Shown here: piece by piece, positions 1 to 64,000 of the stretch
Layout of the letters: every line of letters begins with the position of its first letter
Position numbering within the stretch: position 1 is the stretch's first letter
Assembly (NCBI RefSeq): GCF_013376475.1
Contig: NZ_CP045508.1
Location: 1,671,501-1,735,500 of the forward strand
From: Desulfolutivibrio sulfoxidireducens
GTDB lineage: Bacteria > Desulfobacterota > Desulfovibrionia > Desulfovibrionales > Desulfovibrionaceae
Length of the DNA: 64,000 nt
Direction: 5' to 3'
Translations under genes and position numbers: made by a program
Notes under the pieces: generated by a model
What the model was told of the DNA's origin: nothing
The model's database searches: none
The model's input: only the letters and a program-made list of their open reading frames with translations

Positions 1-81
1 AAAAACGTCCGGGGCCGGCGCGTCCGTGAAGATATTTCGGCGCGGGGGTGTCGGCTTCGTCGGGGGGCGCGGCCCCGGACA

Positions 82-106
82 GCCCCAGGGAAAAAAGCCC
101 TGGGGC
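82..106. repeat. Perfect 9-bp inverted repeat downstream of the dksA-like gene
   Basis: Arms at 82-90 and 98-106 are exact complements around a 7-base A-rich loop. It lies about 110 bases past the stop of the minus-strand DksA-like gene. It has no T-run on the minus strand, so it is at best a Rho-type or processing hairpin. I see no gene in bases 1-214. Confidence 0.45.
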
Positions 107-214
107 GGGGAAGGCCATCCTGCGGCAGCGCGCCCCGCTTATGACCCGCGCCAACACAGGGAGCAGGCAGCGGAAAAAATCGGCCTCCATGAAGTGTCCC
201 GGGGACCGCCCGGG

Positions 215-577
215 CTATTCCCCGCGCAGGTTTTCCTCGTCTTCCTGCTTGCTTTTGCACTTGATGCACAGCGTGGTCACGGGGCGGGCCTTGAGCCGGG
301 CCACGCTGATGTCCTCCCCGCATTCCACGCATTCGCCGTAGGTGCCGTCCTCGATGCGTTCCAGGGCCTCCTTGATCTTTTTGATGAGCTTGCGCTCCCG
401 GTCCCGAAGCCGAAGGGTGAAGGCCCGATCGGACTCGGCTGTGGCCCGGTCGGCCGGATCGGCGTAGACCTCCACGGTGTCGGTCATGTCCTCAATGGTC
501 TCCTCGCCCTTCTTGAGGATGTCCTGAAGCATGTTGGTCAAGAGATCTCGAAAAAATTCCACGTCTTTTGGGTCCAT
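215..577 (-). CDS. dksA: DksA/TraR-type zinc-finger transcription factor
   Basis: 120 residues. DksA-type proteins enter the secondary channel of RNA polymerase and alter promoter output with ppGpp. Visible here are a long charged coiled coil, a tip with Asp40, Asp43 and Ala45 (the DPxDRA pattern of E. coli DksA), and a four-cysteine zinc finger formed by Cys83, Cys86, Cys104 and Cys107. The length is shorter than E. coli DksA (151) and typical of the short DksA family members in Desulfovibrio. The start at 577 is chosen because GGAGGGA lies 4 bases upstream; the longer open frame upstream has no family match. It stands alone, divergent from the DUF364 gene. Whether it is the true DksA or a paralogue cannot be decided here. 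Confidence 0.88.
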   Translation of the reverse strand: MDPKDVEFFRDLLTNMLQDILKKGEETIEDMTDTVEVYADPADRATAESDRAFTLRLRDRERKLIKKIKEALERIEDGTYGECVECGEDISVARLKARPVTTLCIKCKSKQEDEENLRGE

Positions 578-820
578 GCGTCCCTCCTGGCGCGTAAGCC
601 ACGTCAGCTCGGCGGCTTGAAAAGAGATTTCCTTTATCTCAAAGCCGCACCGACGTAAAGCGGCTCCCGAGGATGACGCGGCCGTGGACCGGCTATTTTG
701 CGGGAAGGCCCCGGGAGCGGGCCGCACGGCCAGGACCGCTTGCCCTTTTTACAAGGGAATCGTAGTGGTTTCCGCATGATGGGACCTGGGCAACATGATC
801 CGAAACAGGCCGGAACCGCG

Positions 821-1567
821 ATGTTCGACCGAAACGCCACCCAAGCGGCCATCATCGCCGCTCTTCGGGACCAGGCCAGGGCCCGGCCCGACGAACCCGT
901 GCGCCGCGCGGTCGCGGGCCGGATTCTGGTGGCTGTGGCCGGCTCCCGCGTGGGGCTTTGCGCCAATGTGGCCGGATCGGTTTTCGATCCTCCGGCCGGG
1001 GCCAGCCTGCGCGGCCTCCTCGGCGGCCTGGACCTGATCGGCCTGGATCATGGGCCGGCCTGCCTGGCCGTGGCCGCCGCGAGCGCGCTGCTGCCGCCTC
1101 CGGACGTCTCCGTCCGCAAGGCCCAGGATCTCGTTTGGGCCCATGGGGCCGGAAAACACGTGGCCGTGGTGGGACATTTCCCGTTTGTGGAGAAGATGGG
1201 CGCGGACTTCGCCTCGTTTTCGGTGCTGGAGCTTTCGCCCCGGCCCGGAGACCTCCCGGCTTGCGAGGCGGCCCGGGTCCTGCCCTCGGCCCGGGTCGTG
1301 GCCGTGACCGCCTCGGCCCTGGCCAACGGCACGCTGGGAGGCCTGCTCGAGATGTGCGCCCCGGACGCCTTCGTGCTGCTGGTGGGACCCAGCGCGCCGT
1401 TTGCCTCCTGTCTGTTCGACTTCGGCATCGACGTGATTGCCGGCAGCCTGGTCCGTGACGCCGGGGCCGTCCTGGACGGGGTGGCCGCGGGCCTTCACTG
1501 GCGGGCGCTTTCCGGGGTCACGGCCGTCTGCGTGGCCCGTGACGATCACGTGAAAAAAATCCGTTGA
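821..1567 (+). CDS. DUF364 family protein (putative heavy-metal chelation domain)
   Basis: About 248 residues from the ATG at 821. It resembles the DUF364 / Atu1007-like family: an N-terminal part with a GSRVGLCANV segment and a C-terminal Rossmann-like half with VVGHFPFVEKM, a LELSPRPGD stretch, a TASALANGTL stretch and LLVGPSAPF. In that family the C-terminal half is proposed to bind metals or small ligands, and no reaction is established. The start is uncertain: the frame is open back to 698 and none of the candidate ATGs has a strong ribosome-binding site. I chose 821 because homology-like sequence begins just after it. It is monocistronic, between the dksA-like gene and the tRNA pair. 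Confidence 0.7.
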   Translation: MFDRNATQAAIIAALRDQARARPDEPVRRAVAGRILVAVAGSRVGLCANVAGSVFDPPAGASLRGLLGGLDLIGLDHGPACLAVAAASALLPPPDVSVRKAQDLVWAHGAGKHVAVVGHFPFVEKMGADFASFSVLELSPRPGDLPACEAARVLPSARVVAVTASALANGTLGGLLEMCAPDAFVLLVGPSAPFASCLFDFGIDVIAGSLVRDAGAVLDGVAAGLHWRALSGVTAVCVARDDHVKKIR

Positions 1568-1660
1568 CGGGGGGGGCGATTCCGGATAGACACCGTTCCT
1601 CGCTTGGCGGCCGCCGAGAGATGCCCGGCCAGAACGCTGACGGGAAAGACCCGAAGGCTG

Positions 1661-1689
1661 TTGACAACGAGTCCGGGCGGACGTAAGAA
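1661..1689 (+). promoter_or_regulatory. Sigma-70-type promoter for the tRNA-Cys/tRNA-Gly pair
   Basis: TTGACA at 1661-1666, a 17-base spacer, then TAAGAA at 1684-1689, ending 19 bases before tRNA-Cys. Perfect -35, partial -10. Confidence 0.65.
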
Positions 1690-1708
1690 ACCGGGTCTTT
1701 GAAGACGA

Positions 1709-1783
<75 letters not shown>

Positions 1784-1793
1784 CAACTCCCGG

Positions 1794-1869
<76 letters not shown>

Positions 1870-1883
1870 TTGACAGTGCCAAG

Positions 1884-1911
1884 GGCCGGTCACCACGCCG
1901 GCCTTTTTTTT
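1884..1911 (+). terminator. Rho-independent terminator of the tRNA-Cys/Gly transcript
   Basis: Stem GGCCGG (1884-1889) with CCGGCC (1898-1903) and 8 T residues directly after. It lies 15 bases past tRNA-Gly. Confidence 0.9.
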
Positions 1912-1995
1912 ATCCGCGGCCCGGCGCGCCTCGCGTCGGGCGACCACCTCAAGCCCCCGGACGTTTGCGTGCCAAACAACGACTCCCCACTCCCC

Positions 1996-2733
1996 ATGGC
2001 GCAGACCGCCTCCCTCGACGAGCTTGTGGCCCTGGCCCGCTCCCGGTACGACGTGCGCTTCGAGCCGGTGACCGTGGGCGACGTCACCCTGGAGTTCCTG
2101 CAGATCGCGGACATGGAGGCCCTGGTGGACCGTCTGACCCGGGAGTCTGACGGGGGGCCTCTGGAACTGCCGTTTTGGGCCAGAATATGGCCCGCATCCA
2201 TCCTTTTGTCCTACTTCCTGGCCCGCCTGGAGCCCTTTGGCCACGCCGGCGAGGCCAAAACCATGCTGGAGATCGGCGCGGGCGTGGGACTTTGCGGTCT
2301 TTTCGCCGCCGCCCGGGGGTTCGACGTGACCCTGACCGACATCCACCCCGACGCCCTGCTTTTTTGCCGCATCAACATCCTCAAAAATCGGCTGGAGGCG
2401 AGAGCCAGGGCGATTCGCGCCGATTTTTCGACGGATCGCCTGGGCAGGCGCTTCGACTGCGTCATCGGCTCGGAGATTCTCTTCCTGGAAGACCTGCACC
2501 GGCCCCTGGTCAAATTCCTGACGGCCCACGTGGCCCAAGGCCCCGAGTCCGAAGTCATCCTGTCCCGGAACTATCACGGAGCCGTCCCCGCATTTTTCCG
2601 CCGCGCCGACAAGGAGTTCCACATCAGTGAAAAGACCCTTGGCTACAGGGAGACCTCACCGGACGTGGACACCAGGGGCGGCGAGCGGCGCCTGGCGATC
2701 ATAACCCGGATGCGAGCCCGAAAACATGCGTAA
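1996..2733 (+). CDS. Class I SAM-dependent methyltransferase
   Basis: About 245 residues. It has the Rossmann methyltransferase pattern: motif I LEIGAGVGLCGLFAA near residue 88, an acidic motif II LTDIHPDAL, and a post-II region IRADFSTDRLGRRFDCVIGSEILF. The upstream LPFWARIWPAS segment is typical of the METTL/FAM86-like group (methyltransferase 16 type), which methylates lysines of proteins, so the substrate here is probably a protein. That is inference. The frame is open back to 1870 but overlaps the tRNA terminator, so I start at ATG 1996; no good ribosome-binding site is visible. The 3' end overlaps the YcaO gene by 8 bases, so the two are probably translated together. Confidence 0.8.
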   Translation: MAQTASLDELVALARSRYDVRFEPVTVGDVTLEFLQIADMEALVDRLTRESDGGPLELPFWARIWPASILLSYFLARLEPFGHAGEAKTMLEIGAGVGLCGLFAAARGFDVTLTDIHPDALLFCRINILKNRLEARARAIRADFSTDRLGRRFDCVIGSEILFLEDLHRPLVKFLTAHVAQGPESEVILSRNYHGAVPAFFRRADKEFHISEKTLGYRETSPDVDTRGGERRLAIITRMRARKHA

Positions 2734-4450
2734 GCTTCAACCCACCCCCAAGGGCTACGTCGTCGATTCCGACAAGATCCTCTCCCCGGCCGAGACCGTG
2801 GCCCGGGCCAAGGCCGCCTTCGGCCGCTTCGGCTCGGACATCCTGGCCGAGACCAGGCGCATCGACACCGGCCGGCTTGGCATCCCGGTGTATTTGAGCG
2901 TGTGCGGCGAGACGGCCCGGGAGGTCATGCCCACCCGCAAGCAGATGGGCAAGGGGGCCTGCGCGGAGCAGGCCGAGGCCTCGGCGCTCATGGAATTGGC
3001 CGAGCGCTTCAGCTTTTTCCACTTCTGGAATTCTCCCGGGACGTTCGAGCCGATGACCTGGTCCGAGGCCAATGCCGCGTGGCCCGGGCAGGTCATGTCC
3101 ATTGAGGAGATCGTGCGCTCCGTGAACGACGCCATCTCCCCCCAGACCGCCGCCGCCATCATGGATCTGGTGCCCTGGCGGTTCGTCAAGGCCCTAAACG
3201 TGACCCGGGACCGCTGGGAATACGTCCCCGTGGACTGGTTCAAGAAGATAAACGAGTTCAACGGATCCTCCGCGGGTAACGGGCTGGAGGAATCCATCCT
3301 CCAGGGGGCCTGCGAGTTGGTGGAGCGTCACGTGTGCGCGATCATCGACCGCGCTTGGCCGGTCACCCCGACCATCAGCCTGGACACCATCGACGACGAG
3401 GTCTTGTGCGAACTGGTGGACGCCTTCCACCGCGAGGGCATTTTCCTGCTGCTCAAGGATTTCAGCCTGGGCATGCCCATCCCCACCGTGGCCGCCCTGG
3501 CCTACGATCCGGCCACCTTCCCGGCCGACTCGGAGATCGTGTTCACCGCCGGAACCGCCACCTCGCCGGCCAAGGCGGCCATCCGGGCCATCACCGAGAT
3601 CGCCCAACTGGCCGGGGACTTCGAGAGCAAAAGCAACTACGAGGCCTCGGGGCTGCCGAAGTTCAAAAGCCCGGTCGAATTCGCCAGGCTTTTGGACGGC
3701 CCGGAGGTCACCCTGGAGGATTTGCCCGGCATCGAGCGCGCCGACATCCTGGAGGAGCTGATCCTTCTGGCCCGGGGCCTGGCGGCTCTGGGCAACAGCC
3801 TCTACAGCGTGGACATCACCCATCCCGGGCTGGGCCTGGCCGCCAATTATACCTTCGTGCCCGGCTTTCTCTTCCGGGAACGGTCCCCGCGGGCCAGCGT
3901 GGGACTGTTCGTGGGCCGCATCCTGGCCGAGGAGTCCGATCCCCAGTGGGCCTCCCAGGGCCTGGAAACCCTGGCCGAACACTATCCGAACGCGCCGTTT
4001 CTGCCTTTTTTTCAGGCCCTGTTGGAACTGCGCACCGGGAACGACGCGGCCGCGGCCCGGCTTTTCGCCCTGGCCGAGCCCCTGCAGGAGGACCCCGAGG
4101 ACCGCGCCCTGGCCGCCTTCTATCAGGCCCACGCCCTGACCCGTTCGGAAAAGTGGCCCGAGGCCGTGCCGCATCTCAACCGGGCCATCGCGCTTTGCCC
4201 GCAGGTCAAGGAATATTTTAACCTGCGCGGCGTGGCCTCGTTCAAGGCCGGGGACTACGCCAGCGCGGCGGCCGATTTCGAGGCCGCCCTGGCCCTGGAC
4301 AGCGGATCGGCCATGGACCTGGCCAACCTGGGGCTGTGCCACGACCGCCTGGGCCACGCGGAGCAGGCGGTGCGGTATCTGGAGACGGCCGTGCGCCTCG
4401 ATCCGGATCTTCAATTCGCCAGGCGGCGTTTGGAGGAACTTGTGGCTTAG
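2726..4450 (+). CDS. YcaO-domain protein with C-terminal TPR repeats
   Basis: 574 residues. Residues 1 to about 380 form a YcaO domain, the ATP-dependent fold that activates backbone amides (azoline synthesis in RiPPs) and in E. coli takes part in beta-methylthiolation of ribosomal protein S12. The segment GKGACAEQAEASALMELAER and the later SSAGNGLEESILQGACELVER are the paired Glu-rich helices that hold Mg-ATP in YcaO enzymes. Residues about 400-574 form TPR helices (for example FNLRGVASFKAGDYASAAADF and LANLGLCHDRLGHAEQAVRYL). There is no partner E1-like protein, precursor peptide or maturase nearby, only the overlapping methyltransferase, so a house-keeping modification role is more likely than RiPP synthesis. 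Confidence 0.88.
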   Translation: MRKLQPTPKGYVVDSDKILSPAETVARAKAAFGRFGSDILAETRRIDTGRLGIPVYLSVCGETAREVMPTRKQMGKGACAEQAEASALMELAERFSFFHFWNSPGTFEPMTWSEANAAWPGQVMSIEEIVRSVNDAISPQTAAAIMDLVPWRFVKALNVTRDRWEYVPVDWFKKINEFNGSSAGNGLEESILQGACELVERHVCAIIDRAWPVTPTISLDTIDDEVLCELVDAFHREGIFLLLKDFSLGMPIPTVAALAYDPATFPADSEIVFTAGTATSPAKAAIRAITEIAQLAGDFESKSNYEASGLPKFKSPVEFARLLDGPEVTLEDLPGIERADILEELILLARGLAALGNSLYSVDITHPGLGLAANYTFVPGFLFRERSPRASVGLFVGRILAEESDPQWASQGLETLAEHYPNAPFLPFFQALLELRTGNDAAAARLFALAEPLQEDPEDRALAAFYQAHALTRSEKWPEAVPHLNRAIALCPQVKEYFNLRGVASFKAGDYASAAADFEAALALDSGSAMDLANLGLCHDRLGHAEQAVRYLETAVRLDPDLQFARRRLEELVA

Positions 4451-4595
4451 GGGCGATTCGCCACGGCCAAGCCCTGGACAAATCATCGGAATGTGATACG
4501 AGTGCCGCGTCGGACAGAAGCCCCATCTCCGGATGACGGCTGACGGATCCAAGGCCCGGGGGGATGCGCCTGGGCAAAGAGTTCGATGAAAGAGA

Positions 4596-4624
4596 TTGAC
4601 AAGACCGCTTCCGACTTTTAGAAA
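4596..4624 (+). promoter_or_regulatory. Candidate promoter upstream of dsrC
   Basis: TTGACA at 4596-4601, a 17-base spacer and TAGAAA at 4619-4624. It would start a transcript near 4631 that reads through the three hairpins into dsrC or stops at the terminator at 4724-4744. Confidence 0.5.
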
Positions 4625-4629
4625 CGCAA

Positions 4630-4746
4630 AAAATCGGAGACGAAAGACGCCGGGGCGTGACAACCCTGAGTCTTTCGGGGTGGTGATCGCCACCGCGGGG
4701 CTTCTTCGTAGTGTCGTGACAAGAAACAGCGGATAGCTGTTTTTAT
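4630..4746 (+). ncRNA. Candidate structured leader or small RNA upstream of dsrC
   Basis: Three stems can be read directly. CGAAAGAC (4641-4648) pairs perfectly with GTCTTTCG (4670-4677); GGTGG (4679-4683) pairs with CCACC (4690-4694); AAACAGC (4724-4730) pairs with GCTGTTT (4736-4742) followed by a short T-run. A -35/-10 pair lies just upstream. It could be a free small RNA of about 115 bases or a terminating leader of dsrC. I do not recognise it as a known riboswitch. Confidence 0.4.
4724..4744 (+). terminator. Rho-independent terminator in the dsrC leader
   Basis: A 7-bp perfect stem with loop GGATA and five T residues, 107 bases before the dsrC start codon. It lies after the YcaO gene and before dsrC, so it may end the upstream transcript or a leader RNA. 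Confidence 0.6.
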
Positions 4747-4783
4747 GGTGAGGTCGCCCCTTTTCCGGGGAGCTGGCGCTGTT

Positions 4784-4809
4784 TTGACACTGTCACGCAA
4801 CAGTGTTAA
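4784..4809 (+). promoter_or_regulatory. dsrC: Inverted repeat (probable operator or promoter element) before dsrC
   Basis: TTGACACTGT (4784-4793) and ACAGTGTTAA (4800-4809) match as inverted arms at 9 of 10 positions around a 6-base spacer. The left arm contains a perfect TTGACA -35 box, so a bound protein would cover a promoter reading into dsrC. The centre is about 54 bases before the start codon. I cannot name the regulator. Confidence 0.5.
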
Positions 4810-4850
4810 AGGCGTAACGACACCTTTTTCAACATTCAAGGAGGATGCGC

Positions 4851-5168
4851 ATGGCCATTGTTGAATTCAAAGGAAAAACTTTTGATGTCGACGAAGACGG
4901 CTTCTTGCAGAAATTCGAAGACTGGTGTGAAGAATGGGTCGAGTATGTGAAGGACTCCGAAGGCATCAAGGAATTGAGCCCCGAACACCGCAAGGTCATC
5001 GATTTCCTCCAGGACTACTACAAGAAAAACGGCATTGCCCCCATGGTGCGCATCCTTTCCAAGGTGACCGGCTTCAAGCTGAAGCACATCTATGAGCTGT
5101 TCCCGTCGGGACCGGGCAAAGGAGCCTGCAAAATGGCCGGCCTGCCCAAGCCCACCGGCTGCGTCTAG
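4851..5168 (+). CDS. dsrC: DsrC, sulfur-carrier substrate of dissimilatory sulfite reductase
   Basis: 105 residues, the same size as DsrC of other sulfate reducers. DsrC carries the trisulfide intermediate between dissimilatory sulfite reductase DsrAB and the membrane complex DsrMKJOP in the cytoplasm. The flexible C-terminal arm shows both redox cysteines, Cys93 (in GACKMAG) and the penultimate Cys104 (TGCV), 11 residues apart as required. The N-terminal MAIVEFKGKTFDVDEDGFL is a typical DsrC start. ATG 4851 is chosen over the in-frame ATG 4845 because AAGGAGG at 4838-4844 is ideally spaced. It is monocistronic, with an unusually long structured leader and a terminator just after, as expected for a very highly expressed gene. 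Confidence 0.97.
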   Translation: MAIVEFKGKTFDVDEDGFLQKFEDWCEEWVEYVKDSEGIKELSPEHRKVIDFLQDYYKKNGIAPMVRILSKVTGFKLKHIYELFPSGPGKGACKMAGLPKPTGCV

Positions 5169-5190
5169 GCTATCCTTCTTGTGTCGGCAA

Positions 5191-5220
5191 GGCGGGGAGT
5201 TTTCTCTCCGCCTTTTTTTT
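5191..5220 (+). terminator. Terminator of dsrC
   Basis: GGCGGGGAG and CTCTCCGCC form a 9-bp stem with one mismatch, followed by a run of T residues, 22 bases past the dsrC stop. Confidence 0.9.
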
Positions 5221-5301
5221 TGACCGTTTTGCGTGACGTCACATCACCGCCACGCCACTGCGGGAAAATTCCTGTCCCGGCCCCGGGGTGACCCGGGTCA
5301 C

Positions 5302-8046
5302 CTACTTTTTCACCTTCCCTCCAGGGGCCTTCCCGCTCTCCTTGCCCGGCGGCAGGGCCGCCCGGGTCGGGGGCGGGGTCGCCTTGCCCGGCGCCTTGGC
5401 TTGGGGCTTTTTTTTCTTTGGCAGCTTGCCCTCGTCGGCCAGCTTGAAAAGCTCCTTTTTTTTCCCATCGAAGGTGATCGCGGTCTTGATGGCCGCAAGG
5501 GCCATGGCCATGATGCTCAAGACAAGGACCAGTCCTTTTTGCAATTGCCATTTCTGGCGTTCCACCATGTCGGCCATGGCCACCTGTCCGAGCTGCTGCA
5601 GCCCGTAGACGAAAATCGGCACCAGAATCAGGGCCAGGGCCAACCCGGCTATCTCCATCCACATGAAATTGCGGCCGAGAAGCATGACGAAGAAGGTCGA
5701 ATCGCGCACGATGCGCAGGCTGACCAACCTGGCCCGCAAGGTCTTGATGCGTTCCTCCACCAGGGGCAAGGCCTCCTGGCTCTTGCGGAAATTTTCGGGA
5801 ATGTTGAGCGCGGTGGTGCGCATCCAGTTGAGTTTCGCGGCGCAGAAGTTGAAATCGCGGTTGAAATCCCGAAGGAGCTTGGGGAAGGGGAACCAGGCCG
5901 CCTCGCGCTGGATGGACTTGAGCTCCTCGAACCGGGCCAGCCGTCTGCTCTGGATGCTGATGATCTCCTTTTCCACCTTGGCCTTGAGGTCCTCGCGAAG
6001 GGCCGCGACGCCGGCCACGACCTCCTTGAACGCCACGTAGTTCTTCACCCCCCCAAGCTTGGCCAGTTCCTGGATCCGGTCTGAACTTTCCTTGAGATAG
6101 GCGTCCTCGGGGGGAAAATGGACCGCAATGGTCCCGGACAGGGCCGAAAGTCCCTCCAGGGCCGTGGCGGCCTGCTGGCTGGCCTCGTTCCAGGGCCTCC
6201 ACAGGCTGGCGAGCACATGGATGCGTCCCCGCTCAAGCTCCGGGTCCACCAGTATCCGGTTAAAGATGGCCGGATCGGCCCGCATCAGGTCGGTGAAAAG
6301 GGACATGCCCTGGTCGGCGAAGCCCATTTTCACCATGCACACCCCCTGCCGGTATTCGGGGTCGATCCATCTGGGACATTCCTTTCCGGCCAGCTTGTAG
6401 AGCCCGATGGCCTTTTGAAAATCGCCCTGCATCTCCATGGCCCGGCCCTGGAGCAGGAAAAAGGTGGCCCGCTGCAGGGCCGAATAGGAAAGGCGCCCGG
6501 CCTCCTGCCAGTAATACACGGCCTTGGCCCAGTCCCCGGCCTCCATGGCCAGAAAACCCTGCACGGCGCGCGGTTGGTATCCCCGGGAATAGCGCAGCAG
6601 GGCCTGGGACAGGAACTGCTCGGCGTTTTCGGTTTGTCCGGCCCGCAGGCTGTCCAGGGCCTGCCACAGGAATTCGCCCTCCCGCTGGGCGAGCTGGGAC
6701 AGTCCGGCGGGCAGTTCCTTGCCCTTGCTGCGCCAGACGGCGTCGATCATGCGCAACTGCGACGAAAAATTCACCTCGAAGACGGCCTTGAGCAGGATCG
6801 CCTTGGCGTCCTTCGAGGACAGAAGCGAGGCCACCACACTGCGGGGATCTCCGGACAGGGCGGACTCCAGGGCCTTGAAGCGTTCGCCCATATCCGTGAT
6901 GTCCATGGCCGAGAGAGTGGTCCACAGTCCCGGATCCCAACCGGCCAGGCTCTTGGACGGGCATTGGCCCGGATCGTGGTTGGTCAGGCCGCAATAAAAG
7001 CACATGGGCCGGTCGCCGGTGACCAGTTGGGCCGGATAGTCGATGGGCAGGGAGCCCGCCTGGGCCGTGTCGCTCTCGGCCGCCAGCACGACGTTGCACC
7101 AGTCCTCCACGGAGTTCCCGCGCGAGGCGTACCTGGCCTCGTTGATCTTGAAGTCCGGGCCGAGCAGAAAGGCCGAACGGTAGCTCATGTGCGGGAAATC
7201 CGGGGCCAGCCGGTCCCAGTTGAGACCTATCTTGCGCGGCAGGTCCTTGGCGAAGGAGTGGCCCTTCTTGGGGACCGCGGCCATGACGCTTGGCCAGTAC
7301 TTTTTCTCCTCCTCGTCCTCCTTGAGCCGGGCGATCATGGCCAGCACCTCGCGGCACCAGGCGCGGAACTGCCGCAGACTCTCCAGGGGGCACAGGATGA
7401 ACCCCTCGTGGGAGACGAATTTGATGCCCATGCGCTCGAGCAGGTGTTGCAGCTTGCCGTAGATGGCCCGCCAGCCCTCGGAGGTGTTTTTGTCCAGGGG
7501 GTCGCCCAGGGGCTTGGTGATGAAATACCAGCAAAGGCCCGAGTCATAGGACAGGCCCGGGGCGGGATCGAGCAGTTCCCAGGCCGCCTTGAGCAGCCCC
7601 TGGGGGGCCGGGGCCGGGACCGTGGACAGGCCGGGAATGCCGGAGATCGCCCCCTTGAGGTTGGGGTGGATCCATATCCGCATCTCCTCGGCCGGGAGCA
7701 TCTTCTGGCGGGTGGCGTCCACAGTGGCGCCCACGGACATCTCGAGCTTGGGACCGATCAGGATGGAGGCGGGCATGGCCACGAGGCTCATGGACAGCTT
7801 GTTCACCCGGCCCCAGATATGCATCCGGGCCAGGGCGTTTAGGGCCTCGTCTCCGAAAAAACACCATATCGACTGGTAGTTTTCCTCGGCGATGAGAAAC
7901 CCGCCGTAATCCTGGAACATCTGGCCGAAGGCCGGATCGAGCTGCCCCGACCACACGGCCCATACCGCGATGCCGGAATGCACCATGCGGGATTGGGGGA
8001 CCTTTGGAGCCCTGTCCAGGACGGTGGAGAAGGAAAGCATGGACAA
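5302..8046 (-). CDS. Large TPR membrane protein with a CCHC zinc knuckle, function unknown
   Basis: 914 residues, no family I can name. Parts seen: an N-terminal domain of about 340 residues rich in aromatic residues; a CCHC zinc knuckle with Cys349, Cys352, His357 and Cys362, which fits C-x2-C-x4-H-x4-C exactly; TPR-like helices from about 455 to 600; a charged coiled-coil region around 700-780; two hydrophobic segments near 794-817 and 839-861; and a Lys/Pro/Ala-rich tail. No signal peptide is visible, so the bulk is probably cytoplasmic and anchored by a C-terminal hairpin. It is convergent with dsrC and its start at 8046 faces the moaE-like gene, 28 bases away. CCHC knuckles usually bind single-stranded nucleic acid, but here that is only a possibility. 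Confidence 0.75.
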   Translation of the reverse strand: MSMLSFSTVLDRAPKVPQSRMVHSGIAVWAVWSGQLDPAFGQMFQDYGGFLIAEENYQSIWCFFGDEALNALARMHIWGRVNKLSMSLVAMPASILIGPKLEMSVGATVDATRQKMLPAEEMRIWIHPNLKGAISGIPGLSTVPAPAPQGLLKAAWELLDPAPGLSYDSGLCWYFITKPLGDPLDKNTSEGWRAIYGKLQHLLERMGIKFVSHEGFILCPLESLRQFRAWCREVLAMIARLKEDEEEKKYWPSVMAAVPKKGHSFAKDLPRKIGLNWDRLAPDFPHMSYRSAFLLGPDFKINEARYASRGNSVEDWCNVVLAAESDTAQAGSLPIDYPAQLVTGDRPMCFYCGLTNHDPGQCPSKSLAGWDPGLWTTLSAMDITDMGERFKALESALSGDPRSVVASLLSSKDAKAILLKAVFEVNFSSQLRMIDAVWRSKGKELPAGLSQLAQREGEFLWQALDSLRAGQTENAEQFLSQALLRYSRGYQPRAVQGFLAMEAGDWAKAVYYWQEAGRLSYSALQRATFFLLQGRAMEMQGDFQKAIGLYKLAGKECPRWIDPEYRQGVCMVKMGFADQGMSLFTDLMRADPAIFNRILVDPELERGRIHVLASLWRPWNEASQQAATALEGLSALSGTIAVHFPPEDAYLKESSDRIQELAKLGGVKNYVAFKEVVAGVAALREDLKAKVEKEIISIQSRRLARFEELKSIQREAAWFPFPKLLRDFNRDFNFCAAKLNWMRTTALNIPENFRKSQEALPLVEERIKTLRARLVSLRIVRDSTFFVMLLGRNFMWMEIAGLALALILVPIFVYGLQQLGQVAMADMVERQKWQLQKGLVLVLSIMAMALAAIKTAITFDGKKKELFKLADEGKLPKKKKPQAKAPGKATPPPTRAALPPGKESGKAPGGKVKK

Positions 8047-8074
8047 TCCCGTTCGTTTTTTCTAGATACCCACA

Positions 8075-8437
8075 ATGGACATTTCACAAACCATCGCGGC
8101 GCTCAAAAAGGAACCCGGCTTCCATGAGAAGGTGGGCATGGTCCTTACGCATAACGGCGTGGCCCGGGCCACCTCCCGGGACGGACGCCCGGTTTCGGCC
8201 ATCGAGGTCACTGCGGATTTCCCCCTGATCGAGGCCATCCGGGCCGAGGGCGAGCGGCTTCCGGGCGTTTTCAGGGTCCTCGTGGAGGCCCGCTCCGGAA
8301 CCTTCGTTCCCGGCGACGACCTGCTTTTCATCGTGGTGGCCGGGGACATCCGGGACAACGTCCTGAGCGCCCTGACCTGGACCCTCAACCGGATCAAGTC
8401 CGAGGCCTTGACCAAGCGGGAGACCCCGGCCGTCTGA
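8075..8437 (+). CDS. moaE: MoaE-like molybdopterin synthase large-subunit homologue
   Basis: 120 residues, somewhat shorter than E. coli MoaE (150). MoaE, with MoaD-thiocarboxylate, turns cyclic pyranopterin monophosphate into molybdopterin. The order of motifs fits: GMVLTHNGVARATSRDGRPV (equivalent to the family's xFxGxVRxxxxGxxV), a helix, RVLVEARSGTFVPGDDLLFIVVAG (the HRxGxLxVGD strand), and a final IKSEALTKRE that aligns with the lysine-bearing LKxxxPIWKKE end. The hallmark Trp is absent and the sequence is divergent, so activity is not certain. No other moa gene is next to it. Confidence 0.68.
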   Translation: MDISQTIAALKKEPGFHEKVGMVLTHNGVARATSRDGRPVSAIEVTADFPLIEAIRAEGERLPGVFRVLVEARSGTFVPGDDLLFIVVAGDIRDNVLSALTWTLNRIKSEALTKRETPAV

Positions 8438-8534
8438 CGCCGGTGTGGCGCGCCCGGACGGTTTTTGGCCGGCGTGGACCTGGCTGATCGGCTTCGGGCC
8501 TCGGTCGTTCGGATGGAACGCTCCGGCGACATCC

Positions 8535-9380
8535 TCATAGCCTGCCCTCCAAGGGGCCGCGCAGGCTTTTTCGGACCAGCTCCCAGACCCGAAGCGCCTC
8601 CTCGTCGCGGCCCCGCTTGATGCAGCCCCCGGCGTAGATGCGCGCCTTGCGGACCAGTTCCTTTTCCATGCAATCCCGATGCCATGGGCTCATTTTTTCG
8701 GCGCCAAGGATCTTGGCCAGGGAGCGGATCCGAAACAGGTCCAGGCCCACGAACCGGGCCGACAACTGGTCCGGCCGGCCGCCCCGGCGCACGGTCAGTT
8801 CCTCGTCCACAAGCCCGATGGGACCCCGAAGCAGCATGCGCAGCCACAGGTCGTAGTCCTCGCAGGCTGGAAGTCCCTCGTCGAAGCCGCCCACCCGGTC
8901 AAAAAACTCCCCACGGATCATGGCGCTCGACGGACTGACCAGGCACAGGGCCAGGGCGCTTTGGAAAAAATCCCCGTCCCTTTTGAGGTGCGCCCGGCGC
9001 GGGTTGACCCGCCGCCCCCGGCGAATCCACGTCTCCTGGGTCTGGCTGGCCGCCAGCCCGGTGCGCTCCATGTAGGCCGTCTGCCGGGCCAGTTTTTCCG
9101 GAAGCCAGGTGTCGTCGGAGTCGAGAAAGGCCACGAACCTTCCCCGGGCCATGCCCACGCCCAGGTTCCTGGCCGCGGCCACGCCCCGGTTTCGCGTGCG
9201 GACCACGGCAAGCCGGGGGTCCTCGAACCGGGCCAGGACCCCGGCCGTGTCGTCCGTGGAGCCGTCGTCCACCACGAACAGCTCGAAATCCCCAAAGGTC
9301 TGGGACAGCACCGAGTCCACGGCCTCGCCGACCATGCCGGCCCGGTTGTACGTGGGTATGATCGCCGTCACCGTGACCAT
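8535..9380 (-). CDS. Family 2 glycosyltransferase
   Basis: 281 residues. It starts with VTVTAIIPTYNRAGMVGEAVDS, a GT-A nucleotide-sugar-binding start, then FVVDDGSTDDT and a DSDD metal site at about residue 90. Later segments GGFDEGLPACEDYDLWLRML are the conserved acceptor-side region of GT2 enzymes. It would add a sugar to a cell-surface glycan in the cytoplasm; the donor and acceptor cannot be read. The start at 9380 is preceded by AGGAGGGGC. The same frame is open far upstream, but that part is antisense to the UPF0280 gene and is not real. It stands alone, outside any visible surface-polysaccharide cluster. Confidence 0.9.
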   Translation of the reverse strand: MVTVTAIIPTYNRAGMVGEAVDSVLSQTFGDFELFVVDDGSTDDTAGVLARFEDPRLAVVRTRNRGVAAARNLGVGMARGRFVAFLDSDDTWLPEKLARQTAYMERTGLAASQTQETWIRRGRRVNPRRAHLKRDGDFFQSALALCLVSPSSAMIRGEFFDRVGGFDEGLPACEDYDLWLRMLLRGPIGLVDEELTVRRGGRPDQLSARFVGLDLFRIRSLAKILGAEKMSPWHRDCMEKELVRKARIYAGGCIKRGRDEEALRVWELVRKSLRGPLEGRL

Positions 9381-9473
9381 TGCCCCTCCTTGGGGCTTCC
9401 TACCGCATTTGCGCGGCGTGGCCAAATCCCGTCCCCTTTCGCTTGGGGCCGGGTCATGGCATGATCGGAAAAA

Positions 9474-10250
9474 ATGGAACGCCCCATGCATCTCGACCCA
9501 CGCCGCACCTATCGCCAAACCCCGCGTCCCCGCCCCGGGGAGACCGCCTTCCAGGTGGTGGTGGAGCAGACCGACCTGTGGATCGTGGCCGGGCGCGACC
9601 TTTCGGCCGAAATCGCCGCCTTCGCGCACGGCCTGCGTTGCGGGCTGAAAAACCACATCCTTCTCGACCCGTCCTTTGCCGCCAGCCTGACCCCCGTGGA
9701 CGCGCCGGACGAGGCCCCGGAGTTGGTCCGGCGCATGGCCCGGGCCGCCCGGACCTGCGGCGTGGGGCCCATGGCCGCCGTGGCCGGGGCCATCGCCCAG
9801 GCCGTGGCCGACCGCTTCGTCTCCGAAAGTCCGGACATCCTCGTGGAAAATGGCGGCGACATCTTCCTGCATTCCACAGTCGAGCGCATTGTCGGGCTGT
9901 TGGCCCGGCCCGTGGAGGGCGTGCGCCTGGGGCTGCGCATCCCGGCCGACCGCTTTCCCCTGGCCGTGTGCACCTCGTCGGGACGGGTGGGGCATTCCCT
10001 CAGTCTCGGGCGGGCGGACCTGGTGGCCGTGCTGGCCCGGGACGGAGCCCTGTCCGATGCCGCGGCCACGGCCCTGGCCAATCTCCTCTCCTCGGAAAAG
10101 GACCTGGAACCCATGCTGGATCATGCCCGGCGGCTGGCCCGCCAGGGGATCACCGGGGTTTTCGCCCAGGTTGGCGAGGCCGTGGGGGCCTGGGGCGACC
10201 TGGAACTGGTGGTCCTTGAGGAAGGCGGCGGCCCGGACCCGGGGCCGTAG
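9474..10250 (+). CDS. UPF0280 family protein (ApbE-like fold)
   Basis: About 258 residues. It matches UPF0280, found in methanogens and many Desulfovibrio: YRQTxRPRPGE, a central VENGGDIFLHS and a CTSSGRVGHSLSLGRADLVAVLA stretch that resembles the flavin-transferase ApbE core, then DAAATALANLL. The family has no proven function; in methanogens it has been linked by context to methanogenesis, which does not apply here. The start may instead be ATG 9486. It is divergent from the glycosyltransferase and convergent with the aldolase gene. Confidence 0.88.
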   Translation: MERPMHLDPRRTYRQTPRPRPGETAFQVVVEQTDLWIVAGRDLSAEIAAFAHGLRCGLKNHILLDPSFAASLTPVDAPDEAPELVRRMARAARTCGVGPMAAVAGAIAQAVADRFVSESPDILVENGGDIFLHSTVERIVGLLARPVEGVRLGLRIPADRFPLAVCTSSGRVGHSLSLGRADLVAVLARDGALSDAAATALANLLSSEKDLEPMLDHARRLARQGITGVFAQVGEAVGAWGDLELVVLEEGGGPDPGP

Positions 10251-10366
10251 TTGCGCGTTCCTCAAAGATCACGCCGGGACGCGAATTTCGATGACGCGAC
10301 ACGAGCCGGGACGTCGGGCCGGGCGGGGACGTCGAAACCACGGCGGGCCGGACAGGGCCGCGTGGC

Positions 10367-10399
10367 GGCGTCCCCCGCCCATGCGGGATGGGGGACGCC
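10367..10399. repeat. Perfect 10-bp inverted repeat between convergent genes
   Basis: Arms 10367-10376 and 10390-10399 pair without mismatch around a 13-base loop, between the ends of UPF0280 (+) and the aldolase (-). With no T-run on either strand it may be a bidirectional stem that slows polymerase or protects 3' ends. Confidence 0.5.
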
Positions 10400-10424
10400 G
10401 GCCGGATTCGCCGCGAGCCCTTTC

Positions 10425-11228
10425 TTACGCGCGGTCCCCGAGCAGGACCATGGCCTCGTCCACGCTCCCATTGGCATGGACGATGAGATTGACGGCCTGG
10501 AGCAGTTTTTTCGGGTCGCGGTCCTGGAAGATGTTGCGGCCCACGGACAGCCCCTTGCCCCCGGCGTCCAGGGAGTCGCGGATCATGGTCAGAAACTCGC
10601 GGGTGGTCTTGGTCTTCGGGCCTCCGGCGATGACCACGGGCACGGCGCAGCCGCCGCAGACCGCGGCGAAGGAGTCCTTGTCGCCGGTGTAGGGCACCTT
10701 GACCACGTCGGCCCCGAGTTCCATGCCCACCCGGGCGCAGTGGGCCACCACCTCCGGATCGAACTCGTTTTTGATCTTGGGGCCCCGGGCATAGATCATG
10801 GCCAGCATGGGCATGCCCCAGGAGGCGGCGCTGTGGGTGATGCGGCCCAGGTCCTCGAGCATCCGGGACTCGGTTTCGTCGCCCAGGTTCACGTGGGTGG
10901 ACACGGCGTCGGCCCCCAGGCGGATGGCCTCCTCCACGGAACACACCAGGGTCTTGGCGTTGGGGTGGGGGGAGAGGCTGGTGCTGGCCGAGAGGTGGAC
11001 GATAAGGCCGATGTCCCGGCCCTTGGCCCGGTGGCCGCAGGGCACCACGCCCTTGTGCATGAGCACGGCGTTGGCCCCGCCCTCGACGATGCCGGTCACG
11101 GTGTCGCGCATGTTCTCGATGCCCTTGATGGGGCCGACGCTGACGCCGTGGTCCAGGGGGACGATGATGGTCCGGCCGGTGTTCCGGTTGAAGATGCGTT
11201 CGTTGCGGATGGTCTTTCCGATCTGCAT
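10425..11228 (-). CDS. 2-amino-3,7-dideoxy-D-threo-hept-6-ulosonate synthase (DhnA/class I aldolase family)
   Basis: 267 residues, close to the archaeal ADH synthase MJ0400 (273). This enzyme condenses an aspartate-semialdehyde and a 6-deoxy-ketohexose phosphate to start the archaeal route to 3-dehydroquinate, which Desulfovibrio uses instead of AroG/AroB. Visible are the [17 protein letters not shown] start ([19 protein letters not shown]), [11 protein letters not shown], the Schiff-base lysine in VVKVPYTGD, and IAGGPKT for phosphate. The class I fructose-bisphosphate aldolases share this fold, so glycolytic aldolase is the alternative. A leader rich in Tyr codons and a terminator just upstream favour aromatic amino acid synthesis. 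GGGAG lies 9 bases before the ATG. The partner 3-dehydroquinate synthase II is not in this window. Confidence 0.85.
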
Positions 11229-11282
11229 GGCGGCTCTCCCGTGTGGTTTGGCCTGAAGGGGCGGGGTGCGGCGGTTTGCAAC

Positions 11283-11316
11283 AAAAAAGGCCGCCGGCTT
11301 TTCTAGCCCGCGGCCC
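11283..11316 (-). terminator. Attenuator terminator between leader ORF and the aldolase gene
   Basis: On the minus strand a stem GGCCGCGGGC / GCCGGCGGCC (one mismatch, loop TAGAAAA) is followed by six T residues at 11288-11283. It lies 28 bases past the leader stop codon and 55 bases before the aldolase start. Its 5' arm has an alternative partner at 11366-11376 (see findings). Confidence 0.82.
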
Positions 11317-11490
11317 TTTGAGGCGGTGTGTGCGGTGTTCGGCTTACGCGGCCGTACACCCCGCCGGACCACGGGCGCAGGAATAGCCGTAATAATACGG
11401 ACCCTGGGCGGGGATGGCCACGGGCGCGGCGCAAAATGGCGTAAGACGATGCATGGCCTATGACTACGCCGGCTTTTGCGGGTCTGTCAA
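11306..11490 (-). promoter_or_regulatory. Putative tyrosine-responsive attenuation leader
   Basis: Minus strand, in order: TTGACA at 11490-11485 (no good -10), leader ORF 11454-11344 with Tyr codons, segment GCCCGTGGTCC at 11376-11366, then the terminator arm GGGCCGCGGGC at 11316-11306. These two 11-base segments can pair over their full length with two G-U pairs, which would be the antiterminator. A small hairpin CCGTA/TACGG covers the three consecutive Tyr codons. Confidence 0.65.
11344..11454 (-). CDS. Leader peptide with Tyr run (36 residues)
   Basis: The peptide begins [18 protein letters not shown] and then reads [11 protein letters not shown]. Tyr codons lie at 11397-11395, 11394-11392, 11391-11389 and 11385-11383, four in five codons. 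An in-frame TAG sits 6 bases before the ATG, which fixes the 5' limit unless the internal GTG is used. The ribosome-binding site is weak, so the mRNA may be nearly leaderless. The product has no likely function as a protein; its translation would report tyrosyl-tRNA supply to the downstream terminator. Confidence 0.65.
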
Positions 11491-11510
11491 GCCGGGAGAT
11501 GGCGGGACGT

Positions 11511-11864
11511 CTATTTCGGCGTCTCCACCAGGCCGCCCTCGATGATTTTTTTGGCCGTCTCCCGGTTGTCCGGGCCGGGAACCACGGTGTTCGGGCCCCA
11601 GTCCGCGTCGGGGTTCTTGATGAAGCGGCCATGGCCGGAGCCGCCCTCGGACTGCAGCCGCTCGGCCCGACAGGCGTTTTTGCAGGCCGGGCAGCTTGCG
11701 TTGCACAGTTTCGCGGCCAGGGCCGGGCTCCCCATCTCTGTGGAGGAATCGGTCACGTGGCAGATGACCGCGCCGTGTGGCCCCAGACAGGCGAACACGT
11801 CGGCCCGGGCCGGGGCGGCCAAGGTCAGAACAGCCAGAATCGTCACGACGGGCAGGGTCTTCAC
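11511..11864 (-). CDS. Small exported cysteine-rich protein, function unknown
   Basis: 117 residues from GTG 11864, chosen because AAGGAG lies 8 bases upstream. A classic signal peptide (KTLPVVTILAVLTLAAPARA) ends in an AxA cleavage site, so the mature protein is periplasmic. It has seven cysteines: one in FACLG, one in VICHV, and the cluster LCNASCPACKNACRA. There is no CxxCH heme motif. The cysteines could hold a metal cluster or disulfides; I cannot choose. It follows murA on the same strand by 38 bases and lies upstream of the aldolase leader. Confidence 0.75.
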   Translation of the reverse strand: MKTLPVVTILAVLTLAAPARADVFACLGPHGAVICHVTDSSTEMGSPALAAKLCNASCPACKNACRAERLQSEGGSGHGRFIKNPDADWGPNTVVPGPDNRETAKKIIEGGLVETPK

Positions 11865-11902
11865 GGCGTGGCTCCTTCGTTGTGTCGCGGCCCGTGGGCC
11901 GG

Positions 11903-13165
11903 TCATTCCCGGGCCCGGACGATGTCCGCCCCGACCCGGGACAGTTTGACCTCCATGGTTTCGTAGCCCCGGTCCAGGTGGTAGACGCGCTGCACCTCGG
12001 TGGTGCCCTCGGCGGCCAGGCCAGCCAGCACCAGGGAGGCGCTGGCCCGCAGGTCCGAGGCCATGACCGGCGCGCCCACCAGGCGTTTCACCCCGTGCAC
12101 GAAGGCGTTCTGGCCGGATACCTTGATCCTGGCCCCCAGCCGGACCAGTTCCTGGACATGCATGTAGCGGTTTTCGAAGATGGTTTCCTTGATGGACCCC
12201 GCCCCCCTGGCCAGGCACATCAGGGCCATGATCTGGGCCTGCATGTCCGTGGGAAAGCCGGGGTAGGGCTGGGTGGCCACATCCACGTTGACCAGGTCCC
12301 CGTTGCGCGCGACCCGGACGCCGTCCGGGGTCTTTTCGAAGACCACGCCCATCTCCCCAAGCTTGAAGACCACGGCGTCGAGTTCCCGGTAGGGGCAGCC
12401 CTCAAGCAGCAGTTCGCCGCCGGTGATGGCCGCGGCCACCATGTAGGTGCCGGCCTCGATGCGGTCGGACATGATGGTGTGGCGGCCGCCGTGCAGGGAG
12501 GCGACGCCGTCGATGGTGATGACGCTGGTGCCGTGGCCCGAGATCCTCGCCCCCATGGCGTTGAGGAACTCGGCCAGGTCGGCGATCTCCGGTTCCCGGG
12601 CCGCGTTTTCCAGGACGGTCCGGCCATCGGCCAGGGATGCGGCCATAAGCAGGTTTTCCGTGCCGCCCACGGTGGGGAAGTCGAAGATGATGTGCGCGCC
12701 GCGCAGACGATCGCAGCGGCCCTCGATGTACCCGGCCTCGAGGTCGAAGGTGGCGCCCATTTTTTCCAGGGCCGTCAGATGCAGGTTGACCGGCCGGGCC
12801 CCGATGGCGCAGCCGCCGGGCAGGGCCACCCGGGCCCGGCCCAGGCGGGCCAGAAGCGGGCCCAGGCACAACACCGAGGCGCGCATGGTCTTGACCAGAT
12901 CGTAGGGGGCCTCGTGGTTGAGGGCGCCGGGTGACGCGGGGGGATGCACCGTGACCCGGTTTTGCTCGAAGGTGGTCTCAAGGCCCAGGATATTGATGAG
13001 CTTTAAGGTGGTGAAGATGTCGCGCAGCCGGGGCACGTTGTCGTATTCGATGACCCCGTCCACCAGGGGGGCGGCCAGGAGGATGGGCAGGGCGGCGTTT
13101 TTTGATCCGCTGATGCGGATATGGCCGTGAAGGGGGCGGGCGCCCCGGATGACAAGCTTGTCCAT
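11903..13165 (-). CDS. murA: UDP-N-acetylglucosamine 1-carboxyvinyltransferase
   Basis: 420 residues, full length. MurA transfers enolpyruvate from PEP to UDP-GlcNAc, the first committed step of peptidoglycan synthesis in the cytoplasm. Lys22 in SGSKNAALP and the active-site Cys119 in [14 protein letters not shown] (the fosfomycin target) are present. The usual Asp after RPV is Asn here, a mild departure. Later conserved stretches are [22 protein letters not shown] and [12 protein letters not shown]. It is transcribed away from tRNA-Val. Confidence 0.97.
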
Positions 13166-13300
13166 AGAGTCGAATTATCCTTTGAAATCATTGATTTTTT
13201 TGTGCTTGCAGGGCAAGACAGGAGAAACCATATCCCTGAGGGGGCCAGGGGGGCAAGCCCGGGATTTGGGAAAACTGTCGCGCCGAGGGGTGAAAAATTG

Positions 13301-13329
13301 TTGACAGGGACCGGTGGGGGGGATAAACG
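13301..13329 (+). promoter_or_regulatory. Promoter for tRNA-Val/tRNA-Asp
   Basis: TTGACA at 13301-13306 and TAAACG at 13324-13329 with a 17-base spacer, ending 17 bases before tRNA-Val. Confidence 0.6.
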
Positions 13330-13345
13330 ATTTTCTTCGCTAGGC

Positions 13346-13421
13346 GGGCGGGTAGCTCAGCTGGGAGAGCACCGGCCTTACAAGCCGGGGGTCACAGGTT
13401 CGAGTCCTGTTCCGCCTACCA
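13346..13421 (+). tRNA. tRNA-Val (TAC)
   Basis: Acceptor GGGCGGG pairs with TCCGCCT with two G-U pairs at the ends. Anticodon stem CCGGC/GCCGG frames CTTACAA (anticodon TAC). CCA is encoded at 13419-13421. Confidence 0.96.
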
Positions 13422-13432
13422 GAACGGCATGC

Positions 13433-13509
13433 GGGGCCGTAGTTAAGCTGGTTATAACGCCGGCCTGTCACGTCGGAGGGCGCGAGTTCGAGTCTCGTCG
13501 GCCCCGCCA
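13433..13509 (+). tRNA. tRNA-Asp (GTC)
   Basis: Acceptor GGGGCCG pairs with CGGCCCC; anticodon loop CTGTCAC gives GTC; discriminator G and encoded CCA at 13507-13509. It is 11 bases after tRNA-Val. Confidence 0.97.
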
Positions 13510-13538
13510 CAAGAAAGCAAGTCGTTTTAGACGGTTAT

Positions 13539-13577
13539 GGAAGCCTCAAGGGTGAACCCCTTGGGGCTTCCGCTTTT
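13539..13577 (+). terminator. Terminator after tRNA-Asp
   Basis: GGAAGCCTCAAGGG pairs with CCCTTGGGGCTTCC (one G-T) around a short loop, then CGCTTTT. It lies 30 bases after tRNA-Asp. The rest of 13578-13804 holds no gene I can support. Confidence 0.75.
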
Positions 13578-13804
13578 GGCGCGTTCTTTGAGACCTTCCC
13601 GCAAGGTGTTTCCCAAGACCATGAGAAACGGACGAGCCGTGCCCAACGTCGCGACCTCCCTTCGGCGCGTTCCGGACACGCGCGCCAACGGATTCGGATC
13701 ATTCGGATCGGCATCCCGGCGTTCGACACAGAGGCTTCGTGCGTTTCGAGGCGCGGTGTTTTTTTGCGGCCTGGATTTCAAAGCCGCCCGCAAGGCGTCG
13801 GGAG

Positions 13805-15472
13805 TTATCGGGGGCGAGCCCCAGAGCGGTCGGATCTCCCGTTAGGGGCGGACGTTGCGCAATCCCGCGCCGCCGCCGCCTTGCAACCGGAGGCGGATTC
13901 CGAGGAATCCCGCGCCGCCGCCGCCTTGCAACCGGAGGCGGATTCCTTCGAATCCCCCTTCGCCGCCGCCTTCCAGCCGCCGCCCAGGGCCTTGTACAGG
14001 GAGACCAGGCTTTCGCGCAGGGTGGCCTCGGATTCGCTTGCGGATTGCTGGGCGTCGTAGAGCGAGGCCTCGACGACCAGCACGTCGAGAAAGCTGGTCA
14101 GGCCCTTGGTGTACCGCATCTGGGCCAGCGACAGGGCCTCCTCGTAGGAGGCCACGGATTTGGTCAGGCTCTCCCGCCGCGCCGCCTCGGCGTAGTAGGC
14201 GGCCAGGGCGTTCTCCACATCCTCCAGGGCCGTATGGAAGGCCGCCCGGTAGGCGGCCAGGGCCTCGTCGAAAAGGGCCTGGTTCTTCTCCACCCCGGCC
14301 CGGGCTGCGCCCATGTCGAAGAGGGGCCAGGAAACCCCGGGCACGACCGACCAGTACCAGGTGGAAAAGCCGGCCACATTGGAGGGGCTGACGCCCTGGA
14401 GCCCCAGGCCGGCCGTGAGGTCGAATTTGGGATAGAGCTCGGCCACGGCCACCCCGATGTCCGCCGAGGCCGCCGCCAATTCCCGCTCGGCCTTGCGCAG
14501 GTCCGGGCGACGGGCCAAAAGTTCCGAGGGCAACCCGGCAGCCAGCACCCTGCCCAGGGCGGGCTGGGGGCGGGCCGGGGCCAAAAGGGACGTCAGCGCC
14601 CCGGGGCCCTGTCCGGTCAGGACGCCCAGGCGATGGATGGACTGCTTGACGGCGCGTTCGAGGCTCGGAACGTCCGCCGCCGTGGTCGCCGCCTGTCCCT
14701 CGGCCTGGGCCACGTCGAGCTGGCTGGTAAGCCCCAGCCGGAAGCGTTCCCGGGTGACCTCCACGGTCTGTTGCTGGGCATGGAGGTTGCGGCGGGCGAT
14801 GTCGAGCTGTTCCTGTGAGGCCCGCAGGTCGATGTAGTTCGTGGCCACGTCGCCAAGAAGGGTCAGACGGGTGGCCTCGAGATCCCACTGACTGGCCTCC
14901 AACTCGGCCAGGGCGGATTCGCGCTCCCGCCTGAGCCCGCCGAAGATGTCGATCTCCCAGGTGGCGTCGAATCCGGCCGTGAAAAGCGTGCTGGTCGTGG
15001 TGGTGGACTCGGAATTTTCGGTCGCGGTCACTGTGGACGTGGAACCCGTGTTCATGCCGCTCCCGGAGGCCCCGGCAACGGAGGTTCCCGTGGCGGCGGT
15101 CTGGGTGGTCTCGCCCGTGCCGGCGTCAAGCAGGCCGTTGGAGCTGGTGGTGGAACTGCCGGCGATGTTTATGGCCGGGAAAAGCGAGGCCTTGGCCGTG
15201 CGCGCGTCGGCCCGGGCCTGGCGCACCCGGGCCCGGGCCTGGGCCACGTCCAGGTTCGAGGCCACGGCCCGGGAGATCAGCTCGTTTAAGACCGGGTCCT
15301 GGAAGGATTCCCACCAGGCCGTGTCCGCAAGGGCCCCGGCCGCGCCGCCGTCCCGGGGGGCCTCGGCGAAACGGGTCGGGGCCTCGAGGGACGGCGGCCG
15401 GTAGTCGGGGCCCACAGCGAAACATCCTTCCAGAAAAAAGGCCAGGCATCCGCACAACACAAGGCGTCGCAT
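13805..15472 (-). CDS. Outer-membrane efflux lipoprotein (NodT/OprM type)
   Basis: 555 residues. TolC-like channels form trimers spanning the outer membrane and periplasm and export drugs, metals or peptides with an inner-membrane pump. A lipobox LEGC puts the acylated Cys at residue 17; GPDYRPP and the paired long coiled-coil repeats (ISRAVASNLDVAQARARVRQARADA) are typical. The family normally ends near the segment LYKALGGGW. This protein continues about 55 residues with a 15-residue unit repeated about three times. ATG 15472 overlaps the HlyD stop (TGATG), so translation is coupled. It is last of the operon permease-ATPase-HlyD-channel. Confidence 0.93.
   Translation of the reverse strand: MRRLVLCGCLAFFLEGCFAVGPDYRPPSLEAPTRFAEAPRDGGAAGALADTAWWESFQDPVLNELISRAVASNLDVAQARARVRQARADARTAKASLFPAINIAGSSTTSSNGLLDAGTGETTQTAATGTSVAGASGSGMNTGSTSTVTATENSESTTTTSTLFTAGFDATWEIDIFGGLRRERESALAELEASQWDLEATRLTLLGDVATNYIDLRASQEQLDIARRNLHAQQQTVEVTRERFRLGLTSQLDVAQAEGQAATTAADVPSLERAVKQSIHRLGVLTGQGPGALTSLLAPARPQPALGRVLAAGLPSELLARRPDLRKAERELAAASADIGVAVAELYPKFDLTAGLGLQGVSPSNVAGFSTWYWSVVPGVSWPLFDMGAARAGVEKNQALFDEALAAYRAAFHTALEDVENALAAYYAEAARRESLTKSVASYEEALSLAQMRYTKGLTSFLDVLVVEASLYDAQQSASESEATLRESLVSLYKALGGGWKAAAKGDSKESASGCKAAAARDSSESASGCKAAAARDCATSAPNGRSDRSGARPR
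13861..13985. repeat. 45-bp tandem repeat in the 3' end of the efflux channel gene
   Basis: Units begin at 13861, 13906 and 13951 with period 45. The first two are near identical (they differ only in the last few bases), the third is degenerate. The period is 15 codons, so the frame is kept (SESASGCKAAAARD units). Confidence 0.9.
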
Positions 15473-16440
15473 CACTTGCCGCCTCCCGTTCCCGGGGCGG
15501 TCGCGGCGGAGGGCGTCTCGATGAACACGTCCATCTGCTGCCCCACGTAGACCGGGAGGGCGTCCCGGTCCAGGCTGAACAGGACCTGCAGGACCCGGGT
15601 GTCCACGCGTTCGGTGCTGGTGCCGGCCAACTGGGTCTTGGAGACCACGTAGGGCTCGACGCGCACGAAGCGCATTTCGGCCTTCAGCTCCCGGTTGCCC
15701 CGGATAAAGGCCACGGCCCGGGTCCCCGGGGTGAAGCGCCAGGCGTCGTTTTCGTCGATGTCCGCCCGCACGTGCAGGGTGTCCACATCCCCCAGGCGGA
15801 CAAGCGGGGTGTCCAGGACCCCGGTTGCGGCGTATTCGCCAGCCCGGATATTGACCTGGAGCACCTCGCCGTCGATGGGGGCGCGTACCGTCAGGCGGTC
15901 GAGCGCCGTGCTCGCGGCGTCCAGTTCGGCCTGGGCCGACTCCACCGCGACCATGGCGCTCTCCACCTTGGCCTTGGCCAGAAGCTCGGCGTTCTTGCGT
16001 TGCTCCCGGTCGTCCGTGCTGACCGCCCGGTTATCGGCCACGTCGCGCACCAGGGCGTATTGCGTGGCGTAATCCTTGTGCGAGGCCTTGGCCTCCTCGA
16101 CAGCCGCCTTGGCCGCGGCCAGGCCGGCGCGCTTCACCGCCAGTTCGGCCCGGGCCTCCCGATCGTCCACCAGAAACAGGGGATCGCCGGCCTTCACCCG
16201 GTCCCCGGGCTTGACGAAAACCGTCGTGACGATGCCGTCCAGGGATGCGCCGATGGCGATGATTTCGGAGCGCGGCTCGACGATGCCGCCGCCGCCGATG
16301 TAGGTCGCAAAGGGCGCCTGGGCCGGCAGGGCCACGGGCTCGGGCTTGGGCGGGGTCGGGTTGGAGTAGACGCCCACGACCACGGCCAGGGCCAGCCCGG
16401 CCAGGGAAATGAATATGAGCAGCTTGTTGGTGAATCGCAT
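15472..16440 (-). CDS. HlyD-family periplasmic adaptor subunit
   Basis: 322 residues. Membrane fusion proteins link the ABC pump to the outer-membrane channel. Residues 7-24 form an N-terminal membrane anchor. A biotinyl-lipoyl-like half ([29 protein letters not shown]) comes next, then an alpha-hairpin rich in Ala/Glu, then [19 protein letters not shown] and a beta-barrel domain. The arrangement resembles DevB-type adaptors of three-gene DevBCA exporters. It lies 88 bases after the ATPase start region and overlaps the channel gene. Confidence 0.92.
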
Positions 16441-16528
16441 GGGGAATCCTGATGGTTCTTTTGGTCACGTGTTGCATTCGATGGCTGACGGTGCGTCCGG
16501 GCGGCGATGAACCACTTCCGTTCGTCTT

Positions 16529-17275
16529 TTACGTTGCTACCGAACTCCCAGATGGATGCTTGGCGTTGTGGCCGTTTTGCAGGCTCGTTTCCATGATGGT
16601 TCCGTCGTCCATGTGGGCGATGCGGTCGGCGTACTGGAAGATGCGCGAGTCGTGGGTCACGATCACCAGGGCCCGGTTGTCCTTGACGGCCAGGGATTTG
16701 AGCATGTCCAGGACTCGCGTCCCGGTCTCGTGGTCCAGGGCGCTTGTCGGCTCGTCGCAGACCACAAGTCCCGGGTCGTGCGCCAGGGCCCGGGCAATGG
16801 CCACGCGTTGCTGTTGGCCGCCCGAGAGCTGGGTGGGCAGGGAGTTGCGGCGGCTCTCGAGTCCCACCCGGGAAAGCTGGATTTCGGCCTGGCGCTGGGC
16901 GGCATCCCGTTTCACCCCGTTGATCAGAAGCGGCACGGAGATGTTTTCCAGGGCCGTCAGGCAGGGCACCAGGTTGAAGGCCTGGAACACGAACCCGATG
17001 TGCCGGCCGCGAAAGCGCACCCGTTCCCGTTTGGAGAGGCGGGCCAGGTCCTGTCCGAAGAGTTCGCAGCTCCCCGTGTCCTGGTCCAGGATGCCGGCGA
17101 TGACCGAAATGAGCGTGGTCTTGCCGCATCCGGACGGACCGACCAGCATGAGCAGTTCGCCCGGGAGCACGTCCAGATCCACCCCGCGCAGGGCCGGGGT
17201 GCTGGTCTCGCCCGATCCATAGGTCTTGGTCAGGCCCCGGCAGATGACCACGGGCCGTGTGGCGTCTCGTTCCAT
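16529..17275 (-). CDS. ABC exporter ATPase subunit (DevA/LolD/MacB type)
   Basis: 248 residues. Walker A GPSGCGKT (46-53), Q-loop FQAFNLVP, signature [15 protein letters not shown], Walker [13 protein letters not shown], and H-loop VIVTHDSR are all intact. The pattern is that of MacB-like ATPases that drive FtsX-type permeases by mechanotransmission. ATG 17275 overlaps the permease stop, so the pair is coupled. Confidence 0.94.
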
Positions 17276-18438
17276 CAGCTTTTGAACACCTCGGCCGGTT
17301 CGAGCCGAAGCACCTTGCGGGCGCTGAAAAAGGCCGCCGCCAGCACGATCAGAAGGACAGCCAGGCCGCTTGCGCCCAGAAGCGGCAGCCCGACCTCGAG
17401 TTTGATGTCGTTGTTGGACCAGGTGGAGGCGGCGAAGGCCGCGGTCAGGCCGGAGCCGAGGCCGAATCCGAGGAGTCCGGCCAAAAGGGCCTGGAGCAGG
17501 ATCATGCCCAAAAGCGTGCGGTCCGTGGCCCCCATGGCCTTGAACACCCCGAAGTAGCGCAGGTTGTCCAGGGTGAAATTGTAGAAAATCTGGCCGGTGA
17601 CCGCCGTGCCCACCACGAAGCCCACCAGGACCACGAAGCCGAAGTTGATGAGCATGGAGGAGTTGTGGAGCATGAAATCCAGGGAGCGCTTTTTGAACTC
17701 CCCGGCGGTGTAGGCGGCCAGGTCCGTGGCCTTGGCGATGCGCCGGGCCACGGCCTCCGGGGACTGGTCGGGCTTGGCCTTGGCCAGGATGAACGACAAC
17801 AGCTTGCGTTCGCTGGAAGCGTAATTTTTGGCCTTGCTGTAGGTGGTGTACAGCACGGGATCGGAATGGAAGGTCGGCGTGCCCTTGGCGATGCCCACCA
17901 CCGTGGCCCGCTTCTCGTCGATCTCCAGGGTGTCCCCGACCCGTAGCGGAATCCCCGGCTCCCCGGGCCGGCCCATCTGCTTGGCCAGGCGGCCGTTGGC
18001 CCCGGCCTGGTCCACGATGACCGCGTCGGGCATGCGCAGGTCCGAGAGCTTGCCCTCCACCATGGTGCCCGGTCCGCCGATCAGGGTGGCGTCGTCGAGA
18101 CCCAGCATCACCGCCCGCTCCAGTTCGCCGTTTTCCAGGCGCACGGTCAGGCTGCCCTTGTACAGGGGCACGGCCCATTCCACGCCCTCGATGCCCCGCA
18201 CGCGGTAGAGCTGGGTGTCCAAAAGGGCTCTGGAATCCTCGCTGGTGCGCACTTTCGGGTCCATGACCCAGATGTCCGGAAGGCTTATGTCCGTGATCAG
18301 GCTGTAGGTGTGGGACAGCATGGTCACAAGGATGCTGGGCTGCTGGATGATGATGATCGAGGACATGGCGATGCCGATGATGATGCCCAGGTATTTCCCC
18401 CGGTCGCCGAAGAGCATCTGGAGAGCGATTCTATACAT
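17275..18438 (-). CDS. FtsX-type ABC permease (DevC-like)
   Basis: 387 residues. One N-terminal membrane helix (YLGIIIGIAMSSIIII), a periplasmic domain of about 200 residues, then three C-terminal helices (for example NFGFVVLVGFVVGTAVTGQIFY and LLIVLAAAFF) with the conserved RKVLRLEPAEVF end. That layout is the MacB/DevC permease plan. It is the first gene of the four-gene efflux operon; a 278-base upstream region with TGTGCA half-sites precedes it. The substrate cannot be read. Confidence 0.92.
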   Translation of the reverse strand: MYRIALQMLFGDRGKYLGIIIGIAMSSIIIIQQPSILVTMLSHTYSLITDISLPDIWVMDPKVRTSEDSRALLDTQLYRVRGIEGVEWAVPLYKGSLTVRLENGELERAVMLGLDDATLIGGPGTMVEGKLSDLRMPDAVIVDQAGANGRLAKQMGRPGEPGIPLRVGDTLEIDEKRATVVGIAKGTPTFHSDPVLYTTYSKAKNYASSERKLLSFILAKAKPDQSPEAVARRIAKATDLAAYTAGEFKKRSLDFMLHNSSMLINFGFVVLVGFVVGTAVTGQIFYNFTLDNLRYFGVFKAMGATDRTLLGMILLQALLAGLLGFGLGSGLTAAFAASTWSNNDIKLEVGLPLLGASGLAVLLIVLAAAFFSARKVLRLEPAEVFKS

Positions 18439-18638
18439 GGTTCTGCTTGAAAACGGTCGTTGTCACGAGGAAGAAGGATGTTGTTTCGAGGTACAAAAAG
18501 GGACGGGGATTTCAAAACAACTCGCTCGAAGGATTGGAAATACCGCGCGAGACAGTGGCGTCGATTACCCTAGCAGTAACCATGCCTGTTAAAATAATGT
18601 GAAAAAAGAACAGGTTGAAATAGAAAAAGGAAAGGAGC

Positions 18639-18686
18639 TGCACATTTATGTGCAATATTGTGCACAATGTCTGCACATACTGCACA
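18639..18686. promoter_or_regulatory. Cluster of TGTGCA/TGCACA half-sites upstream of the efflux operon
   Basis: TGCACAT-TT-ATGTGCA (18639-18654) and ATTGTGCACAAT (18657-18668) are palindromes; TGCACA recurs at 18672 and 18681. The AT-rich stretch 18439-18716 around it has no gene. It lies about 200 bases before the permease start and just past the 3' end of the 18717-19211 gene, so a role as an operator for the efflux operon is likely. Confidence 0.55.
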
Positions 18687-18716
18687 AGCGTCTGGTTCGA
18701 AAAAAAACCTCTTGAT

Positions 18717-19211
18717 TCAGGCGGTCCCGGCTGTCTCGGAAGTGGCCGGGGTGTCCGGAGCCAAGGCGGGTTCGGCGGGCCGGGTCTTGGCGCGTCGTCC
18801 GCCGGGCACAAGCTGGCGCAGGGCCTCGGCGGCCTTTTCCGTCTCGGTACCCTTGCCCAGAAAGCGCATCTCGCCCTTGGGGGATATCCAGTGCCAGCCG
18901 GCCGGTTTGGTGAGCAGCGTGGCCCCGTGGCGTTCAAGGAATTCCAGGGACGCGGTTTTTACCGTCTCTTTTTCCAGGTCCGCGAGAAGGAGTTCGTTGT
19001 CGAGCACCACCGAGGCGTTGCGAAAGATCTCGAAGGCCCCGTGGACCACGTCGAACAGGGAGAAGTCCCCGGCCTTGCGTCCCCCGGTGAGGATTTTTTC
19101 CAGAAGCCCCAGGTCTTTTTGCAGGATCTTGAGTTCCCGCAGGGCGATCTCCCGGGCTGTGGCGTTTTTTTCCCGAAGGGTTTTGGCGACGACAGCGACC
19201 GTGGTCTTCAT
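18717..19211 (-). CDS. Hypothetical protein, helical, function unknown
   Basis: 164 residues from ATG 19211 (GGGAGGA 6 bases upstream). The N-terminal two thirds are predicted helical and charged (REIALRELKILQKDLGLLEKIL), followed by GWHWISPKGEMRFLGKGTETEKAAEALRQL and a low-complexity Pro/Ala/Thr tail. There is no signal peptide or membrane segment. I do not recognise a family. It is upstream of the efflux operon on the same strand, separated by the half-site cluster. Confidence 0.65.
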   Translation of the reverse strand: MKTTVAVVAKTLREKNATAREIALRELKILQKDLGLLEKILTGGRKAGDFSLFDVVHGAFEIFRNASVVLDNELLLADLEKETVKTASLEFLERHGATLLTKPAGWHWISPKGEMRFLGKGTETEKAAEALRQLVPGGRRAKTRPAEPALAPDTPATSETAGTA

Positions 19212-19578
19212 GGGCGTCCTCCCTGTCTTTCGGGGAGACATATCCCGGTCCGTCCGGAAAGGAAACCGCTTGGCGGCCCAAAACGGCCGGTTCCGGGAGG
19301 TTTGCGCCCGGGGACGCCTGGCGTCGGTTCCTCACAATCAGGGTACACGAATCTTGAAAATAACACTTTAAAATAATTGTTTTTTCTTAAAAATACCGGC
19401 GTATTTCGCAAGGAACGCCATACGAGCGTGTCTTGTGGGACAAGGCGGCGCGCGACGCTTGCCCCCATGCGGGCGACGCGGTCAACGGGACGCGCCGATG
19501 GCGGCTTGCCAGGATCGGCCTTGGGCGGGTATGCGAGGGAGGCCGTTTGAATCCAGACCGGTTTTTTGAGGGGGGATA
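19212..19578. other. Intergenic region with AT-rich core
   Basis: No supportable gene. Bases about 19340-19400 are strikingly AT-rich against the surroundings and probably hold divergent promoters for the 19211 gene and the 19579 operon. I cannot pick a confident -35/-10 pair. Confidence 0.4.
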
Positions 19579-19897
19579 TTTGGACATCATCGACATCTTC
19601 GGTTTTCTGGCCGCCTCCGGGGCCGCCTCCGACTGGAAAGACACCTGGCCCTTCGGCCCGGGCTATGCCGAGGGGCTGGCGTCCTCGCTTCTGAAATTCG
19701 GGCTTATCGCGGTGTTCTTTCTGGGCATCGCCGGGCTGTTGCGTTTTCTCTTCGGCCCGGGCGGATTTATGCGCGACAAGGAATTCGATCTGCCGCCGGA
19801 AACGGCCGACCAGGCCGGCGAACCGGATCAGGCCGGTGATCGATCCGTGGGGGACGGAGCGGACGGCTCCAAAAAAACGGGCGGCCCGCATGCTTGA
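19579..19897 (+). CDS. Small single-pass membrane protein, function unknown
   Basis: About 105 residues if translation starts at TTG 19579, which follows GAGGGGGGATAT; the frame is open from 19433 and another candidate TTG is at 19547. The protein has one membrane helix (LLKFGLIAVFFLGIAGLLRFLF) and an acidic, low-complexity C-terminus. Its end overlaps the HD-domain gene by 8 bases, so it is probably the first gene of a short operon. Confidence 0.6.
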
Positions 19898-20681
19898 GCG
19901 GTTCATGGGGATGTTTTCGTCCTATGTGGACGGATATCTCACGGGCGATCCCCTGGACGTCGAGCGCCTGGCGCTCAAGCGCGACCATAGCCTGCGGGTG
20001 CTCGACGAGGCCCGGATGATCACCCAGGCCGTGGGGATCACCGGGGAATTGGCCGAGAGCATCCATGTCGCCGCCCTGTTGCACGACGTGGGACGGTTCC
20101 CCCAATACGCCGCCCACCGGACCTTCCGGGACGCGGTCAGCGTCAACCATGCCCGGCTGGGAACCAGGGTGCTGCGCCGCATGGGGATGCTGGCCCATCT
20201 GCCGCCGCGAACACGCTCCTTGATTCTCGGCGCCATTATCATGCATAACCGATTGGCCCTGCCCCGCGCCGTGGCCGCGGCCGCCCCGGACGATCCCCTG
20301 TCCCTGGCCGCTCGGGTGGTGCGCGATGCGGACAAACTGGACATCCTGCGGGTCATGGTGGAGCATTTCGACCAGGCCGGGGGACTCGACGAGGTGGTGA
20401 CCATGGGGCTGCCCGAGCGGCCCGGGGACTTTTCCCCGGAATTGGTGGAACCGATCATGCGTGGCCGGGTGGGATACTACCAGGATATGCGGTGCATCAA
20501 CGACTTGCGGCTCCTTTTGATTTCCTGGGTGCATGATTTCAATTTTCCGGCCTCGGTCCGGGCCGTTTTCCACAGGGGCCTTCTTGTGCGCCTGTTTGCC
20601 GGGCTTCCTTCGGCCAAAGAGATCACGTCCGCCAGGGAGCGGGTCTTTCGGCTGGCCCCTTGCGGGGAAAATTGCGCCTGA
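19890..20681 (+). CDS. HD-domain phosphohydrolase
   Basis: 263 residues. The HD fold hydrolyses phosphoesters, often nucleotides, with a metal held by His and Asp. Visible are His33, the HD pair His65-Asp66 in AALLHDVGRFPQ, His near 111 and Asp in RDADKLDIL. The substrate cannot be told from sequence. The start at 19890 overlaps the preceding small membrane protein gene, which suggests translational coupling. Confidence 0.88.
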   Translation: MLERFMGMFSSYVDGYLTGDPLDVERLALKRDHSLRVLDEARMITQAVGITGELAESIHVAALLHDVGRFPQYAAHRTFRDAVSVNHARLGTRVLRRMGMLAHLPPRTRSLILGAIIMHNRLALPRAVAAAAPDDPLSLAARVVRDADKLDILRVMVEHFDQAGGLDEVVTMGLPERPGDFSPELVEPIMRGRVGYYQDMRCINDLRLLLISWVHDFNFPASVRAVFHRGLLVRLFAGLPSAKEITSARERVFRLAPCGENCA

Positions 20682-20701
20682 GGGCGCGGGCGACGCAGTG
20701 T

Positions 20702-21793
20702 ATGGAACGCACCTCGACCGTCTTCGACACCGTGGTCATCCTGACCAACAGCGACGAGAACGCCAGGCGGGACCGCTACACCCTGCAGCATTTTCGTCCC
20801 AGGAGCGTGGTCAGCTTTTCCAGCGGTTCCGAGGCCATCGACTATTTGAGCGTCAATCGGGCGGACATGGTGCTGCTTGATTCCACCCTGGACGACATGG
20901 ACGGGGTGCGGTTTCTCAAACTCGTGCGCCACAACATGCAGCTCAAGGACACCCCGGTGGTCATGGTCACCACCGACAGCACCCGCAACCGGGTCCTCGA
21001 TGCCATCGCCGCCGGGTGCGCCGGGTACATCATCCGTCCCTATTCCGCGGAGACCTTCAAACAGCACGTGCTGCGCGCCTCCCAGGTGGAGCGCATGACC
21101 GAGATCGAACAGCAGCAGGTGAGAGACGCCCGCGAGATGGTGGACATGGGCAACTTCGACGACGCCATCGAGGCCTTCGAGGAGATCGTCTCCGAGCAGA
21201 ACCTGGCCCGCAAGTACTACGACATGGGGTGCAAGTACCTGGTCAAACAGAAATACGGCCAGGCCATCATCGCCTTCAAAAAGGCGGTCAAGATCAACGA
21301 CCTGTTCGCCGAGGCCTACAAGGGGCTGGCCGAGGCCTACAAGGGCAAAAACGAGATGGAGCAGTACAAGCTCTACATACAGAAGGCCGCCGAGGTCTAT
21401 GCCCAGTTCGACCGCATGGAGGAGACCAAGGAACTTTTTATCGAGGTGCTCAAATACGACGCCACCACGCCCAATCCCTTCAATACCCTGGGGGTGCGCC
21501 TGCGCAAGAGCGGGGACCTGGCCGGGGCCATGCACGCCTATCGGCAGGCCGTGGAACTGACGCCCGAGGACGAGAACATCTTTTTCAACATGTCCAAGGC
21601 CTATTATTTCATGGGCAATATCGCCGAGGCCAAGACAAACGTGGAACAAGCCCTGCAGCTTAATCCCGGCTTTGCCGAGGGCCGCAAGCTCTACCGCAAG
21701 CTTTTCGGAAAGGAATTTCCCAGGCCCGCGCCCGAAGACACGACGGGACGCCGACCAAATGCCGCTTATCATGCCTCGGTCCGTGACGACTGA
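20702..21793 (+). CDS. Response-regulator receiver domain fused to TPR repeats
   Basis: 363 residues. Residues 8-128 are a CheY-like receiver with acidic pocket SDE (17-19), phospho-acceptor Asp60 in LLDSTLDDMDG and Thr90 in VMVTTDS. The conserved Lys of the KP motif is Arg112 (IIRPYS), which could alter phosphorylation. Residues about 135-345 hold TPR units (AIEAFEEIVSEQNLARKYY, AIIAFKKAVKINDLFAEAY, PFNTLGVRLRKSGDLAGAM, IFFNMSKAYYFMGNIAEAK). With no DNA-binding output it must act by protein contacts. It is 20 bases after the HD gene and near the motor operon on the other strand, so a link to motility is possible but unproven. Confidence 0.9.
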   Translation: MERTSTVFDTVVILTNSDENARRDRYTLQHFRPRSVVSFSSGSEAIDYLSVNRADMVLLDSTLDDMDGVRFLKLVRHNMQLKDTPVVMVTTDSTRNRVLDAIAAGCAGYIIRPYSAETFKQHVLRASQVERMTEIEQQQVRDAREMVDMGNFDDAIEAFEEIVSEQNLARKYYDMGCKYLVKQKYGQAIIAFKKAVKINDLFAEAYKGLAEAYKGKNEMEQYKLYIQKAAEVYAQFDRMEETKELFIEVLKYDATTPNPFNTLGVRLRKSGDLAGAMHAYRQAVELTPEDENIFFNMSKAYYFMGNIAEAKTNVEQALQLNPGFAEGRKLYRKLFGKEFPRPAPEDTTGRRPNAAYHASVRDD

Positions 21794-21964
21794 CGGGAAA
21801 CCTTGCCTGCGCCCTGACGAATCGGGCTGGCTTTTTCTTTCGGCGGGGACGGATGCTCCGGCGGCCAAGGGCCTCGCCCGGTGGCATTCCGTCACAGCTC
21901 CAGCATGTCGGACGGTCGCTTCATGCGCCCGAGGGCCACGAGAGGCCTTGGGCGCGAATCGGAA

Positions 21965-22834
21965 TCACTCTTCCCCAAGGGCCTTGGTCCCGAGCTTGAA
22001 GAAAAAATGCCTGAGCCCGGGCTCGCCCGGCTCAACCCCCCTTTTGCGCAAAAAGGCCAGAAAGGCCTTTGCCTCCTCCACCTCCGGGTTGATCTCGAAG
22101 GTCTTTCGCAGGTGCCCGAAGGCCGATTCCAGGTCGCCCTTCTCGAACATGGCCCGGGCCATGTTCAGATAGATGTTCTCGTCGCGCGGGGACAGCTCCG
22201 CGGCCCGGCCGTAATAGCGCATGGCCTCGTCAAAGAGACGTTTCTTGCGCAGTGCGATGCCGAACTCGTTGAACAGGTGCTTGTGGGCCTCCTCGAAGCT
22301 CTCGTCCATCTCCACCAGCCGTGAAAAGACGTATCGGCCCTTGTCGAGCTGGTTGAGGGCCAAATAGGCCAGGCCGAGTCCGAAATTGGCCCGGATGTTC
22401 TCCTCGTCGATGCGCAGGACCATCTGGTATTCGATCTTGGCCTCCACATCCATGTCCTGCTTGCGGTACCAGTCGCCGCGCAGGACCCGCTGGGTCACGT
22501 AACGGTAGCCCAGTTCCGGTTCCAGGGAATAGTCCCGGAAAAACGCCTCCTTCTCCACCAGGCACGGTTGGCCGGCGGGCATGAAGTGCTTGTCCAGCCG
22601 CTTGAGCGCGACCATGTCCGATTCGCATTCCGAGGCGAACCAATAGATCTTGTCCGGGGCGAACCCGTTCTCGTCCTCCCCGGCGCGGCCCTGGCCGGCC
22701 CCGCCCTCGTCGGCATCGGACGCGGGGGACGGATCGGCGCCCGGGGCCGGCGAGGAAAAGATGCCCTTTATTTTCCGGAACTCGAAACCGTCGTCGATGA
22801 CCGGCGGTGGGGTGGCCGTCTCTTCTTTTGGCAT
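21965..22834 (-). CDS. TPR-repeat protein at the end of the motAB operon
   Basis: 289 residues. A Pro/Ala/Gly-rich stretch near residues 25-55 is followed by WFASECESDMVALKRLDKHFMP and four or more TPR motifs (NFGLGLAYLALNQLDKGRYVF, FGIALRKKRLFDEAMRYYGRA, IYLNMARAMFEKGDLESAFGH). It lies 30 bases after motB on the same strand. Its C-terminal TPRs resemble those of the receiver-TPR protein encoded opposite, which hints at a shared partner. No signal peptide. Confidence 0.85.
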   Translation of the reverse strand: MPKEETATPPPVIDDGFEFRKIKGIFSSPAPGADPSPASDADEGGAGQGRAGEDENGFAPDKIYWFASECESDMVALKRLDKHFMPAGQPCLVEKEAFFRDYSLEPELGYRYVTQRVLRGDWYRKQDMDVEAKIEYQMVLRIDEENIRANFGLGLAYLALNQLDKGRYVFSRLVEMDESFEEAHKHLFNEFGIALRKKRLFDEAMRYYGRAAELSPRDENIYLNMARAMFEKGDLESAFGHLRKTFEINPEVEEAKAFLAFLRKRGVEPGEPGLRHFFFKLGTKALGEE

Positions 22835-22863
22835 GTCGGGCCGCGCCTTGTCGCGACCGGTGC

Positions 22864-23640
22864 TTACGGGCTGACCAGGATGACCACCCGGCGGTTTTTG
22901 GCCTGGTTTTCGGGGATGGGCCTTCCGTCCGGGCCGGTGTTGGGGGCCAGGGGTTTGGTGTCGGCCAGGCCCACGACCTTGAGGTCGTCCTTGGGGATGC
23001 CGTGGTCCATGAGGAACCGGGCCACCCGGCTGGCCCTGGCCGAGGACAGCTCCCAGTTGGAGGGGTAGAGCCAGGATTCGATGGGCATGTTGTCCGTATG
23101 CCCCTCCACGGTGATCTTGACCGGAAGGCCCTTGAGGGAATCGGCGATGTCCGTCAACAGGGCCAGGGAGGCGGGTTTTATCTCGGCGCTGGCCAGGTCG
23201 AAAAAGGCCGCGCCGCGAAGGCTCACGGCCAGGGTCTGGCCGGTCTGGATGATTTCCGCCTGCCCGGTCTTCCCGGCCAGCTTGGTCGCGATCTCGGTAC
23301 GAAACTGGTCGATGTTCTTGGGAGGAGGGGGGGGGGAGGCCTGGGCCCGGACCTCCGGCTGGACCGGCGCGGGCTTTTTTGTCGTGTCCTGAACCGGCGG
23401 GGTTTTTTGCCTTTTTTCAGGCCGAGGGACCGGCTTGGCCACCGGCTCCTGGCGCCGTTCTTTGGTCATGGCCTTTTCCATCACCCCGGCCACGGTCTCG
23501 TAGCGGAGGACGTCCAGCTTGGACACGGACAGGATGACCACGAAGAAGCACAAAATAAGCGTCATCATGTCCGCCAGGGAGAGTTGCCAGTATTCCTCGC
23601 CGTCGTCTCGCGGCTTGCGCAAATCCGAGAGTTTGAGCAT
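22864..23640 (-). CDS. motB: Flagellar motor stator protein MotB
   Basis: 258 residues. MotB anchors the stator to peptidoglycan and carries the proton- or sodium-binding Asp. Here that is Asp24 in LSLADMMTLILCFFVVILS, followed by one membrane helix, a long Pro/Lys linker, and an OmpA-type domain with VEGHTDNMPI and NWELSSARASRVARFL. GGAGG sits 5 bases before ATG 23640; the open frame further upstream is not used. Confidence 0.95.
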   Translation of the reverse strand: MLKLSDLRKPRDDGEEYWQLSLADMMTLILCFFVVILSVSKLDVLRYETVAGVMEKAMTKERRQEPVAKPVPRPEKRQKTPPVQDTTKKPAPVQPEVRAQASPPPPPKNIDQFRTEIATKLAGKTGQAEIIQTGQTLAVSLRGAAFFDLASAEIKPASLALLTDIADSLKGLPVKITVEGHTDNMPIESWLYPSNWELSSARASRVARFLMDHGIPKDDLKVVGLADTKPLAPNTGPDGRPIPENQAKNRRVVILVSP

Positions 23641-23743
23641 CACGCCTCCGTCCCGGACGATGTCCAGGCGGGATGACGGGCTCGGCGCCGCGTCGCATGG
23701 TGTCGTCTGGCGTGGGCCGCGCGCCAATCCGAAGGCGCGCGCA

Positions 23744-24541
23744 TCACGTTCCGGCCCTGGCCGGCGTCTCCCGCTTGCCGACCGATGCCCAGCGTCGGGG
23801 CGGCAGATAGGCCTTGAGCTTGTCCAAAACGATGGCCGCCGGGGTCTTGTCCTTGATGAAAAGCGTGCCGTCGCGGATCACGCACATCAGGATCACCCGC
23901 TCCTCGATGCGTTTTTCCACCTTGATGGCCACGGGCAAAAAAAGCACGTTGGCCAGAAGGATGCCGTACAGGGTGGTGGTCAGGGCCACGGCCATCTGGA
24001 ACCCGAGTTGCGACAAGCCCCCGGCCATGGACTGCATCATGCCGATCAGCCCGATGAGGGTGCCGATGATGCCGTAGGCCGGGGACAGCTTGGCCATGGT
24101 CCGGTAGATGCCGGCCGAGGAGATTTCCTGCTGGTAGGTCTGCTCGATGCGGGTGTCGAGGATCTCTTTTATCTCCTCGCGGCTGTAGCCGTCGACAAGC
24201 ATCTGGATGGCGTTTTTGAGAAATTCGTTCTCGATGCCGGGCAGGGCCGTCTCCAGGTGGATCTTGCCCCGGGTCGAGGCCTCGCGGGCGATGCGCACGA
24301 TCTCCTCGATGTAGTTGCCGATGGGCAGTTCCTCGCGCTTTAAGGCCATGAGGAAGGTGCTGAAGACCCGCATGACCTCCTTCATCGGGAAGCAGATGAA
24401 GGTGGAGGCCAGGGTGCCGCCGATGACGATGGCCAGGCCCGGAAAGTTGATGAAGACCCCGATGTCGTCGGTGGAGAGAAAGGTGGCGTAGAAAAGGATG
24501 CCGATGCCGAAGATGATGCCGATGACCGTGGCGATGTTCAC
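23744..24541 (-). CDS. motA: Flagellar motor stator protein MotA
   Basis: 265 residues, four membrane helices: two at the N-terminus (IGIIFGIGILFYATF and GLAIVIGGTLASTFICF) and two after a cytoplasmic loop (IIGTLIGLIGMMQSM and GFQMAVALTTTLYGILLANVLFLPVAIKV). The cytoplasmic segment with SREEIKEIL faces FliG. ATG 24541 overlaps the stop of the cNMP-binding gene (ATGA), so the three genes form one unit. Confidence 0.95.
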   Translation of the reverse strand: MNIATVIGIIFGIGILFYATFLSTDDIGVFINFPGLAIVIGGTLASTFICFPMKEVMRVFSTFLMALKREELPIGNYIEEIVRIAREASTRGKIHLETALPGIENEFLKNAIQMLVDGYSREEIKEILDTRIEQTYQQEISSAGIYRTMAKLSPAYGIIGTLIGLIGMMQSMAGGLSQLGFQMAVALTTTLYGILLANVLFLPVAIKVEKRIEERVILMCVIRDGTLFIKDKTPAAIVLDKLKAYLPPRRWASVGKRETPARAGT

Positions 24542-25755
24542 GTGCCGAGTCCCTTCATGGTCTTGATCGAGGTGAGCAGTTCCCGTTCCACGTCGGCGGC
24601 CTCGTCCTCGTCCCAGTCGCTTCTGGAATCCGCTTCGTCCCGAACCACCTTGGCGATTTTTTTGGACAGGTTCTTGTAGATTTTTTCCCGGGCCGCCTCT
24701 CCGGCCATGGCCGCGAGCACGGCCAGCTTGTGAAAGCCCAGATTGGAGAAGACCTCCTGCAGGGTGGCGTTGTCCACCTGGACGAGGTCGTCCACGGTCT
24801 CCAGGTCCTTTAAGGTGAGCCGGGGCCGTTTGGCCCGCTTGAAGAAGTCCGGTCCCATGCGCTCGATATAGGCCAGGGCCGTGGGCTTGTGAAAGAAAAA
24901 GAGGGTGTCGGGGATTTCCCGGTAGCCGATCTTCCGGTAGACCACCTCCCCGGTGGTCCCGGCCTCACGGGCGAAGTCCGCCAGATCCATGAATTCCAGG
25001 TCGCAGGCCAGGGCCTGTTGGCCGCGCAGTTCCCGGGAAAGGTTTTTGGCCACCTGGAGGAACTTCTCCAGGTCCGGGATGCGCAGGATGCGATCCTTGA
25101 CGAAATCCGCGCCCTTTTTCACCGTGTCCAGCAGGGGATCGGTCCGGAAATAGGCGGATTTGACGTCGGTCAGTTCCACCACGGCCATCTTGGCCAGCTT
25201 CTCCACGATCTCGTCGATTTCGAGTTGGGAGATGAGCAGGATGTCTTTGACCGTGCGGCAGGCCTCGGCGTAGCTCATCTCGTAGTGCCCGGGTTTGGGG
25301 GCCGCGGCCGCGCCGGACCGGTAGCTGAGGGCCAGGATGCGGCACACCGAGAGGAACAGGTCGCCTGTGGGCCGGTCGGTGATCCGGGCGCTCAAGGCCC
25401 GGACCCGGTCCACCAGGTAGCCGGCGATGATCTGTACCGGGCGGGGGCTTTTTAAAAGCATGGTCCGCAAAAGCGCCTGATCCAGGATGATGACCTCGGT
25501 GAATTCCAGGGCCTCGGCGTTGGCCGTGCGGGTCTCGCCGCTGATGATGCCCATCTCCCCGAATATCTGGCCCGGGCCGCGCACCCCCAGGCTGACGCGC
25601 TTGTTGCCCACGACGCGGTACACGCCCACGCGGCCCTGCTTGACCAGGAAGGCCACCGTGCTTTCCTGGCCTTCCTTGTAGATGAGCGCGCCCTTGTGGA
25701 AGGTCTTGGTCCTGGCGCTGCCGTCCTCGGCGAGGAGGTCCGTGTCGTGCCGCAT
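24538..25755 (-). CDS. Cyclic-nucleotide-binding protein with a FliG-like C-terminal region
   Basis: 405 residues from ATG 25755 (GAGGGG 7 bases upstream). Residues about 15-130 are a cNMP-binding barrel with an intact phosphate-binding cassette: FGEMGIISGETRTANAEA has the Glu and the Arg-Thr-Ala that hold the cyclic phosphate. Residues 150-250 are helical and may be a degenerate winged helix. Residues about 312-375 read DLVQVDNATLQEVFSN, LAVLAAMAGEAA, REKIYKNLSKKIAKVVRDEA, which follows the FliG C-domain pattern (DLxxLDDxxLQxLL..., LALALKGA..., REKIxxNMSKRAA). It is the first gene of the motAB operon and overlaps motA. A ligand-controlled stator or rotor partner is a reasonable inference. 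An IS5 copy is inserted 177 bases before the start codon. Confidence 0.8.
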   Translation of the reverse strand: MRHDTDLLAEDGSARTKTFHKGALIYKEGQESTVAFLVKQGRVGVYRVVGNKRVSLGVRGPGQIFGEMGIISGETRTANAEALEFTEVIILDQALLRTMLLKSPRPVQIIAGYLVDRVRALSARITDRPTGDLFLSVCRILALSYRSGAAAAPKPGHYEMSYAEACRTVKDILLISQLEIDEIVEKLAKMAVVELTDVKSAYFRTDPLLDTVKKGADFVKDRILRIPDLEKFLQVAKNLSRELRGQQALACDLEFMDLADFAREAGTTGEVVYRKIGYREIPDTLFFFHKPTALAYIERMGPDFFKRAKRPRLTLKDLETVDDLVQVDNATLQEVFSNLGFHKLAVLAAMAGEAAREKIYKNLSKKIAKVVRDEADSRSDWDEDEAADVERELLTSIKTMKGLGT

Positions 25756-25931
25756 GCAAATCCCCTCATAAAGCCGCTTCGCTGGGGCGTGTTCCGGATG
25801 AACATGGGGGCTGGCGAAAGACATGCCCGAAGCCATTTTTAAAGGTAGCCACAAACGCCGGCAAAGACAAGAAGTGCCGCAGGGTTGGCCGTGGGTGGGA
25901 ACCAAGTGAGACGATGCGTCGAGTGTAGCCG

Positions 25932-27193
25932 GAGATCGTTGCGCGAAAAATGGCACAAATCTGTTGTAATTTTAGGCAATTGTGCTATGTTTTCTCCATC
26001 AAAATGATGGAGGCGATCATGAACGAGCGCAATTCCAAAAAGCCCGGCATTGCCGACTACGTCGTGTCCCGTCGCAGGCACAAGGAATGCTTCCTGGACG
26101 AAATAGATCGCCTCATTGACTGGAAGCCGTTTGAGAAGCTTCTTCGGAAAAAGCTTAGCCGGGTTGCCAATGCCGTTGGCAATCCCGCCTATGCGCCGTT
26201 GCCGATGTTTAAAATCCTTCTGCTCCAGAGGTGGTACAACCTGAGCGATGCGGCGGTGGAAGAATGCTTGTACGATCGGTTGTCCTTTGTCCGGTTCGTG
26301 CGCCTCTCCCTTGATCATGACCAAGTGCCCGATTCCTCGACCATTTGCCGGTTTCGGCAGAGCCTGCTTGAAAAAAACGTCTTGAAGCGGCTTCTGGACA
26401 AACTCAACCATCAACTCCAGCGGCGCGGCATACTGGTACGTGAAGGAGCCATCGTGGACGCGAGCGTCATCACCTCCTCGCGCCGCCCCCTCAAGGTGAT
26501 CGATATTCTTCCCGAAGACCGCGAGGAAGATGACGACGAGGCGTCGGACGTAACCATCAGCTACTCCGATGACGCCGATGCGGCCTGGTTGCGCAAAGGG
26601 AACCGGGCATATTACGGCTACAAAGTCCATGCGGCCACGGACAGCCGGGACGGCTTTCTCCTTGGCGGCCATGTCACGCCGGCCAACCATTCGGATACGC
26701 AGGAATTCGTGGATATTCTGGATGAGATTGGCCCCATGCCAGGGGGCCGCATCTACGCAGACAAGGGATACAGCAGCCAGTTGAACAGGCATGTGCTCCA
26801 AGCCCGGGGACTTGCTGACGGCATCATGCATAAGGCCGCTCGCAACCGTGCGCTGAACCCCGCCGAAAAAGCGGCAAACCGCCAAGTCAGCAGTGTCCGG
26901 TCGAAGGTGGAACGGGCTTTCGGAACGCTCAAGCGAGGTTATGGATTCTTCCGGACGCGTTACCTTGGGGTGCCCAAGGTCGAGCTTGAATTTTTACTCA
27001 ACGCCATGGCCTTCAACCTAAAAAAGGCGGCGCTCAAAGCGGCATGCTGAGGAACACTTACGCCAACGGGGTGACGAGCGCCGCCGCAAGGCGAAGCAAG
27101 ATCATCGCTGGCGGCTAAACAACGGCGGAATAAGACGTCCGAGACCTTTCGGAAGAATTCCGTAACGACATCATAGGATTGTGCAGCGGTCTC
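25932..27193 (+). mobile_element. IS5-family insertion sequence, copy 1 (1262 bp)
   Basis: Ends are defined by comparison with copy 2 (35507-36768), which has the same length. Imperfect terminal inverted repeats start GAGATCGTTGCGC and GAGACCGCTGCAC (10 of 13 match). A 5-bp target duplication AGCCG flanks it at 25927-25931 and 27194-27198. It lies upstream of the cNMP-binding/motAB operon. Confidence 0.96.
26019..27050 (+). CDS. IS5-family transposase (copy 1)
   Basis: 343 residues from ATG 26019 (GGAGG 6 bases upstream); the frame is open from 25950. DDE residues: Asp in EGAIVDASVI, Asp in YADKGYSSQ (the DxGY signature), Glu in KVERAFGTLKRGYGF. The WYNLSDAAVEECLYD and DSSTICRFRQSLLE segments are IS5-group hallmarks. 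It appears intact and catalytically complete. Confidence 0.95.
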   Translation: MNERNSKKPGIADYVVSRRRHKECFLDEIDRLIDWKPFEKLLRKKLSRVANAVGNPAYAPLPMFKILLLQRWYNLSDAAVEECLYDRLSFVRFVRLSLDHDQVPDSSTICRFRQSLLEKNVLKRLLDKLNHQLQRRGILVREGAIVDASVITSSRRPLKVIDILPEDREEDDDEASDVTISYSDDADAAWLRKGNRAYYGYKVHAATDSRDGFLLGGHVTPANHSDTQEFVDILDEIGPMPGGRIYADKGYSSQLNRHVLQARGLADGIMHKAARNRALNPAEKAANRQVSSVRSKVERAFGTLKRGYGFFRTRYLGVPKVELEFLLNAMAFNLKKAALKAAC

Positions 27194-27257
27194 AGCCGAG
27201 AGGAAAAAGAGGTCAAGCCGCAACGTCCGAATCCGTGGGGGACTCGGCTGTCACATC

Positions 27258-27296
27258 GGGTACCCGGCTGTGCGCTGGCGTCGGTACCCGTGTTTT
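27258..27296 (+). terminator. Terminator-like hairpin beyond IS copy 1
   Basis: GGGTACC (27258-27264) and GGTACCC (27283-27289) form a 7-bp stem with an 18-base loop, followed by GTG and six T residues. It would stop transcripts leaving the IS toward the antisense of the effector gene. Confidence 0.6.
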
Positions 27297-27314
27297 TTCA
27301 AGAAAAAGGCATGG

Positions 27315-27704
27315 CTATCTGATCGAATTGTACTTGCCCACGATCTGAATGATCGGGCTTTTGTCTCCGGATGTGGCGGTCTGGGTGATGGATTGATCGA
27401 TGCGCACCTCGCCGATGAGGGCCGTGATTTCGGCCAGGAAGGCGGGGTCTTCCTTCAGATACATAAGCAGCCGCCCTTTGACGGCATCCTGGGCTTGCGG
27501 GCTTGCCGGATTGCGCTCCAACTCCTCAAGCTTCTTGACGGCACCTTCTCCGTCCTTGTTGAAATAACCCTTCACCACGTTGCATAGCTTTTCCACGCCA
27601 GATTTTCCTATTTTTTTCACCACATCCGTCGCCGCTTCAATGGCCCCAGTCTGAGCGGCGACCAGCAGTCCCGTTACCGTGGTAGCGATGGTTTCCATAT
27701 CCAT
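27315..27704 (-). CDS. Small helical effector-like protein with C-terminal amyloid-type motif
   Basis: 129 residues, from ATG 27704 (AGGAGGA 6 bases upstream). Residues 4-28 form a hydrophobic/amphipathic helix (ATTVTGLLVAAQTGAIEAA), and the rest to about 100 is helical and charged. The last 25 residues read TQTATSGDKSPIIQIVGKYN, which matches the N-terminus of the adjacent STAND protein at about half of 22 positions. In bacterial NLR systems a motif shared between an NLR N-terminus and the C-terminus of a neighbouring Bell/HeLo-like domain mediates prion-like signalling to a membrane-damaging effector. The fit to that plan is good; the effector class is inference. It lies 25 bases after the STAND gene, so the two are co-transcribed. 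Confidence 0.72.
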   Translation of the reverse strand: MDMETIATTVTGLLVAAQTGAIEAATDVVKKIGKSGVEKLCNVVKGYFNKDGEGAVKKLEELERNPASPQAQDAVKGRLLMYLKEDPAFLAEITALIGEVRIDQSITQTATSGDKSPIIQIVGKYNSIR

Positions 27705-27729
27705 GGGGTTCCTCCTGAGTCGTTGGATG

Positions 27730-30330
27730 CTATAAGGTATCGTTGCGTCCCTCGAACAAGGCGCGGATGTGGAGCATTTGATTCTTGTTGAACATGGTTT
27801 CGGCATCCTTAATGGAAATTTTATGGCCCAGGGAGAGCCAATTCAGCATAATGGGCATGAATGTCTCATCAAAGGCCTGAGGATGTTGAAACCATTGCTC
27901 GGCAACTATTGCAGCCGCCTCTTTTGCGGCCACCAATGCCTCTTTGCGTTTGCCAAGGGTTGAGAGAATGTTGGCAAGAGTGTTCAGACTTACGGCCAGC
28001 TTCGGGAGGAAGGCCTCCTGGATTGCCTGGGTCAATGTCCGATACAGTTCCACCGCCTCCTGCGCGGCCGGCAGAGCCTTTTCGTGCTTTTCGAGACTGG
28101 AGAGGACGTTGGCAAGGTTGGTCAGGCTGGCGGCCAAGTCCGGGCGGAAGGCATCCGGATGGGCCTTGGTCAATGTCCGATACAGTTCCACTGCCTCTTG
28201 GGTGGCCGCTAAGGCTTTGTCGCGCTTGTCAAGCATTGAGACGATGTTGGCAAGATTGTTGAGGCTCCTGGCCAAGTCCGGGCGGAAGGCATCCGGATGG
28301 GCCTTGGTCAATGCACGGCGTATAGTTACAGACTCTTGTGCAGGATCCAACGCCTCTTCGGGACGGCGGAGTTCTTTGAGAATGGTGGCAAGATTGTTTA
28401 AGGTCGTGGCCAAGTACGGGCGAAAGGTCTTCGGATCGGTTTGGGCCAATGCGCGGCGAATAGCCGCTGCTTCCTGTATTGAGACCAATGCTTCATCACG
28501 TTGACCAATTTTGGCGAGAATATTGGCATGAGTGTTCAGGCTTTTGCTTAAGTCAAAGCGGAATGTCTCCGGATTGATCTTGGCCAACGTTCGATACAGA
28601 TTCACCGCCTCTTGTACGGCGGTCGAGGCTTTTTTGTATTGTGCAAGTTCAAAACGGCAATTGGCAAGAGTGTTCAAACTCAAGGCCAAGTTCGGGCGGA
28701 AGGCATCCTGATCGATCTGGATCAAAGACCGATGCAGTTTAACCGCCTCCTGAGCGGCAGCCAAGGCCTCTTCGTGTTTGCCAAGGGCTGAAAGTCTCAC
28801 TGCCAAATTGTTCAAGTTTCTGGAAAATTCAATTTGTTGTTTCAGGCTTCGCTCAGGCAGTTCCCGCAAATCCGCTACAAGCCGCTCCGTCGACGTCGCA
28901 GCCAGTTCACGCAAAGCCAACGTGAAGATGGGCATGGCATTTGACAAAAGCATCAGCAAATGCAGGGGGAGGTCTTTCTTCCCGCCCAAAGCTTGCAGCC
29001 AAGCAACCGCCCGCTGCTGCTCTGTGGCCCGTTCTACATCCTCCGGCGCGAGGGGCGCCGAAGCGAAGTCCTGGACGCAACGGATGAGCACGGTCGCCAC
29101 CATGGCTGGGGCCATGGAAAAAGCCCGCAACACGGCCTCGGTGCTGGCTTGCGCCTCACCATGGCCGAGATGGTCGAAGAGGAAGGCCTCGCCGACAATG
29201 TCAGGAAGGATGGGCGCGACTCCCTCCTTGTCGTCCGGCAGGAGTTGCCGCAGCGTATGGGCTATGGCGTCGTTTCCCAACTCCTCATGTCCCAGGAACT
29301 CTTTTTCCTGGCGAATGCGGTCAAGAAGCGTCCCGCCGTCCAGGCCGCCGCATATTGTGGACAGAGCGGCCATATGCGACAGGAACCGCTGCATGGATTG
29401 GTTGCTGTTGCTGGCCCGCGTCAGCCGGGAATATTCATGCTGGGCCACGATCTTGGCCAGATCGGCGCGACGCAGGGAAAGGGCATGGTCAACGCCTCCC
29501 TGCCGATGCATGACCATGGCGGCCATCATCAAAAAGAGCGGTGCGTCGGCCCAGTCGGTCTTGGCGAGCTGGTCGCGGAAAGCGGGGGTGTCCGCAGGCA
29601 GGGCCACAGTGCTTCCCAGACGGTCGAGCATGGCCTGCATGATGCCGCGCTGGATTTCGGGGTCGCACAGGCCGGGCAGGCGCACGGGGCGACCGTCGAG
29701 CATCCGCCCCGCCGAACTATATCCGCCTGGAAACACCTGTTTGAGCCAACCCGCATCCTCTTCGGCATTGCGTTCAAGGAGGAGAATGCGCAGTGGGTGG
29801 GGGCTGTCCGAGACGTCGCCGAGTTCCGCCATCCAGGCGGGCAGAACATCAACCAGGGTCAGAGCGTAGTCGAAGACGGCCAAGGTGGGATTTTGCCAGT
29901 CCCAGGCGCTGAGATTGGTCAGGCTTAGGAAACGGCGGGCCTCACGGTCACGAACGAAACCGGCCTGCCATGTGGCGCTCCGTATCTGGCCCAAGGCTCT
30001 GCAAAGTTCCATTGCGAAGCGGGTCTTGCCCGCACCGGCATTACCGGTGAGGACGCGTACCGAGACTGGCCGGGCGGGGTCATGCGTTGTCGCCCAGGTG
30101 ATGAACTCCTCCAGCAATTGCCGACGACCGATAAACGCCGTGGCTTCCTCGCGGTACACGAGCAAGGCGGCTTCATTTGCCGATGCGGATGGCTGGGGCG
30201 GGCGCTGACGCCGTGGAGGACTGAGTTCAAGAGACGGTGAAAAGCCAATAACAGCGTTGTCGCCGTGGACCTGGATGATCCGGGAATAATCCCCGGCGGT
30301 GGCGGACTGGCTGGCGGATGGGTCGGGCAC
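27730..30330 (-). CDS. STAND/NLR-type ATPase with C-terminal TPR repeats
   Basis: 866 residues from GTG 30330 (AGGAG 6 bases upstream). Residues 1-30 carry the motif SQSATAGDYSRIIQVHGDN shared with the downstream effector-like protein. A P-loop NTPase follows: Walker A GNAGAGKTRFA near 96-106, candidate Walker B TLAVFDYALTL, and a further strand RILLLERN, then a helical STAND C-lobe up to about 480. Residues about 500-830 are six or seven TPR units of the kinesin-light-chain kind, several nearly identical (LTKAHPDAFRPDLA... EALxAAQEAVELYRTL). This is the architecture of bacterial NLRs that detect a phage or stress signal and trigger an effector. Its base composition is visibly less G+C-rich than pyrK next door, which suggests transfer. 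Confidence 0.85.
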   Translation of the reverse strand: MPDPSASQSATAGDYSRIIQVHGDNAVIGFSPSLELSPPRRQRPPQPSASANEAALLVYREEATAFIGRRQLLEEFITWATTHDPARPVSVRVLTGNAGAGKTRFAMELCRALGQIRSATWQAGFVRDREARRFLSLTNLSAWDWQNPTLAVFDYALTLVDVLPAWMAELGDVSDSPHPLRILLLERNAEEDAGWLKQVFPGGYSSAGRMLDGRPVRLPGLCDPEIQRGIMQAMLDRLGSTVALPADTPAFRDQLAKTDWADAPLFLMMAAMVMHRQGGVDHALSLRRADLAKIVAQHEYSRLTRASNSNQSMQRFLSHMAALSTICGGLDGGTLLDRIRQEKEFLGHEELGNDAIAHTLRQLLPDDKEGVAPILPDIVGEAFLFDHLGHGEAQASTEAVLRAFSMAPAMVATVLIRCVQDFASAPLAPEDVERATEQQRAVAWLQALGGKKDLPLHLLMLLSNAMPIFTLALRELAATSTERLVADLRELPERSLKQQIEFSRNLNNLAVRLSALGKHEEALAAAQEAVKLHRSLIQIDQDAFRPNLALSLNTLANCRFELAQYKKASTAVQEAVNLYRTLAKINPETFRFDLSKSLNTHANILAKIGQRDEALVSIQEAAAIRRALAQTDPKTFRPYLATTLNNLATILKELRRPEEALDPAQESVTIRRALTKAHPDAFRPDLARSLNNLANIVSMLDKRDKALAATQEAVELYRTLTKAHPDAFRPDLAASLTNLANVLSSLEKHEKALPAAQEAVELYRTLTQAIQEAFLPKLAVSLNTLANILSTLGKRKEALVAAKEAAAIVAEQWFQHPQAFDETFMPIMLNWLSLGHKISIKDAETMFNKNQMLHIRALFEGRNDTL

Positions 30331-30360
30331 AGCGCACTCCTGGTTGCAAGAAAATCAGTT

Positions 30361-30389
30361 GATACCAATGATACCAGATAGGCGATACA
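30361..30389. promoter_or_regulatory. GATACC repeats upstream of the STAND gene
   Basis: GATACC at 30361 and 30370 and GATACA at 30384 lie 31-59 bases before the GTG start on the opposite strand. The rest of 30390-30580 shows no supportable gene. Confidence 0.4.
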
Positions 30390-30580
30390 AAGGAAAGAGG
30401 TGCCAAGGTTTATGTTACGTGGGCGAGGTATCGTGTCGAGACATCCGAGACAACAAAGCTACCGTGGCGTCGGGGCGCGGCGCGCCGCCATGTTGACCCG
30501 GACCATCGTCCGCCGCATTTTACATGCGGGCCGGGGCGGGTTAGAAATCACGCCAACGACGCGGGCAATGGGGGAAGGAC

Positions 30581-31417
30581 ATGGTGGACCACGACACGTG
30601 CCGGGAGGTGACGGTCATCTCCCGGGGGCCTTTGAGCCAGGCCGGACAGCAAAGCGGCCTGTGGCGGCTGGCCGTGGCCAATCCCGGCTGGGACAAGGTC
30701 GCGGCCGGGCAGTTCGCCATGCTCCGGCCACCCTCCTTCGGCCTGGAGATGGCCTGGGCCAGGCCGTTTTCCATCTTCGGCGTCACGCCCGGAACCGTGG
30801 AGTTTTTCATCCAGACCACCGGCCGGGGCACGGCGCGCCTGGCGGAACTCTCCCCCGGCGACCCCCTGGTCATGTGGGGACCCCTTGGCCGGGGGTTCGC
30901 CGTGGAGCCGGACACGCCGACGCTCCTTCTGGCCGGCGGGGTGGGCATCGCCCCCTTTGGCCCGTATATCGCCTCCCATCCCGCGCCCGGCATCCTGCGC
31001 CTTCTCTTTGGCCACCGGGTGCCGCTTGACGCCTATCCCTTCGCCGCAATGGCCGGGACCATCCGGGCCGAATCCTTTCATGAAAAAGAGCCCGGGGACC
31101 TGGACCGCTTCCTGGGGCTTTTGCGTGAGCGCGTCGCGGGGTATTCCGGCGGACTGGTCCTGGCCTGCGGCCCAAGGCCGTTTCTGGCCGCCGTGGCCGA
31201 CATGGGCCGGGCCGTGGGGGCCAGGGTCCAGGTGTCGCTGGAAAATCGCATGGCCTGCGGGGTGGGGGCGTGCCTGGGGTGCGTGGAAAAAGACGTCACC
31301 GGACAACTGCTCCAGACCTGCGTGCGGGGGCCGGTGTTCTGGGCCAAGGACCTTGCGGCGTTTTCAGGGGAACCCGGGACGGCCGGGGAAAGCGGGGGGT
31401 GCGCATGCGGGAGCTAG
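30581..31417 (+). CDS. pyrK: Dihydroorotate dehydrogenase electron-transfer subunit
   Basis: 278 residues. PyrK holds FAD and a [2Fe-2S] cluster and passes electrons from the PyrD flavin to NAD. Visible: the FAD site ARPFSIFG, the NAD-binding LLAGGVGIAPF, and the cluster cysteines in ACGVGACLGCVEK plus a later TCVRGPVF. GGGGAAGG precedes the ATG. It overlaps pyrD by 13 bases. The tail ends GGCACGS. Confidence 0.96.
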   Translation: MVDHDTCREVTVISRGPLSQAGQQSGLWRLAVANPGWDKVAAGQFAMLRPPSFGLEMAWARPFSIFGVTPGTVEFFIQTTGRGTARLAELSPGDPLVMWGPLGRGFAVEPDTPTLLLAGGVGIAPFGPYIASHPAPGILRLLFGHRVPLDAYPFAAMAGTIRAESFHEKEPGDLDRFLGLLRERVAGYSGGLVLACGPRPFLAAVADMGRAVGARVQVSLENRMACGVGACLGCVEKDVTGQLLQTCVRGPVFWAKDLAAFSGEPGTAGESGGCACGS

Positions 31418-32319
31418 GCGTCGAGCTGGCCGGACTGCGGCTATCTAATCCGGTGATCACCGCCTCGGGGACCTTCGGCTACGGCCTGGAGTTCGCCCGC
31501 TACGGCGACCTGCGCACGCTTGGGGGCCTGTGCGTCAAGGGCCTGTCCCTGAAACCCCGGCAGGGCAACCCCATGCCCCGGGTGGCCGAGACCCCCTGCG
31601 GCATGCTCAACGCCATCGGCCTGCAAAACTGCGGCGTGGAGACCTTTCTTAAGGACAAGCTGCCCTTTCTGCCCTGGCGCGATACGGCCATCATCGCCAA
31701 CCTCTACGCCCAGGACGCCGCCGAATTCGCGGAACTGGCCGGGGTGCTGGCCGCCGAGGCGGGCATCGCGGCGCTCGAGGTCAACATCTCCTGCCCCAAC
31801 GTCAAGGCCGGGGGCATCCTGTTCGGCCAGGACCCGGGCATGGCCGCCCGGGTGGTGGAAGCGGTCAAGAAGCGGTCCGGGAAAAAGCCGGTCATGGTCA
31901 AGCTCTCGCCCAACGTCACGGACATCGCGGCCGTGGCCCGGGCCGTCCAAAGCGCCGGGGCGGACATGCTGTCCCTGGTGAACACCCTGTCGGGCATGAG
32001 CGTGGATATCTTCTCCCGCCGCCCCAGGCTGGCCAACGTCATCGGCGGGCTGTCCGGGCCGGCGATAAAGCCTGTGGCGCTTCGTTGCGTGTGGCAGGTA
32101 TGCCGGGCGGTTACCATCCCGGTGGTGGGCATGGGGGGCATATCCTCGGCCGAGGACGCCTTGGAGTTCATTCTCGTCGGCGCGCACGCGGTGCAGGTGG
32201 GCACGGCCAATTTCACGCGTCCGGATTTCGCCTTCCGGCTGGTCGAGGAGCTGCCGGCGCTGCTCGAGAGGCTGGGCGTTGGATCGTGGGAGGAGTTTCG
32301 GGGGACGCTTCGGGCGTAG
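31405..32319 (+). CDS. pyrD: Dihydroorotate dehydrogenase, class 1B catalytic subunit
   Basis: 304 residues from ATG 31405 (GGGGGG upstream). It oxidises dihydroorotate to orotate in pyrimidine synthesis. The catalytic Cys is in NISCPNVKAGG, the class 1 signature. FMN-binding stretches are NPVITASGTFGYG, KGLSLKPRQGNP and VVGMGGISSAEDALEFILVGA. The neighbouring pyrK confirms class 1B. These are core genes lying between two IS5 copies. Confidence 0.97.
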   Translation: MRELGVELAGLRLSNPVITASGTFGYGLEFARYGDLRTLGGLCVKGLSLKPRQGNPMPRVAETPCGMLNAIGLQNCGVETFLKDKLPFLPWRDTAIIANLYAQDAAEFAELAGVLAAEAGIAALEVNISCPNVKAGGILFGQDPGMAARVVEAVKKRSGKKPVMVKLSPNVTDIAAVARAVQSAGADMLSLVNTLSGMSVDIFSRRPRLANVIGGLSGPAIKPVALRCVWQVCRAVTIPVVGMGGISSAEDALEFILVGAHAVQVGTANFTRPDFAFRLVEELPALLERLGVGSWEEFRGTLRA

Positions 32320-32370
32320 CGAAACCGCATGGGAATGAAATCCGCGAGGCGACCCGGGAGACCGGAGGGC

Positions 32371-32772
32371 CTACGAGGTTGTGTTGATATCCAAAAAATC
32401 CCGGGGCGTGAGAATTCGGACAAAACCATACGCCGGTTCCGGGAAATGCCTGGCGTTGCCGGTTATGATGGCCTCCGCATCGCCGGCCAGGGCGGTTTCC
32501 AGGTAGATCATGTCCTTCGGGTCCGGGAGAAGAAATGGCGATGGAACCGGTCGGACCAGGGTCGCGGTTTTGAGCAGTGCATCCCGAAGCAGCGTCAGTG
32601 CGGGCCGTATATGGTCGAAGCGTGAATACGCGAAGACGGTGGCGTATTCATCGAGAATGCCGCGGCTCATGAGCGGGGCATGGTCCCGAATGGCCGCGAA
32701 AAGAACCTCCCGGCAGGTTCCGGAGTTCCATCCCGCCGCAATCAGTACGTTGCAATCGATGACCAGCCTCAT
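32371..32772 (-). CDS. PIN-domain toxin (COG1569 type)
   Basis: 133 residues. PIN domains cut single-stranded RNA with a cluster of acidic residues. Here they are Asp6 in RLVIDCNVLIAAG, a Glu in DEYATVF, and Asp in DPKDMIYLETAL; ITGNARHF is the usual C-terminal signature. ATG 32772 overlaps the antitoxin stop (ATGA), the common antitoxin-first order. Confidence 0.9.
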   Translation of the reverse strand: MRLVIDCNVLIAAGWNSGTCREVLFAAIRDHAPLMSRGILDEYATVFAYSRFDHIRPALTLLRDALLKTATLVRPVPSPFLLPDPKDMIYLETALAGDAEAIITGNARHFPEPAYGFVRILTPRDFLDINTTS

Positions 32773-33032
32773 GCGCCCGGCTGCCGGCCGCTTTCGCGAA
32801 GTCGGTTTTCCTCGATGGCGGCGTTGACCATGTCCATGATTTCCGCATCCGTTTTGTCCGCCGTCTCCTTTGGCGTTTCGCACCCGGCAAGCCCGGCCAA
32901 GAGGTCGGCGACCACGGATGCCCGGTCCTCGACGGCCTGCACACTCACCACGTAACGCTTGTCGGGGTCGAGCCCCCGAAGCATGCCGGATATTTCGGAA
33001 CCTTTGACGTTGTCCAAAAAAACACCGTGCAT
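32769..33032 (-). CDS. Antitoxin partner of the PIN toxin
   Basis: 87 residues. It overlaps the PIN gene by 4 bases and precedes it, as antitoxins of this group do. The N-terminal half (DPDKRYVVSVQAVED) resembles a short DNA-binding strand region and the C-terminal half (TDAEIMDMVNAAIEENRLRES) a toxin-binding helix. The family name is uncertain. Confidence 0.75.
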   Translation of the reverse strand: MHGVFLDNVKGSEISGMLRGLDPDKRYVVSVQAVEDRASVVADLLAGLAGCETPKETADKTDAEIMDMVNAAIEENRLRESGRQPGA

Positions 33033-33080
33033 GGAGGTTTCCTCTTCGCGCCAGTTGTGGGGCGAAATGCTTTTTTTTCG

Positions 33081-33347
33081 CTAGAGCAACTTCACCAGCG
33101 CGGCGATGATGCCCGCCTGGGCGGCCAACATCCCGGCCATCCATTTGAGCATGTCGGCCTTGCCTTTGGCGATCTCGGCCGTGAGCCGCAATTCAAGTTC
33201 CCGTAATCCCCGCTCCAGGTCGGCCTTGGTGGCCAGTTCCTTTTTGGCGTCGGCATCCTGGGTTTCGAGGATTTTGATAAGCACCGACGCCGCTTCCTCA
33301 CCCAGGGCCTTTTCCAGTTTTTTCGTGTCGTCGAATAACAGCGTCAT
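33081..33347 (-). CDS. Small coiled-coil protein with C-terminal hydrophobic helix (DUF1640-like)
   Basis: 88 residues: a charged N-terminal half, a coiled coil (KADLERGLRELELRLTAEI) and a terminal hydrophobic helix (MLKWMAGMLAAQAGIIAALV). Such proteins are common near toxin-antitoxin genes in Desulfovibrio genomes, and their role is unknown. It is 48 bases upstream of the antitoxin gene on the same strand. Confidence 0.7.
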   Translation of the reverse strand: MTLLFDDTKKLEKALGEEAASVLIKILETQDADAKKELATKADLERGLRELELRLTAEIAKGKADMLKWMAGMLAAQAGIIAALVKLL

Positions 33348-33461
33348 GTGTTGCTACTCCCTTGACGCACTGTTTTCCATCATCGACAAAAAAGTCAAGA
33401 TCGTTTCCGAAGGTCTTCCTCTTCCCCAAAAGAATTTTACTTTTCAGGTTATTACGGGATT

Positions 33462-33482
33462 CCAAAGGGCGAAGCCCTTTGG
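33462..33482. repeat. REP-like inverted repeat
   Basis: CCAAAGGGC-GAA-GCCCTTTGG is a perfect 9-bp hairpin past the end of the permease gene (minus strand). A G+C-rich extension (GGCCGCCGGAGGC) follows it. The flanking 33350-33526 has no gene. Confidence 0.65.
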
Positions 33483-33526
33483 CCGCCGGAGGCTTCATTC
33501 GCTACAGTCTTCCTCGCCGGCGTCAT

Positions 33527-34693
33527 TTACGCCGCGCGAAGGGCCTTGACGATGTTCATCCGCGCCGCGCGAAACGCCGGGGGCAGGCCGCCGAGTACCC
33601 CCATGAACACCGAAAACCCCAGCGCCAGGAGCGTGATGTCCCAGGTCAGGGTGAACCGGAAGGCCAGTTCCGAAAAGGTCTGGAAATTGGTGGTCGAGAA
33701 GGTGAAAAAATTGAGCAGGGCCGCGAACGCCAGCCCCATCACCCCGCCTAACAGCGCCAGAAATACCGACTCGGCCAGAAACGCCGCCAGGATGCTTACC
33801 CGTCCGAATCCCAGGGCGCGCATGGTCCCGATCTCCGCAATCCGGTTGGCCACCGCCGAATACATGGTGATCATGGCCCCGATCATGGCCCCAAGCGAAA
33901 AAATCACCGTCAACGACACCCCCAAAATCCGCAAAAAATCCGCCATCATCTCCGACTGCTTCTCGTAATACCGCGTCTCCCGGAACGTCTCCGCCGTCAG
34001 CCTCGGGTCACCCTCCACCCCGGCCTGGAAGGCCGCGTACGAGCCGTAGTCCCGAAGCCCCGCCACCACCAAGGAATAGGCGTCCCGGCCGAAGGACCGC
34101 ATCACCTGATCCGCGTCCGTCCATATCTCCGAGGAAAAACCCGTGTTCCCGGCGTCGAACACCCCCACGACCTCCCATTCCCGCTTGCCGAAGCGCAGCC
34201 GGTCCCCAATCTCCGTGCCGGCAAACCCCTTGACCACGTTCGCGCCCACCATGATCTCGGAGGTGCCCTTTCTCGGCTCCCGGCCCCGGATCACCTTCAC
34301 CTGGGGCCGTAGCGCCAGCGACTTCACATCCGTGCCCCGGATCGTGGCGTTGGACACCTTGCCCGTGGACTTCTTGATCAGGCCGATCAGCACCACCACC
34401 TCCCGGGCGGCCATGGGCGAGCCATCGGCGTCAATCGCAATCTCCGGACGCGTGGTCATGGTCGAGGCCTGCACCCGCTCGATGCCGCTTTGCACCTCCG
34501 TGCCCGATCCTTTCCGCAAAATCACCGCGTTCGTCGGCAAACCCGTCGATACCAGGGTCTGCCGCAGTCCTTCGGCCAGCATCAAGGTGGCCGCGAAGAC
34601 AAACACCACCAGCGCCATGCCGCCGGCCGTCAAGGCCGTGGTCATACGCCGGGTGAGCAGGTTGCGGTAACTGTACGACAAAGGGACGGGCAT
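33527..34693 (-). CDS. FtsX-type ABC permease, cut off from its operon by an IS481 element
   Basis: 388 residues from ATG 34693 (AAGGA upstream). MacB-type layout: an N-terminal helix (TALTAGGMALVVFVFAATLM), a large periplasmic domain, three C-terminal helices (VSLTVIFSLGAMIGAMITMYS, ILAAFLAESVFLALLGGVMGL, DITLLALGFSVFMGVLGGLPPA) and the RMNIVKALRAA end. On the far side of the IS481 element at 37445-40510, on the same strand, are a second permease, an ATPase and an HlyD protein. The four genes were very probably one operon. The coding sequence looks intact, but its transcription now has to cross, or start within, the IS. Confidence 0.92.
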   Translation of the reverse strand: MPVPLSYSYRNLLTRRMTTALTAGGMALVVFVFAATLMLAEGLRQTLVSTGLPTNAVILRKGSGTEVQSGIERVQASTMTTRPEIAIDADGSPMAAREVVVLIGLIKKSTGKVSNATIRGTDVKSLALRPQVKVIRGREPRKGTSEIMVGANVVKGFAGTEIGDRLRFGKREWEVVGVFDAGNTGFSSEIWTDADQVMRSFGRDAYSLVVAGLRDYGSYAAFQAGVEGDPRLTAETFRETRYYEKQSEMMADFLRILGVSLTVIFSLGAMIGAMITMYSAVANRIAEIGTMRALGFGRVSILAAFLAESVFLALLGGVMGLAFAALLNFFTFSTTNFQTFSELAFRFTLTWDITLLALGFSVFMGVLGGLPPAFRAARMNIVKALRAA

Positions 34694-34706
34694 CTTTTTT
34701 CCTTTT

Positions 34707-34722
34707 CGGGGCTGCCGCCCCG
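34707..34722. repeat. Small G+C-rich hairpin before the permease start
   Basis: CGGGGC-TGCC-GCCCCG, 14 bases upstream of the ATG on the minus strand. Similar short hairpins are scattered in intergenic DNA here. Confidence 0.4.
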
Positions 34723-35506
34723 AACCCCGCCCGGGGGGAATCATTCCCTGTGCAACCGGGAACATGGGTAACACTTTAAACCGGGTACATAGGTGACACT
34801 CCGGTTGTTTTTCCCCCAGCCAACGGGGCTGCCAAGCCGAGTTGGGCGGCGGCCGAGAATGGGCCTACAAAGAGCCCGTCGGAGGCCGCCGCCCAACTCG
34901 GCCACAAAATGATTCCCATTCGCTCAGGGGTCTAACTCCCGACAACGATTCATGAAACCACCCCACAAGCATCTCTCCGGCAAACACAAGCCATCGATCT
35001 TCGTGGTCACGGACCAGGCCGATCTGTTCTTTTCCGAATGCCTCGCCGACAAAACGCAGTGTCCCCTTCCAAAAAAACATGCCGTCTTTTCGAACGGACC
35101 GGACCTCAAAGTAACCTGGATATGTGAATCCCTTTCTACCAGTATAACGCCGAGGCGATGGAGAATATACCGATTCTGGCGTTTTCTGCTGCAAGGATTC
35201 ATGGGGACGAAGCGTATTAAATCGTTCTCTCCAGGCGTCAAAACGATACTGCTGTTCATATATATCACGTGCTGGTGGCAATATAGCTTCAAACTTCAAT
35301 GTTCTATGCATACGCTCATGGCTTCCGTTTTGTTGCGGCTTCCCAGGAGTTATGAATTCTATATCAATTCCAATCTGCATCCATCTCAGACTTAAATATG
35401 TCAGCCCTCCTGGTCCAGTTGAGCCAAACGGGGAACCATTGTCCATTCTGAGTGCCAGTGGCACTCCATACGTAGTGAAGATTGTTTCAAAATCTTTTTC
35501 TACTTC

Positions 35507-36768
35507 GAGACCGCTGCACAATCCTATGATGTCGTTACGGAATTCTTCCGAAAGGTCTCGGACGTCTTATTCCGCCGTTGTTTAGCCGCCAGCGATGATC
35601 TTGCTTCGCCTTGCGGCGGCGCTCGTCACCCCGTTGGCGTAAGTGTTCCTCAGCATGCCGCTTTGAGCGCCGCCTTTTTTAGGTTGAAGGCCATGGCGTT
35701 GAGTAAAAATTCAAGCTCGACCTTGGGCACCCCAAGGTAACGCGTCCGGAAGAATCCATAACCTCGCTTGAGCGTTCCGAAAGCCCGTTCCACCTTCGAC
35801 CGGACACTGCTGACTTGGCGGTTTGCCGCTTTTTCGGCGGGGTTCAGCGCACGGTTGCGAGCGGCCTTATGCATGATGCCGTCAGCAAGTCCCCGGGCTT
35901 GGAGCACATGCCTGTTCAACTGGCTGCTGTATTCCTTGTCTGCGTAGATGCGGCCCCCTGGCATGGGGCCAATCTCATCCAGAATATCCACGAATTCCTG
36001 CGTATCCGAATGGTTGGCCGGCGTGACATGGCCGCCAAGGAGAAAGCCGTCCCGGCTGTCCGTGGCCGCATGGACTTTGTAGCCGTAATATGCCCGGTTC
36101 CCTTTGCGCAACCAGGCCGCATCGGCGTCATCGGAGTAGCTGATGGTTACGTCCGACGCCTCGTCGTCATCTTCCTCGCGGTCTTCGGGAAGAATATCGA
36201 TCACCTTGAGGGGGCGGCGCGAGGAGGTGATGACGCTCGCGTCCACGATGGCTCCTTCACGTACCAGTATGCCGCGCCGCTGGAGTTGATGGTTGAGTTT
36301 GTCCAGAAGCCGCTTCAAGACGTTTTTTTCAAGCAGGCTCTGCCGAAACCGGCAAATGGTCGAGGAATCGGGCACTTGGTCATGATCAAGGGAGAGGCGC
36401 ACGAACCGGACAAAGGACAACCGATCGTACAAGCATTCTTCCACCGCCGCATCGCTCAGGTTGTACCACCTCTGGAGCAGAAGGATTTTAAACATCGGCA
36501 ACGGCGCATAGGCGGGATTGCCAACGGCATTGGCAACCCGGCTAAGCTTTTTCCGAAGAAGCTTCTCAAACGGCTTCCAGTCAATGAGGCGATCTATTTC
36601 GTCCAGGAAGCATTCCTTGTGCCTGCGACGGGACACGACGTAGTCGGCAATGCCGGGCTTTTTGGAATTGCGCTCGTTCATGATCGCCTCCATCATTTTG
36701 ATGGAGAAAACATAGCACAATTGCCTAAAATTACAACAGATTTGTGCCATTTTTCGCGCAACGATCTC
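35507..36768 (-). mobile_element. IS5-family insertion sequence, copy 2 (1262 bp)
   Basis: Same length and ends as copy 1, opposite orientation. It is flanked by the 5-bp duplication ACTTC at 35502-35506 and 36769-36773. It is inserted in the IS481 transposase gene. Confidence 0.96.
35650..36681 (-). CDS. IS5-family transposase (copy 2), DKGY motif changed to DKEY
   Basis: 343 residues, identical to copy 1 by eye except for one Gly to Glu change in YADKEYSSQ (codon at 35934-35932). That Gly belongs to the conserved DxGY signature around the second catalytic Asp, so this copy may be less active or inactive. The rest of the gene, including the Asp and Glu of the DDE triad, is unchanged. Confidence 0.95.
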   Translation of the reverse strand: MNERNSKKPGIADYVVSRRRHKECFLDEIDRLIDWKPFEKLLRKKLSRVANAVGNPAYAPLPMFKILLLQRWYNLSDAAVEECLYDRLSFVRFVRLSLDHDQVPDSSTICRFRQSLLEKNVLKRLLDKLNHQLQRRGILVREGAIVDASVITSSRRPLKVIDILPEDREEDDDEASDVTISYSDDADAAWLRKGNRAYYGYKVHAATDSRDGFLLGGHVTPANHSDTQEFVDILDEIGPMPGGRIYADKEYSSQLNRHVLQARGLADGIMHKAARNRALNPAEKAANRQVSSVRSKVERAFGTLKRGYGFFRTRYLGVPKVELEFLLNAMAFNLKKAALKAAC

Positions 36769-37444
36769 ACTTCAGAGGCCGATTGTTTTCTGTGCCCCTT
36801 GCACCACAAGACATATCGGCTATGCAAATCTGTTACGGTTAATGGATGGCAGACGAAATGGTCTTTGGTCCGGAACCATCCTTTATAATCCACAGCCCAT
36901 ACATCGTTGGCAGATGTTGGCTCCCTCAAAAAATGGGTTTTCGTCTTCCCGTAATTTCGTTTTTTTACTTTTCTGGGAACTACCAAGCCATGGCGATACA
37001 ATATATCTCCTGCGGTGCTCGCTGAGATGACGTGGCTTTCCTTCATCTCCATTTCAAGAAGCGCAACAAGCTTTTTCGGACCCCACTTTGGATAGAGGTT
37101 GCGCAACTCAATTAACCGTGCTTCTATCTTGTCACTGGTCTTATGTGGACATGAATGAGGCGCTCGACTTTGATCCATACAGGCTTCAAAACCACCTTCA
37201 GCATGCCTTTCTAACCACTTATAGCCTGTCTTGCGACTGATTCCATAGTCATGGCAAAGCTGCTGGATCGATTTCATGCCCAGTTGTGTTTCAACGACGA
37301 ATCGAACACGCTCATCCATGGGATTAACCTGTTTCCAAGGCATCGGACACCTCCGATACCCTTATCGGAAACTGTTACCCATGTTCCCGGTCTAAACTGT
37401 CACCTATGTACCCGGTTCATACAGGGCGGCGCCCCCCACACACC

Positions 37445-38602
37445 TTATCCGATACGCCGAAAGCTTTCGGCGATGGGGGTTTCCCACACCCGCCAGGCCG
37501 GAAGGGCGGCGGCGGCCAGGCCCACGAAGGTTCCGGCGGCCAGTCCCAGCCAAATGGTTTGCCGGGAGACGGCGAAGACCGGGAAATACTGGGAGAGGGT
37601 GGAGCCGAAGGCCGTGGCCAGGGGCACGGTCAGGGCCAGGCCGATGGCGGTCCCGGCCAGGCTTATGATCATGGATTCGCCGAGTACCAGGGCGGCGATG
37701 GTCGGCCCCTTGAAGCCCAGGGTCTTGAGGACGGCGAATTCCGCCGATCGTTCGCGCACGGACATGGCCATGGTGTTGGCGGCCACGGCCAGGATGATCA
37801 GGATGACCACGTAGGAGACGAGGTTGATGGCCAAAAGGATGGCCTCGGACATGGACACGAAGCCGAGCTGGAAGGCCTTTTCGGTCTCGGTCAGGGTTTC
37901 GGCCTGGGAATTTTTGAAGGTTTCGTCGATGGCCCGGGAGATTTCTCCGGCCCGGTCCGGGTCGTCGATGCCGATCATGTAGAACCCCACGTGTCCGGCC
38001 CGGGACGGGGTGGTTTTTTTCATGGTCTCGTCCAGGTAGTCGAAGTGGAAGAACAGGGTGGTGACGTCCGTATCCGGCCGGCCGCCGTCGTAGACGGCCC
38101 GGATGACCATCTCCCACTCGCCGGGATAGATGGTGCCCTTCAGGGTCACGGTGTCGCCGAGCCTCCAGTTGAAGCGTTCGGCCAGCTTGCGGCCCACGGC
38201 GGCGGCCTTGCGGTCGCGCAGGAACGCGGTTTTCTGGGCCTGGTCCATGAGGATTTCCGGGTACAGGGCCAGGTAGGACTCGGGTTCGACCACGAAGTTG
38301 GCGAAGAAGTTTTTCTCGTCGATGTAGATGCCGCCGAACCAGTTGCCGTAGGAGACGTGGGTGACGCCCTGCGCGGCCCGGATGCGTTCCCGGTAGGCCA
38401 GGGGCAGGGGCACGACCATGGAGATGGCGTTGCGGGTCACCAGCCGGGTGGCGGAGGAGGCGTTCACGCCGATGTACCAGGCATCCATGACCGTGCGCAA
38501 AAGGCCGAAGGCCAGAAGGGCCACGGTGATCCCCAGGATGGTCAGAAAGGACCGCAGGGTGTGGCGGAAGGCGTTTTTGACGACGAGTCTAATCAGAAAC
38601 AT
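37445..38602 (-). CDS. FtsX-type ABC permease
   Basis: 385 residues. N-terminal helix (FLTILGITVALLAFGLL), a periplasmic domain of about 220 residues, and C-terminal helices (AILLAINLVSYVVILIILAVA, MIISLAGTAIGLALTVPLAT, WLGLAAGTFVGLAAAALPAW) with the WETPIAESFRRIG end. It overlaps the ATPase gene by 14 bases. It is now the last gene of the operon because the IS481 element follows 22 bases after its stop. Confidence 0.92.
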   Translation of the reverse strand: MFLIRLVVKNAFRHTLRSFLTILGITVALLAFGLLRTVMDAWYIGVNASSATRLVTRNAISMVVPLPLAYRERIRAAQGVTHVSYGNWFGGIYIDEKNFFANFVVEPESYLALYPEILMDQAQKTAFLRDRKAAAVGRKLAERFNWRLGDTVTLKGTIYPGEWEMVIRAVYDGGRPDTDVTTLFFHFDYLDETMKKTTPSRAGHVGFYMIGIDDPDRAGEISRAIDETFKNSQAETLTETEKAFQLGFVSMSEAILLAINLVSYVVILIILAVAANTMAMSVRERSAEFAVLKTLGFKGPTIAALVLGESMIISLAGTAIGLALTVPLATAFGSTLSQYFPVFAVSRQTIWLGLAAGTFVGLAAAALPAWRVWETPIAESFRRIG

Positions 38603-39272
38603 GGAGCACGCCCTTGTCCAGGCGCAGGACCAGGCGAGCGGCGTTTGCGGCCCGCTGGTCGTGGGTGACCATGATGATGGTCTTGCCGAGTTCGGTGTTC
38701 AGGCGGTCCATGAGATGCAGGATGTCTTCGGCCGAGACCCGGTCTAGGTCGCCGGTGGGTTCGTCGGCCACCAGGATGTCCGGGTCGGCCACGATGGCCC
38801 GGGCGATGGCCACGCGTTGCTGCTGGCCGCCGGAGAGCTGGGCCGGGCGGTGGTCCAGGCGGTCGGAGAGGTTCACGGCGGCCAGGGCGTGGGCGGCGTG
38901 GGCACGGCGTTCGGAGCGGGACAGGCTGGTCAGAAGCAGGGGCAGTTCCACGTTTTCCAGGGCCGTGAGCACGGGGATCAGGTTGTAGAACTGGAAGATG
39001 AAGCCCACATGGCCGCTTCGCCAGTCGGCCAGTTCCCCTTCGGACAGGGTGACGATGTCCGTGTCGCCGACCAGGATGTGGCCGGAATCGGCGGTGTCGA
39101 TGCCGGCGATGAGGTTTAAAAGCGTGGATTTCCCGGACCCGGACGGGCCGATCAGGGCCAAAAACTCGCCTTGGGCGATGTCGAAGGTGATGCCCGAGAG
39201 CACGGGAATGGTCTGGTCGCCCCGGGTGTAGGATTTGCAGAGGTCGCGGATGCGGATGAGCGGGGTGTCCAT
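38589..39272 (-). CDS. ABC exporter ATPase (LolD/MacB type)
   Basis: 227 residues with Walker A GPSGSGKST, Q-loop FQFYNLIP, signature [14 protein letters not shown], Walker B ILVADEPTGDLD and H-loop MVTHDQR. It would energise the two FtsX-type permeases. It is 26 bases after the HlyD gene. Confidence 0.94.
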   Translation of the reverse strand: MDTPLIRIRDLCKSYTRGDQTIPVLSGITFDIAQGEFLALIGPSGSGKSTLLNLIAGIDTADSGHILVGDTDIVTLSEGELADWRSGHVGFIFQFYNLIPVLTALENVELPLLLTSLSRSERRAHAAHALAAVNLSDRLDHRPAQLSGGQQQRVAIARAIVADPDILVADEPTGDLDRVSAEDILHLMDRLNTELGKTIIMVTHDQRAANAARLVLRLDKGVLHVSD

Positions 39273-39298
39273 GGGGTATCCTGGGACCTTGGGCCGGA

Positions 39299-40510
39299 TC
39301 AGCCTTCCTTGATGTCGATGGCGTCCCCGTTTTTGATCGAGGCCGGGGGCGAGAGCACCAGCCGGTCCCCGGGGGAGACGGGGCCGGACACCTCGACCAT
39401 GTCGCCCAGGGGGGCCGTGACCGTGACCTCGAGAAGCTCGGCCCGGCCGTCGGTGATGCGGTAGACCACATCCCGGCCGTCGCGTTTGGTGACCGCCCGG
39501 GCCGGCACAGCCAGCCTGGGGACGTCCTCGCCGGGGCCCAGGGGCCGGGAGAGGAAGGCCGCCTTGGCGCTCATCTCGGGCATGATTCGGGGATCAAGCG
39601 TGTGGAAGCGGATCTTGACCATGACCGTGGCCTTGGTGCGGTCGGCTGTGGGCACGATCATGTGCACCATACCCTGGAAGCGTTCATCGGGGTAGGCGTC
39701 CAGGGTGATCTCGCAGGGCTCGCCCTGCCTGACCTTGGCCAGGTTCGATTCGGACACGTCCACCTCGACCTGGAGCGAGGACAGGTCGGCGATGCTGACC
39801 ACGGCGGCCTTGGCGTTGGCCGAGGCCCCAAGGGGGGAGATGATGTCGCCCACGTCGGCGTTTTTGGTCAGGACCACGGCGTTAAACGGCACCCGGATGA
39901 GCGTGTATTCCAGGTTGGCCCGGGCCTCGGCCACAGCCGCCTCGCGGGCCGCCAGCTCGGTCTCGGCCTGGGCCAGGGCGGCGGCGGCCTTGTCCTTGCG
40001 GGCCGTGGCCGAGTCGTGTTCGGAACGGGCCACATAGTCGTTTTTCACCAGCCGGGACATGCGGGTGTGGTGCAACGCGGCGTCGGTCACTTCGGCCCTG
40101 GCCTCGCTGATGCGGTGCCGGGCGGTCTCCAATTGCGCTACGGCGCGCTCCAGGGCGGCGGTCACATCCTCGTTTTCGAGCCTGGCCACGATGTCGCCCC
40201 GTTTCGCCGTGCTTCCCTCCTCGACCCCGATCCACACCAGCCGGGCCGTGGCCTTGGTGGCCAGGGAGGCCTTGCGTTCGGCCACCACGTAGCCGCTGGC
40301 GGTGAGGAGGGTCAGGGCCCGGGAAGGATAGGCCATGGCCGCCTTGCCCGCCTCCACGGTGTGCGAGGAGGGGGAAAAGGCGAAAAAGGCGGCCACGATG
40401 GCGGCCGCGACGAGGATGGCCGCCGCGAGCCTGATACGGCTTTTGCCTCCGCGCGCCTGGGCGGATTTTCCGGACTTGTCGATGCGCAGCTTGTCGAGGT
40501 CGGAGGTCAT
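39299..40510 (-). CDS. HlyD/RND-type membrane fusion protein
   Basis: 403 residues. A cytoplasmic N-terminal stretch of about 27 residues and one membrane helix (IRLAAAILVAAAIVAAFFAF) precede the periplasmic lipoyl, alpha-hairpin and beta-barrel domains (LVWIGVEEGSTAKRGDIVARL, then TLIRVPFNAVVLTKNADVGD). It is the first gene of the exporter operon HlyD-ATPase-permease-(IS)-permease. No outer-membrane channel gene is nearby. Confidence 0.92.
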   Translation of the reverse strand: MTSDLDKLRIDKSGKSAQARGGKSRIRLAAAILVAAAIVAAFFAFSPSSHTVEAGKAAMAYPSRALTLLTASGYVVAERKASLATKATARLVWIGVEEGSTAKRGDIVARLENEDVTAALERAVAQLETARHRISEARAEVTDAALHHTRMSRLVKNDYVARSEHDSATARKDKAAAALAQAETELAAREAAVAEARANLEYTLIRVPFNAVVLTKNADVGDIISPLGASANAKAAVVSIADLSSLQVEVDVSESNLAKVRQGEPCEITLDAYPDERFQGMVHMIVPTADRTKATVMVKIRFHTLDPRIMPEMSAKAAFLSRPLGPGEDVPRLAVPARAVTKRDGRDVVYRITDGRAELLEVTVTAPLGDMVEVSGPVSPGDRLVLSPPASIKNGDAIDIKEG

Positions 40511-40551
40511 GGATGGCTCGTGGAAACGGCTTTATGATATGACCCGGGGAG

Positions 40552-42213
40552 TTACGGCGCTTCGCGTGTTTGGTCAAGTTCATCCGGCGCGGGTGGCGTA
40601 AGCGGCACGGACAGGGTGAAGACGCTGCCCTGGCCCGGAACGCTTTGCACGGTGATCCGGCCGCCGTGGCCCCGGGCCACGGCCCGGGCGATGGCCAGGC
40701 CAAGGCCCGTGCCGCCCGGCTTGTCCGTGAGGTGGTCGCCGAGTTGGCGGAAGGTCTCGAAGATGGCCTCCTGGTCCACGGGGGAGATGCCCCGGCCCGT
40801 ATCGATCACATCCACAGCCAGTTCGTCGTCGACCCGGCGCACCCGGCAGGTCACGCCGCCTTCGGTGGTGAAGGCCACGGCGTTTTTCAAAAGGTGGCCC
40901 AGGGCCGCCGTCAGGCGGTCCTGGTCGCCGCGCATGTCGTACGGGCCGTCGTCGGCCTCAAGGGTCAGGGCCAGGTTTTTGGCCCTGGCGGTCTGGCGGA
41001 CATTCTCCACGGCCCGCGCGGCCGTGCGGCCCAGGTCCATGGGGGCCATCTTCCATTCGACGCTGCCCGATTCCAGATCGGTCAGGTCGATGACCTTGTC
41101 GATAAGCTCGGCCAGACGTTCCCCTTCTTCGATCATGATCGGCAGGTTCTCGGCGATCTGGGCTGCGGAACGGCCGAAATCGTCCCGGCGGCCGAGGGTT
41201 TCCGGAAGGATGTCCCGGTGAAAGCGCCTGGCCATGAGCCGGGCGAAGCCCAGGACCGCGGTCAGAGGGGTCTTGAATTCATGGGAGACCGTGGACAAAA
41301 ACACGGTCTTCATGCGGTCGAGTTCCACCAGACGGCGGTTGGCCGTCTCGAGTTCGGCGGCCTTTCGGGCCAGGTCCCGGGTGCGTCGGGCGACCAGTTT
41401 CTCCAGATCGCGATTGAGGCCCGCCAGCTTGCCCTCGGCCCGCTTGCGTCCGGCGACCATGGTCGTCAGGTGTTCGGACAACCGGGAGAGTTCGTCGCTG
41501 CCGCCCACGTCGAAGCGCACGTCCAGGTTGCCGCCGGTGACCTCCTCGGTTTTTTGGGTGATGGTCCCCACCCGGGTGATGAAAACCCGATGGATATAAT
41601 ACAAAAGGCCGGCCAAAAGGGCGGCCAAACCCAGAAACAAGAAGGCGGTGCGCCTGAAATGGAATTGCGTGAGCCGCGCGTATTGGCCGCTGACGTTTTG
41701 GAGCATGACCACAGCCCCGAGGATGGGGCGGGAGGCGCCGTGGCAATGGTGGCAGGACGGGGCGTTCTGGACGGTTTTGACCTCGGCGAAGTAGGGGGCG
41801 CCGTCTATGTGCAGGAGGGCGCTGTGGTCCAAGGGACGGGTCAGGCCGAGATCGAGCATGTCCTTGAAGCTTCCGGGGGGGATCAGACCGGCCACGTGTC
41901 GGCGCAGGGCGCTTTGCCGGTTGGAATAGGTGACGGTGCCTTTGGCGTCGGTCAGGAAAAGGGCCAGATGGCCGTATTGGGAAAGATTTTCGAATTGCCG
42001 GATGGTGGCCGCGTCGTCGCCCTTTTTCATGGGTTCCTCCACGGCCATCTGCAGGAGTTCGGCGCTGAAATCCGAGGAGGCCTTGAGTTCGAGCAGCAGG
42101 TTGTCCTGGTACCAACTGAAGTCCACGACGAAGATGCCGGCGAACACGAGGAGGGTTGCCGCAAAGGCCACGGCGGCGATTTTCACGCCCAGGGAATGTC
42201 GAAACGGGTTCAT
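40552..42213 (-). CDS. Sensor histidine kinase with a c-type heme motif in its periplasmic domain
   Basis: 553 residues from ATG 42213. Helix 1 at about 10-30 and helix 2 at about 188-208 bracket a periplasmic sensor of about 155 residues. The sensor contains Cys154-His-His-Cys157-His158, a CxxCH heme-attachment site, in a layout like the Tll0287-type heme sensors. HAMP, a coiled coil, then HisKA with phospho-acceptor His311 (STVSHEFKTPL) and HATPase_c (N box HLLKNAVAF, G1 DTGRGIS, G2 GGTGLGLAI) follow. It probably senses redox state or a diatomic gas. No response regulator is adjacent. It lies 75 bases after mutY on the same strand. Confidence 0.9.
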   Translation of the reverse strand: MNPFRHSLGVKIAAVAFAATLLVFAGIFVVDFSWYQDNLLLELKASSDFSAELLQMAVEEPMKKGDDAATIRQFENLSQYGHLALFLTDAKGTVTYSNRQSALRRHVAGLIPPGSFKDMLDLGLTRPLDHSALLHIDGAPYFAEVKTVQNAPSCHHCHGASRPILGAVVMLQNVSGQYARLTQFHFRRTAFLFLGLAALLAGLLYYIHRVFITRVGTITQKTEEVTGGNLDVRFDVGGSDELSRLSEHLTTMVAGRKRAEGKLAGLNRDLEKLVARRTRDLARKAAELETANRRLVELDRMKTVFLSTVSHEFKTPLTAVLGFARLMARRFHRDILPETLGRRDDFGRSAAQIAENLPIMIEEGERLAELIDKVIDLTDLESGSVEWKMAPMDLGRTAARAVENVRQTARAKNLALTLEADDGPYDMRGDQDRLTAALGHLLKNAVAFTTEGGVTCRVRRVDDELAVDVIDTGRGISPVDQEAIFETFRQLGDHLTDKPGGTGLGLAIARAVARGHGGRITVQSVPGQGSVFTLSVPLTPPAPDELDQTREAP

Positions 42214-42287
42214 GGAGGCAGGGACCTCATCCCGGGCGGAAAGAAGCCTGGCGCACGCCCCAAGGGTTGCGCCTTCAAAGCATGAAA

Positions 42288-43373
42288 TCATGAAAAGCGC
42301 AAATCGCTTTGCAGGGAGTCGATGAGCTTGCGGTGTCCGGCGGGGAAGGCCAGCCCCTCCAGATCGGACAGGACGGCCCAGCGGGATTCCACAGCGGCGG
42401 CCAGCATCGGGGAAGGCAGGCCGGGCGGGGCCGGGTCGGCGGGGGAGAGCAGGTAGCAGTGCAGGGTCACCCGGTAGGTGGTGTAGCCGTGGCGGATGAC
42501 CCCAAGGGGGGCCTCGATCGTGGCCGCAAAGCCCGTCTCCTCGAGAAGCTCGCGCACGGCCGCGTCCCGCGGGGATTCGCCCGGCTCCACACGGCCGCCG
42601 GGGAACTCCCACAGGTTGCCCCAGGCCCCGCCGGGCCGGCGGCGCTGGATGAAAAAATGTCCCTGGTGGCGAAGGACCGCCGTGGCCACGGTGATGGGCG
42701 TGATGGACCGGCTTTGGCTTCTGACCGGCCGCTCGGCCACGATGTCCAGGTGTCTGGCCTGGCATATATCCGCCAGGGGGCAGACGGCGCAGGACGGATT
42801 TTTGGGGCGGCAGACCACCTCGCCAAGCTCCATGAGGGCCTGGGTGAAGTCCCCGGCCCGGCCCGCCGGGGCAAGCCCCTCGGCCAACTCGCGGACCCGG
42901 GTCCTGGCGGCGCGTTCCTTTATGGGGGTGTCGATGTCGTGGGTGCGGGCCAGCACCCGCTCCACGTTGGCGTCCACAGCCACGTGGCCAAGGCCCAGGG
43001 CCAGGGCGGCCACGGCCCCGGCGGTGTACGGGCCGACCCCGGGCAGGGCCTGGATGTCCTCCAGGGTCGTCGGGAAAAAGCCGTCCCCCCGGGCGACGAT
43101 GATTTTGGCCGCGGCCTGGAGGTTTCTGGCCCGGGAATAATAGCCCAGGCCCTCCCAGGCCTTGAGCACCTGGTCGGGGTCGGCGGCGGCCAGGGACGCG
43201 AAGTCCGGGAAACTCCGGATGAAGCGTTCGAAATAGGCGGCGGCCCGGGGGGCCTGGGTCTGCTGGAGCATGACCTCGGAGACCAGCACCCGGTAGGGGG
43301 TGGGGTCCTGGCGCCAGGGCAGGGGACGGCGGTTGTGCGCGTACCAGGACAGAAGCCTTTCGGTGAAGCTCAC
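42288..43373 (-). CDS. mutY: A/G-specific adenine glycosylase
   Basis: 361 residues. MutY removes adenine opposite 8-oxoguanine. Visible are the helix-hairpin-helix LPGVGPYTAGAVAALALG with the catalytic Asp in AVDANVERV, the 4Fe-4S loop C-x6-C-x2-C-x5-C in CRPKNPSCAVCPLADIC, and a C-terminal NUDIX-like domain (GGRVEPGESPRDAAVRELLEETGF) that reads the 8-oxoG. ATG 43373 overlaps the ftsH stop. Confidence 0.96.
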   Translation of the reverse strand: MSFTERLLSWYAHNRRPLPWRQDPTPYRVLVSEVMLQQTQAPRAAAYFERFIRSFPDFASLAAADPDQVLKAWEGLGYYSRARNLQAAAKIIVARGDGFFPTTLEDIQALPGVGPYTAGAVAALALGLGHVAVDANVERVLARTHDIDTPIKERAARTRVRELAEGLAPAGRAGDFTQALMELGEVVCRPKNPSCAVCPLADICQARHLDIVAERPVRSQSRSITPITVATAVLRHQGHFFIQRRRPGGAWGNLWEFPGGRVEPGESPRDAAVRELLEETGFAATIEAPLGVIRHGYTTYRVTLHCYLLSPADPAPPGLPSPMLAAAVESRWAVLSDLEGLAFPAGHRKLIDSLQSDLRFS

Positions 43374-45199
43374 GAGTCGCTTCCGGAATCCTTGGGCATG
43401 TCCAGGAGGGCCTCGAAGCGGGCGTCGTCCAGGACTTCCTTGTCCAGGAGCTCCCGGGCCACGCGCTCGAGGGCCGGGCGTTTTTCGGCCAAAAGGGTGG
43501 AGACGCGCTCCAGACGATCATCCAGGATGGCCTTTACCTCCTCGTCGAGGCGGGCGGCCGTGGCCTCGCTGTATTCCCGGCCGGCCAGCGGGGCCTGCTC
43601 CGGGGTCAGGAACACGGGACGGTTCTGGCGGGGGAAGGTGGCCGGGCCGAGGGTTTTCCCCATGCCGTATTCGCTGACCATGGCCCGGGCGATGTCCGTG
43701 GCCCGCTGCAGGTCGTTGTGCGCGCCCGTGGACACGTCCCCGAACACGATGTCCTCGGCCGCCCGGCCGCCCAGAAGCACGTCGATGCGGCCCACGAGCT
43801 CGGACCTGGTCATCAGGTAGCGGTCCTCGGTGGGCAGTTGCTGGGTGTAGCCCAGGGCCCCGATGCCCCTGGGCACGATGGAGATCTTGTGCACCTTGTC
43901 AGCGCCCGGGGTGAAGTGGGCGGTTATGGCGTGGCCGGTCTCGTGATAGGCCACGATCTCTTTTTCCTTGGGGTTTATGACCCGGTTTTTCTTCTCCAGG
44001 CCGGCCACGATGCGGTCCACGGCCTCGTCCAGGTCGTCCATGTCCACGGCCTGTTTGTCGCGCCGCGCGGCCAGCAGGGCGGCCTCGTTGATGGCGTTGG
44101 CCAGGTCCGCGCCGGAAAAGCCCGGGGTCTTTTTGGCCATCACCGACAGGTCCACCTCCGGGGCCAGCTTGATCTTTTTGGCATGGACCTCGAGGATGGC
44201 CAGCCGTCCGGCCACGTCGGGCTTGTCCACCAGCACCTGGCGGTCGAAGCGTCCGGCCCGAAGAAGGGCCGGGTCCAGGGTCTCGGGCCGGTTGGTGGCG
44301 GCCATGATGATCACCCCCACCCGGGGATCGAAGCCGTCCATCTCCACCAGAAGCTGGTTCAGGGTCTGCTCGCGCTCGTCGTGGCCGCCCATCACGGCCA
44401 TGCCCCGGGCCTTGCCGATGGCGTCGAGCTCGTCGATGAAGATGATGCACGGGGCCTTTTCCCGGGCCTGGGTGAAGAGTTCGCGCACCCTCGCCGCGCC
44501 CACGCCCACGAACATCTCCACGAACTCCGAGCCCGAGATGGAGAAAAACGGCACCCCGGCCTCGCCGGCCACGGCCCGGGCCAGCAGGGTTTTTCCCGTT
44601 CCGGGAGGGCCGATCAGCAAAACGCCCTTGGGCATGCGGCCGCCCAGGACCTGGAAGCGCTCGGGCGTCTTCAGGTAGTCGATGATCTCCTTGAGCTCGT
44701 CCTTGGCCTCGTCGCATCCGGCCACGTCGGTGAAGCGGGTGTCGATGTCCTTTTCCGCGAAGACCTTGGCCTTGTTGCGGCCAAAGGCCATGACCCCGCC
44801 GCCGCCGGGATTCATGCGCTGGATCATGAAGTACCAGATGCCGAAAAAGAGCAGGATGGGCAGCACCCAGGACAGAAGGTCGCGAAAAAAGGTGCTCTCG
44901 GGCTGGCCCCGAAAGGTCACGTTGTATTTGGCCAGTTCGTCGGACAGGCTCGGGTCCACGCGCCTGGTGACGAACGGGACGTCCTTGGCCTCGCCCTTGT
45001 CCGTGGTCTTCATGGTCCCGGAGATGACGTCCCCGGTGACGGCCACGTCCACGATCTCCCCGTTTTTCAGCGCCGTCAGGAAGTCGCTGTAGGGCAGGTT
45101 CTTCGGGCCGTAGGAGGACACGATGAGGTTGTTGAGCAAAAACACGCCCCAGATGGCGATGATCACGTACCAGATGGAGAATTTGTAATGCTTTTCCAT
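43370..45199 (-). CDS. ftsH: ATP-dependent zinc metalloprotease FtsH
   Basis: 609 residues. Two membrane helices ([18 protein letters not shown] and [18 protein letters not shown]) flank a periplasmic domain. AAA core: Walker A GPPGTGKT, Walker [11 protein letters not shown], second region of homology [20 protein letters not shown]. The protease site is HETGH (HExGH) plus a downstream Asp. It degrades membrane and short-lived cytoplasmic proteins. It overlaps mutY by 4 bases. A good promoter lies at 45331-45359. Confidence 0.97.
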
Positions 45200-45330
45200 A
45201 TTCTTCACGGGCGTCTCGTTTGGCGCGGGGTTAAGGGGACGCGGCGGATTCTCCCTCCCGGCGCGCGCAGGGGACTGTTCAAGATAGCGCACGGGGGCGG
45301 ATCGGCAAGGGCCGCGAGATCGATATCATT

Positions 45331-45359
45331 ATAATAGGACGGAACCGCGGCGGATTCAA
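45331..45359 (-). promoter_or_regulatory. Promoter of ftsH-mutY
   Basis: On the minus strand TTGAAT (45359-45354), 17-base spacer, TATTAT (45336-45331). This gives a leader of about 125 bases before the ftsH ATG. The region 45200-45486 holds no gene. Confidence 0.7.
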
Positions 45360-45486
45360 TGCCGACAGCCGCACGGAAAAAAATCTCGGGAATGAAAAAA
45401 AAGTGTTCCCATCCCGGGGAAATTCGTTTAGGTATCCCCTCTTGTCGCCCGTTGGAGCCGGGCGTGAAGACGAGGGCAAAGAATTC

Positions 45487-45515
45487 TTGACAACCATCCG
45501 CCATATCGCTAACTG
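45487..45515 (+). promoter_or_regulatory. Promoter for the tRNA-tuf operon
   Basis: TTGACA at 45487-45492, 17-base spacer, TAACTG at 45510-45515, ending 16 bases before tRNA-Thr. Confidence 0.6.
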
Positions 45516-45530
45516 TCCATCTCTTGGGCC

Positions 45531-45606
45531 GCTGGCGTAGCTCAATTGGCAGAGCAGCTGATTTGTAATCAGCAGGTTGCGGGTTCAAGTCCCATCGCCA
45601 GCTCCA
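45531..45606 (+). tRNA. tRNA-Thr (TGT)
   Basis: Acceptor GCTGGCG pairs with CGCCAGC; anticodon stem GCTGA/TCAGC with loop TTTGTAA (anticodon TGT). CCA encoded. Confidence 0.97.
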
Positions 45607-45612
45607 TGACGC

Positions 45613-45698
45613 GGAGGGGTTCCCGAGTGGCCAAAGGGAACAGACTGTAAATCTGTCGGCGTCAGCCTTCGGAGGTTCAAATCCTCCCCCCTCCACCA
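45613..45698 (+). tRNA. tRNA-Tyr (GTA)
   Basis: Acceptor GGAGGGG pairs with CCCCTCC; anticodon loop with GTA; a long variable arm as in all bacterial tRNA-Tyr; CCA encoded. Confidence 0.97.
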
Positions 45699-45759
45699 GA
45701 AAGCGAAAAGTGCCGTAGGAGACAGGGAATCCTGTCGCCTGGACTACAGGTGACATATC

Positions 45760-45836
45760 GCGGGAATAGCTCAATTGGCTAGAGCATCAGCCTTCCAAGC
45801 TGAGGGTTGCGGGTTCGAGTCCCGTTTCCCGCTCCA
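45760..45836 (+). tRNA. tRNA-Gly (TCC)
   Basis: Acceptor GCGGGAA pairs with TTCCCGC; anticodon loop CTTCCAA (TCC); CCA encoded. Confidence 0.97.
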
Positions 45837-45867
45837 CATTTCCTGCCTCCGTCCGGCACACGGATAG

Positions 45868-45943
45868 GCCCACGTAGCTCAGTCGGCAGAGCACTTCCTT
45901 GGTAAGGAAGAGGTCACCGGTTCGAATCCGGTCGTGGGCTCCA
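45868..45943 (+). tRNA. tRNA-Thr (GGT)
   Basis: Acceptor GCCCACG pairs with CGTGGGC; anticodon stem CTTCC/GGAAG with loop TTGGTAA (GGT); CCA encoded. It is 58 bases before tuf, the usual tRNA-tufB arrangement. Confidence 0.97.
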
Positions 45944-46001
45944 TAAAATTTTTCCGGCGAACGCCGAACGCATCAAGTAAAAAGCACTCCAGGGGGAAAC
46001 C

Positions 46002-47195
<1,194 letters not shown>

Positions 47196-47198
47196 ATC

Positions 47199-47348
47199 AT
47201 GCGCATCAATATCCAGCTTCAGTGCACCGAATGCAAAAGGCGTAACTACGCCACCGAAAAGAACAAGAAAAACACCACCGGTCGGTTGGAGATCAAGAAG
47301 TATTGTCCCTTCGACCACAAACATACCGTACATCGCGAGACCAAGTAG
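47199..47348 (+). CDS. rpmG: 50S ribosomal protein L33
   Basis: 49 residues, starting 3 bases after the tuf stop. The sequence [20 protein letters not shown] and the end [15 protein letters not shown] are L33. It keeps zinc ligands: the CxxC pair Cys9/Cys12 and one Cys of the second pair (CPFDHKH, the last position being His), so the zinc ribbon may be partly altered. It lies between tuf and tRNA-Trp, as in many bacteria. Confidence 0.95.
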
Positions 47349-47378
47349 TCGGATGGTCTGACGCGGACGGCACGATGC

Positions 47379-47454
47379 AGGCCAGTAGCTCTAACGGTAG
47401 AGCATCGGACTCCAAATCCGGGGGTTGGGGGTTCAAATCCCTCCTGGCCTGCCA
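47379..47454 (+). tRNA. tRNA-Trp (CCA)
   Basis: Acceptor AGGCCAG pairs with CTGGCCT; anticodon loop CTCCAAA (CCA); discriminator G; encoded CCA. It sits between rpmG and secE, the common bacterial order. Confidence 0.97.
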
Positions 47455-47480
47455 CATTTTCATCAGGACAAGGCGCGACC

Positions 47481-47810
47481 ATGGTCACGAAAAAGACTGA
47501 AACGGACGAAGCGGCGCAAAAGGCCGTCCCCTCCAAGGCCGAGACGGGAAAGTCCGGAGGTCGGGGCGCGGCCAAGGCGTCGGCCAGGGGCGAGGCCGGC
47601 GCGCCGGTTTCGATGGTGAAGGGGAAGATCGACAAGGCCAGGGAATTTTACGAGCAGGCCAGGGTGGAACTCAAGAAAGTCACCTGGCCGACCCGCAAGG
47701 AAACCGTGAACACCGGCGTCGCCGTGTTGCTCCTGGTTGTCGTCATGTCCCTTTTTCTCGGCCTGGTGGACCTTGGGCTGGCCAGGCTGGTGGAACTTAT
47801 CCTCGCCTGA
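47481..47810 (+). CDS. secE: Preprotein translocase subunit SecE
   Basis: 109 residues. The conserved amphipathic segment EQARVELKKVTWPTRKET and one C-terminal membrane helix (TGVAVLLLVVVMSLFLGLVDL) define a single-span SecE. An Ala/Lys-rich N-terminal extension of about 50 residues is poorly conserved. It stabilises SecY in the membrane. Confidence 0.97.
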   Translation: MVTKKTETDEAAQKAVPSKAETGKSGGRGAAKASARGEAGAPVSMVKGKIDKAREFYEQARVELKKVTWPTRKETVNTGVAVLLLVVVMSLFLGLVDLGLARLVELILA

Positions 47811-47877
47811 CGGCTTTTTTCCCGCCCTCGGGCGGTTTGACAACGAATTGATCCGGCTTCGAACCGGTCGGTACACC

Positions 47878-48459
47878 ATGACGAACGAGCTTGAACACAA
47901 CGCCCCGCTGGATCTCGACGCCGGCTCGCCGGTCAGCCGGTGGTACATCGTCCACACCTATTCCGGGTTCGAGCATCGCGTGGAGCAGACCATCCGGGAG
48001 ATGATGCGCACGCTCCAGGACGACGGCCTCATCGAGGAAGTGGTCGTGCCCACGGAAAAGATCGTGGAACTGGTCAAGGGCGAGAAAAAAACCTCCACCC
48101 GGAAGTTCTACCCGGGCTATGTCATGATCAAGATGATCATGAACGACAAGACCTGGCATCTGGTGCAAAATATCCCGCGGGTCACCGGGTTTATCGGCGG
48201 CAAGAACCAGCCCACGCCCATGCGCGATTCCGAGGCCCAGAAAATCCTGAGCATGATGGTCAGCCGGCAGGAACAGCCCCGGCCCAAGTATCACTTCGAG
48301 CGCGGCGACGACGTTCGGGTCATTGACGGTCCGTTCGGGGGATTCAACGGCGTGGTGGAAGACGTCAACTACGACAAGGGAAAACTTCGGGTGTCCGTGT
48401 CCATCTTCGGCCGCCAGACCCCCGTTGAACTCGATTTCGTGCAGGTCAGCAAGAACTGA
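47878..48459 (+). CDS. nusG: Transcription termination/antitermination factor NusG
   Basis: 193 residues. NGN domain (SRWYIVHTYSGFEHRVEQ, FYPGYVMIKMIM, VTGFIGG) and a C-terminal KOW domain (GDDVRVIDGPFGGFNGVVEDV). It binds RNA polymerase and links it to the ribosome or Rho. The frame is open upstream into secE; ATG 47878 is chosen because the NGN domain starts soon after. Confidence 0.97.
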   Translation: MTNELEHNAPLDLDAGSPVSRWYIVHTYSGFEHRVEQTIREMMRTLQDDGLIEEVVVPTEKIVELVKGEKKTSTRKFYPGYVMIKMIMNDKTWHLVQNIPRVTGFIGGKNQPTPMRDSEAQKILSMMVSRQEQPRPKYHFERGDDVRVIDGPFGGFNGVVEDVNYDKGKLRVSVSIFGRQTPVELDFVQVSKN

Positions 48460-48483
48460 TCACGAAGAAAGGAATGACGACAG

Positions 48484-48909
48484 ATGGCCAAGAAAATCAC
48501 CGCCAAAATCAAGCTCCAGATTCCCGCCGGGGTGGCCAATCCCTCCCCGCCCGTCGGTCCCGCCCTCGGGCAGCACGGCGTGAACATCATGGAATTCTGC
48601 AAGGCGTTCAACGCCCGGACCATGGAACAAAAGGGCGTGATCACCCCGGTGGTCATCACCGTCTACGCCGACAGGTCGTTCACCTTCATCACCAAGACCC
48701 CCCCGGCCGCCGTGTTGTTGCTCAAGGCGGCCAGGCTCGACAAGGGATCGGGCGAGCCCAACAAGAACAAGGTCGGCAAGGTCACCCGGGAGCAGATCGA
48801 AGAGATCGCCAAGACCAAGATGCCGGACATGACCGCCAAGGATCTGGAAGCCGCCTGCCATACCATCGCCGGTACCGCCCGCAGCATGGGGCTTGAGATC
48901 GCCAACTGA
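48484..48909 (+). CDS. rplK: 50S ribosomal protein L11
   Basis: 141 residues, standard length. [31 protein letters not shown] and the C-terminal RNA-binding [10 protein letters not shown] are diagnostic. It forms the GTPase-associated centre with L10/L12. AGGAAT-type spacing after nusG. Confidence 0.99.
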
Positions 48910-48924
48910 GAGGAATAAAGCGAA

Positions 48925-49632
48925 ATGCCCAAGCACGGAAAAAAATACCGCGACGCGGTGAAAGATATCGATCTGAACGCCGCATACAATGTCGACGAGG
49001 CCATGCGCATGGCCCTGCAGGCATCCTTCGCCACATTCGACGAGACCGTCGACGTGGCCATGTGCCTGGGGGTCAACCCCAAATATTCCGACCAGATGGT
49101 TCGCGGCGCGGTGACGTTGCCCCATGGCCTGGGCAAGGTGGTGCGTATCGCCGCCTTCTGCAAGGGCGACAAGGAGGCCGAGGCCAGGGCGGCCGGGGCC
49201 GACTTCGTCGGGGCCGACGAACTCATCGAGAAGATCAAGGGCGGCTGGCTCGATTTCGACAAGGCCGTGGCCACTCCGGACATGATGGCCCAGGTGGGCA
49301 AGATCGGCAAGATCCTTGGCCCCCGGGGGCTTATGCCCAACGCCAAGACCGGCACCGTGACCTTCGACATCGCCTCGGCCATCGGCGAACTCAAGGCCGG
49401 CCGGGTGGAGTTTCGGGTGGACAAGGCCGGCGTGCTGCACGCCCCACTGGGCAAGCGCTCCTTCGGTCCCGAGAAGCTCCTCGAGAACTTCCGGGCCCTG
49501 ATCGATACCGTCATGCGCCTGAAACCCTCTTCCGCCAAGGGCACCTACCTGCGGACCATGGCCGTGGCCACCACCATGGGCCCTGGCATCAAGGTGGATA
49601 CCCTCTCCGTGCGCAAATTCCTGGAAGGTTGA
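48925..49632 (+). CDS. rplA: 50S ribosomal protein L1
   Basis: 235 residues. [32 protein letters not shown] and [15 protein letters not shown] are typical. In many bacteria L1 represses its own operon. It is 15 bases after rplK. Confidence 0.99.
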
Positions 49633-49827
49633 AACCGGGAGCGTTTCGCGCGATTTCTTGGGTGATGCGCGGAGGGAATATCTCTCCGCGTCGCCATATC
49701 GTTTGATGTATGGGCATGGAAGGTGAGTCAAAGACAGCGGGTGGGGACGTTCCCCTTAATTTCCCGCCGAGACGATGCTTTGGCTTCACTTGACGGCCCG
49801 CCCAACCGCAACGGGAGGTAGGTTTCC
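49633..49827 (+). promoter_or_regulatory. Likely L10 leader (rplJ-rplL autoregulation)
   Basis: A 195-base gap between rplA and rplJ. A stem GCGGAG/CTCCGC lies near 49669-49692, and a second stem at 49739-49769 has outer GCGGG/CCCGC and inner GGGGA/TCCCC. Position and structure fit the L10(L12)4-binding leader known before rplJ in many bacteria. I cannot show the kink-turn from sequence alone. Confidence 0.55.
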
Positions 49828-50349
49828 GTGCAAAAAGCGCGAAAAAGCGAGATCATCGAGGCTCTGCGCGCCAAGGCGGACCGGGCCGGCATTGCGGTGG
49901 TCACCGACTTCAAGGGGCTCAAGGTCGAGGAATTGACCGATCTGCGAGTCAAGCTCCGCGCCGCGGGGCTGGACTACCAGGTGGTCAAGAACACCCTGGC
50001 CCGCAAGGCGGTGCAAGGCGGAACCCACGAGGCCCTGGCCGTCCACTTCAAGGAAAACTGCGCCGTGGCCTTCGGGTATGACGACCCGGTCGTCGCGGCC
50101 AAGGTCCTGGTGGATTATGCCAAGACGAGCAAGAAGTTCGCCATTCGCCTGGCGAGCCTGTCCGGGAAGATCATTGACGAGCAAGGCGTCAAGGATCTCT
50201 CCACGCTGCCGGGCAAACCCGAACTTCTGGCCATGCTTCTGGGCACCATGAACGCCGTACCCACCAGCTTCGTCAGCCTGTTCGCGAACATGATCCGCGG
50301 ACTCCTGTACGCCTTAAACGGCGTCAAGGAAAAAAAGGAAGCCGCTTAA
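49828..50349 (+). CDS. rplJ: 50S ribosomal protein L10
   Basis: 173 residues from GTG 49828, which follows [38 protein letters not shown] and [19 protein letters not shown] are L10 signatures. It is the base of the stalk that holds L7/L12 dimers. Confidence 0.98.
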
Positions 50350-50392
50350 GCGGCGGCGTTAGCCAAAGCGAACCTTCAAGGAGGAATTTCCC

Positions 50393-50776
50393 ATGTCTGT
50401 GACCAAAGAGCAGGTCGTTGAATTCATTTCCAATATGACCGTGTTGGAACTGGCCGAGTTCATCAAGGAACTCGAAGAGAAGTTTGGTGTTTCCGCCGCC
50501 GCCCCGGCCATGGCCATGGCCGTGGCCGCCCCCGCCGCCGCCGCCGCCGAGGCCGAGGAGGAGAAGACCGAATTCGACGTCATTCTCACCGGCTCCGGGG
50601 CCAACAAGATCGGCGTCATCAAGGTCGTCCGGGCCCTGACCGGGCTTGGCCTCAAGGAGGCCAAGGCCAAGGTGGATGAACTGCCCTCCACCATCAAGGA
50701 AGCCGTGTCCAAGGCGGAGGCCGAGGATGCCAAGAAACAGCTCGATGAAGCCGGAGCCGCTTGCGAAATCAAGTAG
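50393..50776 (+). CDS. rplL: 50S ribosomal protein L7/L12
   Basis: 127 residues. N-terminal dimerisation helix ([25 protein letters not shown]), Ala-rich hinge, and the C-terminal factor-binding domain ([32 protein letters not shown]). AAGGAGGA precedes the ATG. Confidence 0.99.
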
Positions 50777-50802
50777 TCCGCCTTCTCCTTCTCGCTTTGA
50801 CC

Positions 50803-50850
50803 GGGAGCGCGCCCTCGTAACCAGAGGGGGTGCGCTCTCCTGTCCTTTTT
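50803..50850 (+). terminator. Attenuator-like terminator between rplL and rpoB
   Basis: GGGAGCGC...CCCTC pairs with GAGGG...GCGCTCTCC and is followed by about seven T residues within TGTCCTTTTTTT. It lies 27 bases past rplL and about 160 before rpoB, where partial termination lowers rpoBC expression in other bacteria. Confidence 0.8.
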
Positions 50851-51009
50851 TTGGGTCCCGTGCCGCACGCCGCATTCTGCCGGCGTTTTTCCGGCCGCGC
50901 CGTTTCGTCTTGCCCGGCGCGTAACGCGGGCCGTATGCCCGCTTGATATGACGGTCGACCGAGTGGAAACCCCATCGGGTCCAACCTTACTTCCGCACCA
51001 GAGGGAAAA

Positions 51010-54000
51010 ATGGCCCAACTGAGAAAGAATTTTGGAAAAATCGCCAAATCCCTGACCATCCCGCATTTGCTGAACCTGCAGATCGACTCCTACGATCTGT
51101 TTCTGCAGCAGAACACCCCGCCGGCCAGTCGGGCGGACGCGGGGCTGGAAGGCGTGTTCCGGTCCGTGTTTCCCATTGAGGATTTCAACAAGACCGCCAG
51201 CCTGGAATACGTCAGCTACGAGATCGGCGAACCAAAATACGACGTGGCCGAGTGCATCGCCAAAGGGTTGACCTACGAAGCCCCCCTGCGGATCAAGGTG
51301 CGCCTCGTTGTCTATGACGTGGATGAGGAGACCGAGAACCGCACCATCCGGGACATCAAGGAACAGATCATCTACTTCGGCACCGTGCCGCTTATGACCG
51401 AGAAGGGCACCTTCATCATCAACGGCACCGAACGGGTCATCGTCAACCAGCTCCAGCGCTCCCCGGGCATCATCTTCGAGCACGACTCCGGCAAGACCCA
51501 CACCAGCCGCAAGGTTCTCTATTCCTGCCGCATCATCCCCATGCGCGGTTCATGGCTGGATTTCGACTACGATCACAAAGACATCCTCTACGTGCGCATC
51601 GACCGCCGGCGCAAGATGCCCGCCACCATCCTTTTCAAGGCCATGGGCATGTCCTCCACGGATATCCTGCGCTATTTCTACGCCGTGGAATACTTCCGCC
51701 TGGAAGGAGACCGGGTCTTCCGGGAGATCAGCCCGGAGATGTATCGCAAGGAAAAGGCCTACGCCACGGTCATCGGTTCCGACGGCAAGCCCATCGTCAC
51801 CGCGGACAAGCCCATCACCAAAAAGGCCTGGAGGCTTCTGGTCGAGGGCGGCTTCGAGGCCATCGAGATCGATCCGGCCACCCTGACCGGGCTCTATCTG
51901 GCCGAGGACATGGCCGATCCGGGAACCGGCGAGGTCATTGCCGCCGCCGGCGACGAGGTGACCCCCGACCTCCAGGAAAAGCTCAAGGACGCGAACCTCA
52001 CCCGGCTGCCCATCCTGTTTTCCCGGGGCGTGGACACCTCGTCCTCCATCCGCGACACCCTGGCCCTGGACAAGTCCACGGACACGGTCTCGGCCCAGGT
52101 GGAGATCTACCGGCGGCTTCGGCCCTCCTCCCCGCCCACCCAGGAGATCGCGGCCAGCTTCTTCGAGAATCTCTTTCGCAACGCGGACTATTACGACCTC
52201 TCGCCTGTGGGGCGGTACAAGCTCAACGTCCGGCTCAAGCTCGATCTGTCCCTGGACTTTCGGGTGCTCTCCAACGAGGACATCCTGCGCTCGGTCAAGC
52301 ACCTGACCTTCCTCAAGGACTCCCACGGACCGGCCGACGACATCGACCATCTGGGCAACCGCCGGGTGCGTCCCGTGGGCGAACTGGTGGAAAACCAGTA
52401 CCGCATCGGCCTGGTGCGCATGGAGCGGGCCATCAAGGAGCGCATGAGCCTGCAGGAAGTGGCCACGCTGATGCCCCACGACCTGATCAATCCCAAGCCC
52501 GTGGCCGCCGTGCTGAAAGAGTTCTTCGGGACCTCCCAGCTCTCCCAGTTCATGGACCAGACCAACCCCCTCTCCGAGGTCACCCACAAGCGTCGCCTGT
52601 CGGCCCTGGGTCCCGGGGGGCTTACCCGCGAGCGGGCCGGGTTCGAGGTCCGCGACGTCCATACCTCGCACTACGGACGCATCTGCCCCATCGAGACCCC
52701 GGAAGGTCCGAACATCGGGCTTATCGTGTCCCTGACCACCTATTCCCGGGTCAACGACTACGGCTTCATCGAGACCCCCTACCGGGTGGTCAAGGACGGT
52801 GTGGTCACCGAGGACGTGGTCTACCTCGACGCCACCCGGGAGATCGACGAGATCATCGCCGGGGCCAACACCGAGGTGGCCGCTGACGGGCTTCTGGCCC
52901 CGGTGGTCGGGGCCCGGGTCAAGGGCGACCTGCTCATGCGGCCGCGCGAGGAGGTCACGCTCATGGACATCTCGCCGAGCCAGATCGTGTCCGTGTCCGC
53001 CGCGCTTATTCCCTTCCTCGAACACGACGACGCCAACCGGGCGCTCATGGGATCGAACATGCAGCGCCAGGCCGTGCCCCTTTTGCGCTGTGAACAGCCC
53101 CTGGTGGGCACCGGCATGGAGGCGGCCGTGGCCCGGGATTCGGGCAGTTGCATCCTGGCCGAGCAGGACGGGATGGTGCACTTCGCCGACGCCGAACGCA
53201 TCATCGTCAACTACGAGGGCGACATCTCCCCCGGGACCGGCGGGGTCAAGACCTACGAACTCATGAAGCACCACAAGTCCAACCAGAACACCTGCTTCGG
53301 GCAGGTCCCCAGGGTCCTGGTGGGACAGAAGGTGAAAAAGGGCGACATCCTGGCCGACGGCCCGGGCATCCGCGACGGCGAACTGGCCCTGGGCAAGAAC
53401 CTGCTGGTGGCCTTTATGCCCTGGTGCGGCTACAACTACGAGGATTCCATCCTCATCTCCGAACGCACGGTCAAGGAGGACACCTTCACCTCCGTGCATA
53501 TCGAGGAATTCGAGGTGGTGGCCCGCGACACCAAGCTCGGTCCCGAGGAGATCACCCGGGACATCCCCAACGTCGGCGAGGAGATGTTAAAAGACCTCGA
53601 CGAGTGCGGCATCATCCGCCTGGGGGCCAAGGTCGGCCCCGACGACATCCTGGTGGGCAAGATCACCCCCAAGGGCGAGACCCAGCTCACCCCCGAGGAG
53701 AAACTCCTGAGGGCCATCTTCGGCGACAAGGCCCGCGACGTCAAAAACACCTCCCTCAAGGTGCCGCCGGGCATCGAGGGCACGGTCATCGACGTGCGGG
53801 TGTTCAACCGCCGCTCGGGCGAAAAGGACGACCGCACCGGGGCCATCGAGGAATTCGAGCTGGCCCGCCTGGACGTCAAGGAGGCCCAGTTCGTGGCCGC
53901 CCTGACCGATTCGATCCGGGAGAAGCTGTGGGTCGAGGTGGCCGGAAAGTCCGTGGCCCAGACCATCAAGGGCAGGAAGAAGGGCGAGGTGCTGCTCGAG

Positions 54001-55101
54001 GCCGGCCATCCCCTGCGCCGCGAGATCCTCGACGAGTTGCCGCTACGGAAATTGGCCGGCCTTTTCACCTCCAAGGAGGTCAACGAACTGGTGGCCGCCA
54101 GGCTCGACGAATACGAGCATCAGATCCAGTTCATCCATAATATCCACGAGCAGAAGCGGGCCAAGGTCACCGAGGGCGACGATCTGCCGCCCGGGGTCAT
54201 CAAGATGGTCAAGGTCTACGTGGCCGTCAAACGCAAGCTCAACGTGGGCGACAAGATGGCCGGACGCCACGGCAACAAAGGCGTCGTCTCGTGCATCCTG
54301 CCCGAGGAGGACATGCCCTTTTTCGCCGACGGTTCCCCGGTGGACATCGTCTTGAACCCCCTGGGCGTGCCCTCGCGCATGAACATCGGCCAGATCATGG
54401 AGACCCACCTGGGCTGGGCCGGCAAGGTGCTCGGCCGCAAGCTGGCCCAGATGGTGGCCGAACGCAACCCGCTGGGCGAGGTCCGCGAGGCGGTCAAGGA
54501 CATGCTGGGTTCGCCCGAGGTGGCCGAGCTGGTGGACAGCCTAAGCGACGAGGAATTCGTGGCCAGCGTCAAGGCCGTCAAAGACGGCATCGTGGCCAAG
54601 ACCCCGGTTTTCGACGGCGCAAGCGAGGACGAGATCTGGAGTTGGCTCAAAAAGGCCGGACTCTCGGACGACGGCAAGGTGGTGCTTTACGACGGCCGCA
54701 CCGGCGAGGCGTTTCATCGGCCGGTCACCGTGGGCGTCATGTATATGCTCAAGCTTCACCATCTGGTCGACGAAAAGATCCATGCCCGGTCCACCGGTCC
54801 CTACTCCCTGGTCACCCAGCAGCCGCTCGGCGGCAAGGCCCAGTTCGGCGGCCAGCGGCTGGGTGAAATGGAGGTCTGGGCACTTGAGGCGTATGGCGCG
54901 TCGCATCTTCTGCAGGAGTTCTTGACGGTCAAGTCCGACGACGTGGCCGGCCGGGTCAAGATGTACGAGAAGATCGTCAAGGGAGACAACTTCCTGGAGG
55001 CCGGACTGCCCGAGTCCTTCAACGTCCTGGTCAAGGAACTGATGTCCTTGGGCCTGGATGTGGATCTGCTCCAGGACGAGAAGAAAAAGGCCAAGCGCTA
55101 A
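51010..55101 (+). CDS. rpoB: DNA-directed RNA polymerase subunit beta
   Basis: 1363 residues, full length. The rifampicin region ([28 protein letters not shown]) and the active-site region [20 protein letters not shown] are intact, as is the C-terminal [25 protein letters not shown]. No insertion stands out. Confidence 0.99.
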
Positions 55102-55282
55102 CGCGGTCCGGGCGAATTCCCAACCGGGATATTCGCCCGGTCCAGCCGCCGCCGGAACTTTTTTCGGGGGCGGGGCGTCTTGGAGAAGAGATAACGCGTG
55201 GAGGAGGCGGAGCCGTTTTGTCGGTTCCAGGGAGCCGGATGACGTCGGCTCCCCCCTTCAACCACTACCACGAGGGGACCCT

Positions 55283-59440
<4,158 letters not shown>

Positions 59441-59466
59441 TTCCGGCTGGTCGGGCCGGTAGGGAA

Positions 59467-59489
59467 GGGGGGCGAAAGCCCCCCTTTTT
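59467..59489 (+). terminator. Terminator of the rpoBC operon
   Basis: GGGGGGC-GAAA-GCCCCCC followed by TTTTT, 26 bases past the rpoC stop. A very stable GAAA tetraloop hairpin. Confidence 0.96.
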
Positions 59490-59511
59490 ATCTTCAGGAG
59501 TGGAATTTCAT

Positions 59512-59539
59512 TTGACATGATATCAAAAAAAGGTATCAA
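59512..59539 (+). promoter_or_regulatory. Promoter with overlapping TATCAA repeats for the toxin-antitoxin pair
   Basis: TTGACA (59512-59517), 16-base spacer, TATCAA (59534-59539). TATCAA occurs also at 59521-59526, 13 bases earlier, inside the spacer, so a repressor could bind both. Confidence 0.6.
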
Positions 59540-59543
59540 GTCG

Positions 59544-59819
59544 ATGTGGACAGTGCTGCTCTCAAGTCGGGCGCGCAAGAACCGGCGCATGCTCCCGGCG
59601 CGTATCGAGGCCGCCTTCAAGGTCCTTTTGGCCGAACTCGAATGTGACGGCCCCACCCGCGCCAACTGGGCGAATTATGCAAAGCTCGGCGACCAGACGC
59701 ACCATTGCCACATCAAAAAGGGCCGCCCCACCTATGTCGCCGTGTGGCGCGTCGAAAAGGGGCGGATTCGGATCATTGAGGTGACCTATGTTGGAACCCA
59801 CGAAAAAGCCCCGTACTGA
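59544..59819 (+). CDS. RelE/HigB-type toxin
   Basis: 91 residues from ATG 59544. The frame opens at 59517, but that ATG lies inside the promoter. Sequence features fit the RelE superfamily: basic helix (SSRARKNRRMLPARIEAAFKVLL), strand HHCHIKKGRPTYVAVWRVEKGRIRIIEVTYVG. The family cuts mRNA on the ribosome. It precedes and overlaps the HTH antitoxin gene, the reversed order typical of HigB-HigA. The catalytic residues are not certain. Confidence 0.82.
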   Translation: MWTVLLSSRARKNRRMLPARIEAAFKVLLAELECDGPTRANWANYAKLGDQTHHCHIKKGRPTYVAVWRVEKGRIRIIEVTYVGTHEKAPY

Positions 59820-60123
59820 GGCCGTGGAGTTGTGCGTCATGGTCAGGGCGGACCGCGTCGAGGAGGCCCGCCGGGCCGTCACGCCGTTTCTGGCCGAGGC
59901 GGAGTCCGTTTCCTGGCGCGAGGTTTATCCGGACTTTTGTCCCGCCGACGGCCTGCGGGGGGCCAGGATCAAGGAAGGCCTGACGCAGCGGGCGCTTGCC
60001 GCCCTGGCGGGCGTCCCGCAGCGCCACATCTCCGAGATGGAAAACGGCAAGCGGGCCATTGGCAAGGCCATGGCCAAACGGTTGGCGGAAGTCCTCAAGA
60101 TCGACTACCGGGTGATGCTGTAA
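59788..60123 (+). CDS. HigA-type HTH antitoxin
   Basis: 111 residues. A C-terminal Xre-type helix-turn-helix spans about residues 58-108: GARIKEGLTQRALAALAGVPQRHISEMENGKRAIGKAMAKRLAEVLKIDYRVML. The N-terminal half is charged and may bind the toxin. It overlaps the toxin gene by 32 bases. It would repress its own promoter at 59512-59539. Confidence 0.88.
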   Translation: MLEPTKKPRTEAVELCVMVRADRVEEARRAVTPFLAEAESVSWREVYPDFCPADGLRGARIKEGLTQRALAALAGVPQRHISEMENGKRAIGKAMAKRLAEVLKIDYRVML

Positions 60124-60169
60124 CTCCACCGGGAGCACGCGCGCCGTTTCGACGAACCAACCCGGAGCC

Positions 60170-61186
60170 ATGAGCCGCACCATGAGCGAATACGAAGCCA
60201 GACCGCATCCCCGCGCCGCCGTCATCGCCGCCTCGGCCTCCCTGGCCGTGGGCGCGTTGCTTCTGGGCATCAAGTTCCTGGCCTATTCCCAGACCGGTTC
60301 CTCGGCCATCCTGTCCGACGCCCTGGAGTCCATCGTCAATGTGGTGGCGGCCTCCTTCGCCCTCATAAGCGTGGTCTATGCCGCGGCCCCCCCGGACTCC
60401 CGACACCCCTACGGCCACGGCACCATTGAGTTTTTCGCCGCCGGATTCGAGGGCGGGCTGATCATCGTGGCCGGATGCGGCATCATCTGGGAATCCTTTG
60501 GCAAGATTTTTTCCCCCGTGCCCCTGGCCAACCTGGACCAGGGACTTGTGCTCCTGGCCGGGGCCGGCGTCATCAATCTGCTGCTCGGGCTGGCCCTGGT
60601 GCGCTCCGGAAAGCGCCTGCGGTCCCTCACCCTGACCGCCGACGGCAAACACGTCCTGACCGACGTCATCACCTCGGCCGGCGTCCTCGTCGGCCTGGTC
60701 CTGGTGCGCCTGACGGACGTGGCCTGGCTCGATCCGGCCGTGGCCTGCCTGGTGGCCGCGAACATCCTGTTCACAGGCTATAAACTCATGCGCCAGGCCT
60801 TTGCCGGACTCATGCGCGAGGCCGATCCGCGGCTTCTGGACGAGATATGTCTGAAGCTGTCGGCCAGGCGCAAGCCCGCCTGGATCGGTATCCACCGCCT
60901 GCGGGCCTGGCGCTCCGGAAGCCGGACGCACATCGATTTCCACCTCATCCTGCCCAGGGACCTGAGCCTGGAGGCGGCCCACGCCGAGGTTCGCGAGGTG
61001 GAGGACATCCTGTACGCCGCATACGGCTCCCAGGCCGATCTGCTGATCCATGCCGACCCGTGCCGCGAGGCCCAGTGTCCCGAGTGCGGCGAGGACCCCT
61101 GCCGGTCCCGCGCCCGGGATGCCGTGCGCGCCTGTCTGTGGTTCGGGGACACGGCCAGCCTGGATCAGGAGGAGCCCGGGAGATGA
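60170..61186 (+). CDS. Cation diffusion facilitator family metal exporter
   Basis: 338 residues with six membrane helices. CDF exporters exchange Zn2+, Fe2+ or other divalent ions for protons. The metal-site motifs are SDALESIVNVVAAS in helix 2 and DGKHVLTDVITSAGV in helix 5, and HPYGHGTIEFFAA lies between. A cytoplasmic ferredoxin-like domain follows (HIDFHLILPRDLSLEAAHAEV). The C-terminus carries CREAQCPECGEDPC, an extra cysteine cluster that could bind metal or a cofactor. It overlaps the next gene (ATGA). Confidence 0.93.
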   Translation: MSRTMSEYEARPHPRAAVIAASASLAVGALLLGIKFLAYSQTGSSAILSDALESIVNVVAASFALISVVYAAAPPDSRHPYGHGTIEFFAAGFEGGLIIVAGCGIIWESFGKIFSPVPLANLDQGLVLLAGAGVINLLLGLALVRSGKRLRSLTLTADGKHVLTDVITSAGVLVGLVLVRLTDVAWLDPAVACLVAANILFTGYKLMRQAFAGLMREADPRLLDEICLKLSARRKPAWIGIHRLRAWRSGSRTHIDFHLILPRDLSLEAAHAEVREVEDILYAAYGSQADLLIHADPCREAQCPECGEDPCRSRARDAVRACLWFGDTASLDQEEPGR

Positions 61187-62334
61187 CCCTGGCGGGAGGG
61201 GAGGGGCTTCGGGTCTACGTGCATGTGCCTTTCTGCCGGGCCAAGTGCCGGTATTGCGCCTTCTATTCCGTTCCCTTGGACATGGAGGCCCTGGAGGTCT
61301 ACGCGGCCGCCCTGCGTCGGGAGATCCGGTTTTACGGCCGGCGCTTCCCCGGCGTTGCGATCGAGACCCTGTATTTCGGGGGCGGCACCCCGAGCCTTCT
61401 GCCGGAGTGGGCCGTGTCCCGGATCGTCGGGGAACTACGCCGGGTCTTTTCGTTTTCGCCGGGGATGGAGTTCACCTTCGAGGCCAACCCGGATTCGGCC
61501 GTGGACGCGACCTTTCTCAAGCGGCTGATACAGATCGGGGTCAACCGCCTGAGCCTTGGGGTGCAAAGCCTCGACAACGAAACCCTGCGCCTTCTGGGGC
61601 GGCCCCACGACGCGGCCGGGGCCCGGAACGCCTATTTCCTGGCGCGTCAGGCCGGATTTGCCAATATCGGGCTGGACTTTCTGTGGGGTCTGCCGGGGCA
61701 GCGCCTGTCGGGGTGGCTGGCCACCCTCAAGGAGGCGGTCCGGCTTTCGCCCGAACACCTGTCCTGTTACGGCCTGACCCTGGAGCCGGGCACGCCCCTG
61801 GCGGCCATGGTCGACGCCGGGGAACTCGATCCGCCGTCCGAGGCCGATCAGGCCGAGATGTTCGTGCGCGGCGCGCAGTATCTGGAGTCCCAGGGCTATT
61901 TGCACTACGAGATCTCCAATTTCGCGCGCATGGGCTTTTCAAGCCGCCACAACACGGGCTACTGGGAGGGCCGGGACTACCTGGGGCTTGGGCCGTCGGC
62001 GGTGTCCACCCTGGCCGGATGGCGGCACGAGAATCCCCGGGACATCGGCCGCTACGCGGCCCTGGCCAGGACCGGGGCCTTCGGGGCGGACGCCGTGGAA
62101 CTGACGCCGGCCGAGTCCCTTCGGGAAATGGTCATGCTTGCGTTACGCACCACCAAGGGACTTGATCTCGCCGCCTACCGCGCCCGTTCGGGCCGGGATT
62201 TCCTGAAAGACAACGCCGAACTCGTCCGGGCCTTGCGGCAAAACGGGCTTGTGCGCATAAGCGCCGGGCATCTGCGGCTGACCAAAAACGGCCTGCTGGT
62301 GAGTAACGTGATCCTGGCCAGACTCGCGTATTGA
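61183..62334 (+). CDS. hemW: HemW-like radical SAM protein
   Basis: 383 residues from ATG 61183 (AGGAGGAG upstream). The cluster motif is CRAKCRYCAF (CxxxCxxC). Other HemW/HemN-like stretches are YFGGGTPSLLP, FEANPDSA, VNRLSLGVQSLDNETLRLLGR and SCYGLTLEPGTPL. HemW delivers heme to respiratory proteins and is distinguished from the oxygen-independent coproporphyrinogen oxidase HemN by its shorter length; length here favours HemW. Confidence 0.92.
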   Translation: MTLAGGEGLRVYVHVPFCRAKCRYCAFYSVPLDMEALEVYAAALRREIRFYGRRFPGVAIETLYFGGGTPSLLPEWAVSRIVGELRRVFSFSPGMEFTFEANPDSAVDATFLKRLIQIGVNRLSLGVQSLDNETLRLLGRPHDAAGARNAYFLARQAGFANIGLDFLWGLPGQRLSGWLATLKEAVRLSPEHLSCYGLTLEPGTPLAAMVDAGELDPPSEADQAEMFVRGAQYLESQGYLHYEISNFARMGFSSRHNTGYWEGRDYLGLGPSAVSTLAGWRHENPRDIGRYAALARTGAFGADAVELTPAESLREMVMLALRTTKGLDLAAYRARSGRDFLKDNAELVRALRQNGLVRISAGHLRLTKNGLLVSNVILARLAY

Positions 62335-62499
62335 CCTGGCCCGGAAAGGGTCGGCGCCGGACGGCCGGGGCGGCGCGGCGGGAAGCGGTTCCACGGCGCG
62401 TCGAAAAAATCGGTCGGGTCGGACGTTGGCCGGGCTTTCTGGACACTTTTCCGGGAATCGGCAATGATCCCTTGTTTCCCACCCCCAAAGGAGGCGTCC

Positions 62500-64000
62500 A
62501 TGCCCGTCCATCCCCTGGCCGGCAAACCGGCCCCGCGATCCCTGCTGGTCAATGTCCCCAGGCTCGTGGCCGCGTATTACGCCGAGCGGCCCGATCCGGA
62601 CGATCCGGCCCAGAAGGTGGCCTTCGGCACCTCCGGACACCGGGGTTCGTCGTTTGCCCGGTCCTTCACCGAAACCCACATCCTGGCCATCACCCAGGCC
62701 ATCTGCGATTACCGGGCCGGGCACGGCGTCAGGGGGCCGCTTTTTTTGGGCATGGACACCCACGCCCTGTCCGAGGCCGCCCTTATCACCGCCCTGGAGG
62801 TCCTGGCCGCCAACGCCGTGACGGTCATGATCCAGGCCGGGCGCGGCTATACCCCCACCCCGGTCATCTCCCACGCCATCCTGGGCCACAATCGCGCCGG
62901 CCGGAGAGGGCAGGCCGACGGCATCGTCATCACCCCCTCCCACAATCCTCCGGGGGACGGCGGCTTCAAATACAACCCGCCATCTGGAGGTCCGGCGGAC
63001 ACCGATGTCACCAAGGTCATTCAGGAACTGGCGAACGCCCATATCAAGGCCGGGCTTTCGGGCGTGCGCCGGACGTCTTTTGAAAAGGCCCTGGCCGCCG
63101 ACACCACCATCGAGCATGATTTCGTCCGGCCCTACGTGGACGACCTGGAAAACATCGTGGACATGCGGGCCATCGCCCAGGCCAAGGTGTCTTTGGGCGT
63201 CGATCCCATGGGCGGATCGGGCATCGCCTTCTGGGAGCCCATGGCCGAGCGCTACAAGCTGAACCTGACTGTGGTCAATCCCGTGGTGGACCCGACTTTT
63301 TCGTTCATGACCGTGGACTGGGACGGCAAGATCCGCATGGACTGCTCCTCGCCCCACGCCATGCGCCGGCTGATCGATCTGCGGGACCGCTTCGACGTGG
63401 CCTTCGGCAACGATCCCGACTACGATCGCCATGGCATCGTCACCCCGCATGGGGGGCTCATGAACCCCAACCACTACCTGGCCGTGGCTGTGGACTATCT
63501 GTTTACGACCCGCACCGGCTGGCGGGGGGATGCCGCTGTGGGCAAGACCCTGGTCTCCAGCGCCATGATCGACCGGGTGGCGGCCTCCCTGAACCGCCGA
63601 CTGTGCGAGGTCCCGGTGGGATTCAAATGGTTCGTGGACGGCCTTTTGGACGGCTCCTTCGGCTTCGGGGGCGAGGAATCGGCCGGGGCGTCTTTCCTGC
63701 GTTTCGACGGCACGGCCTGGACCACGGACAAGGACGGCATCATCCTCGACCTCCTGGCCGCCGAGATCACGGCCAAAACCGGCCAGGACCCGGCCAAACA
63801 TTATCAGGAACTGACCGCCCGCTTCGGCGCGCCCCTGTACGAACGTCTGGACGCCCCGGCCAATGCGGCCCAAAAGGCGGCCTTGTCCAGGCTCTCGCCG
63901 GAGATGGTCACCGTCGACAGCCTGGCCGGGGAGCGGATCACGGCCAGGCTGACCGCCGCGCCGGGCAACGGCGCCCCCATCGGCGGCCTCAAGGTGACCA
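62500..64000 (+). CDS. pgm: Alpha-D-glucose phosphate-specific phosphoglucomutase (partial)
   Basis: The first 500 codons; the gene runs off the end (E. coli Pgm is 546 residues). It interconverts glucose 1- and 6-phosphate. AAAGGAGG precedes the ATG. Visible are [13 protein letters not shown], the phosphoserine loop [21 protein letters not shown], the metal loop [10 protein letters not shown] and the sugar-binding [11 protein letters not shown]. Confidence 0.96.

What the first reader, a model, noticed from the sequence alone, without database searches (positions are those of the whole stretch)
11283..11490. Tyrosine-codon attenuator before the first gene of the archaeal-type aromatic pathway
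Seen: on the minus strand a 36-codon ORF with PYYYGY lies upstream of a T-run terminator and then the DhnA-family aldolase. Four Tyr codons fall in five codons. The terminator 5' arm GGGCCGCGGGC (11316-11306) can pair fully with GCCCGTGGTCC (11376-11366), located just after the Tyr codons, and the three consecutive Tyr codons themselves sit in a hairpin CCGTA/TACGG. Known: in trp/phe/his operons a stalled ribosome frees such a segment to form an antiterminator. Inference: low Tyr-tRNA would stall the ribosome here and let RNA polymerase read into the synthase. I know of no described tyrosine attenuator for this enzyme.
Basis: partly seen in the sequence, partly recalled or inferred. Interest (0 to 1): 0.88.

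Follow-up and report, generated by a model that had tools for sequence, protein, structure and literature searches.

The report
Tyrosine-sensing switch before aromatic-pathway gene
A short tyrosine-rich mini-gene and two competing RNA folds sit in front of one of two copies of the enzyme that starts aromatic amino acid synthesis in a sulfate-reducing bacterium, and comparison with related genomes suggests that it turns this copy on when tyrosine runs short, while the other copy and other species carry versions tuned to other aromatic amino acids.

Summary
A 36-codon ORF with YYYGY, a terminator, and an alternative pairing of its 5' arm precede a standalone ADH synthase gene (TIGR01949). The genome's other ADH synthase opens the aro/trp operon and has a paralogous attenuator whose leader reads FYFWYWF. 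Of 136 leaders kept from the order, the aromatic run contains Trp in 88 of 93 operon leaders and 0 of 43 standalone leaders; the latter are 26 Tyr-rich, 15 Phe-rich, 2 Phe/Tyr. The antiterminator is supported by covariation: one key position is complementary in 104 of 104 readable leaders (of 136), although its terminator partner is usually mismatched. TTGAC lies 35-39 nt before the leader ATG in 125 of 136, so the transcript probably begins at that AUG. Aromatic leaders also occur in 22 of 35 loci outside the order. This is attenuation of the trp/phe kind with tyrosine specificity and isozyme-specific codon runs, on the ADH pathway. An operon attenuator in D. vulgaris was listed in 2005; my literature searches showed no Tyr-specific leader. 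Equilibrium folding alone does not reproduce the switch in most leaders.

The parts
11485..11490 (-). -35-like box TTGACA
   Evidence: TTGAC lies 35-39 nt before the leader ATG in 125 of 136 leaders, and 35-39 nt before the structural gene start in 1 of 136
11461..11466 (-). weak -10-like hexamer TAGTCA, 18-nt spacer, ending 6 nt before the leader ATG
   Evidence: inferred from spacing; relatives have e.g. TATTTT or TATCCA at the same place
11344..11454 (-). leader ORF, 36 codons, probably leaderless
11383..11397 (-). regulatory codons TAT TAT TAC GGC TAT (YYYGY)
   Evidence: Tyr-rich runs in 26 standalone leaders
11366..11376 (-). segment 2 (GCCCGTGGTCC), left arm of the antiterminator, inside the leader ORF
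   Evidence: pairs with 11316-11306; covariation
11321..11365 (-). distal stem-loop of the antiterminator, holding the leader stop codon (11346-11344)
   Evidence: minimum-energy fold; not tested by covariation
11306..11316 (-). segment 3 (GGGCCGCGGGC), shared by antiterminator and terminator
11289..11298 (-). segment 4, terminator 3' arm
11283..11288 (-). T run of the intrinsic terminator
10425..11228 (-). standalone gene for ADH synthase (2-amino-3,7-dideoxy-D-threo-hept-6-ulosonate synthase)
   Evidence: TIGR01949 379.8 bits, cut-off 299.45

Best explanation
This is a ribosome-mediated transcription attenuator that makes expression of one ADH synthase isozyme depend on charged tRNA-Tyr. Transcription starts at or next to the AUG of a short leader ORF. 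If charged tRNA-Tyr is short, the ribosome halts in the YYYGY run, segment 2 just downstream stays free and pairs with segment 3 as it emerges, the terminator cannot form and the gene is transcribed. If it is plentiful, the ribosome runs on to the stop codon inside the antiterminator, segment 2 is covered while segments 3 and 4 form, and transcription stops. Shown here by sequence comparison: leader ORF, Tyr run, both helices, fixed promoter-box spacing, isozyme-specific codon runs. Inferred: the start point, ribosome stalling, capture of segment 3 during transcription, tyrosine as the signal. The operon isozyme has a paralogous attenuator that would answer to Phe, Tyr or Trp shortage, so the two isozymes divide the signals much as the AroF/AroG/AroH isozymes of E. 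coli do by other means.
For: Tyr-rich runs in 26 standalone leaders (g26 11, g10 6, g1 3, g37 2, g6 1, g32 1, two named records); residues in the ten-residue run windows: operon F340 Y230 W138, standalone F127 Y120 W0. Tyr-type alignment: antiterminator 90.9% of cells paired against 35-45% when slid; terminator 90.4% against 36-58%, with g10 rows carrying TT/AA/TT where others carry mostly CC/GG/CC in segments 2/3/4. 84 leaders of all types: antiterminator 94.4% paired against 37-44% slid, 6 pairs with changes on both sides; terminator 92.0% against 23-57%, 8 pairs. Column 107 pairs with segment 2 in 78 of 84 and with segment 4 in only 29 of 84. Leader by leader: G:C 46, A:T 34, G:T 16, T:A 8, none non-complementary among the 104 readable of 136. 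TTGAC 35-39 nt before the leader ATG in 125 of 136. Covariance model in the own genome: 11 hits at E<=1, two of them convincing, this one (89.5 bits) and the operon paralog (61.6); eight of the other nine (at most 30.7 bits) were inspected and are ordinary terminators or coding sequence. No DAHP synthase, AroB or TrpR match in the genome, so ADH synthase looks like the only entry to the pathway. Before segment 4 is made, mean pairing of segment 3 with upstream sequence is 0.76 with a ribosome at the first aromatic codon, 0.55 at the last, 0.35 at the stop.
Against: Equilibrium folding with segment 4 included favours the terminator even with the ribosome at the first aromatic codon in 120 of 136 leaders (16, this one included, switch), so capture of segment 3 during transcription must be assumed. 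Segment 2/3 complementarity beats shuffles at p<=0.01 in 85 of 136; it is weak in the g10, g3 and g37 standalone leaders and in g21. The independent-pairs test has too few pairs (4) and is not significant. A sigma-70-like match inside the leader ORF (11420-11392, 9 of 12) could start transcripts past most of the Tyr codons. The -10 before the leader (TAGTCA) is poor. Trp occurs somewhere in 12 of 43 standalone leaders, outside the run. No transcript, translation or expression data.
Confidence: 0.88

Rival explanations
1. The hairpin is only the terminator of the upstream gene and the Tyr ORF is an accident.
For: An upstream ORF on the same strand ends 56 nt before the leader ATG; the terminator scan is not above chance.
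Against: Conserved Tyr runs, promoter-box spacing and antiterminator covariation in several genera.
Confidence: 0.01
2. The leader peptide senses free tyrosine or another ligand inside the ribosome (in the manner of TnaC), rather than tRNA charging.
For: The run is often followed by an ARG/ACG motif.
Against: That motif is explained by base pairing of segment 2, where Arg, Cys or Ser codons follow the pairing partner; the Tyr run varies in length, and sister leaders swap Tyr for Phe or add Trp, as expected for codon reading.
Confidence: 0.04
3. Besides attenuation in cis, the terminated leader RNA or its peptide acts in trans, as rnTrpL and peTrpL do in Sinorhizobium meliloti.
For: Probable leaderless start and a strongly conserved terminator sequence in both copies and across the order; S. 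meliloti precedent (PMC7298713, passages read).
Against: No target was sought; the conservation can be explained by the double pairing demand on segment 3.
Confidence: 0.08
4. A T-box or riboswitch controls the gene.
For: Tyrosine operons of other bacteria use T-boxes (PMC1262725, passages read).
Against: No T-box or riboswitch family among the three matches at E<=1; the leader has a coding Tyr run instead.
Confidence: 0.01

Closest known systems
Ribosome-mediated attenuators of the trp, pheA and his operons (mechanism recalled; existence also in passages of PMC5343134 and PMC1262725)
   Same: Short leader ORF with a run of the controlled amino acid's codons, intrinsic terminator, mutually exclusive antiterminator
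   Different: Tyr-specific run; controls an ADH (archaeal-type) synthase; leader ATG at the predicted start point without a Shine-Dalgarno-like word; segment 2 inside the leader ORF and stop codon inside the predicted antiterminator hairpin
Putative attenuator before the Desulfovibrio vulgaris aroA'>aroB'>aroQ-pheA>aroF>tyrA>[trp] supraoperon (Song et al. 2005, Table 7, PMC1173090, passages read)
   Same: Same gene family and position as the operon attenuator found here, probably the same element (inference)
   Different: Taken from a structure database; leader peptide, amino acid specificity, covariation and a standalone Tyr isozyme are not mentioned in the passages read ('leader' occurs 0 times)
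S. meliloti trpL attenuator (PMC7298713, passages read)
   Same: Leader ORF whose ATG is the 5' end of the transcript
   Different: Trp leader before trpE(G); 5' end reported there, only inferred here
AroF/AroG/AroH isozymes of E. coli (PMC5343134, passages read)
   Same: Isozymes of the first enzyme, each answering to a different aromatic amino acid
   Different: Different enzyme family (DAHP synthase); TyrR, TrpR and feedback inhibition are the controls named there

Membership tests
Ribosome-mediated transcription attenuator | Leader ORF with a run of codons of the end product | tested here: met
   YYYGY here; of 136 leaders kept: standalone 26 Tyr-rich, 15 Phe-rich, 2 Phe/Tyr; operon 88 with Trp, 4 Phe/Tyr, 1 Phe
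Ribosome-mediated transcription attenuator | Intrinsic terminator between leader ORF and gene | tested here: met
   Terminator arms covary; T run 11288-11283; termination itself not measured
Ribosome-mediated transcription attenuator | Antiterminator helix that excludes the terminator | tested here: met
   Covariation of segment 2 with segment 3
Ribosome-mediated transcription attenuator | Leader and gene on one transcript from a promoter before the leader | tested here: inconclusive
   TTGAC at fixed distance; a weak promoter-like match inside the leader; no transcript data
Ribosome-mediated transcription attenuator | Protector hairpin (1:2) that hides segment 2 when there is no translation | tested here: inconclusive
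   CGTA..TACG covers Tyr codons only and is in 11 of 18 rows; the untranslated fold forms the antiterminator
Ribosome-mediated transcription attenuator | Expression responds to charging of the cognate tRNA | not testable with these tools
   needs a reporter
T-box leader | Match to the T-box covariance model | tested here: not met
   no T-box among the three matches at E<=1
ADH synthase (TIGR01949) | Score over the curated cut-off | tested here: met
   379.8 bits, cut-off 299.45

The most novel reading that the evidence does not exclude
Desulfovibrionales control the entry enzyme of aromatic synthesis by a family of related attenuators that divide the signals among isozymes: a mixed Phe/Tyr/Trp leader at the aro/trp operon, Tyr-only leaders at one set of standalone isozymes and Phe-only leaders at another, with Tyr-type and Phe-type leaders each in two separate places of the enzyme tree, and with leader mRNAs that begin at their AUG in most genera examined. 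It would be the first Tyr-specific ribosome-mediated attenuator described, as far as my searches reach.
Probability: 0.75. Interest if true: 0.75.

Novelty: new variant of a known kind. Interest (0 to 1): 0.68.

Why it matters
If true, it adds tyrosine to the amino acids read by leader-peptide attenuators, and shows isozyme-specific control of a committed step built by swapping codons in a duplicated RNA switch, on the ADH route otherwise known from archaea. In a genome in which no DAHP synthase, AroB or TrpR was found, it offers an explanation of how aromatic synthesis is controlled. The position whose base follows the antiterminator partner and not the terminator partner is an unusually clean natural record of selection on an antiterminator. 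It gives simple bench predictions.

Tried and rejected
Rfam scan of 10900-11900: three weak matches, all below the family cut-offs, taken as chance. Consensus promoter/terminator scan: listed neither this promoter nor this terminator; it listed a promoter-like match inside the leader ORF. Equilibrium switch test: negative for 120 of 136 leaders; followed by a co-transcriptional test, which is weaker evidence because segment 4 is left out. Swap of segment 2 between genera: the own partner is usually but not always better. Independent-pairs test on the tree: underpowered. Search of the genome for further copies: eight of the nine weaker hits inspected, ordinary terminators or coding sequence; the last one (321 kb) was not. 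Leaderless start is not universal: in the five g41 genomes fetched no TTGAC lies 35-39 nt before the leader start called by the script (53-58 in four, none found in one). In one search the third protein (upstream ORF) was given one base out of frame and its empty result is void; in frame it matches no Pfam family.

Rows dropped: of 183 loci, 40 had no aromatic leader or no terminator found by the script (L108 among them has a clear Phe run), and 7 weak ORFs (L158, L114, L133, L149, L031, L194, L152) were removed by eye before the counts of 136. L156 and L157 have the same leader peptides as L009 and L019 and are counted in the 136. Listings were cut; all places listed were fetched, only a part. 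For the tree at most 3 loci per genus, type and leader class were used and L016, L156, L157, L171, L172 were left out (119 rows); L108 is labelled 'none' there. The helix counts used 18 Tyr-type and 84 mixed leaders, not all 136.

Full report
What is there. On the minus strand a promoter-like TTGACA (11490-11485) is followed, 36 nt from its first base, by the ATG of a 36-codon ORF with PYYYGY (11454-11344), then by a hairpin with a T run (11316-11283), then by the gene 11228-10425. The gene scores 379.8 bits against TIGR01949, ADH synthase, cut-off 299.45. Upstream lie an ORF without a Pfam match and murA, downstream a convergent PRK04334-family gene, so the gene stands alone.

The genome has a second ADH synthase, 66% identical, at G000:C1:751689-752489, with a leader MRHLNLIPTSGFYFWYWFSHARGRGRGAV followed by the same segments and terminator. 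It opens an operon whose next genes match 3-dehydroquinate synthase II, prephenate dehydratase, aroA, trpG, trpD, trpB and trpA models over their cut-offs; tyrA, trpC and trpF match only under cut-off, and trpE was recognised by Pfam domains. A third paralog (40%) is under the ADH_synth cut-off. The only PF00793 match is a KDO8P synthase, and no PF01474, PF01761 or TrpR match was found.

Comparison. The protein was found in 137 of 149 genomes of the family and 269 of 297 of the order at the thresholds used. I collected 183 loci; all but one come from the order by group code or record title (L161 is an unplaced bin and has no leader). By the script's rule, aroB' within reach, 109 are operon copies and 74 are not. 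A leader plus terminator was kept for 136: 93 operon, 43 standalone. Runs with six or more aromatic residues in seven occur in 106 of 183 upstream regions, in 0 of 1830 shuffles and 0 of 180 downstream stretches; with five or more in 121, 7 and 2. Classes were read from the ten-residue window richest in aromatics: Trp in 88 of 93 operon leaders and 0 of 43 standalone leaders; the standalone ones are 26 Tyr-rich, 15 Phe-rich and 2 Phe/Tyr. Outside that window Trp does occur in 12 of 43 standalone leaders; this window's leader has none. The other 31 standalone loci had no leader kept (25 found by the script, one of them, L108, with a Phe run, and 6 dropped by eye).

Evolution. In a tree of 119 proteins the Tyr-type isozymes of g1, g26, g10, g6 and g32 form one group (SH-aLRT 97), those of g37 lie elsewhere; Phe-type isozymes lie in two places, g5/g14/g29 (95) and g30 (92) (quick tree, several long branches, no bootstrap). 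So the codon run seems to have been retuned more than once.

Structure. In the Tyr-type alignment (18 rows, 17 distinct) both alternative helices are kept in about 90% of cells against 35-58% for slid versions, and the g10 rows change segments 2, 3 and 4 together at two positions. In 84 leaders of all types the antiterminator has 6 pairs and the terminator 8 pairs with changes on both sides. Column 107 is the telling one: complementary to segment 2 in 78 of 84 but to segment 4 in 29 of 84. Read leader by leader, the pair is G:C 46, A:T 34, G:T 16, T:A 8 and nothing else in the 104 readable of 136. These counts do not correct for relatedness; on the tree the two traits change 10 and 7 times among 58 rows, and the strict independent-pairs test is too small to decide.

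Start of the leader. TTGAC lies 35-39 nt before the leader ATG in 125 of 136 and 35-39 nt before the structural gene in 1 of 136; Shine-Dalgarno-like words precede 125 of 136 structural genes but 6 of those 125 leader ATGs. The leader transcript therefore most likely begins at its AUG. This does not hold for the five g41 genomes looked at, nor, by the distances printed, for most loci outside the order. A weak promoter-like match inside the leader ORF is formed in part by the Tyr codons themselves.

Energetics. With segment 4 included, equilibrium folding favours the terminator in 120 of 136 leaders even when the ribosome sits at the first aromatic codon; the window is among the 16 that switch. 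If folding is asked before segment 4 is made, segment 3 is bound upstream in 0.76, 0.55 and 0.35 on average for a ribosome at the first aromatic codon, the last, and the stop. The switch would have to be kinetic, as is generally held for attenuators (recalled).

Beyond the order. Of 35 loci from outside the order, 22 have a leader with five or more aromatic residues in seven (21 with six or more), against 12 and 0 of 1750 shuffles; examples are FYFSYYYFW and YFYFWYYW. One genome (G492) has an operon leader with Trp and a second copy, without aroB' in reach, whose leader run has none (L214, L215). Their alternative helices were not tested.

Prior work. Song et al. 2005 list a putative attenuator before the D. 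vulgaris supraoperon, and others before Vibrio aroF-tyrA type operons, whose leaders I could not inspect (passages). An Actinobacteria survey of 2005 names attenuators for histidine, threonine and phenylalanine and T-boxes for tyrosine (passages). In Rodionov et al. 2004 the words tryptophan, aromatic and leader peptide do not occur in the text held. Ten genes of the operon go down together in D. hydrothermalis at high pressure (passages). The listings of searches showed no Tyr-specific leader-peptide attenuator; I read titles and abstract openings only, and the library lacks most subscription papers, including the 2001 and 2004 attenuator surveys.

Verdict. A ribosome-mediated attenuator by anatomy and covariation; tyrosine as signal is inferred from the codons. 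New, as far as searched, in its amino acid and its place in a set of isozyme-specific switches; the mechanism itself is a known kind.

Noticed in passing
L005 (G000:C1:740000-754500), upstream of 12490 on the minus strand: Paralogous attenuator with leader run FYFWYWF at the aro/trp operon of the same genome.
   Followed up: yes
L063, L089, L099, L117, L129, L132, L143, L146, L155 and others (genera g5, g14, g29, g30): Standalone ADH synthase isozymes with Phe-rich leader runs (up to FFFFFFF).
   Followed up: partly
L209-L223, L226-L228, L233, L236, L239, L240: Aromatic leader ORFs before ADH synthase in families outside the order; the few read have segments that differ from those here.
   Followed up: partly
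L104/L152, L126/L142, L098/L131, L150/L115 (genera g22, g11, g16): Tandem duplicate ADH synthase genes at the head of the operon; only the first has an aromatic leader.
   Followed up: no
L086, L090-L092, L094, L096, L105 (genus g39): Operon copies without an aromatic leader in the 400 nt examined; control there may differ.
   Followed up: no
window 11427-11416: A second near-copy of segment 2 (GCGCCCGTGGCC) lies upstream of the Tyr codons in the leader ORF; not seen in the leaders of the two other genomes of the genus.
   Followed up: no
window 11397-11383 and relatives: Tyr-type leaders use TAT over TAC (77:35) although five window ORFs prefer TAC (11:32).
   Followed up: partly
L003 (G000:C1:1603716-1604465): Third DhnA-type paralog under the ADH synthase cut-off; function unclear.
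   Followed up: no
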